Positions 1-64,000 of a stretch of DNA of 64,000 nucleotides are shown in pieces; position 1 is the first letter of the stretch; the number at the start of each line of letters is the position of its first letter. Below the pieces are notes generated by a model. That model was not told the DNA's origin, made no database searches, and was given only the letters and a program-made list of their open reading frames with translations. This DNA comes from Patiria pectinifera. Its lineage: Eukaryota; Echinodermata; Asteroidea; Valvatida; Asterinidae. A program made the translations under genes and the position numbers. The DNA lies in assembly GCA_029964075.1 (NCBI GenBank), contig CM057149.1, positions 29,588,197 to 29,652,196 on the forward strand, written 5' to 3'.

Positions 1-386
1 TAAAGTTGGGGCATTCCCAACTGTGGCGACACATAGAGCTGGGCATATAGAACTATATACTGTCGAGCACCTTTATAACAAAGTCCTGGGGACTTTATTA
101 ATCACATTGTTATATCAGGTACCTTGTATTAACAGTAATGGAAAACAAAGAAAGCCAAAGACTTGGGACCTAAAATTCATGTAATGTATTAACAGTGCTC
201 GTCTTATCAGGGTTCGTGACCGTATTCCTTTCCTTATCCGTGTCACAGTTTCTGTTGTTCTTCTGCTTCTGCAGAGTCTGATACATTAAAGTAAGTTTTG
301 CAATCGTTAAAATACGGGGGAAATGCATTTATTTTCGCTCATTGATGAACGCTTTTGCTTTTATCTTTTGACTTTAAGGATACATC
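1..386 (+). promoter_or_regulatory. 5' flank and 5'UTR intron of bicupin copy 1
   Basis: This flank is repeated upstream of an empty site at 5057-6601. A donor gtaagt at 291-296 and an acceptor ag at 377-378 define an 88-bp intron just before the ATG at 387. Copy 4 has the same layout (donor 13455, acceptor ending 13543, 89 bp), so the intron is probably a real 5'UTR intron. I did not identify a TATA box or a start site. Confidence 0.5.
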
Positions 387-1163
387 ATGAAAGTCAGCCA
401 TTCTGCCGATCTACCCATAATCTCTCTTCCAAATAGCGCCCTCACTGGCGTCCAACTCACCAATGACAAGGACTATGCCAAGTTCACGTCATATGAAGCG
501 CGCATCCCGGCCGAGACTACCGTTGCGCTGAGATCCCCAGACAGCGAGCAAAGCGTCCACATCTATTACTGCATTAGCGGGAAGGGGAAATGCGTCGAGG
601 CTGGCAGTCAAAACCAAGGGGAGGTTTGCCCTGACACTGTGGTGGCGCTCTCTTCGGACTTGACCTATGAGTTGACAGTGTCAGCAGAGGGCGGCATGCG
701 TCTGTTCGTAGTCTACTACCCAGACGCCCAGGTGGTCTACCGATCGCTTGCATTGGTGCGAAGTCTGTCAGAGGTTGTTGGCAATGATAGAGATATCGAC
801 TGGGGAGGCGGCCACAGCCGGCGATATCTCATCAAACAAGATGGCTTCCCTCTGGGTATTCACAACGTCTGGGTTTATCCGAAGACATCTGTCCGATTGA
901 GCTATATAAATCACATCGAGGACGTGTACTACATAGCAGGAAAAACAACCTTACAGTGGCAGGATACCAGTGGCGAGTGGGTTCAAGCGACTACGAAAAC
1001 GGATGGCGAGAACGGCACCAACTACTTAATGAATATGCATGATTGTCACGTTTTACAGAACCACGACAAAGATGCTTACTGTATTTGCATCTTTGATCCC
1101 GTTCTGAAGGGAAATGAAAATCACAAGTTTACGGAGGATGGGTTCTCTGGTTATGAAGCCTGA
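387..1163 (+). CDS. EctC-like bicupin protein, copy 1
   Basis: 258 aa, one coding exon, two cupin folds in tandem. Residues about 26-118 form an N-terminal cupin that lacks the metal-binding His/Glu set. Residues about 137-258 resemble bacterial ectoine synthase (EctC, about 130 aa). Seen in the C half: W139, R145/R146, H176-x-E178 in NHIEDVYYIAG, Y213 in GTNYLMN, H218-D-x-H221, C234-x-F236 and E244-x-H246. By recalled EctC numbering, E178, Y213 and H221 match the iron ligands Glu57, Tyr85 and His93, and the others match pocket residues. A metal-dependent cupin enzyme is therefore plausible, but the substrate is unknown and no ectA/ectB partner is present. No signal peptide or membrane segment is evident, so it is probably cytosolic. 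The start is supported by the identical position in copy 4 and by the 5'UTR intron ending at 378. A TTAA-flanked element begins 24 bp after the stop. Confidence 0.8.
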   Translation: MKVSHSADLPIISLPNSALTGVQLTNDKDYAKFTSYEARIPAETTVALRSPDSEQSVHIYYCISGKGKCVEAGSQNQGEVCPDTVVALSSDLTYELTVSAEGGMRLFVVYYPDAQVVYRSLALVRSLSEVVGNDRDIDWGGGHSRRYLIKQDGFPLGIHNVWVYPKTSVRLSYINHIEDVYYIAGKTTLQWQDTSGEWVQATTKTDGENGTNYLMNMHDCHVLQNHDKDAYCICIFDPVLKGNENHKFTEDGFSGYEA

Positions 1164-1186
1164 AGGGGTGGACAGTAAATCTTTAA

Positions 1187-1716
1187 AAGGAATGTACAAC
1201 AATTGATTTTGCTGCAATTTTCAGTCAATAAATGGATTTGGATGATTAGTATAACATAGCAAATATTGTTAAAATGACTTGTTTGACATTTTGGGCTCGT
1301 AGATGTTGGAAAAACTAAGAAAATCAATCATATTCTTGAAATCTGATACCCCGACCCCCTTAAGATGAAACGGAGCAATTTATAGACTTTTGGGATTTGT
1401 AAGGTCAGAGAATCAGTCTAGCAGGCTTGTACCCCTAGCCCTTCACAGGTGTGAAATAAATTGTAAAAAAAACCGTAAACGTGGAATACCTAATTATGAA
1501 AATGCAGGAGCAGTTTCTGAACAAAAAGCCAGTTTTCTCCAACGCTGGTCGGCCGACCAGCATTTGAAAAATCCATTTTTCTTGAACATGCCAGCACACC
1601 AGGAGCCACGATTTTACAGGATGCTTTAGACTATCATTCCCTATCAATCCAGTAACGTTTACCATGATAATTTGATCATTTCGTTTTGTGATGTTTGCAA
1701 ATGTTGTATCTTCCCT
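1187..1716 (-). mobile_element. TTAA-flanked inverted-repeat element (MITE), copy A
   Basis: A 530-bp element lies between TTAA at 1183-1186 and TTAA at 1717-1720. The ends are inverted copies (AAGGAATGTACAAC and GTTGTATCTTCCCT). The same element occurs in the opposite orientation at 35013-35535. A TTAA target site is typical of piggyBac- or Kolobok-type transposons. No transposase is present, so it is non-autonomous. Confidence 0.65.
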
Positions 1717-1720
1717 TTAA

Positions 1721-2758
1721 ATTCAAAAACAAACAAATAGCGTGTCACTGACAATCATTTCGTTAACCATAAATCTGTAAACGATAAGTCAGCTTATACA
1801 TTGTATAATTATTCAAATGAAAGGACATAGGAACAATGGTAATTGCCCGGAAACGAACCTACTGACTTGATGAGAAAAACCTTGCTTAAAGAGAAGAAGT
1901 GACTGGTACTAAAATACCCTGTGAAACAAAGTTGATCGGAGGAAAACTATCACTAAAAGCGGTTTTAATATATGTTTTCTTTAATTAAACGATAACCGTT
2001 AATTACATGAACTATTGTAACATAATCACTTTCAGATGTGGTGGTATACAGTACTAAGCAGTAAGAATATTCCCAACCAGAATAAAGGAAAGAGACCAAT
2101 AACGCCAAGATTGCCCATTACAGCTCGATTTTCTGTTAACGGTAGTTTTCCCCTACTTAACTAAAACGTGGCCCACCTCCAAAAGAGGCAACATTTTGGA
2201 TTTTTTTCTCTTGTGATGTAGCACTTGGGTTGGCTGTCTTTATGCGAAAAAGAAAGGAAAAATTATCTGAATCATTTTTTTTGGGGGGGGGGGGTGGGCG
2301 AGCCCCCTACTTTTTGAAGTCATGCCCCGCTCACAAAAGGGTCAGAAAAAAATGGCACCAAGACTGGTTTTGAACTTCCTGATGTATCCATTAGTGATCC
2401 TGAGATTTTCAAAGAATGTACCCGAAAATGCATATGGGCTCCCGCAAGCCCACTGACTAATAGTGCAGTGCAAACATACTTTCGGTACTTGTGGTTTTCA
2501 TTAAGTTTCGAGAAGAAGCATCTTAATAACATTTGAAATGGCACAAAACTCTGACAACAGTAGGCTTCAAGAAATCATATAGTCTGCTGTTGCTCAGATT
2601 TAATACAGGCGAAATTGCCCACAATCTGCATAGACCAGTTCACTATAAATTCAAATTCATACACGATACACATGCGCATAAATAAACCTGAAGGCAAAAT
2701 TAAAGCGAAATCGGCCCATTGAAAATGTACTGGAGTCCAAACAGTTTTGTCATTTTAC
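1721..2758. other. Intergenic, no gene recognised
   Basis: AT-rich DNA between bicupin copy 1 and the orphan 3' fragment. It holds a poly-G run near 2282-2294. The open frames are short and resemble no family I know. Confidence 0.5.
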
Positions 2759-2935
2759 GCCACTACGATATCAGACGGCGAGAACGGCACCAATTACCTC
2801 ATGAATATTCATGACTGTCACGTGGTCAAAGTCCATGACGAAGATGCCTTTTGCATCTGTATCTTTAATCCAGTTCTGACAGATGTCGAGAATCACCAAC
2901 AAACAGAAGGCGGTAACTATGGATACAAGTCTTGA
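2759..2935 (+). pseudogene. Orphan 3' fragment of a bicupin gene
   Basis: From about 2759 the sequence matches the last ~56 codons of copy 4, including the GTNYLMN motif, HD-C-H, CICIF and the stop codon. Nothing homologous to the first ~200 codons precedes it. The reading frame is open, but the fragment lacks the N-cupin and the HIE metal motif, so it cannot encode the fold. Its G-x-E-x-H motif is replaced by D-V-E-N-H. It is best read as a relic of a partly deleted or partly duplicated copy. Confidence 0.75.
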
Positions 2936-2989
2936 AACTGGATCAGGAACCAACAACATCAGTAGCCAGCGGAATACAATAATTAGCCT

Positions 2990-3235
2990 TTAATAGACCA
3001 AGGCCCTACTATAACGATAGCCAAAGGTAACATCTTTTTCTCTACGACGATTTGGTGTTCAAACAGAGCAATTTTCATCACCTCTTTAATCCTACACAGA
3101 GCCAGGATTTTACCTTGTAAGGTCTGTGGAGAAATCCTCCCGGTCATCTCACTAGGAACTCGGCGCGAAGTGAATGTGTGCCCATTCAACTGTGAATTTC
3201 AATCTTAAAAACCGTCAAAGTAAAATAAAAGTTCT
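2990..3235 (+). repeat. Duplicated 3' flank of the bicupin gene
   Basis: This stretch resembles the 3' flank of copy 4 (about 14340-14530). Its right part (about 3170-3235) recurs at 4140-4213, and diverged versions lie at about 10370-10460 and 14860-14945. It marks the end of an old duplication unit. Confidence 0.6.
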
Positions 3236-3709
3236 TTTATGGTTAGATATCAGAGTGTTCTGACAGAAATCCTAACTATTTATAGGTCTGAATGTGAAAT
3301 TTGATAATTTTGTATTATTATATATCGATTTCATAATAATTATTTCATATTTGATAATTCAAATTTCAAGACTTTCGTCACAAGCATGCGGGAAATCTAG
3401 CAGGAAAAGGGTCAACTGTACTCCTTCTATTTTCCTTTATTCAAGTCTCATTTTTCTTTGGCTGATAATGAATGTATCAAGTAGGCCCCTATATACAGAA
3501 TTAAACCATTTTTAGAAAATGTAATCACAACCATGCATGGTTTGTTTCTCTCATGTTTGTCGTCGCTAGAAAGCATGGACGCAGAAAGCACATTTCAATA
3601 CTTGGGAATTTATACGATTTTGTAAAATTCTGTTCCATCCGTCATTAATTTTTTATATAGTCTGCGAAAGATGGGTAGTGATAAAAAATGAGAGTTGATA
3701 ATTATCATC

Positions 3710-4609
3710 ACCGTCACCACGAAGTGACACTTACATCGAAAAATCGATATTTGCGATTCCGATTTTTTCCCTAATCTGTGATTAATTACACATAATCTAT
3801 CACCTCAAGGAGTTACTATACACAGAGTTAATTGGTTTTGTCAATATATTAATGAACATTAATTAACCTTTGTAACTTAATGGATCAAAATCGGAAAATG
3901 CGTTTTCACGAAGTGTACTATACTATTCTTTCGCGTGTAAACTGCCTGCACACTACGCGTCAAAAACGGGTTTTGCGTTTTCACGAAGTACCACAAAATG
4001 TCACGTGTTATGTGCGACTCACCTCTGGCATTTCACGAAGTAGCGCTAACCTATTAGCTAATACACATGGTTAGCGTCACTTCGTGAAAACTCGAACACA
4101 GAGTAGGTCATTGTCGAGGATGTGTCGGCGCCGTCGAACGACACATCCAAATTCAATGTGTGCCCATTCAACTGTGAATTTCAATCTTAAAAACCGTCAA
4201 AGTAAAATAAAAGTTTTCACGAAGTACCACAAAATGTCACTTGTTAATGCGCGACTCATTTCTGGCATTTCACGAAGTAGCGCTAACCGTTTAGCTAATA
4301 CACATGGTTAGCGTCACTTCGTGAAAACTCGAACACAGAGTTATCGGATTTTTGAAATTACACGAAATGTCAAGACAAGTGTACTTATGGTCAATTAGTT
4401 TGATAACTCATTATTGTTCAATAAAAAAAATCATACATTACTGACGTGTCATTCAAGATCCAAGCTTTCAGAAAATGCAACAAAATATGAATGTTGAGGC
4501 CAAAACGATATTCAGATCACCGTTTCAAAACATCGTCAACTTAAATCGCTTGTATCTTGAAACACACATTTTCCACTTTGCGGGGGTTAAGTCACTTCGT
4601 GGTGACGGT
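3710..4609. mobile_element. Nested inverted-repeat element with cacgaagt ends
   Basis: The ends are a perfect 19-bp inverted pair (ACCGTCACCACGAAGTGAC at 3710-3728 and its complement at 4591-4609). Inside are two direct copies (about 3978-4102 and 4214-4340) of a ~125-bp unit, which itself begins ttttcacgaagt and ends acttcgtgaaaa. A piece of the bicupin 3' flank lies between them. No clear target-site duplication and no transposase were seen. Confidence 0.6.
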
Positions 4610-4652
4610 AAGAGCATGTTTTAAAAACTCAGTATCTGTAGTAATGTTTAGT

Positions 4653-6601
4653 CACGAGGTTAAACTTTGTACCCGTTCATGAGGACTGTTCACTTTTTCA
4701 ATAGTAAAAGATAAGGAAAGGGTAGGAATGAATTTAACGCGGTCATAATACTGCATGATACACGCCCCATACATTCAGCAGGTCTGCGTTACTTTTGAAT
4801 GACTTTTAATGCAAGAGTTTTGAGGTCATTAAGGTGAGTTGAACACTTTCATTTCAATTAGAGGCTGAAGGATCGGAGCTCGGCTACTAATAAACATGCG
4901 TCATGGACGTCTGACTCGCATATACAGTGGAAATTTCAGTCATGAAAGACGAGCTCTGAGTTGTAACATTTGGTGCATAAATTGAACTTCTAACTTGCCT
5001 CGTTCTTATGTTCCGTTCCACTGTTACATCCAAGTATAGCAACTGTGCGACCCAACTAAAGTTGGGGCATTCCCAACTGTGGCAACACATAGAGTTGGGC
5101 ATACAGAACTATATACTGTCGAGCACCTTTATAACAAGGTCCTGGGGACTTTATTAATCACATCGTTATATCAGGTACCTTGTATTAACAATAATGGAAA
5201 ACAAAGAAAGCCAAAGACTTGGGACCTAAAATTCATGTAATGTATTGTAACCGGGGAGAGTGGGATTTATTAGTTTTAAAATGTGGCACTCGCCTTACAA
5301 CCGAGTGGTTCCACTAAAAAATAATTTGGGTGGAGCGAAGTTTTCTGTTTGTCTCAATAATATCAAATGTTTTATTTACAGCACAAATATGAGACAATAT
5401 ATATACAAATTATTAGGTATTTACAAAAGAATTACAGTATATATATAAACTTTGGTTATATCAAACGACACTTTGTTGGGTATATAAAAACGACAGTCAA
5501 AAAGGGAAAATAGGCTAATGAAGTTGCTCGAAGGATAGTATCTGAAATGCATAAAAACAATAAATGACTAATGAATTATGGGAATAACTTCCATATCCAC
5601 ATACATTATTAACGATATTTAATTCAAAGAAATTTGGGAAAAACTGGTTTCCTTATTTGAAAATCAAAACACTTTTTTATACATGCATCAGTAAAGGAAC
5701 AAACTGTGGCGTAAAATGACTGTTGCCCAAACAGAAGAGTTATTTAAATGGCAATAAACAAAGCATACAAAAGACCAGAATGTTGCATAAATGATGGCAT
5801 AAAAAGATTCAGGCATAAAAAGGTTTTAGGCATAAAATGGTTTTAGGCATAAAAAGTGAAATATCAGACAAGGGATTCACTCACCACTTGGGATGGTCTA
5901 CGTTCATGCCTTCTCCGTGTCCGATGTCAAAATCGAAGATCAGCAGTTAAAATAGACTAAAATATGTTACTGCTATCAGGGAGCCTCACTCAAAATTTGC
6001 AGATACAAGTGGAGAGTGTAAGAGCTCGCAAAATGATGGTTTGAACGCAACAAGGTGTTGGATCGAAATCAAAGTTATTTCGCAGCTAGCCTTACAAGAA
6101 AACTAACCGAAACGCCCGGAATGTCAGCTATTTCTCTTAAACAAAGCGCGGTGGAATGCAAAACTCGCCTGTTCGCTACGCCCATTGCATAGTTTAAAAA
6201 GTAGTGGGCAAAATTCTAGGTGGCGCGCGCTGTAAAACAAAAGTTTAGTTGGCCGCGAGAGGGCGCTAGGCAAAAAGCATGATCGCAATGGCTGCTCACA
6301 TGTAAAATGACACAAACACGAAGTTAAGAAGTTATGAAATGAATGCTGGAGTAAGGAACCTGTCGGGTAAAAGTAAGTACTGAAACCCGACCTGGTTACA
6401 GTATTAACAGTGCTCTTCTTGTCAGGGTTCGTGACCGTATTCCTTTCCTTAACCGTGTCACAGTTTCTTTCTGTTGCTCTTCTGCTTCTGCAGAGTCTGA
6501 TACATTAATTAAAGTAAGTTTTGCAATCGTTAAAATACGGGGGAAATGCATTTATTTTCACTCATTGGTGAACGCTTTTGCTTTTATCTTTTGACTTTCA
6601 G
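4653..6601 (+). repeat. Orphan bicupin 5' flank without coding exon
   Basis: 4653-5056 matches 12791-13145 upstream of copy 4. 5057-5245 matches 1-189 without an indel, and 6401-6601 matches 186-378. The copy runs up to the 3' splice site (cag at 6599-6601) and then diverges, so no bicupin exon follows. A 1155-bp element (5246-6400) interrupts it. Confidence 0.75.
5246..6400. mobile_element. DNA transposon-like insertion with 4-bp GTAT duplication
   Basis: Comparison with the empty site at 181-200 defines the insertion exactly: GTAT at 5242-5245 and 6401-6404 flanks an element that starts TGTAACC and ends GGTTACA. Near the right end is an inverted pair gtcggg/cccgac. The 1155 bp holds no recognisable transposase, so it is non-autonomous. 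The superfamily is not assigned. Confidence 0.7.
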
Positions 6602-7614
6602 GACAGGTTTTGACTGTGGCTACTAGATTTTTTGTCTTAAATTTTGTATATGGTTTAATGTACCAGATTGGTTTTTTTTTAACTGAAGTCCTTTAAAATG
6701 TGCCTACACCGCTGCGCTTTCACTTTCGTCCTCGGTATTTGCATAGCCGTTCTCGAGGCTTTGCTGCGCATGCATGGAGGGTTTTAAATTGTGAACAAAA
6801 ATTGTGTTTTTTTAAGATAAAATCTGCAGTTGAGTACAAATTCACAGAGGTCAATTCTCTAAACTGTGTGTTTCCTTGTTGATACTACAAGTCATGTCTA
6901 TGACAGCTATAGTCAACACGCAATGTATATGTACATACCGTAACCATTATCAGCAACATCTTTACATGTCTCTAATTTTCTACAACAAAACCTCACCAAC
7001 CAGTATAAGTGCCTCATTGGTCAGGACATAAATAGCATGACTGCGGTATGAAACACTGAAAACAAGGCAAATCTAAACTGAATTAGATCCAAACAAAATG
7101 AGCCACATTATTCCCAGTCGAGTCGAGTCGGGCAAAAACGAAGGCCTCACTGGGGACTAATTTGCAAGGGGTACATTCATCATGCGGACCGCATTTTTTT
7201 TTTTTCCAAAGAGAGTTACTTAATGGGGCAATTAGTGGGTTTTCAATTATAAACAAAACTTATATTTTGCCTTTCCAAAATTAAGAACAGGGGCACCGGT
7301 GGGGCCGCGGGAGGGCTCGCAAGGAACCCCGGATTGGCGGGGGGGGGGGGGTCCCCCTGACGACGCCCCTCACCCTAAGCTAGACTACCTGCATGTATAT
7401 TGACAAAATATCGCTTAGTACAGAAATTCATATTTCAGCTGGCCAATTTTATAAGCTATATTCTGAGAAGTGAACTTTGATCCAGATCGGTTCGTCACAT
7501 GATGGTACAAAGTTCGTCAACAGTATCATCAGGTCAGCATAAGTCTGTGTTAACATTCGGTCATCTAGTATGAAGTATACAGCTTTATGTATAGACTATA
7601 CACGCATGTTAAAG
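6602..7614. other. Intergenic, no gene recognised
   Basis: Sequence between the orphan 5' flank and copy 3. It includes a G-rich stretch at about 7288-7352 with a long G run and no credible coding region. A splice donor gtgagt at 7615-7620 may end a 5'UTR exon of copy 3. Confidence 0.4.
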
Positions 7615-7871
7615 GTGAGTTATTTCTTCACAGTTTTATTTCAGTGCTGACGGCGGAACGAACACCGGGACACTCGAACCGTTCGATGCAATTCCATGGT
7701 CTTTGAACTTGTATTTAATAAAATAATTTTGGAATCATGAAATTATGAGGAAGTAGCCTATATTAGCCATGCAAAGGTTATGTATTAAGGCAATATTTCA
7801 TTCCTTTCAATCCGAAGAACGAACATATAAACTCGTCAATGTTTTTTTGTGCCTGCAGCTTAACTTTCAAC

Positions 7872-8654
7872 ATGTTGATCACGCATTCTGTCGAGCTCCC
7901 CGAAATGGCTCTTCCCAACAGCGCCCTCAGCGGTGTTCAGCTAACCAGTGAGAAAGATTACAGCGATTTCACAAGTTTTGAAGCGCGAGTCCCTGCCAAG
8001 AGTACCGTTTGTCTAAGATCGCCGGACGGCCAGAGTAGCCTGCACTTTTATTACTGCATCAGTGGAAGGGGGAGGTGTCAGGCGACTGCGGATGGAGGCC
8101 AGCGTGACGTCTACCCGGACACTGTGGTGGCGCTGTCATCTGATGTGACCTATGAGCTGACGGTGTCAGAAGAGGGCGCCATGCGGGTCTTCGTAGTCTA
8201 CTATCCAGACGTCGAGTTGGCCTACCGCTCGCTGGCAGTGGTGCGAAGCCTGTCAGAGATAGACGGCAGCGAAAGAGACGTCGACTGGGGGAACGGGCAC
8301 AGCTGGCAGTACCTGCTGCAACCAGATGGCTTTCCCCTGGGTATTCACAAGACGAGATTGAACCCAATGACGTCATCTAAACTGGCCCATCAGCACCACA
8401 TAGAGAGCGTGTACTACACGTCAGGGAGTGTGACCTACAAATGGCAGGATACCAGCGGCGCTTGGGTAAACCAGAGCTCGAGAATTGATACAGAGAATGG
8501 AACCAACTTTCTTCTGAATGAGCACGACAGCCATATACTGGAGAATCATGAGAACATTTCTGACTGTATCTGCATCTTGTACCCTGTCCTCTCGGGAAAG
8601 GAAAAACAGATCCTGACCGTGGATGGATACACCGGTTTTGAGGCCACAAATTAA
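7872..8654 (+). CDS. EctC-like bicupin protein, diverged copy 3
   Basis: 260 aa, collinear with copies 1 and 4. I place the start at 7872 (MLITHS, aligned to MKVSHS). An upstream in-frame ATG at 7839 lies before a good acceptor (ctgcag, ending 7858) of a likely 5'UTR intron 7615-7858. The N-cupin is well kept. In the EctC-like half the metal motif HHIES and HD-S-H are kept. Relative to copies 1 and 4, R145-R146 has become W-Q, Y213 is F, F236 is L and H246 is Q. By EctC knowledge this removes one iron ligand (Tyr) and several pocket residues, so the original chemistry is probably lost or altered. The frame is intact, which argues against a simple pseudogene. The last ~25 bp of the coding end are repeated at 8970. 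Confidence 0.78.
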   Translation: MLITHSVELPEMALPNSALSGVQLTSEKDYSDFTSFEARVPAKSTVCLRSPDGQSSLHFYYCISGRGRCQATADGGQRDVYPDTVVALSSDVTYELTVSEEGAMRVFVVYYPDVELAYRSLAVVRSLSEIDGSERDVDWGNGHSWQYLLQPDGFPLGIHKTRLNPMTSSKLAHQHHIESVYYTSGSVTYKWQDTSGAWVNQSSRIDTENGTNFLLNEHDSHILENHENISDCICILYPVLSGKEKQILTVDGYTGFEATN

Positions 8655-9200
8655 CATGTCCCACAGAGTGCGATAAAGTGCAGTGCTTCACAATGTTGAG
8701 TTGATTTTTTCTTTTTATTCTAGGTGGCTCCAAATTTATGTCAAAACTAAATTGCGTCTTGATAGTACAATTCTTTCCCCCAAATGCTCTGATCTTGTTA
8801 TAATAAAGGCTAAAACATCGGTGTTTTTCGGCTTCTTGTAATTTTTTTTCTCTATACGGTCTAGACGGAGACCGAATAGCGCAGAACTCGGGAACATTAT
8901 TGATGGACATTTCTGTTGAAGGGAAAGTTTCTAAGTGGCTTGTAAACTTGCCTATTATAATTATTATATAAGGATGGATGCACCGGTTTTGAGGCCACAA
9001 ATTAACTGTCACATAAAGTGCGAAAAAGGGCGTTTGCTTCACTATATTTCAAGTTGATTTTTTTTTAAATACTTTGTACGTGGTTCCAAAGTTTTGTTGG
9101 TTCCAAATTTACGTCAAAATAAAACTTATGTCCGGATAGTTCAATTCTTTCCGAAAGATACTATGATCTGGTCATTATAAAAGTTCATTTTTTCGAAATA
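8640..9200 (+). repeat. Local duplication of the copy 3 3' end
   Basis: The final codons, stop and 3' flank of copy 3 (8630-8800) recur, diverged, at 8970-9190. The part at 8780-8930 has two further relatives at about 15880-16025 and 16150-16210. This shows repeated local duplication of one 3' flank. Confidence 0.6.
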
Positions 9201-11128
9201 CCGCGGTAGCTATATTAAGGTAGTGTCCATGTCGTATATAAGCAAATCCTTATATGGAGATTGGCGCACGCGTTGCGCGTAATGCACGATGTCGAGCAGA
9301 ACGCAGCTGTGCCGGTGTGTAGTGTAAATTTAGCACTACGAAGATACTGACTCACTGGTAGTATTGCGCATGCCTACGTACGTACAAGCACGTTTGTTTA
9401 TGGTGAAAATCGAGGATTTTCTTTTGTTCCTCTTCCCGTTTCCTTTGTTTTGTACTTTTTCGCAACAGCTCTCATTGGTTTTGTACACGTTTTCCAACCG
9501 AGGAGTCCTCGATTCGGTTTCTGCCCTCGACTCGTCGATGATGTTGCACGTGTGTGTCCTCGATTTACACCATAAACAAACGTGTGTGCATTGTGAACGT
9601 TCAAACAATAAAACGGTGACTAAAAGGCCCTGCCTTTCAAAGGAATCTAAATTTCATGTGACACTGGAAAAGTGTTTAAGACCAGCCAGCCGGTCTTTAT
9701 CAACCGTTTAAAACCGGACACGTGACGGTCTCTCAACCAATAGGAATGGGTTAACTGTCTTGCGTATTTGTGAATAATGGTTACTACATTTGCCCAATTT
9801 TCAAACCAATAATGATGATTTTTAAAGCTATAATTTAAATCTGTCCAGGCTTTCATAGAATCATGACTGTAAAGCAACCTTTTGACGAACGTCTGATACA
9901 TCTTTGCAGTATGCAAATTTACAGAAAAGTGTCCAAAGCTGTTGATTGGTCCAAACATGCATGGCAGCCTCCACGGTGTAATTGATGTGTAAGGATCTGA
10001 CGAGTTTCCCGTCAGTATAGAACTCTCTCCAAACGTCGATTTCAGAACTGAAAGAGGCACACAAAACGGTAATTTGCGCTTCAGCATTTTTTTTTTAAAG
10101 AATCCCTTTTGAAAGCTGGAATACCTGAGGTTTTAACGTAAAAGTGTTTTTACATGTACCTTTAAAGTTTGTATGGAACAAAAGAAATGGGTATGGTATT
10201 AGGACTCCCTTGTGCAAATAATAAAGTATACATAATTATACTATAGACCTTGCTATCGGGCGCTCGACAACCCCTATAGCCTAGGCCTAAAACATTCTGC
10301 CGAATGCTAAATATTTTTTATTTTCTTTTTCATTTTTACTCAATCTAACCCCTAGGGTGGGGCGTGGCACTCGAACGACAAACCCATTGTTTGTCCATTC
10401 ATCACTATCGATTTTTTAACATTAAAAACGGTCATTATGATACAAGATAAAAGTCCTTTTAACTTGTGTCTGAATGTGATACTTGATTTTTTTTTTAATA
10501 CAATGTAAGGAAGTGTCTTTTAGGAGGCACCGTATATTGGCACATCGCCCAACTTCTTTTACGAATGTACAGGTCAATGGTTACATTACACGTGTACTTA
10601 AACCGCTCGGCCCGCCATGCGCCTATGCAGTGCGCGCGAAAATCATCCATTCCAGTCTACACACGTACACCAACGTGTGAGTATCGTATAGTCGATGTAA
10701 CCAACCATTTTACTTATGAAGACCGGACTGTGCAATTGCTGTTCATTCTCATTTCATTGTGTCACTATTACTGCCACTACTGGTCGAAGTTTTAGTTTAT
10801 AGTATGTTACTAAAAATGAGTGGTTTTGAGGTGAATTGGCAGTGAGATTCACGTGCAAATCTAATGTATATCTCGACTACTGTTTCATGTTGGGTTTATC
10901 ATGGCGACTGTTGTATGTTGTACACTTGCGTTTCCATTACAGACACACTCTCGGGAAAAATGGTCCGGATAACATTGTTAACTTATTTCTTATGATGGGA
11001 CTGCGGTTTGGCCTAAGTCAATTGAGCGTGATCGGCTGACTGATAAGGTTTACATACAAAACCCCAAGTCAACGGGGTTTTTGTATAGAAAGCACCCGGA
11101 CCACATTTTGCGAGAGTGTGTCCGTAAT
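9201..11128. other. Intergenic, mostly old duplicated flank DNA
   Basis: About 9850-10080 matches 16365-16690. About 10095-10145 matches 14660-14715. About 10370-10460 matches 14860-14945. Open frames here are short and do not resemble known proteins. No RNA gene was recognised. Confidence 0.5.
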
Positions 11129-12181
11129 GGCTTGAAGCCTGCCGGTAATGCTGAGCCTGCATACTGCCAAAGTTACCAGTGGCATCCCTACATTTTCTCC
11201 TGCAAATAGGACCCATTTTTGGACCCTAAATTTATCAAATCTGCTCTGAGATAATAGCCCAAAAGCTAGGAAGATGATCCTCGGCTATATCCGCACGATT
11301 CCACCGATTTTTAAACGAGACGGTCTCGTTTTTTACAAAAAATTGTGGGGGCACTTTTTATGCAAATTAACGACTCGGACGCGTAGAAATTTTTGAAACC
11401 CTAATCAAAATTATTGCGCCCGCTGTCGGTCTTATTGCGCCATTCTGATATATCTTCTGTCTGGCAACCCCCCCCCCCTCATCCAGCCACTCCCCCCCCC
11501 CCTACCACCACGACCACACCAAAAAAATAATAGTAATTAAATACTGTTAAAAATGTGCTCTTTTATTGAGAAATTCATGAAGCATATTGAAACTGATTGG
11601 ATTTTTCCAAAGTGTCTTTCCCATTTGCAAAAGTTCTTTTTAAAAGCCCATCAACCGGCTTGAAGCCTGCCGGTAATGCTGAGCCTGCATACTGCCAAAG
11701 TTACCAGTGGCATCCCTACATTTTCTCCTGCAAATAGGACCCATTTTTGGACCCTAAATTTATCAAATCTGCTCTGAGATAATAGCCCAAAAGCTAGGAA
11801 GATGATCCTCGGCTATATCCGCACGATTCCACCGATTTTTAAACGAGACGGTCTCGTTTTTTACAAAAAATTGTGGGGGCACTTTTTATGCAAATTAACG
11901 ACTCGGACGCGTAGAAATTTTTGAAACCCTAATCAAAATTATTGCGCCCGCTGTCGGTCTTATTGCGCCATTCTGATATATCTTCTGTCTGGCAACCCCC
12001 CCCCCCTCATCCAGCCACTCCCCCCCCCCTACCACCACGACCACACCAAAAAAATAATAGTAATTAAATACTGTTAAAAATGTGCTCTTTTATTGAGAAA
12101 TTCATGAAGCATATTGAAACTGATTGGATTTTTCCAAAGTGTCTTTCCCATTTGCAAAAGTTCTTTTTAAAAGCCCATCAA
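11129..12181 (+). repeat. Near-perfect 526-bp tandem duplication
   Basis: Copy A is 11129-11654 and copy B is 11657-12181, separated by two bases. They appear identical by eye except for one C in the second of two poly-C runs (11 versus 10). The unit codes for nothing recognisable. It is either a very recent duplication or an assembly artefact. Confidence 0.85.
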
Positions 12182-13454
12182 GTCGATCTTCGCCTCAAAT
12201 GCTGTACATATATTAGGTGTAATCGGGAAAGCGGAGTCCACACAGTCGTACACTGACTTGGCGTTCGGGAAACTGTAACTTTATAGAGTTCTTTAAAACG
12301 TTGAGTATTTGGAACTTTTAAACTATATTAGGCCCTAGACTTCTTAAAAACCTTGCACTTGAAATGAAGAACTTAAGTTGTAGCAGTTGGAATTTACTAT
12401 TTGGAACTTTACTTTATAAACTTAGACTTGCAGCTTGTAGAAATTGTATCTTATTCATTATAGTTCAACCCTAGTTTTGTGAGCCTTTTATGTTGATGTC
12501 ATAAACAAGAAATATTGTAAAGTCGTTGTGAAAGAACAGTATAACAAGTTCATGAGAACAAGCCGGACTCCTGTTTTGGTTGCCTTGGCGTCCTTATTTG
12601 AGCGGACCCTCGTAATGGTGTACAGCTACAACAATATACATGTGTAATTATTACATGTATATTACATGCATGGTGATTCTGTTCCATGCATCTGTCACTG
12701 TCTGCGAATTATACTGAAAATGACCAATGCCGCGTGCTGATCAAAAGCGTATTTTAAAAACTAAACAACTGTAATTTTAATAAGTATAAACACGAGGTTA
12801 AACTTTGTACCCGTTCGTGTGGACAATGCACTTGGGATAAAGAAAGTGCAGAAACGAATTCGACATATTCATGAAACTGCATGATGTATATACGCACTAC
12901 AATTTCAACAGGTCTGCGTTACTTTTGGTTGACTTTTAAGGCAAGAGTTTTGTATGGTTTCGAAGTCATCAAGACGAGTCGGATTTTTGAAGACTTTCAT
13001 TTCAATTAGAGGCTGAACGAGTTTCATGGACGTCTAACTCATATATACCTATACAGTGAACATTTTCTGTCATGAGAGAAGTTAAAGAGTCGTAACTTTG
13101 TTCCATTTCGTTCCACTATTACATCCCCAAAATAGCAACGTACGACCAGACTATAGGGGTGCATACCTATATGTTTTCCAATACTGATGTTCCCCAATAC
13201 CGATTTCCCCTGAAATCCCTACCAATATAACCCTAACCCTAACTCTAAGGATTTGGGGGAACATCGGTAGTGGGGAACATCGGTATTGGGGAGCATCGGG
13301 AAGATCCCAACTATAGTAGGGGCATTTCCCCAACTGTGGTAACACAGTCATACATACTTCATATACATGTACCTTTGTATTGTATTGTATTGTTTTATAA
13401 ATGGTGACGGATGGGGACGGGGAACCAATTAGAGGGAGCCTTTCTTTTGGTAAA
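12182..13454 (+). promoter_or_regulatory. 5' flank of bicupin copy 4
   Basis: 12791-13145 matches 4653-5056, the flank of the orphan 5' region. It ends in a tandem set of short words resembling gggaacatcggtattg (about 13185-13300). The last part holds a probable 5'UTR exon ending at the donor gtaaga, 13455. No promoter element could be assigned. Confidence 0.4.
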
Positions 13455-13551
13455 GTAAGAATTGCAGTAATTAAAAACAGGGGAAATGCATTTTTATTTT
13501 CCTCATTTATGAAACCTTTTTGCTTTCATCTTACATCTTTCAGGTTACATC

Positions 13552-14328
13552 ATGAAAGTCAGCTATGCTGCCGATCTACCCATAATAACTCTACCAAATA
13601 GCGCCCTCACCGGCGTCCAACTCACCAATGACAAGGACTATGCCAAGTTCACGTCATATGAAGCGCGCATCCCGGCCGAGACTACCGTTGCGCTGAGATC
13701 CCCAGACAGCGAGCAAAGCGTCCACATCTATTACTGCATTAGCGGGAAGGGGAAATGCGTCGAGGCTGGCAGTCAAAACCAACGGGAAGTTTTCCCTGAC
13801 ACTGTGGTGGCGCTCTCTTCGGACGTCACCTATGAGTTGACAGTGTCAGCAGAGGGCGGCATGCGTCTGTTCGTAGTCTACTATCCAGACGCCCAGGTGG
13901 TCTACCGATCGCTTGCAGTGGTGCGAAGTCTGTCAGAGGTGGTTGGGACTGACAGGGATATCGACTGGGGAAAAGGCCACAGCCGGCGATATCTCATCAA
14001 ACAAGATGGCTTCCCTCTGGGTATTCACAACACCTGGGTGTATCCGAAGACATGTTCCCGGATGTGCTATATGAATCACATCGAGGGTGCGTACTACATA
14101 GCAGGGAAAGTAACCTACGAGTGGCAGGATACCAGTGGGGATTGGGTTCACGCCACTACGAAAACGGATGGCGCGAACGGCACCAATTACCTCATGAATA
14201 TGCATGACTGTCACGTGGTCAAAGTCTATGACGAAGAAGCCTTGTGTATCTGTATCTTTGATCCTGTTCTGACAGGGGATGAGATTCACCATCTATCAGA
14301 AGGCGGTTTCTCTGGATACAAATCATAG
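13552..14328 (+). CDS. EctC-like bicupin protein, copy 4
   Basis: 258 aa, same architecture and length as copy 1: a degenerate N-cupin (about 26-118) and an EctC-like C-cupin (about 137-258). The C-cupin has W139, R145/R146, H176-x-E178, Y213, H221, C234-x-F236 and E244-x-H246. A clean acceptor (tctttcag, ending 13543) precedes the ATG by 8 bases. The nucleotide sequence for residues about 20-140 is almost identical to copy 1, while residues about 160-258 differ at many sites. This points to gene conversion of the first half or faster change in the catalytic half. The enzyme role is inferred only; the substrate is unknown. A lone annotation of ectoine synthase would overstate what the sequence shows. 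Confidence 0.8.
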   Translation: MKVSYAADLPIITLPNSALTGVQLTNDKDYAKFTSYEARIPAETTVALRSPDSEQSVHIYYCISGKGKCVEAGSQNQREVFPDTVVALSSDVTYELTVSAEGGMRLFVVYYPDAQVVYRSLAVVRSLSEVVGTDRDIDWGKGHSRRYLIKQDGFPLGIHNTWVYPKTCSRMCYMNHIEGAYYIAGKVTYEWQDTSGDWVHATTKTDGANGTNYLMNMHDCHVVKVYDEEALCICIFDPVLTGDEIHHLSEGGFSGYKS

Positions 14329-14339
14329 ACCTGTAAGCC

Positions 14340-14945
14340 TTAATATAGCTCATGCTAACTCATACTTTTCTTTACGATGCTTTGGTGTTCAAGTAGAACA
14401 ATAATTATTTTGCAGCACCTCTCTGAATCTTATACATAGCCAATATTTTTTTTCTTTGTACGATAATAACGGAGCCATCCATCTCATGCTCACTGGATCT
14501 CGGCACAAGGTGAAGGAAATTTCTTAGCTTTATTACCATGCTAATACATAGTAGATCCGTGTCGAGGATGGCAAGTGTGAGATTTTTCAGGATTTTTCTT
14601 GATTTTAGGATTTAGCCTTATTTCAGGATTAGGCCCCTACTAGTTCCTGATTTCAGGAACTTTTAAAGAATCCCTTTTGAAATCTGGAATCCCTGAGGTT
14701 TTACCGTAAAGGTGATATTACATGTACCTAAAAAGGCAAATAAAAACGTGTACATGGGACCCTCGGCCACCTTCAAACGTTCTGCCGAAAAACAATTAGT
14801 TCGTGTTTTTCCCCTTCTTTTTTCCTCAATTTCACCCCTGGGATGGATCATTGCGCTCGAACGACACACTCAAATTCAGTGTTTGTCCATTTATAACTAT
14901 CAATTTTTAACATTAAAAACTTTCAGAATAGGATAAAAGTTCTTT
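14340..14945 (+). repeat. 3' flank of copy 4, shared with other flanks
   Basis: Left part resembles 2990-3175, the middle (14650-14760) resembles 10085-10200, and the right (14860-14945) resembles 10370-10460 and 3170-3240. It is the best-preserved version of the array's 3' duplication unit. No gene is seen here. Confidence 0.55.
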
Positions 14946-15586
14946 TAAATTATGTGTCTGAATGGGATTGTAGACTGCTATTCCGATTTTTTTTAGGGGG
15001 GGGGGCTCACAACAAGCTGGTTTATTCTACTCAAGCTCGTGTTGGAAAAATGAAATCATCCAATAATGATTGACTGAAACAGTCAGTGTTGCCTGAAATT
15101 TTGTCAGGCGGTCGTGACAAAAAGCGGTCTCTGACGATCGCAAGAAAGTTAAGTACGCCCTCTCGCAAGGCAGGCAGCGCAGCTGCAACATGGACGCCCC
15201 CTGTATTTCAACAAGAAATGTATAAACTGATTTGGTCAACAACTGCGAACAAGTTCAAAAAAAGTTAAGCTAAACTGTAAACACTGGGACATGCTATAAC
15301 TGTAAACAGAAGTTTGATTACTCTGGCGCAGGCGCAGTTCTTGCCACAGAGACTAAAGGAAAAGGGGATCTGTGTGAGTAAAACTTTAGTCAAACCATGG
15401 AGGAATGGTCAAACCAGGAGTACACATGTATCATCTCCGTCGTACTTGGCCAGTTTTACAAGCCTGGCAACATGACGCTTGTACTCTGTTGTTAATCTGA
15501 ACGTTGACCACCCTTAATACTCGCTTGTCGTCACTATAGGTTACATGAGAGAAACAGCCCCCAACGGCCACTAAGACCTTGGTAGT

Positions 15587-15793
15587 TTAGGTTCTGTTAT
15601 CATGATGACATTGAATTGAGATGGGGGTCAGTCTTTGCTCAAAATAGACACCACCTTGACTGTCAACTGTTCGCAGGTATATATAGGCAACCGTTCCGTA
15701 CTGCCGCTCTGAGGCATCACAAAAAATGTGCAGGGACCTCTCTGCCATTGCTGTGTAATGATACCACAAGCGGTTGACATACTCCCTCAACAC
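15587..15793 (-). mobile_element. BEL/Pao-like retrotransposon pol relic
   Basis: A 68-codon open stretch contains ERSLHIFCDASERQYGTVAY, which resembles the conserved F-C-D-A-S segment of BEL/Pao polyproteins. Downstream in the same direction the frame is broken and no long reading frame or LTR pair was found. It is a short dead fragment. Confidence 0.5.
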
Positions 15794-15869
15794 GACTCCC
15801 GACTGCTACGCACCCATGGGAAATAATCTAGGAAACATATCAAAAGGTTGCGTCCTCACAGTACAAAAT

Positions 15870-16690
15870 TCGTTCTGAAAAAATGCTCTGATTGTGTTAT
15901 AATTAAGCCCCCCCCCCCCAAAAAAAAAATCGGTATTTTTCGGTTTCTTGTAATATTCTTTTCTTCACGGTCTCAGGAGAACGAACAGCGCAGTACTCGG
16001 GACCTATATATTAATGGACATTTTCGTTTAAGTGAAGTTTCTTGGCTTGTCTTTTAATGGATATAAAGTTTGAGCATTTTAAAATAATTATTAATAATAC
16101 TTTTTTATTATTATTTTTCTTTGAACATCATGATATCTGTCTAGGCTCACAGTCTGGACGGAGAACGAATAGCGCAGTATTCGGGACCTCATTGAGGGAT
16201 ATTTTTGTTCAGTAAACTTTCTTGGCTTGTCTTTTAATCGGAATATAAAATTTGAGCATTTTTAAATAATAACTATAAATACTAATAATATTTCATTTAA
16301 ATATTAATTCTTATGTTTTTTTCTTTCTTTCAGCATATTGTTAAATATGTCTACGGGCTTTCATTACAGAACCATGACTATAAAGCCACCTTAATCGTTT
16401 TGACAAAATGGCCTATTGTGGAAATAACAATAAAGATGCCCGGCTAGTGGGACTCGTGTTAGTACATGCACCATCGATATGATACATCTTTGCATGTACA
16501 TGTTTTTGTAAATTAACAGAAAAGCGTCCAACGCTGTCGATTGGCTCAAACATGCATGGCAGTCTCCACGGTGTATATCATTAAAATATACCGGCATACT
16601 GGAAAGATGTTTTCGTCAATTCTGAACTCTGTTCAAACATCATGATTTCAGAACTGACGGAGGCACAGAAAACTGCAATTTTCGCCGTTA
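15870..16690 (+). repeat. Diverged duplicated flanks near the CNBD2-like 3' end
   Basis: 15880-16060 and 16150-16290 are two relatives of the copy 3 3' flank (8780-8940). 16365-16690 matches 9850-10080. They show that the array's duplication unit once reached this point. No coding region is recognised. Confidence 0.5.
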
Positions 16691-16989
16691 AAGGGCAGCT
16701 GTGACACACTTTTCACTGCAGGTTTATGTGAAAAGTATTGTTGATATGCTTTATTGGCCAGTTAAGTTGACGACAGTTCGCCATGTTTTTTTTTAATCAA
16801 TGACTGCATCGGTTTGCGCTGCTAAAGGCGCGATTAAACAAGTTGAATGGTAAAAATCTGAAAGTTAAGAGGCACGGTTGTCTATAAGCGAGCGTCTGCT
16901 CCACAGAAAGTGTATATAGACAAGGTTCAGGCCTCGTCAAGCCCCGATTTTTCAGAATCATAGCCCCAATCTGTTGGTTTGGAACTAGA

Positions 16990-19900
16990 CTAAAGGCCAG
17001 CAAGGCTCTTCCTCCGCTGTCGCCTCAAGCTGTGCGCCGTGTTGGATAGCGTCTTGGCGCGATGGTCCTGCCACGTCAGTTTCTCTCGTAGATCTCGGAG
17101 TAGGGTCTCCTCGGTAGGGTAGGGCCGGAGCTGGAGTTAGGAAGCATAAAACGTATGATAAGAATAATACACACAGTTATGCAATAACAATACACTGTAC
17201 TACACACAATTAATACAAAAAAAATATTTGGTTCTCACCAAACCAAACGTGCTTTTGCAGTTTTGGTGAGATTCGATTTTTGTTAATTTGATTGAAAAAT
17301 AAATCAATAATTATCGATCTTATTTTAAGACAATGACTGATGTATATTTTCATTGTGTTGCTTTAGAGGCACTTTTTTTTGGGGGGGGGGGACGAACACT
17401 TTTTAAGAGCCTCGTGATATCCCCCTCTCCCCCACCACAAAAAAATGACGCCTCTTCTTGTCAAAGTTCTCGCGATAATTCTTGTTCACCGATGCGCGGG
17501 AAGGGTAAAAGGAAGGCACACGTGCTAGGAGACACACTTGGAGCTTACCAGATCTGTAATAGCTTTGAGGTTGGCCTCTGTGGCGTGCTTGGCGTAGAAC
17601 TTCTTAGCGACAAGGATGCATTCTGCTCCGTTGCTGACGAGGCAAAGACTAGGCTGCTTGCCGAAGGCCATGTCGGAGACTCCCTGAGGCCAGAAACCGA
17701 TAAACAAACCCTGAAATCAACTATCAATACAGTGCTTAAGAAATTGGTTCAGTGCTTAAAGTCAATATTAGTCAAAAGCAGATGTATCCTACCAGTTTCT
17801 GCTGTAATGGTGTCAGCAAGTTAACCGTTCGCTGTACCAACCGTCCTATCAAAGGCACTGCTGGCCGCCCCTTTTTCTTTCACATATTTTTTTTTTATGA
17901 AGGAGCTACATTTATCGTAATTAAGGCACTGTGGGTAGCGTAACTCTACGATCATTGCACGTATATTTTTTCTGTACACTGCCTACGAATGAAGTTAACC
18001 ATGGAACTGAAAACCATGCCCTCATCAATAATACTTACGAAAATTGCACCTGGTTCCAATGTATCTATTTGTACAAAGGTATCTTTCCCTATGCTGGTTG
18101 TTTTTGCCAACTGTAAAAAAAAAATTAAATAAACGTCAACAGAGATTACAAGTTCAAATACTTGTTGCAAACTCACAATAATTGAGATAAAATGTCAGTC
18201 CGCCTCAAAATGCGAATGGATAAGCGTGTTCATGAACTGTTGGAAAAGGATCGTGACATCGATCATTTTATGATTTGTTTTAACGGTGGTCGATTCAAAG
18301 GGGTGGCTGGGTAAGATTTTTTAAGAGGGGTGGGGTGGGTGAGGCATTGCGGTCTGCGTATAGAAAGAGCAATGACCTGAAGGTAGCAGACCAGTAAATA
18401 AACTTCCATAGACCCCAATGGTAAATGCTCCCACTTCAAAAATTCGGAAAAAATACTCACAACTCTCCAAGGTGTTCGAGACGGAGACACACATCAAATT
18501 AAAGCTTATTTCATCATCTTTCATTTTCTTTTCAATTTTTGGGGGGTCAACTGATGACTTTTAGGAGAAATTTCCATCTGAAGACGATCACCCCTGAAAA
18601 TAGTCCTGAAGCCCATCGCCATTTTGAAAAACGTTGCCTACACTCCATTGCAAAATAGAGCGCTTTTAGGGTCCAAATTACATCAAAATAACACAGAACT
18701 GCAAGCTCCCAGTCCTGTGCACGGCTTCCACCCATATTTTTTACAAACCCTCAAGTTCATGGCCCACAGCATGCTCAAATACCGAAGATTTTGAGGGCAT
18801 GCAAATCGTGATTTGGCCGGCGCAGGCAATTTCGGACCGATTTACTGGTCTGCACCCTGAAGCAGTGAATTAGAATGTGCAATAATGTGTGACGACGTCA
18901 TTCGGGGCAATCATTGTAAAAATTCGGGTGGTTTTTTTTAGTACTCGTGTATAGCTATTGACAAGTCGGAGTGGGGGTGGCCTTTTTAGTCACCCCAACC
19001 ACATGGGATCCGCCCTTCATTACTAAAATTATAATATTGTTTTCATCAAAAGAAATGACATGTGGTTGTGTTATTTTCATCGTTACCTGTTCGTCAGTAT
19101 CCAAGTCTTCATCCAGTTGGATTGTCGGGCTCTGCTGGTTTTCAACGTGGGAAGTGTGGCTGCCATCACTGGATTGGCTTGAGGGCGCTCTCGCTGTAAG
19201 AAAAAGAGCGGTATCACCAGAATTTTTACAATATATCTAGAATGGGCAACTAAACGGTTATAAAAGAATCATCATTTCTGATCGTTCTAACGAAATTGAA
19301 TTGTCAAATGGGGCTCGTATAGGCTAAGAGTTTTCCATTCAAAACTCTTCTTATAGTATAATAATTTCAGGGCCTCAGTCAATACAACACATATCTTATG
19401 TTTTAATCATATAGCGTATACATGTACATGACACACACATTAAAAATAAAAACAGATCGATGTCTTACTTTACTCACTGTAAATCTATCGAGCACTGCTA
19501 GGAATGATTCAAAATCCCGGGTAATGTTTAGTTTTACTTAAATTGAAATTCAATTTTATTCAATCTTACTTTTCTCCTGGTCGACTGTACGATTCGTCTC
19601 TGGGTTTGGCGTCTTCTCCGACTGACGGTGTTGTCCTTCATTGATTCTGGGTAGGCGTTTCGTGTGAGTTAAAAAAGGGCCCTGAAAAGAAATTGAAAAA
19701 AAAAATGAAGCGGGCTACCCTTAGTGACGCTGGGGGCGCTATTAAAAGAACAATATTTGACACAATCGAACAATAATTTGTGGCGTTATTTGTTTCGTTA
19801 TATTTGCGGACGCCACGATTTTGCGAACATGACGACTTTTGCTGTTCTAACTTGATTAAATAGGGTGTGCCATCCCACCCCCACCCACAAGAGACCCCCG

Positions 19901-22900
19901 CGCAATTGTTCATTGTAAAGAAAGAAATTGTGGCTTGTGCAAATGCGTAAGGGTTCATTATAGCGCAGAATGCATGGCTATAAAGCTAAGAGTAGTCTCA
20001 TTAATATAGCTATAGACTTTACTCACTAGTCGGCCGTGTTAAATTGAAAGCGAGGTAAACTCTCCTATTTGAAACTTTGAGAGTAGAAAGAAAGCAATGG
20101 AATAAACGTTCTTTACGAATTATAACCAGTCTGCTTAGATAAGTAATTTACAATTTGTGATTAAACATTCCTTAATGTTTTAAGCCATAATTAAAGAAAC
20201 ATTCAAAGTGCAGGGCTAGCCACGCACTCCAATCGTAAAATAGTCTGGCGCCATGTCATTCAACAGTTAACAATTCACGAAGTAGATTCAGAGAACACAA
20301 TTGAAAATGGCTTCCTCGTGAAAAAGGTCTATAGCTATAACGAAGGTCTATAGCTATATTATAATAACGAAACGAATATATATGACGAAGGTCTATGTAG
20401 CTATAATGATAATGACGCCATAATGAATTTCAATGTATGTTTTTTTATATACAAATGACAATAAAGAATTCTATTCTATTCTATTCTATAACGAATATAG
20501 CTAAAACGAATATAGCTATAACGAAGGTCAATATAGCTATAACGAAGGTCTATATAGCTATAACGAATATAACGAAGGGCTCAGAGCTAATAGAAACATT
20601 GCGGTTGCGCGTGATGTCACAAGTTTCCGGGTATGTCATTCATAGTCGAGGAGCGATCAACCAATAAATAAACAAGACACGCAGTAATGAGATTTTCTGT
20701 ATTTAATTTCTTAAAACATGCATTAACAGCGACAGGTTACATGCATGAAATGAGTCATGAAATTCCCCAACAACCATGACATAATTATGCGGGTTTCCTT
20801 TGAAAAATAATACATATTTTTGCCTCGGTGAATGTATGTATATAGTGACCAAAAAAAAGTAATATCCTTCCAGTAAAACTCTTTAAAAAAAAAAAAATTA
20901 AAATTCCGAGCATGCTGCTTTTATGTTTTTAATGTAAACAGAAATTAGTATTACTTCCGCCTTCCTCCCTTTATGTTTGACTTTTACGCCTCTTGTTTCT
21001 CACGAGGCGTCGAAATAAAGTAAACTGAACTGAATCGAAAATCGAAGTGAATAAGCATTACGTCAACGGGGATTCCCTAAGTTACTCCCAACAGCGTCGC
21101 TGTATTGTGTTTTTGCTGACTTTCTCGTTCCCACGCGCCGGGTTTTACGCCATCCAGTCTGTTGCCAATGGCACTGGAATGTCCAGTGTTTATTCAAGAA
21201 CTAAGTTAAAAATTACGCTTAAAATTTTAAGTTCAAAACTACAATTACATGTATATAGGCCTTTATTAAAGATTTTACGCTACTCAGTAGGAGTCACAAT
21301 TCACATGATTAGGAGTTACAGTATAACATTTGGCCTGCATAATTCTTACATTTTTCACAATCATTGTGATTTAAACACTTCTTTATTGTTTTCTGATTTT
21401 GTCTCATTTCAATTCTATTTTATAATGTGTTTAATATTTACTGTTCTTTTATTTCCAATTTTGTCTATAACGCAATTAGGCCTCCGGGGAGCGATGGTAG
21501 ATTTTTAAATATACCAAAATGAATGAATAAATGAATCACAACAAACTTAACAAACCAATTATCAAGTAAATGACCTCCAAAGATAAATTAGTTTGAAGAA
21601 TAAGTACGTAATTACCTTTTTTTTAAGCGATAAACGGAAATCAACTAAACAGAATCTGAAACGACGCGGTGTTAGAGTTAAGACGTGAGGCCTACTGTGC
21701 GTAGATTTCAGACAGCTGCTTCCGTATGGCCTTGTCCAATCCTTCGACATCGTAGAAAGGTGCATCCTGTCGAAGTTGTTCCAAATCATCATGGTAAAAC
21801 TGCCCCGGTCCAGTATGGACGTAGGAATCGAGAGATCCATACAGAAGGAATTGCCACAAGTGACGAAAGCTGGCAGCATCTTTGTTGATCGTGTACCGCG
21901 CCTCCGAGAAACGAACCGTGCTTGCATCGTCGACCATACGTCCCAGGTACGACTTGGCAAACCGCTCGTTCTTCATCAAGGTACAACGACGCTCCGTGAA
22001 GCATTTCCCGCCTACAACGAAGTGAATCCTCGCAGCCTCAGCACCAGCCCGGTACTTCTTCACAGCTTCGGTCAGACGCCAGCTCTGGTAGAACTCGGCC
22101 TCTGATTGCAGCAGGTCTATGTCTTTGAAATCTTTGGGTAGGTCCAGCCGACCGTGGCGCATGAAGCCCAGCACGTAGCGGAAGAGAGGCCCATCAGCGT
22201 CGACCAGAAAGTTCCCCGCTTTGTCCTTCTCGCATTTCTTCTGGAAGTTGCCGCTGAACATGCGGCCCAACGTGGAGTCCACGTTGCTTCGCAGCGTGCC
22301 AAGGGTGGTGAAGTAAACCTGACCGCCAACATTCAGGCCGATGAATCGGGATTGTTCGCAGTCCGCCATGATTCGGAATCTGAAGTTTATTTAATTTTTA
22401 TCGGCGCCCAGTGCAAGAACGACTGTATGCACGGCTGTATCTAGTATCGACGAATTTGTGGAGCGTGGTGTCGGACTGTTAGCCTCGAACGAACAGACGC
22501 GTTCGCCCAGGTAATTGAACAATGGGCGTTTCAGAATGTCAAGTGTATCACGTGGGTTCCTTTCACACCAATGAAGAGGCCCGTCATTGACAAGCGAAAC
22601 TCAATCCGGAAAATAACGTTTGCATTTGCTCGGTGTATAAAGCAAAAAAAATCTTCAAACGTCACTGAATTGAAAATACTAAAGAAATGTCTCGTCTTAA
22701 TTATAAGCGTAACGGGCCACTCACAATAGTCGCCTAACTGCTAAAAGCATTTCACGTACATGTAGTATCGGAACTTCCCTTTTACTGCACACGGTTATAT
22801 AGGCCTACTGCCATTCAAGTTCTGTGTTTTTGCCAGAAACGTTTAATTATAAACTCTCTAACTCTAATTTTCATTTCAGCTGCGTCAACTGTGAAAAAAG

Positions 22901-25900
22901 GCTGCGCCTGCGAAAGAGAGAGAGACCTTCAATGCGTTCAAAATAATGAGCAGAGTTTTCGTTATTTAGTACTAGTACGACAGTATGCAGTGTTGTCTAA
23001 GTTTAATTTCTTACTTACTAGAGTTGGAGTGTTGTGAGTTAGGATCCAGACCATTTTTTGTTATGTCAACGCCTATAAATTATAGGCAGACCTTGTGTGG
23101 CAATAGACTTTCAATGAAGAAAACCGTTGGTGTTTTAACAAAATGCAAGAAAGAAAAATAAACGGAATCGGTCTTACCCGAGAAAATGTGGACAATCCAG
23201 GTCTCGCCTCAACGACCATTTCACGGTCCTCGGTAGCCTCTCCCTCAGCCGACGACTGCGGCGACTCCGAGCCGTGCTCCGTGGAAGCATCGGGTACTTG
23301 CGACGAAGAGCTTGTGGGACGACTTGGATCGGAGACCACGATGGCAGGCAGAACCTCACTCCCGCTCATCACGTTCGGATGTGTTGACGATCCGTGATTC
23401 ACGGTGGAAAGTGATGCGTGGTCTGCCGACTCCGTGGTGGACAACGGGTCGGCCCTCATGGGGACCCGCACGATGTTCTTGGGCCGTGTGTCCTTGAAGC
23501 GCCGGGACCGCCCCTTGAGAGCTCTGGCACGCTTTCTCTGCATGTCTCGGAGTTTGTTGGCGAGTTGCTCTTCGTGACTTACTGAAAAGGATGCTGCTGC
23601 TCGCGGTGCAATTGCTAAGCACAAAATGAGGAGACAACATTGATAGAGAAATACGAAAAATGAGGAAGAGATGTCTCATTTGTTTTGTTTTTCTTAGAAA
23701 AGGTTTCAAGGAAGCGAAAAATCATATAGGCCTATGCCATTATAGGCATTATTTTGATTATAACAACGTTTGGAGAGTGTATAGCCTATAGTGTTTAGGG
23801 TTTGTGAGTCATTCAGGGGTTCGAATCCAGCTGCTGGCCACATGCTGTATCCTTGGGCAAGCCACTTCACCCCCACTTGCCTCTCTCCACCCAGGAGAAT
23901 AAATGGGTACCGGCATTAGCTGGGAGTAACCTGCGATATGGACTAACATCCAAGGGGATTAGAAATATTCTCAGTTAGTAACAGTTTCATGCCTCGGAAA
24001 CCGGAGATAAACCCTGGCCTGATAGGCCACATTGGCTCGTATAACAGGCTTTACTATTTACTTTGGAAAAAAAACAAGTACTGTGAACTTACATGGCAGA
24101 TTTCGTTTCCTTTTAGCAGGCACTGGCTCCTCATAGTGAAGTTTCTTCATAACAGCACAGCTACCCTATTTGGAAATACATTTAGAACAATCTGCTTTAT
24201 TACAAAACCAACGTTGTCTTATATATGCCTAGGTCTACTTGAACTTTACGCTAAATTAATGTTATATTGCACGGTTCTGTTTATAAAAGTTCATGCCTTT
24301 CCTTTCGAAAAAAAAATAATCAAATTCTGAATTAAGGTTTGTCCGTAAATCTTGATTTTTTTATGTGCTTATTTGAACTAAACACTATACATAAAAACAA
24401 TATATAAGCCATTTTTTGCTAATTACGTTTAAATTAAAAACAAAAACAACCAATTAATTAATTGCGAAGAGGGTTTAAAATATGACTTTGCCGACGATTT
24501 TTTTTCAACTTAACTCTTTTAGCAATATTATTAATACACCTGCAGACACACACATATTGTAGAACAAATGTGTATATGACTTACGGATTTGAGGACGTAA
24601 ATCCAGTCGCTTTTGTTGCTGTCCTGTTCGATAACTGTTCCTCTCCTGTTTGGGAAACCAGAACATGCAGGACACGTTACTGGTGTGACGCCTAAGCAAA
24701 CCTTCGAAATTCCATGTCATGTCACAGGCTAAAGGCTCATCCTGTTTTTATGTTCGTTTTTTTGTTTAAGAAGTATTTGTATTTGTTTTTACGTATTGTT
24801 TGAGTATCCTTTATGTGTTCTTGTTTTACTTGAATCTTCTCAAACGTCTTAATTTTTTAAGGGATATATGTTTGTTTTATATTTTATACTTTTTTGTTTT
24901 ATTGTTTTTTTGTCCGTACTGAAGTCCCGTATTGTTGCTGGTGTTTTATTGTAATCTTTTGTGCATATCATTTCAAGCCTTCGATTTTGTAAAATTCATA
25001 TTATTAGTTTATATTAATGCAGGGCCCTAATGAAAACCAGCTTTTTGCTGTTTGGGTTTACCCTGGATAAATAAAGGTATAAATAAATAAATAAATAAAT
25101 AAATCCTGAAAAGTTGCGTTTCCTGAATTTGAAATCTAGACTGTTTTTGAACTTTATATTCGCTAGAAGGCAAGTTTACTGGTTAATTACCAGGAAAAAT
25201 CAAAGGGGCAAAGTTGCATGACCTATGACCTCGATTTAAAACAAAAAGTACCATATTTGGACAAACTCTCTGCTAATTTTGTCTGAAAATTATGGGATAA
25301 GTAAAGGTATACTACATATTATATGGAGATACGGAATGTCAAGTATTTGATCTACATTTATGGGGCTACGTCAAATAGTGCTGAATAATAATAATGGTGT
25401 ACATTAGTTCCTTTATGATTTTATTTATGATCAATATTATTAAAGTTTTAAATTCCAGACATATTATGTGCCGGTGTAGCGTGAATTTACGTTTCTATGA
25501 AATTCGGACTCATTGGTAATAACGCGCATGCGTAAGTATGGTAATTAGGAAAGTGACCGGTCACGTGAGAGGGATTAACCAATAATAGGGAAAAGGGGTC
25601 CGATTTTCATAGGAGTCGGATTTTCATGTGACACCGGTATAACTCCGGAAGGCACGATTTAGGTGCAAATAAATTCAACTTTCAGGCGGCGTGACCAAAA
25701 GCCAAGCATTATTCGGTCTTTGAGTTCTTTTCTTTACCTGTCCTCTGGAAAGCAAGCCTGGGGTATTTGGTGAATTATGAAAGGATCGAGAATTTTTTTT
25801 ATTTTTTATAAACCACCTCCAAAACATTCTCCCAACAAAAAAATGTCAAATGTTGTACTATAATTGCGTAGTACATCCAAAGGTTCAATCACCCAAACTC

Positions 25901-28900
25901 ACGTGAAGAAATTGAATCGGCACTTTTTGGGATGCTTCTTGAGGAGATGTAAGGGCCAGCCTTTGAAGATGCTGACCGACTCGATGAAACTACTGCCGTC
26001 CACTCCGCTGATGTTACTCACACCCCCTGCCAGGAAGATTCGGGAGTACTCCTTTTCCCATGGTGAAAAATAATTCGACGAATAGAGACACAAGTTAGCT
26101 AAAATTCACTAATAATCTGTTATTGGCACAAAACAGTTCGTTTGATCCAGAGCAACACAATGGGTAAATGAAGTCAACGATTTGTTTTCTCATTCTTAAC
26201 ATAGACCTACACAGAAACAATACATAATAATAGGCCTACTGAGAAATTCAATTTGTTGCTCTGTCATGATTATCACCGGGTATTATATCTGACCAAAAAA
26301 AAAAATACCGAATAGGCATCTCAACGTATGTATTAGGCTACATAAAACATTTCTTTGAAATAAACCTCGATTCTTAGGGATAACTGCATTTACCGCCGTT
26401 GATTTAACAAAATACTGTTACAATTATTTACCATGTCCATCGTGAAACACATTAATAATAAGCAATAATCATGTTTTAAATTTGAAACTTAAATATTATG
26501 ACTATTTAAATATAAATTTGAAATAAAATCGAAATTAAAAAACCAAAAAATTAAAAATAGTGTGTGGGCGAACAATTCTAATGACCATCATCTTTACGAA
26601 ACATATGACCATCAAAATGTCTATTCGGCACTACATGTTGAAACTCTATTCTTGCAAAAACAGAAAACCAAGATACGAACACACTAAAAGTAAAAACATA
26701 CCTTGACAGTGAGGCTTAACAGTTGGATGTACTCTTTGGAAATGACGGTGACATTGTGACGACCTCTGCTTATTATTGCTTCATGCTGAAAATAAAAATT
26801 AATTAAAAAGCACATTCACAAAGAACAGTTAATTCATAATCTCTCTATATTCAAAGTTATAAGCGTAACATTCACAATTGTGCCCTATTTCGGAGATGTC
26901 GACTGGTCCGAAAGTTTTAAAGGGAGTACGGGGAGACTGGGAGTACGTTTTCTGATTGGTTAAACCTATCACGTGATAAACCTACCCCGAATACTTGTCC
27001 TTTCGCCAAGGCGGTGGCCGGCCGACCACTGTTTTCTGGATCGCCTTCAAGAAGTACGGCTAAAGGAGAAATAAAATAAAAAATCACGACTTGATATAAA
27101 AAATGTGACGTCTTCAAAATTGATACGTCAAGTAGACGGTGTTGCTTTGGAAGCAACATTTTCTGCACTAGTAAAACTATCATTTAAAAATTATGGAATT
27201 CTAAACTTTTAGAAATTTTTTTATGGCCAGCGCACTAGATTCTACATACTAACTTATGAGAGTGTACATACACTGATACCCGATCCCCCAAAGGTGGCAC
27301 TCTAACAGTACAACACCACTTTATGTTAAAATGTAAGCCTTTCAGTTAAAATGGTTTTTAACTATTAGATTTAAACAATAATCCGTGAGATGATTGACGG
27401 AAAACCGTACCTGAGCCTCCAAGTACGAGATAGAACGCATAAGGTCGACGACCGTGTCGGATGATGACGCGGCCCGTCTCATAGCTCTCAAACGCCCCTG
27501 CCCGGATCAGGCTGCGCTGCATGTGTACCGGATACTTGGTGATAAACTCCATCTGCTGAAGCTCAACTTGAACCTGAAAAGTGGAAGAAAACTTTTTCGT
27601 TTTAGATAAATGTGTATACAATGACGTGACCTAAACAGCAGATGTGTGTATAGAACATTCAAATATCAGTGATGGCAGGGGGGTCTCTGATTATATGAAA
27701 CTAGTAAGATGGGCCTGTGCCCGCTTTAATGGACCTGGACCCGCTTTTACTCACCCCCCCCCCCCTCCCCGAGCCCCCTCATATCACCCCCCCCCCTTCT
27801 TGAAAGCTAGATCCGATCAGGGCAGTAACGGAATATAATAGAACTGCTTTGTTTTTCAATTTAAAGCTAACATTCGAACAAAACTCAAACAAACAAAATG
27901 GTGCTGAAAATGAGACGAAAACTAATTTGACAAATGCAAAGAATCGGAGAAGCATTTGGTTCTATAATTTTGAACGCGACGAGTAAGTTTTGTAAATCTC
28001 AAACGAAACGTTCAAATTATCCTTATTCTTGATCATGTCCTAAGTCGTTCTGAAATTTGTTGCAAATTTGTATTTGCTTCGAAGTCTATGAGCGATATTA
28101 CTTCAAAAGTGAAATACATATAGTGTAGTATGAAGGGGCAAAACATCCATTGGTAATACGTGTATACCGAATGATGTGGGCCTATACACTTACGTGGTGA
28201 ATGTCTTTTTCTGTGCGTGCGGGCGACGGAGTTTCCAATACACGCTTGGTTTCACTAGAAATGTTGTTCTGTTGAAAAAAAGAACATGCAAATTGGAAAG
28301 CGTACAAACATTTTTACAAAGATTCAATGCTAATAAAAAAAATCAGTGAATTATTTATTCTTATGCGCAGGCAAAAGGTAAAAAATACATTTTAATTTAA
28401 TACCCAAAAAGGAAGGTTTTGGCAAAATCTTGATGGTATTCAAAGAGGATATTTTAATGATGCCTAACACCTTGGAGTTTCGAATTAAAGGGAAAACAAT
28501 TAATGAAAAGATAGCGAAGGATATATCCTCGACCCTCCACAATCTGCAGGTAGCGCTTGCAACGCGAGCGCGTTATCACACACAAATTGAAGGCGAATGC
28601 GTAGAAAAAGGACCGCGTATAGCTTTAGGGGGTCTGACGATACATTTGGTATTCACCAATCAATTAATTATTAAAACATTGACGGGCAAAACACCTGTTT
28701 CTTTGCTGTAAACATTGTCACATCGAATAGCAGATCCCCTCTGATTTTGTACTTATCTCCGGCCTGTGCAGCGTCTATTGCACTAAATAGCTTCACCATC
28801 TTAGCATCGTTCTCCCTGGATAAAAATGGGGACAATTTGTTTTAACGTTTTACTTATCAAAAATAACCAGCAACAATAACTACATCTTCAATCATCAATC

Positions 28901-30207
28901 ATAATTTTAGATCCGATAGTATCTTCAGATTGTAGAAGGATCTTACTTTGCATGAAGAAGAGCTGTCAAAAACATCACAATAATGTTCTCCATACACAGT
29001 TTAATAATTCAAGTATTGACACGGATGAAAAAAAGGACGAAGCTATGAACACAAGTTTCTGTAATTATTGTATTGATCGATTGACTTTCAAAAAGAAATA
29101 AAAGCGGAAGCATTATTCACCCCCTTCGGAAAGAGAGGAAATCGGGCAGTCGCTTACAGTCAAATGCTTGGAAACAACCTATGTCGCAATTTGATATTAT
29201 TGTTATAAACGTGCATGTATATTGGAAAACTTACGTCAAAATGTATGTCCTGCACATGCGCATCAGAAGCACAATGGTTTTGGCGATGGTGCGCAGTTTT
29301 CCAAATTTCCTCAGCTGTGCAGGGATTAAAATAATAATAATAATAACTGTTGATATGTCTCATCATGCAGAGTTTACTAAGGGATATTACAAGAAGGAAA
29401 CATTAGCCCGACTGCAAAGTATTACGATGTAGGCCTTTAACACCGTCCTATAGACCTATACGTACAATTCGTAAAATCATGAAAATGAGGTAATTGTACA
29501 AAATTGGCCACTTTTTTCGCAATTCGTTCATAAATGAATATTTGCAAACATGATAACGGCAGATCTGAACATAAATTATCTTGCCCTTAGTTTTGAATTT
29601 TGGCTGCGTTGTGCCTATAGTTATTTCTCAAGTGTTTCAGTTTAAATTTCACAACCCTTAGATCAATCTAAAATGTGGAACAGAATTTCAAATAAAAAAC
29701 ATGCAGACAAACACCCCGACAAACAAACACCCCGGCACCAACACCCCAACAAACAAACAACATACTTACCCTAACAGGAGGCTCGGGCGGGTCATCTCTC
29801 CTCTCGGCATCGACGCGGGGGCTCCTGGTGGGTAACCTCCCGTCCACGATAGCCCCACGCCGCTGCTGGCCACGCATCATCAACGGCAGGCCTTCCCCGT
29901 CAAGACTGCCTCTCACGTCTGCGGCGAGCAGCGACCACGCCCGCCCCTTGGCTTCCCCCCTGTCTCGTGTTGACCGCTTATTATGGGTCTTCTTCTTGCT
30001 CCCACGGTCCATCATGGCAAGTACCGTCCTCAGCTTCTCCTGTCTCTTGAGGCGCCCCAGATCGGAGGAGGCACCGCCTACGAGGGGTGATGATGATGAC
30101 GCCTTGATGGGTGGGCGTGGCGATGTGGTGATGGTCATCTTGGGGGCGCGAATCAGCGGCGCCAGAGGGCGCCCAGCGCTCTCGCGTGTCTCTGCCACTT
30201 CTCCCAT
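16990..30207 (-). CDS. CNBD2: CNBD2-like cyclic nucleotide-binding domain protein
   Basis: Sixteen exons, all with GT-AG ends and matching phases: 29770-30207, 29235-29314, 28695-28815, 28194-28268, 27411-27573, 26986-27059, 26702-26785, 25903-26051, 24585-24645, 24093-24165, 23178-23614, 19570-19681, 19087-19193, 18039-18110, 17549-17683, 16990-17130. Product 773 aa. Residues 1-146 are basic and low-complexity; 147-238 are helical; 239-345 form the first cNMP fold; the second comprises about 395-439 and 659-727. Residues 440-658 are a disordered insertion. The phosphate-binding cassettes read FGHEAII...HNVTV and FGVSDMA...PSLCL, lacking the usual Glu and Arg. The family is linked to sperm function in mammals; nucleotide binding here is doubtful. 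The start has an in-frame TGA upstream and GCCATGG context. AATAAA lies at 16750-16755. Introns hold SINE and LINE pieces, and intron 11 holds a KCTD gene. Confidence 0.85.
20328..20580 (+). repeat. tatagctataacgaa minisatellite split by a LINE tail
   Basis: Units like tatagctataacgaaggtc repeat on both sides of a short insert at about 20428-20490. The insert ends acaataaagaattctattc plus three attct units, a typical 3' tail of an L2/CR1-like LINE. It lies in intron 11 of the CNBD2-like gene. Confidence 0.6.
21692..22369 (-). CDS. KCTD-family BTB/T1 protein, single exon
   Basis: 225 aa without introns. Residues about 8-105 form a KCTD-type T1/BTB domain: FIGLNVGGQVYFTTLGTL near the start, then LGRMF, DADGPLFRYVLGFMRHG and EAEFYQ. 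Residues about 112-215 look like a second, diverged copy (RIHFVVGGKCFTERRCTL, YLGRMV, FLLYGSL, DAPFYDVEGL). KCTD proteins form oligomers and often act as Cullin-3 substrate adaptors; which applies here cannot be told. The gene lies inside intron 11 of the CNBD2-like gene on the same strand, with its own ATG at 22367-22369. A single exon suggests retroposition or an old intronless member. No exact human orthologue can be named. Confidence 0.85.
   Translation of the reverse strand: MADCEQSRFIGLNVGGQVYFTTLGTLRSNVDSTLGRMFSGNFQKKCEKDKAGNFLVDADGPLFRYVLGFMRHGRLDLPKDFKDIDLLQSEAEFYQSWRLTEAVKKYRAGAEAARIHFVVGGKCFTERRCTLMKNERFAKSYLGRMVDDASTVRFSEARYTINKDAASFRHLWQFLLYGSLDSYVHTGPGQFYHDDLEQLRQDAPFYDVEGLDKAIRKQLSEIYAQ
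23800..24065 (+). mobile_element. tRNA-derived SINE
   Basis: A B-box GGTTCGAATCC lies at 23819-23829, followed by a body with CTTGGGCAAGCCACTT and ATAAATGGGTACC. This is a body type I recall from invertebrate deuterostome SINEs. The end near 24065 lies only about 28 bp from exon 10 (24093) of the CNBD2-like gene. The A-box side looks truncated. Confidence 0.65.
24960..25103 (+). mobile_element. 3' end of an L2/CR1-like LINE
   Basis: The motif gggtttaccctggataaata, followed by several aaat units (25076-25103), is a typical LINE 3' tail. The 5' boundary is unclear; 24720-24960 is T-rich and may belong to it. It sits in intron 8 of the CNBD2-like gene. Confidence 0.45.
25465..25640 (+). repeat. 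Dispersed repeat with gccggtgt / acaccgg ends
   Basis: Parts match 9310-9380 and 9645-9750 (same direction) and 53890-54010 (reverse). Shared pieces include ggactcattggtaataacgc, cacgtga followed by accaataa, and gtgacaccgg. Likely a non-autonomous element; the boundaries are not firm. Confidence 0.4.
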
Positions 30208-33200
30208 GGCAATAATTTCTCTTCAAAAAGGAACTTCTCCAATCAACTTACGACTACATTTCCAAAAAATATATATCATTAAAAGTTAAGTAGCCATATA
30301 GGCTAGATGTAGCTGATCCAACTTCGACGTGATGGTTGTGACTCCAAACCTTTAGATGCAAACAAAACACAACAGTCATTAACACTGCTGGGATTTTTTT
30401 TTTTACAGACAAGGTTCCATCTTCTAAAAATGGATGTACATTTTGTACTTACAGTGCGAAGAAGTGTCTAAAATCCTCAGGCAGACAGATGCGGCATCTT
30501 CATCAAAATGAGTTTATTTTAGGCTTACCAATCACAAGGGCCACTCGAAATGATTATTCTGCAAATCGCCAATCTCGACAATATACTCTGGGAACAGACA
30601 GGGCAGACTTTCCGAAAAGTTCAGAAAACGCCTTTCACAACCGCTTCGTTGAACCAGGCTTCTTCACAGGAGAGATTGACAGTCATACGGTGCCATCTAA
30701 AACCTCATTCTATCAACGTCTCGATATACCATGTAATCCATCTTCAACATGGAGTATAGGCCTAATTTATCCATAACGTCAGTTTGCCCATTTTAGCACA
30801 AGTTGCCATGTTAAAATTATTATTTCTTTCCTAGCAGTATATGTACTCTCTCCTTCACAATAACAGATCAATCAGCAGTCCTTAGAACACGATCGATAGC
30901 AGCGCAGACATAACCTCCAACGGAACATCTCTCCCTACGATGTCATCTTAGTGAATGTCTTGTCTTCATCGATTCATCGATCATTTTGACACAATGAAGA
31001 AAAGTGTTCGAGTTATCGATTATAATTGAGTCCGATTATGTGTCTTGCACCATTGACATAGCAACTTAATTATGAAACGTGTGCTGTTTTTGTTGCGGCC
31101 AATGGTTGAGACTGGTGCCACCGTGGATTCTAATAAACATGGGTTTACCTTCCATAAATTAAATTTAATATAAAATACCTTATATCTAAAAAGTCCCATA
31201 GGCCTACGTCAACCTTTTCTCAATGCGGTAAGTTTACTTAACCATAGATCCCATCTTTTGTTCAGTACATATAGTCGGCGATTACTTAACTTGTTGCCAA
31301 ATGTTGGTGAAAATAAACTATCTTCAAGTTTTGGCCACTTTTCTTTTCATTCCCCCCCCCCCCCCCCCCGAATTAGCCGACAACTGCGCCGAAGCCATAC
31401 TCCAAACCCACGTCCATTGCTATAAATCTCAAGCTGTTTATTTTGCTTTAAAATTGTTCCTTTGCACACAATAATCACCGACGATAGTATAACTAACTGC
31501 AAGGAACAGTTTTAAAAGCCTGACAATTAATGTCTGCTTGTCGCACTAACTGTCGTTAACCTATAGTTTTAATTTTCATTTTTTTTTTCATTTTTAGTTT
31601 ATTTTATTTATCTCAAAGCATGAGAAAAAAAACCAATTTGTACTTAGAAATTATTATGATTCATTAGAGCTTACAGAAAATAAAGATAAGAAAAGCAGAG
31701 GGGAAACAAATATGCACGTTTCATGCGTGACACCATTTTGTGCGTACATCAATGAGAAAGTGTTAATAATGTGTAGGTTTAATACTTTATTTTCGAGAAA
31801 ATTAGCCACTAGGCCTATTAACCAGTATGGAACAGTTGAGAGAAATACAAACAAACGATTATAGGTTTGTCTTCGTTTTAAATGTCATAACTTCACTTGG
31901 GTATTTTCCGACAAACAATTTAAAAAAAAAAACTTACCTCACATCGCAATGACAAGTTGATAAAAGAGAATCCTAACAAGGATTTATCCTTTCCATTTAG
32001 AAATTTGTGAACCAGACACAGAGCCATCAACACCGCTTATCGTCAGAATCATCAGAAGTTCCCTCAGTGTTCTCCTGATTCACCTACATGATGTCCACTG
32101 TTGTTTGAAGTGTCACATAATAATGCCTAACAAATTCCTAGTCTATGATCAAGACATACTCCAAAAAGCTGCTTACTGCACTAAAATTTGACTAGAATTT
32201 TATACAGGTACATGTACATGTGTATGTGTTACCACTGAGAAACCAGAAAGTATAAGGGTCGCCAGGATTTATTGTGATAACCCATAGGAACAGGCGCAGC
32301 AGTCCGACCGCATAGCTTGACAAAAAGATTGTGCTTACTCACCCATGCTCACCCAAAGCCTCCATTGACCGTTTCTATGGGTATAGGGACGCTTGACTGA
32401 ATAGGGGTATAAATATTGTGGGTTTTTTGTTGGATTCAAGAGGATCCGCTAAACAAGATTTTGAAGGCTGTTGAGGGTGTGGGTTCACAAAATTTAATAC
32501 CTATATCGTCCTGGTATTGTAGGATTCAATTGTTAAGATAATTCAATCAATTTTAATAAATCGCAGCAACGAAATACGTGGATTACGATAGCCTCCCCCT
32601 CCCTCCCTGAAAGCACGCAATAATTGGCAAGCCTTTCACGGTTTGAGTTTCAGACGATTAAGTTGATCTAAAAAAAGCAGTTTCTTTTGGCCTATTTTGG
32701 CCTTGGGGAAAAAAACCGTAAGTTTTAGATCAAAATACATTATGGCTCATCATGGAGGAAGGAACACAACGTTTCCTTCCTCCATGGGCTCATCATGATC
32801 AACAACATGAAAAGCGGCCGTGACCCATGGTGCGTGCTTGCTAGCTAGGCTAGGTGCAATAGAAAATCTAAAATTCCATTCCAAGTACATGTATTGTATT
32901 GACTGAAATAACTCACCCGCGGGATACGTAACTTTGCTGTGAATCCAGACAAGGAACGACGAACTGAACCCGAATATACTTCCAAATACATTCAACATCA
33001 GAAATCAAGACAATTTAAACAAACAACAGCTGGTTAATACTTGCTCTGTGGTGAAACTCATTTTTTTTCCCTCCACAGTTTTCTAGACACCCAAACACCT
33101 CATATCAGCACATTTCTCAGGCTTGTTATCGACCTTTTGACACCGGCGATTTCAGACCATCAAATCAGACGGCTATCGGACCTCCCGGCCAGGGGGAACA

Positions 33201-33433
33201 TAACAAGGTTGTCAACGTAAATAACCCAACCCGCAAATTCCAAGACCTGACCCGGAGTAACTTAAAGGGATTCAGTGCAAATGATTTTAAGCACAATATC
33301 AACTACATGTAATTGAAAGTAAATTACTTTTTGATCACCAAACAAAAGAATTGTTCATGGTTTCAGTATTATCTAAGAAAACCGTAAGGTGTGGATTATA
33401 TAATGGATAGGCGCATCTTGAAACGTGACGGTA
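30208..33433. other. Intergenic upstream of the CNBD2-like gene
   Basis: No recognised gene. Poly-C run at about 31353-31370. A short open stretch at 32919-32998 on the - strand (MLNVFGSIFGF...) ends at a possible donor, but no following exon was found. Promoter elements for the CNBD2-like gene were not identified. Confidence 0.4.
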
Positions 33434-33800
33434 AGGCAAAAAAAAAAAGTCTCCGGTTTCTGGTATGTGCGCGCGTCGCCGTAGCCATGCGCGTCGGCAA
33501 AATGAAAAAGTTTTTTTTTCAATGAAAGATGATGTCTCAAAACCGCCAAACTCACTGGTTTGACTGGAATCCTGCTGCTGCACAATTTTAACGTGTTTTT
33601 AGTTTGGGTTATGGTCGAGAATAAGCTTTATGTGGCCTCTCTGGACTCCCATATATTTGCACTAAGTTTAGTCGGGCACCATTTGCAGTCATCAGCCGAC
33701 ATTTAAAGCAAAAAAATCAGGTAAAAAAAAAAAAAAGCCGCGTCGCCGCACCACTTTTTGGGCAAGCTCCATACCAGAAACCGGAGACTTTTTTTGGGCC
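33434..33800 (+). mobile_element. TA-flanked MITE, copy 1
   Basis: A 367-bp element with TA on both sides. The ends are inverted: gtctccggtttctggtat near the left, ataccagaaaccggagac near the right, extended by A/T runs and ggc/gcc. A second copy in the same direction is at 54234-54596. TA duplication fits a Tc1/mariner-like source. No transposase is present. Confidence 0.65.
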
Positions 33801-35008
33801 TAACCTCGGATGGAAATAAATGTTGACAGTCGCTTTCGGCATTTAATAATTATTTTGATGTCGTTATTATTTGTTCTTATAGCGAAAGGAATAAAAAAGA
33901 ATATTGATGTCAACAAGAAGAAAATGTGTGTCTGCGTCCTGAAAGTTTTTTTTTTTTTTTAACCAGAAGGCTCTTAACCAGTTTAAAGTAAATGTCACAA
34001 ATTTATGACGCCCTTAAAATTACAACCAATAAATTTAAAGTAGCAGTGAGAAATGTCATAACGAATGTGAAACGTTGCAAACAGTGTCATTAAAAAGCAA
34101 TAAGTATAGTTTATTTCAAATCATTAAATCAGTCTACTTCCAACAGACTCATTAATACTGCTTTTGTTTTAAATGTATATACTATTTTAAAACTAGTGTT
34201 CCGACCATATTTTAAAAGTTTACATATTTTTATTACACTCCTGATCTCCTTATAAGGCAGAAAAAAAAGTAGTTTCATGTCCCGCCTTTTTAAAAATAAT
34301 GAAGGAGGCGGGCGTTTCTTTTGTCCCCAAGATGGATGATTTTTTAAGAATGGATTCTTCACTTTTCTCAACTATTTTGTTGATACAAAATTCTGTCATT
34401 AACTTTTTCTACATTGCTTAAAATTTTGTTGGGAAAAAAATTAAAAAGACAATGTATTGACACTATAGTGTGCAACATTTATTGCAAATGTATAATTTAA
34501 CAAAAAAAGGAGGCAGCAGGAAAAAAAGGAAGCGGGCGGGGACGAGAACGAAACTGGTTTTATTTTTTACTTGGCCCCAGCAACCAAAACATGGCAAAAT
34601 GCCACATGAAGAGGCCTAATTTGGGGATATAAATAAAAATTCAAATATTGAAGCTCATGAAGGTACTTGAGAGTAGGCCAGCCAGACTTTTTTTTCCCAA
34701 CCCTCCCAATCTGTCTTTAAACCCTGTCTATGGCTTTGTCCAGAATATATGTATACAGGTACGGCAAAATAATTTGTTTTTATATCAAACTTTTAACTTA
34801 ATTTTCTACATGCCCATGGGCAATGCATGGATAGCACTCCACGTATAAAAATGCTGGAAAATAATCGGCTTATATCAGTGATCAGAAAGTATATTAAATG
34901 GGAAGATATGTCAGCCTATGGATGACAAATGCAAATCCCACAAAAAGAGTGGCATGTTATTTTCAAATTTACTGGCAACTGCCTGAAGAGTCTTCTTTTG
35001 AATGCCCC
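33801..35008. other. Intergenic, no gene recognised
   Basis: AT-rich DNA with T and A homopolymers. Two g/c-rich words near 34285-34315 and 34510-34545 are possible ends of an old repeat. No coding sequence or RNA gene was seen. Confidence 0.4.
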
Positions 35009-35012
35009 TTAA

Positions 35013-35535
35013 AGGGAATATACAACATTTGCAAACATCGAAAAATAAAACTACCAAGTTTTTATGAAATACCTTAATAGGATGTTGGTAAATGACAGTC
35101 TAAAGCATCCTGTAAAATTATGGCACCTGGTGTGAAGTCATTTTCAAGAAAATGGTATTTTTGTTAAGATTTCCAGCGGTGGTTGGCCGACCACCGTTGG
35201 AAAAAACTAACTATTTTTCAACTACTGCTCCAAATTTACCATTAATTCAGTCCAAATTTTGTTTGCTATTGGTTACATGTTCATGAACGGGTGCAGGCCA
35301 GCTAGACTGGTACCCTTACCTTACAATTTTCTGGCATCTGTGAACTGATCCATTTTATATTTGGTGGAGTCAGGGAACCAGACTACTTGAACAGTTTTGT
35401 TTTTCTTGGTTTTTCCAGCATTTTCGAACACAAAACTTCAAACATGTCAGTGTAACAATATTTGATCTATTATACTAACCCCTCAAATAGTTCATTTCAG
35501 AAAATTACAGCAAAAGCCAATGATGTATATTCCCT
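35013..35535 (+). mobile_element. TTAA-flanked inverted-repeat element (MITE), copy B
   Basis: 523 bp between TTAA at 35009-35012 and 35536-35539. It begins AGGGAATATACAACATTTGC and ends GATGTATATTCCCT. It is the same family as 1187-1716, in the opposite orientation. An internal palindrome surrounds ggttggccgacc at about 35180. It ends 133 bp past the DCPS stop. Confidence 0.7.
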
Positions 35536-35668
35536 TTAAGGCTCATGTCAGTTGTGTGACGTCACCTGCATCTCAGACTTCATATGTGTCTTAGGATTTA
35601 CTTGAGTCAGACAAAACACATGGCACTCAAAGTGCAACTCATGGGTACAAGAACTTGGCAAGAAAGTC

Positions 35669-38600
35669 CTATTTCTTTTCTCCTCTCACTTCCCTGAACC
35701 TCGCCAGAAGTCCGTCTTTCTCCCTAAGAACAAAGCTCAGCGTCTTCCTCTGATAGTAATCGGGAATGAGCTCTATATTCTGGATGACGTCAGACAGGAG
35801 GTGGGCCTTGGTGACCCCTGAACCCGGTGCGTCGAACTTCAGATGAGTCACGTGGACATGGAGGTGGTAGTATGAGGGCTGGTAGTGGAGGTACATTCTC
35901 AGTTGGTCCGGCGGTAGGGAGTACTTCTCCAGAACTGCTTCCTGCAAAACAATGAAATATTACAAGAATCATTTACTTATTTATTTATTCATTTTTGTCA
36001 GCGGATAATTGAATGGTCAGGAGTTAGGTTTGAACCTGTGACTTTCAGATTGCTGTTCCAGTGCTCTATGAACTTAGCTATCCGGCTCTATTTTGTCAAA
36101 CCTGGGAAATATCAAATGGGTATGTCATAGAAACGTTGCACAAATTTCACTGTTAGATTATTTTATAAAACTATGTTAAAAAAGGGCTAAATTTGGCAAT
36201 TTAAATATAATTCTTCAGAACTGGCTCCAGCCAAATTAAGATATTGGTGGCACTATTTCTATAGGTAATTCATGGTGCACATTTCAGTTTGGTGTTCATC
36301 TTCTAAAATTTTGGATGCCCTTTTTGTTTTATCAGAATTCGATCTTAAACCCTTTAATAGAGTATGCTATCCCTTCCAGTAACTTTGAAAGTTAGTTCAC
36401 CCTGTAGCATTAAAGAACAGGGCCCAAGAAACCATGGGAGAACAGTTCATTTCAGCAAATGCCCAAATTTTATATCTGCTCAGTTATGTATGTCATAAAT
36501 TTGGTTATTCTATTGATTGAAATCCTAGTAAATCTGCATATTGACAGTGAGGACCAACCTGGCACTTGTCTCTGATGTTCCTCAGCAATGGCAGATGAGT
36601 ATCGTTGAGGTCTCGCAGGCTTTTGATGCCCCTCCTGTGGCAGATAGCGACCAAGTAAAGGTTCTGCATCTGTTTCCGGTCCCATTTCATGTCAGGGAGC
36701 AAGACAAAGCCATCCTGGGGGTCGGGATCCTCAAAGACGATACGCTCAACCTCCTCAGCTTTCTTCTCCAGAATATTGTACACCCACTGAGAGCGATAGG
36801 ATAGGAAAATTACTGGCTATAATTCATGAAAGACAGAAATGTAAAATTCCACGATTGATAATAAACTTACATGTGTAGTAACGTGAAGGAATAACTTATT
36901 GTCATAACTATCATTTTCTCAAAGATGGTTGTGCAGATTTGCCTACAGTGACAAAACAATGTATTGCAAGTATCTGAATTTTAAGTTTTGAGAACAATTT
37001 AAACAAAAAATCCAGCAGTGTATCTAGCTTTTGATGTCTGGATGGAGGGGGGCAAGATGTCGGGAGGGGGGGGGGTGTTAAAATCTATGTGCTGTCATTT
37101 TCTGTTGCTGACATTTTGCTGTGCTTGCAATGTTTTTTGGGGCTTGGTTTTATTTATTTGTCATTCATGTCAGACCAAAAAAAAGTCAGACCTTAAAGAA
37201 AGAAAAAGTCCCCCCCCCCCCCGGGCCCCCCCATTGCTGGATACGCAATAGTTTTTGTTGTTTTAAACTAGCTGTCACACATTTTTAAAGTGTAAATCTT
37301 TTTTCTTTCCAATACCTGAATTTTGAAAGCCTGCTGCTCAAGATATGGCAGTGTGACGTTGCAGTAGTCCTCCCATGTTTCTTCCAATAAGGCGATATCC
37401 TGATCAGTGTACTTCTCTATGTGACGATCGGTTGCTGGGTATATGACTGTTGTTTTTATTCCTATTCAACGAACAGTTAGCAAAAAGTTAGATTACAGTC
37501 CGATCATGGAGCTATAGCTCCATGGTCCGATGTAATACTGAGCCCCAAAATTACAATTGAATAACAATTCACAAATGAAGAGAGAACAACTGTGTTTGCA
37601 AAATGTGACCTTTAATCAGGGTTTTCATTTTTGTTCTTCTGAATCTGTTAACTTGAAACAACTAACAGCTGACGAATTTCACAATTTAGTTTTGGTATTA
37701 AATAGATGGTTAATCCTACAAAAAAGATAATTATTGGTGCAATAGACATTAATTACTGTAAAATCCTCCAACTGCCTCCATGTAAACATAGTACAGCCTC
37801 AATCCTCCAAAATGATCTGTTATTTCGTAAATGTGGTCCTTGGAGGGTAGACCACTGCCTCAATCCTGCCAAACCATCCAGCAATCACTGTCACTTGTCA
37901 GTATGTTGAGGCAGAGCCAGTGGTAGTGGCATCCTGGAGCAGTGCGGAGGATTTCAAGTATAATCTAGGCCTAAATTTATGCACGGCTGAGCATAAACAA
38001 CAAAAGGTCCGGCCTAATACCTTGACATAGTGCATCCTCCAAAATCAGTCACACATTTTTTGCCATATATAGTAATAACCTCAATCCTGCAAAATCCTCC
38101 AATTTGCAAAGAGGATTTGGGAGGATTTGGGAAGGTTAGGGTTAATTGCAATAAAGTCATAACACAATCTAAGTTATAGCTTGAAATTTCCAGCTTTCTA
38201 GGCTCATGACGTGGGCCGAATCGCCAATAAAATCTCCCTATGTCATGAGCCTAGAAAGCTGGAAATTTCAAGCTAATAATCTCGTTAGTGATGTTACAAA
38301 ATCATATGCTCTAACATCTATTAAACAAGGTTTTGGGGAAAAATCTTACCATTGAAACCCAGTTCCTGCTTTGGAAGTCCTTCATACACACTGTAAATAT
38401 CGTTCTGCAGGTTTAGGTTCAATGTTAAATCGGCAGATAAAAGCGAAGGAAGGGCCGGCTCGGGAAACGGTGTTTTCTCCAATAACACAACCGCACTGTC
38501 GGTGCTTCCTTGAAACTTCCCACAGAGAATCGCTGATTTATTTTTGGCATTTTGGGAGAGGATTTTTGATATTTCGAAACCCTCGAAACTCCCCAGCGGT

Positions 38601-38734
38601 TTAGATACACCATCCCCACTTCCGGTTGTATCTATCTTTCGTTTTTTAGCTGATTGTTCGGAGTCCTGGTCGAGAAAATCATCGTTTTTAGAGCGCTTGG
38701 ATTTCGCACCTTCCACTTCCGCGGGGGCTGCCAT
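35669..38734 (-). CDS. DCPS: Scavenger mRNA decapping enzyme DcpS
   Basis: Four exons: 38350-38734, 37316-37446, 36559-36786, 35669-35941, with consistent phases. The 338-aa product matches the human length (337). It hydrolyses the m7GpppN cap left after 3'-5' mRNA decay. Seen: a basic, low-complexity N-terminus (1-45) with a KKRK nuclear-signal-like stretch; the dimerising N-domain, with [64 protein letters not shown]; and the HIT triad H274-L-H276-V-H278 in [12 protein letters not shown], with the middle His as the expected catalytic nucleophile. All expected blocks are present, so it should be active. Intron 3 holds a small SINE and intron 1 holds a perfect hairpin and a 20-bp palindrome. 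The next gene upstream is an uncertain small ORF. Confidence 0.93.
35972..36091 (-). mobile_element. Short tRNA-derived SINE in DCPS intron 3
   Basis: On the - strand it starts GAGCCGGATAGCTAAG (A-box like), has GGTTCAAACC (B box) and ends in an (AATA)n-like tail. Acceptor-stem pairing is absent, so it is not a tRNA gene. Confidence 0.6.
37505..37524. repeat. Perfect 20-bp palindrome
   Basis: catggagctatagctccatg is its own reverse complement. A one-base variant with the same arms lies at 56731-56750. It is in DCPS intron 1, 58 bp from exon 2. Confidence 0.6.
38177..38275. repeat. Perfect 34-bp inverted repeat (hairpin)
   Basis: The arms 38177-38210 and 38242-38275 are exact reverse complements, with a 31-base loop. 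It lies in DCPS intron 1, about 75 bp from the exon 1 donor. It could be a very small fold-back transposon or a structured RNA element; no target duplication is evident. Confidence 0.8.
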
Positions 38735-38990
38735 TTTTTATACTAAAACCGATGTATTCTGTAGCTTAATGTACGAACATTGTTGTCTACGGCTACGGAT
38801 GCACGGTGGACGGACATACAGTGGGAAAATCTAAGCCATAGCCACAAAATACCCAATTCTCGCGGGCGGCTCATGTATTACTTAGTCTGCTACTATATAC
38901 TGACACAACTAAATACATGCTGTGTGCTGACCATGGTTCTGGGAGCATGACCAGAGGGGAACGAACAATCTACCTGTACTCGATGGATTA

Positions 38991-39248
38991 TCAACATCTC
39001 GTCTCCATGATCACGCGTCGGTAGGCCAGCTGCTGCGCTTTTCTCTTACTAAGTTCTACGGAAAGTTTTGGTTCATGTGTTCCAGAAATGGCTTCCGATG
39101 GAGCCTCCATTTTGTTGTCATCTGAGGCCGAGGCATATGTAGAATCACTAGAAGTCATTCCAATTAAAGATATAGGCAGTCCACGGTATGAAAATTGTAT
39201 TTTTCCTGATTTTTGGTCGTGTTTGTAAATCGTGGATGTCAGTGACAT
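38991..39248 (-). CDS. Unrecognised 85-aa open reading frame
   Basis: The frame starts at MSLTSTIYKHDQ and has a basic end (KRKAQQLAYRR). It is not a family I recognise. It lies on the DCPS strand, 257 bp upstream of the DCPS start, next to a palindromic minisatellite. No upstream splice acceptor or shared domain was found. It could be a small gene, a 5' exon of a longer transcript, or chance. Confidence 0.25.
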   Translation of the reverse strand: MSLTSTIYKHDQKSGKIQFSYRGLPISLIGMTSSDSTYASASDDNKMEAPSEAISGTHEPKLSVELSKRKAQQLAYRRVIMETRC

Positions 39249-39258
39249 CTTGTCACGC

Positions 39259-39480
39259 CCCAACTATCGCATCGGTCCCAACTATAGTTGGGCCTGTCCC
39301 AACTAGTATAGTTGGGCCTGTCCCAACTGTAGTTCTACAGTTGGGCTGGCCCAACTATAGTTGGGCCTGTCCCAACTATAGTTGGGACGGTCCCAACTGT
39401 AAGTTCCACTGTTGGGCTTGCCCATCTATAGTTGGGCCACTCCGATCTCTTTATTTTGCGGTGTCCCAACTATAGTTTAC
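39259..39480. repeat. Palindromic minisatellite of cccaactatagttggg
   Basis: About eight variants of the palindrome CCCAACTATAGTTGGG, joined by short linkers such as cctgt. Two weaker copies follow at about 39565-39620. Related words occur just upstream of bicupin copies at 1-50, 5050-5105 and 13305-13345. Confidence 0.7.
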
Positions 39481-39489
39481 ATCGATGTA

Positions 39490-40481
39490 CAACCATAAAA
39501 CGTTCCCTACAGCTCTGATTCACGTCTGACTTTACTGGGGACCACTGAAATTAGTTATTGATGGGGCGAATGTATAGTTGAGCCACTCCAATCTTTTTAT
39601 TTTGCGGTCCCAACTATAGTGTACATTGTTGTACGATTATGATAAAACATTCCCTACAACTCTAATACACATCTGACTTTACTTGGGACCAATGAAATTA
39701 TCCATGGGTGGGGGCCATCTGTAGTCATCTGGGGGCCACGTGCACTGATCTCTATTCAGGATCCACGGTACAGGAAACAGCCGTCGCATTTGCAACTCGC
39801 GCCCTCGCTCGACAAGCAATTTGCATAAACGCGACGTCACAGCTTGAGGTCATCTCTTGTCACATTCAAAATGGTTGCCATCACCAGACGTTTCACGAGT
39901 GCATATGGGCATAATTGAACATCATTACACCCAAGCATCCCAGAAGTGATAGATGGGACATCGTAGAATACAACCATATGTAAGAAATTCCCTGCAAATT
40001 TTATGAAAACGTCCTCAGTAGTGCGCGGACCACGGTGTGTGGCTAGAGGTTAAGCGCAGCATACCGCGGCCACACTAGTGGGGCTAGGATGGTGGGGGAG
40101 AGATTGAATGCTTGTTTAAATACTTGATGATCTATTTGGTTGTGTACATTCTGACATTAGCAATTAAGGCCAAGCTCGGGCAAGGACCATTATTAGTCGA
40201 CTAGTGGTTGATTTGTGAGAACCATTCAGTTGACAGTCTGGTTCCAACAGCCAAAGATACTGACGTTGAATACTACATGTATTACTATTAGGTCAGGGAA
40301 CCAGATGGTTTAATGCCATGCTGTAACGAAAGCAGTTGAAAATCACATTACGGCTGCCATAACACGTAACAATAGCTACTCCGATTTCAATAATATTTTT
40401 TGATAACGAGACATACCGGAAAATACCAAAATGGAATACCAACAAAATTCTCCCTTTAAAAGAAAAAAAGTGGCTAGAGCT
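39490..40481. other. Region upstream of ZMYND10 exons, first exon not found
   Basis: A somewhat CpG-rich stretch (about 39770-39850) could be a promoter. I searched by eye for the expected first ZMYND10 exon (about 30 residues) and did not find it. The 8-bp duplication of a hAT-like element begins at 40474. Confidence 0.35.
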
Positions 40482-40791
40482 CAAGGGCGGATCCAGAACA
40501 CAATTTTTTGGGGGGCCAAAAAAAAAATTGGTCCCCCCAGAAAGTGGGTCAAAAAAATTACGGCGTGGGGTACGGGGCCCGCTTAAGGGCCCCGAAAATT
40601 TTTGGGATTCTAGATGCTCTGTGGTGCGATCTGAGGCAATTTCTGACCACTTTAACCAATGTTTTTTTGAGGAAAAGATGGTGGTGTACTCATTGCCTGC
40701 CTTTATTGCGATGTCACATAAAAAATAAAAAAATGGTTTCGTTTGTGGGGGGGCCTTGGACCCCTTTGGCCCTCCCCTGGATCCGCCCTTG
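40482..40791 (+). mobile_element. hAT-like MITE, CAAGGGCGGATCC ends, copy 1
   Basis: 310 bp with perfect inverted ends CAAGGGCGGATCCAG. The flanking 8-mers are ctagagct and ctagagcg (7 of 8 match). A second, opposite copy is at 49555-49830. It has no coding capacity for a transposase. Confidence 0.8.
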
Positions 40792-40920
40792 CTAGAGCGT
40801 AGATGTAAACTGTTGATAAATGTTTACGATACATTTTTTTTTGTGGTCATGGTATCAAGAAAAGACAAAAAAAATGTGGGAGCTGACTTAAGATGCTTTG
40901 AACCAACATTTTTGACACAG

Positions 40921-41512
40921 ATGGACAAAACAACATGAGTATGTTGAGAAGCTCAATATGCAGGCAGTGCTTCACGCCGCGGCCAATGAAGATGAATACA
41001 TCAAAGAGTTGCTGATTCAACATGACAAGGTAATAACAAATAGTTGTAGGCCTAATGGTCCGTGAGGTTTCACAAGTATAATCTCCAGAAGTGCCTTTCT
41101 TATCTTTCCCAATACATCGTTGGGTAGAACGAAGTATCCTGGCGCCTTTTTGCTTGCGATGTAAAGCCTCAGTGATGGATTGCCAATTTGCAAATGTGTT
41201 TACAAAATACCCTGAATTTGGGACTTGCAAACACTTCCATAAAATTGTCACGCCTCCTCCCCATAGACCTTGTATGCAACCGCCAAAAACAGGTGTCCGG
41301 ATCCCTGGCCTACATCTTCTCTACTTGTTCCTCCCTTATTCTAGATCCCTGTTCTGATCAGTGATCTGATGTGCACTGAGGTGTGGCGACAGAAGGTCTT
41401 CTCCATCATCAAGAGAATGGACTTTGAGCCCCGCACCACCGTCCCGCTCTACATGGGTCTGTACCATGAAGCCACGCTGGTCAACCTGCTGGAGACGATA
41501 CTCTATCACAAG
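40921..41512 (+). CDS. ZMYND10: ZMYND10, two internal exons only (partial)
   Basis: Exon 40921-41029 encodes WTKQHEYVEKLNMQAVLHAA... and KELLIQHDK. Exon 41345-41512 encodes IPVLISDLMCTEVWRQKVF... to NLLETILYHK. Both match the N-terminal region of ZMYND10, a dynein-arm assembly factor of motile cilia, as I recall it. Splice sites (cag|, |gtaata, ctag|, |gtatct) and phases are good. The first exon is not found, and everything after this, including the C-terminal MYND zinc finger, is missing. A 500-N gap begins 191 bp later and no further exon appears downstream. This is either a scaffold join or a broken gene. Confidence 0.8.
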
Positions 41513-41703
41513 GTATCTCAAATACCAGGGGCGGATCTAGTTTGGATTACCCAGCTCTATATAGCCTCGTGACATGGGAGATTTGTCAGTCGACTATCTG
41601 GTTCAAGTTGATTGTATTCTCATTTTGAGTGGATCCTTAGCTGTACACAATGTGTTAGTGATTGCTCTGTAGTTTGGTAAGTGTTTACTTGATACGTTCA
41701 CTA

Positions 41704-42203
41704 NNNNNNNNNNNNNNNNNNNNNNNNNNNNNNNNNNNNNNNNNNNNNNNNNNNNNNNNNNNNNNNNNNNNNNNNNNNNNNNNNNNNNNNNNNNNNNNNN
41801 NNNNNNNNNNNNNNNNNNNNNNNNNNNNNNNNNNNNNNNNNNNNNNNNNNNNNNNNNNNNNNNNNNNNNNNNNNNNNNNNNNNNNNNNNNNNNNNNNNNN
41901 NNNNNNNNNNNNNNNNNNNNNNNNNNNNNNNNNNNNNNNNNNNNNNNNNNNNNNNNNNNNNNNNNNNNNNNNNNNNNNNNNNNNNNNNNNNNNNNNNNNN
42001 NNNNNNNNNNNNNNNNNNNNNNNNNNNNNNNNNNNNNNNNNNNNNNNNNNNNNNNNNNNNNNNNNNNNNNNNNNNNNNNNNNNNNNNNNNNNNNNNNNNN
42101 NNNNNNNNNNNNNNNNNNNNNNNNNNNNNNNNNNNNNNNNNNNNNNNNNNNNNNNNNNNNNNNNNNNNNNNNNNNNNNNNNNNNNNNNNNNNNNNNNNNN
42201 NNN
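41704..42203. other. Scaffold gap of exactly 500 N
   Basis: Five hundred unknown bases, a conventional size for a gap of unknown length. Sequence on the two sides may not be neighbours in the genome. Confidence 0.99.
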
Positions 42204-42909
42204 ATTTTGAAAGTGCTACATGCAGAACTTCACTAAAACAATGGTCCCGACATTTGGTGTGTGTTTTTTTACTCGCCCTGTATACATTTTAAGATTCACA
42301 CCCTTCAATTAATATTTTGGAGTATCATGCAGAGTCATGTATCTGTTTATTTATGGCAAACCGTTATCAATGATTCATGATCATGGTTTCCCCCGGAGGG
42401 TATCCCCAAGAGAATGTAGCCACACGTCAACTACAAATCGAACCCGACAAACAGAATGATGAAAACCCTGATACTTTCCAGTTATATCCTTCAAGTTATC
42501 ATGCAAACTGGTCATTAGCCCACTTCGACATCGATGCTAATTGCCTCCAGATTCCTTCCGTCCAGGAAGCCCGTCATCCGCTATCGTGGGCAAAACTAAC
42601 ATTCTAACAACGACTGTCCTGCGTTTCCTTCCTACGGATAACCGGTTTAGAAATGTGTTCCAGAGACCTGACCCAAGTTTACGTGTCCACATTATGTCCG
42701 TTGAAATGGTCTTAATTTCGTACCTTATAAAACCTAAGTTGATAACATAACAAAGTTCCCAAAAATGGATGTAAAAACACACTCCACCCGAAACTCACTT
42801 TAAGTGCGTGAAACTCCCATCCATCTTTCTTGTCAGATTGGTATATTTGACAAGATATTTTTAAAATCTGAAGGTCAAATTTATTTCATACGCATGTTGA
42901 CTTCCAATA
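42204..42909. other. No gene recognised after the gap
   Basis: No exon resembling the rest of ZMYND10 and no other coding sequence was recognised. Confidence 0.4.
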
Positions 42910-43026
42910 GACCTTATGCGTAGCGACCATCTTAGTAACAATGAATGCACAAAAAGGTTACTCATGCATATCCCCTGCAGCAAAACAAAGGCATTGCCTT
43001 CTAAGATGGCTGCTACGCATAAGGTC
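42910..43026. mobile_element. 117-bp TA-flanked fold-back MITE
   Basis: The ends gaccttatgcgtagc and gctacgcataaggtc are exact inverted copies, with TA on each side (42908-42909 and 43027-43028). A further inner match is catctta/taagatg. Confidence 0.65.
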
Positions 43027-46000
43027 TAGGGCTATATACGTGTTCCATAATTTTGAGCGAATATATGGCGCCACTTTCTGTAGATTTTTTTTTTTTAATT
43101 AAGCAGTTTAGTACCTTTACTTATTTTTTTTTTGTAAATGTTGTTTAGATTAAGGATTGTAAAAACCGCAATTTTGAATTGAAACAACCTGTGTACACTT
43201 AAGGCAAAAACCTTTGATGCATGTCTGTATGTACCACCAAGATGGCGTTCGTTAATAAAGTGCACACATTCGCAGCCTCGACTCCATGGGCGCGTGCGCG
43301 TTCCTTCACTCGCGCAAGGCATGATGGGAACCAACATGGCGCAGCAAGATCGTACCCATGAAAACGAGGTTGCCTCAATCGTTCTTTTGAAAATTTGTTC
43401 AACTAGTGATCTGGGGTCAACACTTCCGCGTGCCCACAACGCATGCACACGATGCACGTTTACCATGGCGATAACTACCCACAATGCTTTGCGCTTCCCT
43501 TTCTCGAATTTGGCAAACTAGATTTAGTGCAACCTCGTCCCCAGTGCTTACTTTATTTCCAACGTCGTTTCCAATAGTAAGCCCTGGATAGGAAACTTTC
43601 TTCCTGTATCCTGATTCGATACCGCAATTGGCTAGTAATGGATTTTTATCGTGTACTTGGTGTTATTATTCACAACGTGCAGTACGTGTTTTCGCGATCG
43701 TTCGTCCACGCCTTCTCGAAAATACTAATTTCCTTTCCCAATTTGTTCATATTAATATGAAATATGATACTGCATATTGTCTCGATAAGATCGTAACAGT
43801 TTAATTAAATAAATCGTGTTTTCGTAACTCACGACGTGCTCGCGCTGCGGCAGCGGCAGCTAATGATCACTAAATCCAACCTCGTCCCCAGGGTGTCGAA
43901 CAGTACGCGCCCATCACTACCTGCTCTCTCACCCTGCTATTGGATCATTTGCATGTGCAAGATTTTTGAACACGTATGCAAATGAGGAATAGTCTGGTGC
44001 CTGGATATGCGTTTACATTAGCTGCCGCAGCGTCCATAAACAGGGCGGTGGTTGCTAGTGAATTCATTTGCAGCACTGTGAAGCTTTCACACTTTGAATT
44101 CAAGGCCATATTATATGACTTTTAATAATTTTGTATGCTTTGAAGACCCGCTGCGTCGAAATGCATATACATACACGACGGAATACATACACAGCGATTG
44201 TGTAATAAGAGACGAATAAATATACTAGCTGGCCACTGAACATCTATGTCCCCTTCTCCAAGACCCCACAAAGACTGTTGGTCGACAAGTTTTACTTTCG
44301 TATGAATGAGTTACCCCAAAGACGGTCGTTTTAATGTCTGTAGAATATAGGAGTTAGAGTCCGAACTCGATAACCATTGGTAATAATATGACGGGTATAC
44401 ATTTCACTAGCTCAGCTGCATCATACCATAGAGCAAGGAACGATCATCTGATCTCACCCAAGAGTACAATTTATACATGAGGGTGCCAATACAACATATC
44501 TCAGGGGTAGGGACCTATGCATCAAATGTACCACTCCAACAACTCATAAAAATCATTAAAAACTCGTGACATCTCACTTTTAGACCGTGTAATATTGACC
44601 GTGTGCATGCCAACACTTTTGATCATCTACCATCTATCCAACTCCGAACCTCTTTGGATCCGCAACTCATACGGGACTCCCGAACCAATCTTTCCTCCAT
44701 CAACCTGCCTTCACCTTTTTAGTGGAACCATGGAAATGTGGATCCGAATTACGGATTAGAAACACATTTACTTACCCGGCGAATGGGCCACAAAGTATCA
44801 ATGGCAGCGGTAGGCTGAAGTTCCAGCCGCCTCCTCCTCCACTCCTTAATGTTTGAACTTCAAATTAGTCAAATCTAGTTGCCGTTTCCAGTGTGAATTG
44901 CCACGTATTTATGTCTAATACGACATGTTGAGTTGTGGAATCCTTTCTCTATGCTTCTACCAAACCCTATACCAAAGATTGAACGATATAGGCCAAGACG
45001 ACTTGAACACAGAAGACGAATGAGGGGCTCTCTCGCATGATTTTACATCGCAGCCAAGCATCTGACAAGCTTAATCCCACGGTCGATCTGTCTCCTTAGC
45101 ACAGCGTGCCAGCTGCGATTGAAGTAATGCGCGTATAATTTATCGGACTCAGATTGAAGACCGCGAACTATCGTCTCTATGACGTGTGACGTCACTCGGG
45201 AGGCTATACGTGCCCATGCGCAAACTGCAAACTCGCATTGGCCCGCACGGTCTTTCCTGGTCAATTTTCCTAGGTTATTTCAATGCTATATTGCTGAAAG
45301 CTTAATACCCAATTCGGACTGGTCCGTGTTGACACATAACTCTGTTTCCATAATTGTGACTGTTGAGGACTGTGTGGAGCCTAGCTGTGTTCCTGGGCTC
45401 AATGCTCAGTTCAAGCTTGTCGGCTGACCTCATTTTAAGTGCTATTCAAATGTTCGCAAAAGTCCTCGGTTCGACAATTTCACTCGTACTATTATGACAA
45501 ATCGGATTGTATGCTCAAGGTTGCTGTCAAAATGACCATAATAAAGCAGCTGTGATGGCCCAATTATTATGAACATAAAGATCTGTTTTGTTTGTGACCT
45601 TAAAGAGATTCGCAACCACAATCCATCTTCTTTTGGGCGGAGGGGGAGGAATCGGCAACTTTGAGACAGTGGTAGTTAATTAACAAAGGTTTTGCCTCCA
45701 GGAACACGCCCCTTGGCTACGCCGCTGGTAACTATGAAGCCAACTCTCATTGGTTTTACATCAAATATCAGTTATAATCCAGACTAGTTCATCATGGCAA
45801 ACATTGACTAGAGGGCCCGGACTGAAGAAAAAAAAAGTACGAGCGCACAATAAGCTCTGGCCACTTTGGGAATGTCTCGCTTCATAATTGACACGCGCAT
45901 GCGCATTGATCGGAACAAGCCGATCTTCCGAAAACTTTTGGCAAGAGTGTATTTATATGACCACGGTATGGCATCCGGGAAATTGTTGGCCATCCGGGAA

Positions 46001-47777
46001 ATTGTTGGCCAATCTTTTTGGTCAATTCTCGGGGACAGCCCTACATGAGACAGACCACAGACAGACAGACAGACCGACAGACAGACAGACCGACGACCTT
46101 TTGACAAGTAGAAGCTCCTGCTAGCGCTTAAAAAGCTGAAAGAGCTTTGTTCTTCTTCTTAATTTATAAAACCCGCCCTACCTCTCGAAATGTTCAAAAG
46201 TTGGAGAATTTTCACAGCTAGACAAACACACAAACAATTTTAGAATTCATTTTGGCATCATCGTGTTGCCAAACCCACCTGTTCACTGATTCAGAAAGTG
46301 TCCACAAGGCCATCAAAATGATTCTCTTGGGGCATTTTATATAGGTTGAGAGAGACAACTTTTCATTCGGACAAATAAATCATTCTCACTATTTGAGCAC
46401 TTTGTGAAATGGCAAAACAAGCAACCGTGTACTCTCGCGCGAAGGACGCGCTACTGAAAGCGGCACTTCTGAAAACAAAGACCTTCGGCCCGTGTGTACA
46501 GTGTTTCCATTCACCTTACAAAGAGGGCAATGGTTGTTAAAAAATCTCGACCGGCAATAAAAAATGTCAGATCTGTCTGGGTTTAAAAGAGAAACTTTGA
46601 GCGGAGCAGGGATGATGATAGTAATGTTGAGATAGAGAAATCCACGGAAATACAAACTTTATTGTCTGCATCAAATAAAAACAATCAACTGGAAAATAAC
46701 CAATGATTTGCATTCATGTCACGGTCGGGAGGAAATGAGAGTTGAAAATACCTCAGTGAGGGTTCAAAGAAATGTATCTAGAGGTGAACAGCACTCTTGT
46801 ATAATAAAGGGCATTTGGGAAGGGCAGATGTGACATTTGGTTCGTTTGCGGGAGGGCGCTCTTTAGTCCTCCAGCACCAACCGTTTCAGACCATCACCCA
46901 AAGGAAACATTTTTGATGATCGCAGCGAGTTAGCGACTGCGACGGCGACAGCAACGCTAGGGCGACGCGACGCGGTCGCCGTCGCCTCTCCAGTAAGCGA
47001 CACGATGTGTCGTCTTTGGAATATATATTATGATAAGCGCGCAGGTTCGGCAATTATTTTTATCAGTAAAAACCAAGACTGGGTCTTGAGATTCTGACCA
47101 TTCAGCGAAAGTCTTCTATCGGGTTTTCGGTAGCCCGTTGTTGTAAAAAAAACAACAGCCAGTAGGCCGATTTCTGCTTGAAATATCGTCGAAATTTCTA
47201 AAGTCGTCTCCGAATGGCTCACATGTCTAAACAAAAACAAAAACACCTCAAAGCGCCCTCTTTTTCACAGCTTTTAAAAAAAAAAAAGGCCTACATCGCA
47301 AATATCTATACATATTTAGAGAGTATAGTCTATTAGCTTTTCAACAAAAACTTTCCAATCGGATAAATATCAAATGGGCACCTGTGAAGGTAGAGACCAG
47401 ATTACGTTGATCTCGAGCTACTGCAGAAAAATACTCTCATGGCCTAATGAACAGGGGTAACATTGTGAAACGCTTTGAAACCTTTGATATACAGCGCTAT
47501 AAGCACACACTTATTAATTATAATTATTACACCCTTGTTCAATTTAAGGAAAGTTAAAGGGCGTATTGATAGGCCATTCGCAAAATAATCGAAGGCACAC
47601 GGAAAGGTTTATTTTTTTTAGAAAGACAAAAATACGTTCATCATTTTCATTGAATCGATTTGTAAAAGTCTGACACCATGTCCGATTAACTCCGTAGCAA
47701 TGCGGAGCAATGTGAATTCACTACTAAGATGCAGGCCTACTCGGAGTTTTAGACGGTCCTTTGTAGCATGCACAAAG
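43027..47777. other. Long gene-free stretch
   Basis: No coding sequence was recognised. An inverted pair (gctgcggcagcggcagcta near 43845, tagctgccgcagcg near 44020) suggests an element. A (gaca)n microsatellite is at about 46046-46105. A gcgacggcgac-type palindromic segment is at 46930-47000, followed at about 47030-47230 by a repeat that recurs at 60260-60490. Confidence 0.4.
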
Positions 47778-48218
47778 CAGGGTGAACGTAAGGTCATGGC
47801 AAAATTCTGCTAGATGCACTTCAAAAATCTGCTTTAAAAATGATCACCTATTATTACACGAAGTACATTGTAAACATATAAAATTTCCTTTAAAAAAAAA
47901 TTAATTAAAAATAAAATTTAAAAATGTGCACGTCTCGCTACACACGGCGCTGGGATCTTTGGTGTCTATCCTGGCCTGCAATGGTCTAAAGTACTTTAAT
48001 AGTAATACACGTCCTGGAACCTCAAATTGAAGCTTTTTTTTAAACTGAACAGCTATATTTGTCAAATCTGCCACTTTTCTTTCAAACCACCAATTTTACT
48101 GAATTCTGCTAGAAGACTGCTAAAAAAAAATCGTTCTGCTAAATTTTCTGTCAAACTCGTTTTTTTCCCGAAAAATTCTGTCAAATTTAGCCGAAATTCG
48201 GCTAAAACGGTCACTCTG
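47778..48218 (+). mobile_element. hAT-like MITE, CAGGGTGA ends, copy 1
   Basis: 441 bp flanked by perfect 8-bp duplications gcacaaag (47770-47777 and 48219-48226). It begins CAGGGTGA and ends TCACTCTG, with internal tctgcta words. A relative lies at 62575-63059. Confidence 0.8.
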
Positions 48219-48226
48219 GCACAAAG

Positions 48227-49554
48227 CCAGGTGCCTAATTTGGGAGGGATTCACCTGACATTTCCGCAAACAATGCTGGGGGCAGCATGGTGGGCAGTCA
48301 GGCCTGAGGAAGCACCCGAGGGGGAAAAATACATCTTCTCCCGCTTCCCCTGAAAACAAGCATTTGAAAAATTGTGAACACATCTCCGTGGGGATTATTT
48401 ACACAACCCTTCGGCCACGTAGTATCCCCGCAGTGAGGACACAGGGTGGTAGACCACAATGCTAGATTCACAATGCATCTTCATTCCTTAATCCCTTGAA
48501 GGAGAAAGTTAAGACCCTGTCACACAAAAAAATACAATCTTGTCAAAGGAGGACAAAACTGACAATCAAGAATGTCAGTTTTTAAATTTTTGATTCTGAT
48601 GTCGCCCACGGCAGAATCAACATGTTTGCCGGTTGTTGAACTCTCGCTAAAGCCACGCCTTATAAGCTGCAAAACACTCATCATAAGCAGGGAAAAAAAG
48701 ATGCCAAATCTTTAAAATAAGACGTTAGTGTTCCCCGTGCTATTTTCGTCGAGTTTCACCCTGAAACAATTTATTTTTTAAATTGCTATTTTCCTAGCGA
48801 TCAAAGTCATTCACTTTTGAATGAGACACTGAACCAAAAAATTACACCGACGTTTATAGTTATTGAATTATTTCCTCACAAAATTCGAATTCATTGGCCG
48901 CAATAATTCGGCTCTCGCAGGGCGGGTTATTCATGCACAAAACGAAAGCCTATTTTCAGAAGGTTGCTGACGCCAAAATTAGGAATAAAGTAGGTTTTCG
49001 TTAACACAAATTACATACAAACTGAAATCATTTTAGGAGAAACAAATAGGAGAAAAAATATCACTTTTTAAAATAACATTGTGTGTACATTTTTAAATGT
49101 GGGTTTCAATAAATCATAAATCTTATTTATCAGCGGTGTCAAGACAGATAGGCCTAAAAAAAAACCAATCCTTCACGGGTGGGGCTCAATATTATGGCAA
49201 AATGATATAGACTTCACTGCAACCGTCAAGTGGGGCCTAAGCAGGGCCTAAGTCTCGTACAGCCGGGTTCACGGTGACAGTGCTCCTCAGTTTCTCAAGT
49301 CTAGTAAACCTGTTGGCCAATCATAGTGGTCACGTCAAGAGAGGCTCTGTGATTGGCTCTTGCCGTCGTCCAGTTGGCTTCACCCTCACCAGCTGAAGCA
49401 AAGTGAGGGCGGTAATGGCTGAGCTGAGTAGGTCATGACAACCCACGCTGACTCTGAACCTGCGACTTTTCGAACCCGCGACTCTCAGTCCCCGGAATTC
49501 GATCATGCCGCTTTAATGTTCACATCTTCCGCACTAACAAATTCGTACTAAAGT
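48227..49554. other. Intergenic, no gene recognised
   Basis: No coding region was found. A run of tRNA-like B-box words (about 49460-49490) might be an old SINE, but the rest of a SINE head is not clear. Confidence 0.35.
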
Positions 49555-49830
49555 CAAGGGCGGATCCAGGGGGGGGGGGGCAAAGGGGGCCATGCTCCCC
49601 CCCCCAAAAAAAAACCAACGAAACCATTTTTTTTTAAAGTGACGTCGCAATAAAGGCAGGCAATGAGTACACCACCATCTTTTCCTCAAAAAACATTGAT
49701 TAAAGTGGTCAGAAATTGCCTCAGATCGCACCACAGAGCATCTAGAATCCAATTTTTTTTCGCTGAACCCCGCGACGTAATTCTTTTTGCCCCCCCCCCC
49801 AAAAAAAATTGTGTTCTGGATCTGCCCTTG
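49555..49830 (-). mobile_element. hAT-like MITE, CAAGGGCGGATCC ends, copy 2
   Basis: 276 bp with perfect 8-bp duplications actaaagt (49547-49554 and 49831-49838). It is the reverse of the copy at 40482-40791 and shows the same internal sequence. Confidence 0.85.
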
Positions 49831-49890
49831 ACTAAAGTTGGCATGAAGTGTTCTTTATATATGAAGTGTTCTTTATCTAGTCTGAGTCTG

Positions 49891-50804
49891 TGTAACCCGG
49901 AAAAATGACACACTATGGGGGAACTCGCACAAACTAAAGATTCAATGGGGATTAACTAACGAAACTAAACTAAACTCAGGATCTTTGAAAGGAAAAGTCG
50001 CGAGGAAATTGAATTAATAGAGACAAGGGACACACATCTAGATTTCAAACCAAAAAGAAAAAAAAATCATTTATTTACTAATAACTGAAATAAAACTAAT
50101 AGAACAGAACGTAAGACCAAAGACCGATAGCCAACTTAAAGACTGAACTTTACAAAAACCCAAAATACATGTAACTAACAGCAAGACTAAAACTAAAACC
50201 TAAAACCAACACAGTGTGAATTAATGGATCTTATTAGAGTACACTTTGACGAAAATTAATGACTTGACAAGCAGACAACCCCAAGCAGGAAAACACTCTC
50301 CAGGTAGGAGGAACATATAAATGTGAACTTGTCTCTGCTGGTCTGCTGGCTGTACTAAATAAAGCTTAACTTTGTGGCAGATTATATAGGGGAAGGGGGG
50401 GGGGTCTAAACTGAAACTTAAATGATTTCTTTTTCCCGAGGGGAGCTACTAAATACACCAAAACAGTGTACAATAATACAATACTCTGCACCCTGAAAGT
50501 GACCAGTAGGAAGGTCAAGAGTTCAAAGTTGACATCCATTTGTAGAACAGTAAATATTAATTGTCCTTATACTCTCTGAGTTCAAGCTATAAATCTTAAA
50601 TTTGTAACCTTCTGAGTTAAGTTGCCACAGAGCAGTAAAGCTTAATTCTTAACCTTGTCCTGACCTGACCTGAACGGTGAACTCAAATTTTCCTGAACAC
50701 AGAGTGAATTTATCCATTTGTTTTATTCTTAAAAAAAACCTTATTGGACATTAACTACATCGTTATCAGGCAAAACTTCACAACTAAATCTTGGCCCTGC
50801 CACA
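49891..50804 (-). repeat. LTR, left copy
   Basis: 914 bp, TG...CA ends (tgtaacccgg, ctgccaca). It differs from the right LTR by only a few substitutions and short indels, for example aaatatt versus tatt near 50551. Confidence 0.9.
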
Positions 50805-50976
50805 TTCGCGCCATCTTAAAATCATTGCTGTCCTCAGCAATGGCAATAAAAATCTTAATACAATTAAAACAAGATTAAAACAAACAAACAAAATGCAAAA
50901 ATACACAATACACCTCAATACCTAATTGAGAACATTTCTGTCAATCACAAACGTTAACTAGACAAAAATACAGTGA

Positions 50977-51888
50977 TCAGGGTCCTCTGTCATCCCGGAA
51001 CTCTTGAGGCGGTGGGATCTGACACAACACTTCCCTCCCGTTTCGCTGTACGCCCCTACGATGGTGCCTCATGTGTTCCATTGTCTCATTATGAAGACTA
51101 GGCCAATAATATCTCTCCTTGACCAGCCGTAGAATTCTCCCGTATCCTAGCTTCTCCATGCTTCCATGTAGACTGTTGAATACTTCCTCTCTCAACTGAC
51201 GAGGAAACACTGCCAGGTACCTACATGTAGCCTTCCTGCCGCCCTTCTTGTGCATCAGAAGTCCTCCCTTCACCTCTAGTCGACGCCATACTCCTAGCAA
51301 CTTCTGCACCACTCTGGTTTCTTGGGACATTTGCCTCCTTGTCATCAGGGGGCTTGCCGTCTTGAGCTCAACAACCCGCCTGATTGCGGGATCTTTCAGC
51401 TGGGCTTCCCTGAGGCTTATCCTTTCGGAACTCATACCTCCCTGAGAGCTGGCCTGTGTCGCCTCATCAGGGGTGCTTGCGTATGTTTCTGGCGCTGGCT
51501 GGGGGGTGATGGGCTTAGGGACTTTCTGCACTGGCTGCGGGTTGGGGTTTTTCGTTACTGGCCGATGTGGGATGGGGACTTCTGGAGTTGGCTGATCTGG
51601 GGGACGCTGATTCACCTTAACATCTGACAGGGCGCACTCCAGACTCTGTATGTAGCCTCTCTGTCTCATCTGTTCGCCAATCACCTGCCGCATCATCTCC
51701 TTGAGTGCGTTTATCTGCCAAAATTGCTGCAGAATGACCTCCTGCATACTAGACTGGTGCTGCAGGAGTCTCAGCATCTCAGACTGTGGCTGCACATCAG
51801 GGACTTCAAGGTTGACAAGGTTGCAGGTTTCGGCAGGTACTGGGTCGAACCCACAGAGCTGGAGTGGAGTCATCACATCCACCATCAT
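50977..51888 (-). pseudogene. Degenerate pol remnant with integrase zinc-finger region
   Basis: 303 codons. Residues about 155-275 look like the Gypsy linker and integrase N-terminal zinc domain: LREAQLKDPAIRRVVELK, then SLHGSMEKLGYGRILRLVKE and RYYWPSLHNETMEHMRHH. The usual second His is Lys (MEKLG in place of a GHLG-type motif) and the final Cys pair is gone, so the zinc fold is broken. Residues 1-150 are proline/glutamine-rich and unassigned. No catalytic integrase core follows. Confidence 0.7.
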
Positions 51889-52108
51889 GTACTTGTCCGA
51901 TCCACCAATATAACGACACTGTGTTGGTTTATAGACTCTATTACTTGACTAATCTAAACTGACCACCAATGACAGAAGGAAACAAACCTTTGAAAAAATG
52001 CCTGTCGTCCCTATCAAAACAATTCCTGGCTAAATTTTACTAAAAAATATATTCCCTACCCGGATTCTCCACCAAAAGAATTAAAAAAAACACCAAAAAG
52101 AAAAAAAA

Positions 52109-53020
52109 TGTAACCCGGAAAAATGACACACTATGGGGGAACTCCCAAAAACTAAAGATTCAATGGGGATTAACTAACGAAACTAAACTAAACTCAGGAT
52201 CTTTGAAAGGAAAAGTCGCGAGGAAATTGAATTAATAGAGACAAGGGACACACATCTAGATTTCAAACCAAAAAGAAAAAAAAATCATTTATTTACTAAT
52301 AACTGAAATAAAACTAATAGAACAGAACGTAAGACCAAAGACCGATAGCCAACTTAAAGACTGAACTTTACAAAAACCCAAAATACATGTAACTAACAGC
52401 AAGACTAAAACTAAAACCTAAAACCAACACAGTGTGAATTAATGGATCTTATTAGAGTACACTTTGACGAAAATTAATGACTTGACAAGCAGACAACCCC
52501 AAGCAGGAAAACACTCTCCAGGTAGGAGGAACATATAAATGTGAACTTGTCTCTGCTGGTCTGCTGGCTGTACTAAATAAAGCTTAACTTTGTGGCAGAT
52601 TATATAGGGGAAGGGGGGGGGGTCTAAACTGAAACTTAAATGATTTCTTTTTCCCGAGGGGAGCTACTAAATACACCAAAACAGTGTACAATAATACAAT
52701 ACTCTGCACCCTGAAAGTGACCAGTAGGAAGGTCATGAGTTCAAAGTTGACATCCATTTGTAGAACAGTATATTAATTGTCCTTATACTCTCTGAGTTCA
52801 AGCTATAAATCTTAAATTTGTAACCTTCTGAGTTAAGTTGCCACAGAGCAGTAAAGCTTAATTCTTAACCTTGTCCTGACCTGACCTGAACGGTGAACTC
52901 AAATTTTCCTGAACACAGAGTGAATTTATCCATTTGTCTTATTCTTAAAAAAAACCTTATTGGACATTAACTACATCGTTATCAGACAAAACTTCACAAC
53001 TAAATCTTGGCCCTGCCACA
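52109..53020 (-). repeat. LTR, right copy
   Basis: 912 bp, near-identical to the left LTR. In the minus reading this is the 5' LTR. The high identity suggests recent insertion or an exchange between the LTRs. Confidence 0.9.
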
Positions 53021-53372
53021 TCTGCAATAACTTGATGATTCGCTATATAGTGGGACTGGGATCTGCCTTCTCTCAAAAGAAGGGCACTCTGTGGAAGTGA
53101 AATCTTGAAAGAAATCCAACTTCTCCGCCAATCCATCGACTGAGTTTACCTACTCAAAATAGCGCCCTCCTATTGTGTACACCGCGTACCAAAGTATACC
53201 AAAATAATACGTCTGGCTCGTGGTGGCGCTATTTATTTCCCACTGGTTCACCAACTTGTGAGTGGAAATGTGATGGGCGGCGTTCGAAGTGGGTACCAGT
53301 CGAAAGTGTCATTCATTCATTGCAGAAACCTCTCTCAAGCCGGGCGTTTCCGCATTGTGAGGAAGTCTAAAC
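53021..53372 (+). promoter_or_regulatory. ARPC4 promoter and 5'UTR region
   Basis: 352 bp between the retrotransposon and the ARPC4 ATG. It must hold at least part of the core promoter and 5'UTR unless transcription starts in the LTR. No TATA box at a fitting distance was recognised. Confidence 0.4.
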
Positions 53373-56300
53373 ATGGTAAGAGAATTGTGCGAAAGTTCTA
53401 ATTTTACTGAGAGAGAAATCCAGGGAGGGGGTAATGGAGGGTTAAATGACATTCGGGAAGACAGCCCCATTACATTAGGTCGCGTTGCTTTCTTGTGTAA
53501 CGTGAGGTTTTTCAGTTAACATGGGTGGTTCCATTTTCACAAAACTGTGCAGGATCACTTCCTACACAGTCGAGTCGAAGTTTGTACGTGTACGTGATTG
53601 ATTGATAACACAAATGTGTGGGCCGGACTGCTGCACGTGCCATTGAATTAATAGAAAATGGCTTTGTTCTACTTTTCCAGGGATTGCGAATAGATGAGAG
53701 AAAGGTTGGGATTGGATCGGGTCTACATGGTCTAGCATGTCTATAGCCTCATCAATGTGGCCAATTTACTGGACTACCTCTGTAAACATAGGCTACACGT
53801 CCACATGTACAAAAACGTGTCGCACTTTGTCAAATTTTGATTTTCACCTTTAGGCTTATACCCTCTTGCTGGATCATTAGCTGTCAGTCACGCGCGCAGT
53901 GCGTGGCCGGTGTCATATTAAAATCAGACGCCATGAAAATTGCACTCCTTTTCCCTTTTATTGGTTGAACCTTCTCACATGACCGGTTAGGCATGCGCAA
54001 CACTTCACCCACGGACATATTTACTTTTCTAAACCAAGCATCTTTGTACTTTTGGACACAAAGAATAAGTAAACAAAATTTCAGCTTCCATCAGGTAAAC
54101 ATATGAAATAAAAGTGTTGTAATTTGTTTCGCTATTGTCAGTCGTAATGCAATGAAGACGTCGTCCAGCACAGCCTGGGCCTGCTATGGTGGTTTATAAC
54201 AACGCATATTGAAGAGACAGGGTACCATGCATAAGGCCAAAAAAAAAGTCTCCGGTTTCTGGTATGCGCGTGCGTCACCGTAGCCATGTGCGTCGGCAAA
54301 ATTAAAACGTTTTTTTTTTTAATGTAAGATGATGTCTCAAAAACGCCAAACTCACTGATCTGACTGGAATCCTGCTGCTGCACAATTTTAACATGTTTCT
54401 AGATGGGGGTTACTATCGAGTATAAGCTTTATGTGGCCTCTCTGGGCTCCCATACATTTTTGCACTAGTCGGGCACCATTAGCAGTCATCAGCCGACATT
54501 TGACGGAAAAAAGTAAAAAGAATAAAGAAAAAGCCGCGTCGCCGCACCACTTCTGGGGCAAGCTCCATACCAGAAACCGGAGACATTTTTTTGGCCTAAG
54601 CTAAAATATGGCCACTGGACATGAACACAAAATAGTTTGGAAATGTTGCCGAAAGAAAAGTCACAAAATTGGAGCATTTTTTTTTTTTTTCCCCCGTTGA
54701 AAAGGTATTTATTAATGGGAATAGCAGTGTGAGGAGCCAGTCTTCACTGCGTGATAATGACCGTCACACTGTTATTCCCTAAGTAAAGAATAACTCCAAA
54801 GTTGTGTTCCCATGGAAGTAACAAAAAGCTAACAATTTCCATGCTACATCACCCTTTCTTAAGCTGTCGATTAAAACTTTTATTGAGCAAGGTAAGACTC
54901 CAGATAAATGTGGCTCAAATACTGGACTTCCTCTGTATTGCGAACTACACAGCGATGATAGCAACGTATGAAGAAAAGTTGTGTTTAAGGAAATCGAAAT
55001 CAGGACTTTTTTTTTTTCCACTTGATATTCACTCCGGAAGACACGTACGCAGTTAATAACCAAGAAAAATTGTCATTTTTGGACAAAAGTTGCAGAGAAT
55101 TTGCCAATTATTAATCAGTCGGGGTTTGGAAAGTTGGTAGCCCAAGAGCTTGTAAAATTTCTCTTGTTTCATAAATTTGTGAAATTCTTTGAATTAATTT
55201 TTGTATGGTTGGTTCAGCTTTTTAGCAATAAAACTGAAACCAGTGATGATATTTAGACCAACTCTGAAATCCCCAAATTGGTGTATTATGTACGTTGTAC
55301 GCCATTTTGCTTGAAATCCACACAACCTGGCCTACATTTGTATCTGTATCATCCACAAATCCCCTAACATTGCCCTTCCAAGGCATATAATGCCTGGAAA
55401 TTACTCCTGCTTGATTGCTTCCATTGTAGCATACATGTACATTTAGCACGCAATCAGATCATAATCATAATCTTTCACAAATATTATGAGAAGGGTTCTG
55501 ATGGATACACATAGTTTGTGGTGCATTTAATTTCTTACACATGTACATGTACATTAATTAACAGCAAAAAATTACCTCAAAAATTGTTTTCATAACCTAC
55601 ATACATGCTGTACACATTGCCACAAATGTTTATACAAGTCTGTCCATCGTACGAACATGTACTTCCTGTTAGTGTAGAAAAGGATGTGCTATTGTAGTGC
55701 TATGTAAAAATACTAATGAATAGAATTATTGTACAATAGCAAGGATCTATAGTAAGTACATGCATCATTGTGTCTGTAGGTAGTCCATTCAGTATTGCAT
55801 TCATTGCTTGATCTCATTAAAACCCTAACCCCCTTGAGTGATTAAGTACGTGTAGGAACCTTCCCCAAACTGTTGGACTCTGATATTGGTGGAATGCCTA
55901 ACCCCATGTAAGGCATAATCAGTTCACCAGTGCAGTACTCATCCTAACAGATTCCAACAAACCCTTGTGTTGGAGTTTGACTGGAGATGATTGTTAGGGT
56001 TAAAGTGATTTATTCAACATCGGAAGTAAAAAAGGACATAAATCAAGCCATAATAGAAATCATGGAAAGATTTCCATATACGAAGTTCACTAATTTTCCT
56101 CTGTATTGACTAACAAGCCCCCAGATAGCAATTTCATGTCATCAAAGTCAATTTGAGCAGTGAGAAAATACAAGCATTTTCTTAGAAAACACTTAGAATT
56201 TTTCTGTCCAATCTCATAGGGTTTGTACACAGGGTGTTGAGTGAACTTCGTATATGGAAATCTTTCCGAAATCATCATTCCCATGGTTTATTTAATTTTA

Positions 56301-59300
56301 AAATAGAATGATATTTTTTTGTGACTCAGCTTAATAGTCAGAGTGTCTAAACATTTGAATTACATGCAGTATACATGTAAGCAGTTAGGGAGAACACTAC
56401 AGAGGCACATTAAAAGAAAACCACATTAAAAAAGATAACTAACTCTTTTAATAAAAAAGTTATAACAATGTATTCCAATTCCTAGAGGTACATGTTGCCA
56501 GTCATCCAGTTTCCTTTTGATATGTGATTGATTGTTTACCCTTCTACCGTTTTTTTTTTCATACCCAGCCACAGCTGTGTTTATTATTTCTTTTTAAGGG
56601 GATCTTTTTACAAAAAAAACCCAACCCTGACCAGGCCCCCTCCCCTTCTCTAATATTTGGCCAAAATTATTCACTTTCATTAAATATATTTTTCTTTAGT
56701 GAAATGCAGAAAGAGGTAATTGTGTACAGGCATGGAGCTACAGCTCCATGGTGCAGGTATAAATGTATGTGAAATACATGTGATGCAATATTCTTAAACA
56801 AAAAGAAGCTATAAATAGTAGGGATTATGTAACACCAAAAACGTCATGGACCAGCCCAGAGTATTTTAATCAGATTAGAGCTTCAGAACAAATTTTTTGT
56901 TAAATCTTGTATTTTTAATTTGTTTTTCTTTGCTCCAGGCTGCGACATTGAGGCCCTACCTACAGGCAGTAAGGGCAACCTTACAAGCGTCCATGTGCCT
57001 TGAAAACTTCTCCTCACAGGTCGTAGAAAGACACAACAAACCGGAGGTGGAAGTCAGGTGAGTGCAGTGGGAGCACCCAGGAGTCTCCAAAGGGAGGCGG
57101 CTTGGGTGGTGCAGTCCAAGATGCAAAATTAGGCCAAAGGCCCAAAGCAGTGAATCATATTTGCAAAACGGAGTGATTCTGAAGACATTATTCAGGGAAC
57201 TTAACCCTTACCCCTAAAGTGTCTTTTAACTGGACCAAGTCGGCCAAAATCCATCATCGCTGACCCATAATGCTTTAGTACTTAATCCGCTGAAATTGAC
57301 CACAAGACCACCACTGCTATAGGTGGATTTTGATGGACTTGGTTCAGATGGCTTGCCTACCAAAATCCCCACAATGTGGGGATGGATTTTGATGGAGTTG
57401 GAAAGATTAGGGTTAAGGAAATTTGGGATCTTTTCCCATCATGTAAAACTATTAAAATTGGAAGGGGGAGGAGTCACTCCCCCACTGTCTGCCCTTGGAG
57501 TCTGTAAGGAACATGTGATATTATGCAGAAAAACTAAAAGATAAAACAATTGAGATTTATATGTACATCCGATATTCCTCGCTCTATTGATAAAAAAAAG
57601 AGTTTATGAAGACAATTTGAGCCAAAAACTATACACGTATACACGCATTTGACCTTCCAAAATAGTGTTGTCGTGTGCTGTCGCTATATGCCCCACTGAA
57701 TTCAGTAGCATCTAGTGATAGCGAAGTCTGAAACATGCAACAGAATCCAACAGAATCCATCAACTACATGTGGAATAAAAGGGGTTATGTTCAAAGGTTA
57801 AACCCCCCCCCCCCTAGTCTTCTGTACTTCACTACTCTTTCAAGTTTTGCAAAACCACTTTTGCGCATAGAGTTAGCAACCACACTTCAAATTCGGACGA
57901 CTCACAATGCAGTGCGCCACCAAGAGTTTGCCACGGAAAGTTAATTTTTCCCAGTGCATTGTGGGAAATGGTTGACAAATTCGCAGCGCGGGACATTTGA
58001 AATCGTTAGTTTTTTCTGGTCAGTAAGTTTCGTAAACATATGATTCGAGGATCTGTTTGCCCTTTTCTTTTCTTCTTATCAATATGGTATTTTTGTAAGG
58101 CGGCAGAACGCTATGCTCCAATCTATAACATATTAGCTCAAGCTGTCTTCTGACACTCATTCAAATGGACCAATTTGTCGACCGTAAACCTGAAAAATAG
58201 ACTCGCCATGGCAAACTCTTGGTGGCGCACTGCTTTGTGAAATGCCCGAATTCCTTGGAGGAAATCTTCTGTGGAGTAAAAATAACACTTCAAATCCCTA
58301 CACAATTCTTTTCAGAGATTATTAAAGCTCGAGGCAAAAAGGTAGATTTGGTCATGCTTCACTGCTCTCCACAGCGCTGGGTTTTTTTCCAGAGACTCTC
58401 TGTGTGACACAGTTACTTTAACCCTTTACTTAAAGTGACCTGCAGGATTTTGAAGGGTTTTACATATTGCTCTGAATATGGACTTCCCACTAGGAGAGTG
58501 AAGGTAGTGTACCTTGTACTCTCTGATTGACGTTATTTGATCATTTCTACAGGAGCGGGAAGGAGCTTCTCCTCATACCGGTAGTGGTCAGCCGAAACGA
58601 GAAAGAGAGAGTTCTTATAGAGGGATCCATCAACTCAATCAGGATAAGCATTGGCATCAAACAAGTAAGTCAAAGCACAGGCCTTTCTAAACTATTGCCC
58701 TCGTTGAAAACAACTTAACTTAAAGGCATATAGGATCATTTGCATTTATCCCAAAAGTAACCTACGAAATTATTATGAAAAAGCATACTTGGATTAAAGA
58801 TTGTACTGGTACTAAACACCCCATGAAATTATTCCGTCTGGCTTGCTGTCATTTAGAAGAAATCAATACATGTAGGTGGTATCCAGTGATCAGTCAATTG
58901 ACTGATTTTTGGAAACAAAAAGTGCTGCCAACAAAATTGGGTTTTTGTTTTTCACTGTTTTCTTGAAAAGTGTAATATCCACTGAGCTGAAACTTCAACA
59001 GGAATAGGTTTTGAACATTCTTCTTTGGTTTTTGAGCGGTGTTATTGGAAATAAACAAAACGCATGAACAGCAATAGATTTTACATTTACCAGAATACTT
59101 AAATCATGGATTTTCTCTCTTTCTCTTTTTTTTAGGCTGATGAAATTGAGAAGATCCTATGTCACAAGTTCATGCGCTTCATGATGCTGAGGGCAGAGAA
59201 CTTCTTCATCCTCAGACGAAAGCCGGTCGAGGTATGTGCACACATTTTATCTTAATTTGGTTTCATAAAAAACTTGCTGGATTTTTTTTATAGTTTGGCC

Positions 59301-61337
59301 TTTTCTTAGTGGCATTTTTTTTTACATTACAAATGCATTAGGTGTGTATTTATGTTGCTTTTTTGCCATAAATTTACTGCAAATGTTTGATTTATTTTTA
59401 CTCTGACAAATTCCTTTAAGAAATGCTCATAGAGTGTGTTATAAAAAAATCTGAAAGCTTGATTTGTGTAAACCAACTGTCATTTTCATTTTTGATTCAA
59501 ATTTGCAACTTCAGCTGCAAGATAAGAGAAATCACAGCTGGGAATTCCAGCCTCATGAAAGGAAGTGTAATGTCTGTGACAGAGCCAATTAATCATGATA
59601 TCTAATTAATGATTCAGAGAAATGATCCAAAACTCCAGGTCTGTAATAATCTCACTGACCATTACTAGATGATGGATGTATAAGATTTGAAAATAATATT
59701 GTCAGGTTTATTTACTGAGCTCTTAAAAGTTAAAAGCCCCAAACTTGTGAGGAAAACCTGAATTCTGTAACATGACTGGATACTTCTCATTCTGATCTCG
59801 GTCTCATGCTTGGTTTATCTTTTATCTTTTTCCCCCTGCAGGGCTACGACATCAGTTTCCTCATCACCAACTTCCACACAGAGCAGATGTACAAGGACAA
59901 GCTAGTAGACTTTGTCATCCAGTTTATGGAGGAAATTGACAAGGAGATTAGCGAGATGAAACTTAGCGTCAACGCCAGGGCCCGTATCGTCGCTCAGGAG
60001 TTCCTGAAAAATGTAAGCTTGCGTCAAAAGTTTTGTTCTCTTTAACTTGCGTGCAAATGTTTTCCCTGCCCAGCCCATGTATTTAACACTACCCTCCAAC
60101 ATACCTTGTCCAGAAAACCCCCAATTTTGCCTGAATTTCATGGCGGTGCTTACCATAAGGAAAGAATGAGGGGAAAATGCAGTATTCCGCCACCACTTTG
60201 GTAGTTGTGCGCAAAGTCTGTTTAGTCCATGGAATATTCCCTTGCACAGCAATGGTCTATGATATGCGAGCAGATTTGCAATTATTTATGCAAAACAAGA
60301 CTGCGTCTTGACCTCCAGATTCTGACCATTCAGTGGGCGCCTTCGATCGGGTCTTCGGTTACCCATTATTGTATTACAAAATCATGGCGTCCAAATTGAC
60401 CAATCAACAGCTAAGTCCACATTTCTGATGGAAATTGTGTCACAGTTCTAAAGTCGACTCCGACTGGTTGACACGCGGGTCGCATAAAATTTGTATTGCT
60501 CAGATATATCAGATGTTCGACTGTGGCTCTGCACACATGAAAGTCTGTGGGAAGTCTCAAACAATTTCCTGAAAGTAAAAAGTCATGAAAGTAATAACTT
60601 CTTGCAAAAATTGGAAATGTTTCTCTGTCTGAATATTTTTTCCAACTTGCAATGACCGACCATCAAAGAGTTGCATTCGACCCCAAAAATATGTGCTAGA
60701 AATAAAAGAAAATTCTTCCTGAATGGTATCTTTGTTTTAGTGTCTCACAAGATATTTTGGCTTGTGCACATAATGTGAATTCGGCAACTAAGGATTCTGT
60801 GCTTACAGGGCTGGCACAGAATTCCTGTGCTATCCTGGGCCCAATTTCTTGGCTCTGCTTACCGTTAGCGAAAAATCCTGCTTACTGTAGCAAAAAATGG
60901 TTTGCTTATGCTAAGTGCATTTCTCAGATTAGCGAGGAATTTTGGCTTCTGCGCATGTGTACACCCCGTAACTAAGGATTTTGTGCTTACAGCGTTAGCA
61001 CAGAATTTTTCTGCTAGCTTGGTCGGCGTGGCTGATCATAAGCGCGGAATTCTGTGGTAAGCAAAGCTAAGAAATGGGGCCGGGTAAGCTCAGAATACTT
61101 AATTCCTAAACTTGTTATCAAATGCAGGGATAGAATCCCTCCTGCAATTGCCTGACTCCAGCTCTTTTTTTTTTAAATCGTAAATAACATGTTGGCACCA
61201 AACATTTGCGTACATGTATACCTCAAATTTCAGGCCAAGAAGTCAGGAGTCTACTTAAATCCCTTTAAATGGAAATTCATGTGCTGAAAAATGACAGTGG
61301 CTTGTTTTTCTCTTTTTCTCTCTCTCTCCAGTTTTAA
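53373..61337 (+). CDS. ARPC4: Arp2/3 complex subunit 4 (p20-Arc)
   Basis: Six exons: 53373-53375 (ATG only), 56939-57057, 58553-58664, 59136-59231, 59842-60012, 61332-61337 (TTT TAA only). All splice sites are canonical and phases agree. The product is 168 aa, the same length as human. It is a core subunit of the Arp2/3 actin-branching complex and pairs with ARPC2. Seen: [97 protein letters not shown] and EFLKNF at the end. AATAAA lies at 61366-61371. The intron of ~3.6 kb after the ATG and the later introns hold many short repeat elements. An alternative acceptor at about 61234 would give a longer, unlikely tail. Confidence 0.95.
54234..54596 (+). mobile_element. TA-flanked MITE, copy 2
   Basis: 363 bp, the same family and orientation as 33434-33800, with TA at each side and aggcc...ggcc outer ends. 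It lies in ARPC4 intron 1. Confidence 0.65.
56064..56267. mobile_element. 204-bp MITE with 8-bp duplication in ARPC4 intron 1
   Basis: Perfect 8-bp flanks gaaatcat (56056-56063 and 56268-56275) and perfect 28-bp inverted ends starting ggaaagatttccatatac. An 8-bp duplication fits hAT- or P-like elements, though the ends do not look like standard hAT. No coding capacity. Confidence 0.8.
56731..56750. repeat. 20-bp near-palindrome, partner of 37505-37524
   Basis: catggagctacagctccatg differs from the palindrome in DCPS intron 1 at a single central base. It lies in ARPC4 intron 1. Confidence 0.55.
57903..58239. mobile_element. 337-bp inverted-repeat element in ARPC4 intron 2
   Basis: Ends of 31 bp are inverted copies with one mismatch (cacaatgcagtgcgccacc... 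and its partner). A clear target duplication was not found. Inside is a shorter pair around cagtgcattgtgg. Confidence 0.65.
58240..58506 (-). repeat. Dispersed repeat, inverted partner at 61515-61830
   Basis: Segments such as cctgcaggattttgaagggt, ttgctctgaatat and ctctgtgtgacacag occur in reverse complement in 61515-61830. The two copies flank most of the 3' half of ARPC4. Confidence 0.55.
60836..61084. mobile_element. MITE with gggcccaatttcttggc ends
   Basis: The left end gggcccaatttcttggctct and right end gctaagaaatggggcc are inverted relatives, with gcttacc/ggtaagc next to them. It lies in ARPC4 intron 5. Similar ends are, from memory, common in marine invertebrate repeats. Confidence 0.5.
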
Positions 61338-61365
61338 ATAATGTAGATGCAGCTCGATGCAAACC

Positions 61366-61371
61366 AATAAA
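61366..61371 (+). terminator. ARPC4 polyadenylation signal
   Basis: AATAAA 29 bases after the stop codon; the nearest canonical signal to the ARPC4 end. Confidence 0.6.
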
Positions 61372-61514
61372 GGGGTGGGCTAAGGATGCGATCACCATCA
61401 CGAGTTTGTAGCATCCACACATCTTATCAGAGGAGAAATACGGCTTTCTAGAAGGTATAGCTTCACCGACCCTAATTCCTCCCATATCCTTCAAAATCCG
61501 CCGGGAAGTATTAA

Positions 61515-61830
61515 CCCTCTTACTAAGGCTCCTCTCGGGAAGTCAGTATATTCAGAGCAATATGTAAAACCCTTCAAAACCCTGCAGGTCAGTTTTCAGG
61601 TGAAGGGATATGAAGTGTTTAAGTAGCTGTGTCACACAGAGAATCACTGCACACAAAAAACACCCACAGCACTGTGGAAAGTAGTGAATCGAATCTGCCT
61701 GCTTGCCCTGAGCTTAACCACACAGAAGAATTCTGTGCAGGGATTTGAAGTGTTATCCATACTCCACAGCAGATTACCTCAAAGGAATCTGAAGCGTGGG
61801 CGCATTGACAAAGTTGGTTTTGCCAAACTT
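61515..61830 (+). repeat. Dispersed repeat, partner of 58240-58506
   Basis: Reverse-complement match to the repeat in ARPC4 intron 2. This copy reaches further, including cacttcaaatccct-type words. The rest of 61372-62574 shows no gene. Confidence 0.5.
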
Positions 61831-62574
61831 GAAGGGTTGTGAATTGTAGAAGGGTTAAGATGATGTTGCAGGATGTGGAAGATAGAGCTCAGGCACTGTT
61901 GTTTTCTTGAGGCTTCCTGCTCCTTGGAAGTTAAAGTATAACATACGTGCAAACTATTTCCTGCACAACGGAGGATTTTGGAGGATTGAGGAAAGTTAGT
62001 AGTGAAAAAATGCCTTGGGAGTTGGGGTCATGGGTCATTTTGTACAAAACATGTCAGTAACCAACGTGGCCCACACATTTATTTTTTGAAAATTTGTAAA
62101 CAAAGTATGCCGTTCAATCACTTATATAATACAAGCACTGCAATTGGGAAATAGACAGAAAGATAGAAAATTTGGAATGTAAATGAATTAAAGTTGGATC
62201 TGTATTAAAGTAGATTCCAATTTTCTAATTTTTTTTTTTTTTTAATTAATGGATGATGATTGAGCTTTAAATTAAGAGTTGCTAAAACATATAGAGGACA
62301 GTATGTACATGTATTATGGATTGAAAGTCTAAAATCAGTGGCTGTGCAAGATGCACATATCTATCGATTTGTATGATTGGGCCTTTTTTATTTTAATTAA
62401 ACTTGTCAATTTCACAAACAGTTGTGTTTTGGATGAAACAATTATATATTGTTCAACCCATCACAGGCATACTGGGTGTTTCAAAATAAAACCTTGCATC
62501 TCCGGAAAAAAAACAAGACAATTGTGAACTTGGAACACTGTCGTAAAGGTTGCGTGGTCTTTCTCTATCAACAC

Positions 62575-63059
62575 CAGGGTGACCAGATGAAAATTGCAAA
62601 CTTCTTCTAGATGCATTTCAAAATTTTGCTAGATTCAACTAAAAATCTGCCAACTCACCTATAATGACACAAAATACATTAAAAACAAAAATATTCACAC
62701 GCAGATGTTATACAAAAAATGCCTAGTTACGGCAAAATGTGTTCTTTTTAGAGCATCATAATATACGTACGTGAACAAAAAGCTTACCAAATCTTGATAC
62801 GGCTTGCGCCATGCTAATGTAGGTGTGAACATCACCTGCGCCATTATGTGGCCTAGCCCAGCAGTTCAAGGTTTGCTTGAGATAGTTGAAGCTTGTTCAG
62901 AACAAAACTGCTATATTCTTTCTGTTAGGAACAAAAATTTTCATAATTCTGCTAGAAATCTGCTAGATTTTTCATCCTGCTAGATTTTCTGCTATTTTCA
63001 ATATTTTTTCCAAAAAATCTGCCAGATCTAGCAGAAAATCTGCTAAAATGGTCACCCTG
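62575..63059 (+). mobile_element. hAT-like MITE, CAGGGTGA ends, copy 2
   Basis: 485 bp with inverted ends CAGGGTGACCA / TGGTCACCCTG-like and tctgctaga words inside. The flanking 8-mers atcaacac and attaaccc agree at 6 of 8 sites, as in an old insertion. Relative of 47778-48218. Confidence 0.65.
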
Positions 63060-63196
63060 ATTAACCCTCTTTTTTTGGCATTCGTGGATGAATGAGCTGT
63101 ACATGGCGTGTGTAAAACACATCTCTCCACAAGTAAGAGAAACTTGGCAAAGTTTTTTTCAGCTTTTGTTTTGAAAACAGCAATGTTGTAGTCCAT

Positions 63197-63424
63197 CACC
63201 AGTCCAGTCACAAGTAAATCACAAGTCCAGTCACAAATAAATCACAAGTCCAGTCGCAAGTAAATCACAAGTCCAGTCACAAGTAAATCACAAGTCCAGT
63301 CACAAGTAAATCACAAGTCCAGTCACAAGTAAATCACAAGTCTAGTCACAAATAAATCACAAGTCCAGTCACAAGTACATTACAAGTCCAGTCACAGGTA
63401 AATCACAAGTCCAGTCACAAGTAA
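63197..63424 (+). repeat. 23-bp minisatellite
   Basis: About ten units of tccagtcacaagtaaatcac plus three bases, with single-base variants (g for a, t for c). Confidence 0.85.
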
Positions 63425-64000
63425 CAGTTGAGGAACAGTAACAAAGGAATGCCTTTTGTGGCTTGACTTGGGATTTGAGGACTTGTAATTTGATTTGTGA
63501 GGACTTACAGGGGCTTGTGATAGACTCGACTAAAACACTGGTGCTGATGCTCAGAAGTTTAAAATACAAACCCCCTAATTTTTGGGACTCTCATTTTTTG
63601 CCCTTGCTACACCCTGTATACTGAGAAATCACCGGTACATTTGTAGAATTTCCCACATTATGCATGAAATATGTAATATAAGGGGTCAGAGTTTATTTAA
63701 AGGACACCAAGTTTCTGCCATATTACCATATCTAACTTGTTAAATTATAAGTTATTGGCCCTTAGCCTCCAGCTTTGGTGAAATGAAAGTTTCCATTTCC
63801 AATCAATTGTAACTTTTTTGGATAAATACAGTGGTGATTATAACAGAACTTTTCCAGAAAAATACTTGTCCAAGTCCAACAGCACAGAATCACCCTTGAT
63901 TTTTGCCCAGTTTGTTCAGCATGTTCTAAAAGTAAGATACAGTTTTTACATGTCTGTTTCATATGTTATTGCTTTTTTGTTTTTGGTGTTTTTTTTTTTT
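63425..64000. other. Right edge, no gene recognised
   Basis: No coding region or RNA gene seen; the window ends in a T run. Confidence 0.4.

Follow-up and report, generated by a model that had tools for sequence, protein, structure and literature searches.

An amplified two-barrel EctC-like family in the sea star Patiria pectinifera appears closest to bacterial EctC proteins outside ectoine operons

The closest described systems are ectoine synthase, EctC (PF06339; structures 5bxx/5by5 and 5onm/5onn/5ono), and the orphan EctC-type proteins of bacteria, whose function is described as unclear in passages of two studies (PMC5924519, PMC6344544). According to a section of the latter, the Trp residue is displaced by two residues in some orphans, and a section of the former reports that ectoine was formed when the orphan EctC of P. 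syringae was expressed in an H. elongata mutant for ectC, its authors calling the dataset not yet conclusive. EctC-like genes in deuterostomes have already been published (Harding et al., 2016, as cited in passages of PMC5924519 and PMC5796728), which amends the first-pass annotation of this DNA, where EctC is described as a bacterial enzyme; the ectC-related genes in question are those of Branchiostoma floridae and Saccoglossus kowalevskii. PF06339 is also listed among the domains of the corals Seriatopora and Favites (in a portion of PMC11639872). No description of a two-barrel EctC was found in the literature searched (mostly non-subscription papers, and without "bicupin" as a term). Two consecutive cupin barrels, as in the germin-like bicupin fold, are present in the animal proteins, and other bicupins (DUF861/ureidoglycine aminohydrolase 1sef, 1sfn and 4e2q; BacB 3h7y) share 12–16% identity with them, a common fold that shows no function.

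The window, a stretch of 64,000 nucleotides from contig CM057149.1 of P. pectinifera, contains three intact bicupin open reading frames, as had been claimed from the sequence (Table 1). Identity to protein 1 is 59% for protein 2 and 85% for protein 3, and the E-values obtained in searches with the window proteins exclude chance. For gene 2, the second of two ATGs is more likely to be the start, because an acceptor-like AG falls between them. The proposed local amplification is supported by the window genes, the remnant of a further copy, one intact gene upstream of the window, a second cluster about 285 kb distant (cluster B, either a duplicate or an uncollapsed allele) and one divergent paralogue on contig C7. 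Nine intact bicupin genes were found in the genome, and dN/dS between the paralogues is below 1. Whole tandem duplication was tested once, by comparing 3 kb at C21:29.855 Mb with 10 kb at 30.138 Mb, and no copy was found.

Table 1. Bicupin genes and associated features, in window positions.
Feature	Position	Strand	Remarks
Putative 3' splice site AAG, gene 1	377..378	+	would end a 5'-UTR intron
Bicupin gene 1	387..1163	+	258 aa; ORF intact
Gene 1 barrels	N-barrel ~387-743; EctC-like C-barrel ~744-1160	+	iron triad aligned; V at the Thr-40 position
Further-copy remnant	2756..2938 (approx.)	+	C-terminal ~55-59 residues only; 67% / 71% identity to genes 1 / 3
Putative 3' splice site, gene 2	7857..7858	+	follows ATG 7839, which opens the longer ORF
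Bicupin gene 2	7872..8654	+	260 aa, likely start 7872; ORF as listed 7839-8654, 271 aa; intact
Short repeat of gene 2 3' end	8973..9002	+	10 codons, 90% identity; protein-match E 1.5; repeat visible in DNA
Putative 3' splice site CAG, gene 3	13542..13543	+	
Bicupin gene 3	13552..14328	+	258 aa; ORF intact

Profile searches place the C-half in the EctC type, in agreement with the original annotation. Pfam Ectoine_synth scored 86.8, 78.5 and 91.9 bits for genes 1, 2 and 3, above the gathering score of 27 in all three cases, and EctC, whose fold the C-half is predicted to share, ranked first when the C-half alone was the query; with the full bicupin model as query, EctC was absent among the 50 matches listed, which were occupied by two-barrel proteins. 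The full EctC residue set had been ascribed to all three genes, which holds for genes 1 and 3 and fails for gene 2. The iron triad E178/Y213/H221 (Glu-57, Tyr-85 and His-93 of EctC), whose convergence was judged from the alignment, is aligned in genes 1 and 3 and complete in seven of the nine intact genes, the exceptions being gene 2 and its cluster-B twin. Of the three, gene 3 comes closest to a complete EctC-type active site (S144, R146, H159, T161, Y173, H176, E178, Y213, H221, C234, F236, E244 and H246), the EctC residues kept in the alignment being Glu-57, Tyr-84/85, His-92/93, Ser-23, Arg-25, Thr-40, Tyr-52, His-55, Cys, Phe-106/107, Glu-115 and His-117. Gene 1 has V at 161, the position of EctC Thr-40, and the site of gene 2 is diverged (Q146, H173, F213 replacing the Tyr ligand, L236 for F and Q246 for H), while in the C7 paralogue Q replaces H176. 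On these residues, the C-barrel would be expected to bind iron and may well be catalytic.

Within the EctC family, the animal C-half groups by sequence with orphan proteins and not with EctC of ectABC operons. The motif W-G-x-G-x-S was present in 32 of 122 distinct prokaryotic proteins, none of which had ectB in the fetched flank, whereas 88 of the 90 proteins without the motif did. It is also found in eight of the nine intact animal genes (F-G-N-G-N-S in the C7 paralogue). Two traits of ect-operon EctC, Trp-21 placed two residues before Ser-23 (W-x-S) and a G-x-Y-P tail, are missing from the animal proteins: the Trp moving on the substrate is displaced by three residues in the alignments, and the C-termini read FSGY, YSGY, FSSY, FSGF or YTGF followed by 0–4 residues, with Y-P in none. 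The orphans (L001, L008, L011, L023, L028, L041, L064, L146-L152, L167 and L168) likewise have tails without Y-P, often with S-x-Y. In unrooted trees the animal C-halves lie nearest to the orphan group (support 96/99) and canonical EctC lies apart (97/83), the animal branch being long (1.26–1.29). The orphans differ from the animal proteins in their single barrel (~124–135 aa). Several bacterial orphans adjoin adenylating, carrier-protein, acyl-CoA-dehydrogenase-like or NRPS/PKS genes. A role of orphan EctC as cyclase in prolyl-carrier pathways found no support in the literature consulted.

That two cupins are fused, as first described, was confirmed, and the N-half is itself probably derived from EctC with loss of the metal site, all three iron ligands being replaced in the alignment. 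By other tests, its relation to EctC is weak. Against the PDB, EctC was reached at E 1.3, ranking below an unrelated match at E 0.23; the Pfam side matches A2M_BRD, AraC_binding and Cupin_2 were all below cut-off, and A2M_BRD outranked Ectoine_synth in two of the three window N-halves, both below cut-off. Comparison of the N-half with the animal C-half by hhalign gave no relation (E 0.061), and no match to the N-half turned up in 1,165 genomes from three groups of prokaryotes. Most likely, the N-barrel is a dead partner that takes the place of the other subunit in the dimer formed by the bacterial enzyme.

As to the reported lack of ectA and ectB, a genome search detected no EctA candidate and only two weak, generic EctB matches, although genes of many short exons could escape such a search. 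The animal profile A1 gave 62 pattern matches in viral contigs, none of them relatives. Two phage records matched, confined to residues 123-246 and 134-246. Nine records from Rhizobium plasmids apparently spanned 80% or more of the bicupin; in the record examined, the annotation gives a gene of 129 codons with a single cupin, and therefore the bicupin-length extension looks spurious. Among the few loci that seemed to reach into the N-half, the frame of L057 (residues 71-246) contains an EctB gene and a stop ahead of EctC.

Our main reading, held at slightly better than even confidence, is that the animal bicupin joins an iron-dependent cyclodehydratase of the orphan subfamily to a second barrel that is catalytically dead. 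The C-barrel, with its Glu/Tyr/His iron site, would close the ring of a small amino-acid-derived substrate with loss of water; the N-barrel, also a cupin descended from EctC but now lacking the ligands, would be a built-in, catalytically dead partner; and local amplification would have produced copies with diverging C-halves. Because the C-barrel falls in the orphan group and not with ectABC EctC, it probably acts in nature on something other than N-gamma-acetyl-diaminobutyrate, in line with the other substrate envisaged at first, and the animal presumably does not use it to make ectoine from scratch. The EctC of H. elongata accepts glutamine in a side reaction. The family may plausibly go back to an old transfer from bacteria. 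However, several observations count against this reading. The lead of the orphans in hhalign is small (E 2e-33 vs 1e-30 for canonical EctC), and in the ranking of relatives the best is an orphan (L001), yet canonical proteins occupy ranks 2 to 7. Thr in place of Asn-38, a trait of the orphan group (17 of 19 scorable motif proteins), is not found in the array copies; Thr occurs only in the C7 paralogue, and the other eight animal genes have His, as do most canonical EctCs here (85 of 90 non-motif proteins). Among the plasmid relatives listed, the majority bear an ectoine synthase annotation; gene 1 lacks Thr-40 and gene 2 lacks the Tyr ligand.

The strongest alternative, though an unlikely one, is a true ectoine synthase working by salvage, which would make ectoine as an osmolyte from N-gamma-acetyl-diaminobutyrate supplied by food or a symbiont. 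EctA and EctB would not be required, gene 3 retains in the alignment its iron ligands and most of the residues that contact the substrate, and ectoine was formed with the solitary P. syringae EctC, as noted above. The displaced Trp and the grouping with proteins outside ectoine operons speak against salvage, as does V at Thr-40 in gene 1, since a Thr-40 to Ala variant of bacterial EctC retains 12% activity (PMC4795551). NCBIfam PRK13290 for ectoine synthase scored 95.1, 79.1 and 96 bits for the window genes and 105.6 for the C7 paralogue, below the cut-off of 128, which indicates divergence only. This shortfall is no argument against an ectoine synthase, because all seven motif-bearing orphans tested exceeded the cut-off (131.6–175.8 bits), a result that suits salvage; the cut-off therefore cannot separate ectoine makers from orphans.

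It is rather improbable that the family is non-catalytic, with both barrels serving as binding or structural pseudoenzymes. Loss of the three N-barrel ligands, of the Tyr ligand in gene 2 and of H176 in the C7 paralogue would fit such a family, but the full triad in seven of nine intact genes and dN/dS below 1 argue otherwise. Quite improbable, too, is a ring-opening enzyme that hydrolyses dietary cyclic amidines (ectoine and related compounds) for detoxification or nutrition: homoectoine is hydrolysed by H. elongata EctC and several diverging copies could suit a dietary enzyme, but for ectoine itself the closed ring is almost completely favoured at equilibrium (both chemical points from parts of PMC6344544). 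Bacterial contamination or an assembly artefact, for which the only hint is that the domain has bacterial relatives, is extremely improbable given the Wnt matches that this 40-Mb contig also carries, the DCPS gene lying in at least three pieces inside the window and the AG acceptor-like sites, judged by eye, that lie 8–24 bases upstream of the ATG in all nine intact genes (with a weaker AAG ending in gene 1 and its cluster-B twin) and suggest 5'-UTR introns; the animal origin originally asserted agrees with this.

Returning to the cyclodehydratase reading, the animal family looks closest to bacterial relatives outside ectoine operons, and the W-G-x-G motif separates, in this sample, the EctCs adjoining ectB from the others. 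The several animal copies with two barrels, their dN/dS below 1, offer a eukaryotic system for the question of what orphan EctC proteins do. More tentatively, and doubtful as a whole, the lineage may have acquired an orphan cyclodehydratase and fused it to another EctC barrel, since deprived of its metal, the active C-half diversifying through tandem duplication while the N-half is homogenised by gene conversion, and the product would be a new cyclic amino-acid-derived metabolite.

The first-pass annotation had described three intact bicupin genes, that is, fusions of an N-half cupin barrel with an EctC-like C-half barrel, and all three open reading frames are indeed unbroken. The proteins encoded by genes 2 and 3 share 59 and 85% identity with protein 1, and tblastn with the three proteins against the window also detected a C-terminal remnant and a short repeat.

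Features of the window
Feature	Position	Strand	Description
Gene 1	387-1163		intact ORF, protein of ~260 residues
Remnant	2756-2938		C-terminal remnant of bicupin
Gene 2	7839-8654 (as listed)		intact ORF, protein of ~260 residues
Repeat	8973-9002		10-codon repeat
Gene 3	13552-14328		intact ORF, protein of ~260 residues
Repeat cluster	39275-39751		tandem repeats, units resembling CCCAACTATAGTTGGG
Long ORF	50980-51948	minus	integrase zinc-binding domain; probably retroelement-derived
Tandem repeat	63195-63424		23-bp unit, ten copies, 92% matches

AG acceptor-like sites, read by eye, lie 8-24 bases upstream of the ATG in 9/9 intact family members, which fits a 5'-UTR intron followed by a single unbroken coding exon; the 5'-UTR introns claimed earlier thus have matching acceptor-like sites in every gene and are themselves putative. 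Because the site of gene 2 falls downstream of its listed start, the true start is probably 7872. The window occupies C21:29588197-29652196 of an assembly that comprises 613.5 Mb in 1020 contigs, in which COX1 was not found. Wnt, a marker of animals, gave 49 matches in it, several on the window's own 40-Mb contig, and the window contains DCPS pieces and a BTB-domain protein, in agreement with the animal-gene neighbours reported before.

Pfam Ectoine_synth matched 11 places genome-wide, the window remnant lying outside them. Nine bicupin genes are intact: four belong to cluster A (one of them upstream of the three in the window), four to cluster B, and one is a divergent paralogue on contig C7 (called C7 below). 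Defective copies are one frameshifted gene and one remnant in cluster B, and the remnant in the window. The N-half alone as query found 10 places, all within already known copies. Clusters A and B are 91-99% alike across long stretches at offsets of ~285-296 kb, extending past the genes, and the second copy of DCPS is 93% alike. The duplicated stretch, C21:29.580-29.625 Mb on the window side versus 29.865-29.917 Mb (L091, L089, L090, L162, L163, L154), includes the bicupin cluster and DCPS, with 91-99% likeness in the compared parts. Cluster B could be either a segmental duplicate or an uncollapsed allele of A; in the latter case the distinct intact genes number five.

By simple counting, dN/dS was 0.21-0.52 for seven animal gene pairs; taken by halves, it was 0.08-0.41 in the C-half and 0.30-0.94 in the N-half, where few changes underlie the high values. 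For three pairs, gene 1-gene 3 and each of these with A0, a cluster member, dS was 0.03-0.07 in the N-half versus 0.15-0.60 in the C-half, as if gene conversion had been restricted to the N-half (5' half). In other pairs the contrast was smaller or absent (0.042 and 0.036 for gene 1 and B1, another cluster member), and the C-half of genes 2-3 was saturated. Between genes 1 and 3, dS was 0.07 for the N-halves (387-743, 13552-13908) and 0.50 for the C-halves (744-1160, 13909-14325).

The subfamily of the C-half was examined among prokaryotic relatives. In a tree of 41 of the best 80 of 576 relatives with nine animal C-halves, seven W-G-N-G-x-S proteins grouped with the animals, and a 96/99 branch separated the 34 others. 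Among the same best 80, EctB stood beside all 73 motif-less loci and none of the seven motif-bearing ones. The set was widened to 137 loci (122 distinct proteins), later-search loci mostly having only ~1.5 kb of flank; EctB was counted at >=40% identity to one query, and the first motif residue could be W, F or Y. Here 88 proteins had EctB and no motif, 32 the motif and no EctB, two neither and none both; a 31%-identical aminotransferase ~6 kb from motif locus L150 was left uncounted. A second tree agreed with the first; it held the 9 animal sequences, all 32 motif proteins, the 2 with neither feature and 24 canonical ones drawn from the 88. A G-x-Y-P tail, a crude pattern, occurred in 89/90 non-motif versus 1/32 motif proteins, the one (L028) by chance.

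We slightly favour, at little better than even, an iron-dependent cyclodehydratase of this orphan subfamily fused to a dead partner barrel. However, three observations weigh against the orphan grouping: hhalign scores of the animal C-half are close (E 2e-33 for orphans versus 1e-30 for canonical EctC), ranks 2-7 among the best 80 of 576 scan relatives are canonical, and the array copies carry a canonical-like His at the Asn-38 position, where only C7 among animal copies has Thr, as do most scored orphans. The alternative, that the C-barrel is a true ectoine synthase using a supplied precursor, appears unlikely, at roughly one chance in five. It gained slightly, and the orphan-type reading lost slightly, from the NCBI ectoine synthase cut-off, which 7/7 tested bacterial orphans exceed and 4/4 tested animal proteins do not; the cut-off thus reflects divergence rather than function. 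No EctA candidate was found in the animal genome, and EctB gave two weak matches far under cut-off. According to PMC5924519 and PMC5796728, Harding et al. detected sequences related to ectC in two animals, Branchiostoma floridae and Saccoglossus kowalevskii.

Run on 1,165 prokaryote genomes of three groups, the animal family profile matched 3/386 genomes (phylum of genome G004), 37/385 (class of G006) and 96/394 (class of G003); no bicupin was found among them, as every match starts at residue 104 of 258 or later. The N-half alone matched Ectoine_synth at E 4.6e-5 (C7) and 0.0026-0.039 (window genes), all under cut-off; A2M_BRD, likewise under cut-off, outranked it for two window N-halves. Profile-profile comparison reached orphan (E 8.3e-7) and canonical EctC (E 2.3e-6) in register, PDB searching reached EctC only at E 1.3, and no relation to the animal C-half was found. 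The expected iron-ligand positions hold H58, V86 and Y94 (H94 in C7). A bicupin model from three sequences predicts the N-half as a confident barrel at about residues 34-112. EctC is described as a head-to-tail dimer (PMC4795551), and the N-half may stand in for one of its subunits.

Neighbourhoods of 16 motif loci were inspected. At five (L064, L041, L147, L148, L152) the neighbours include an acyl-CoA-dehydrogenase-like gene together with genes for an adenylating enzyme and a carrier protein; L011 has the adenylating enzyme and the dehydrogenase-like gene, with a 92-aa ORF not recognised as a carrier, and L028 has the dehydrogenase-like gene with a TrpA-like gene. NRPS or PKS genes adjoin three (L001, L146, L168), and none of these neighbour types was found, partly by ORF starts only, at L008, L023, L149, L150, L151 and L167. 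The L064 dehydrogenase is closest to the prolyl-carrier dehydrogenases PigA and RedW, yet below their cut-offs. Tryptophan-pathway homologues accompany the dehydrogenase-like gene near W-G-x-G EctC-like genes in L147 (Aliiroseovarius) and L064 (Kibdelosporangium; TrpD family in both), L148 and L152 (Streptomyces; TrpA, PRAI and IGPS) and L028 (Pseudonocardiales; TrpA), four of the five also having adenylating enzyme and carrier; this shared neighbourhood looks like an uncharacterised pathway. Gene content around the motif loci suggests that part of the orphan group may perform ring chemistry in specialised metabolism.
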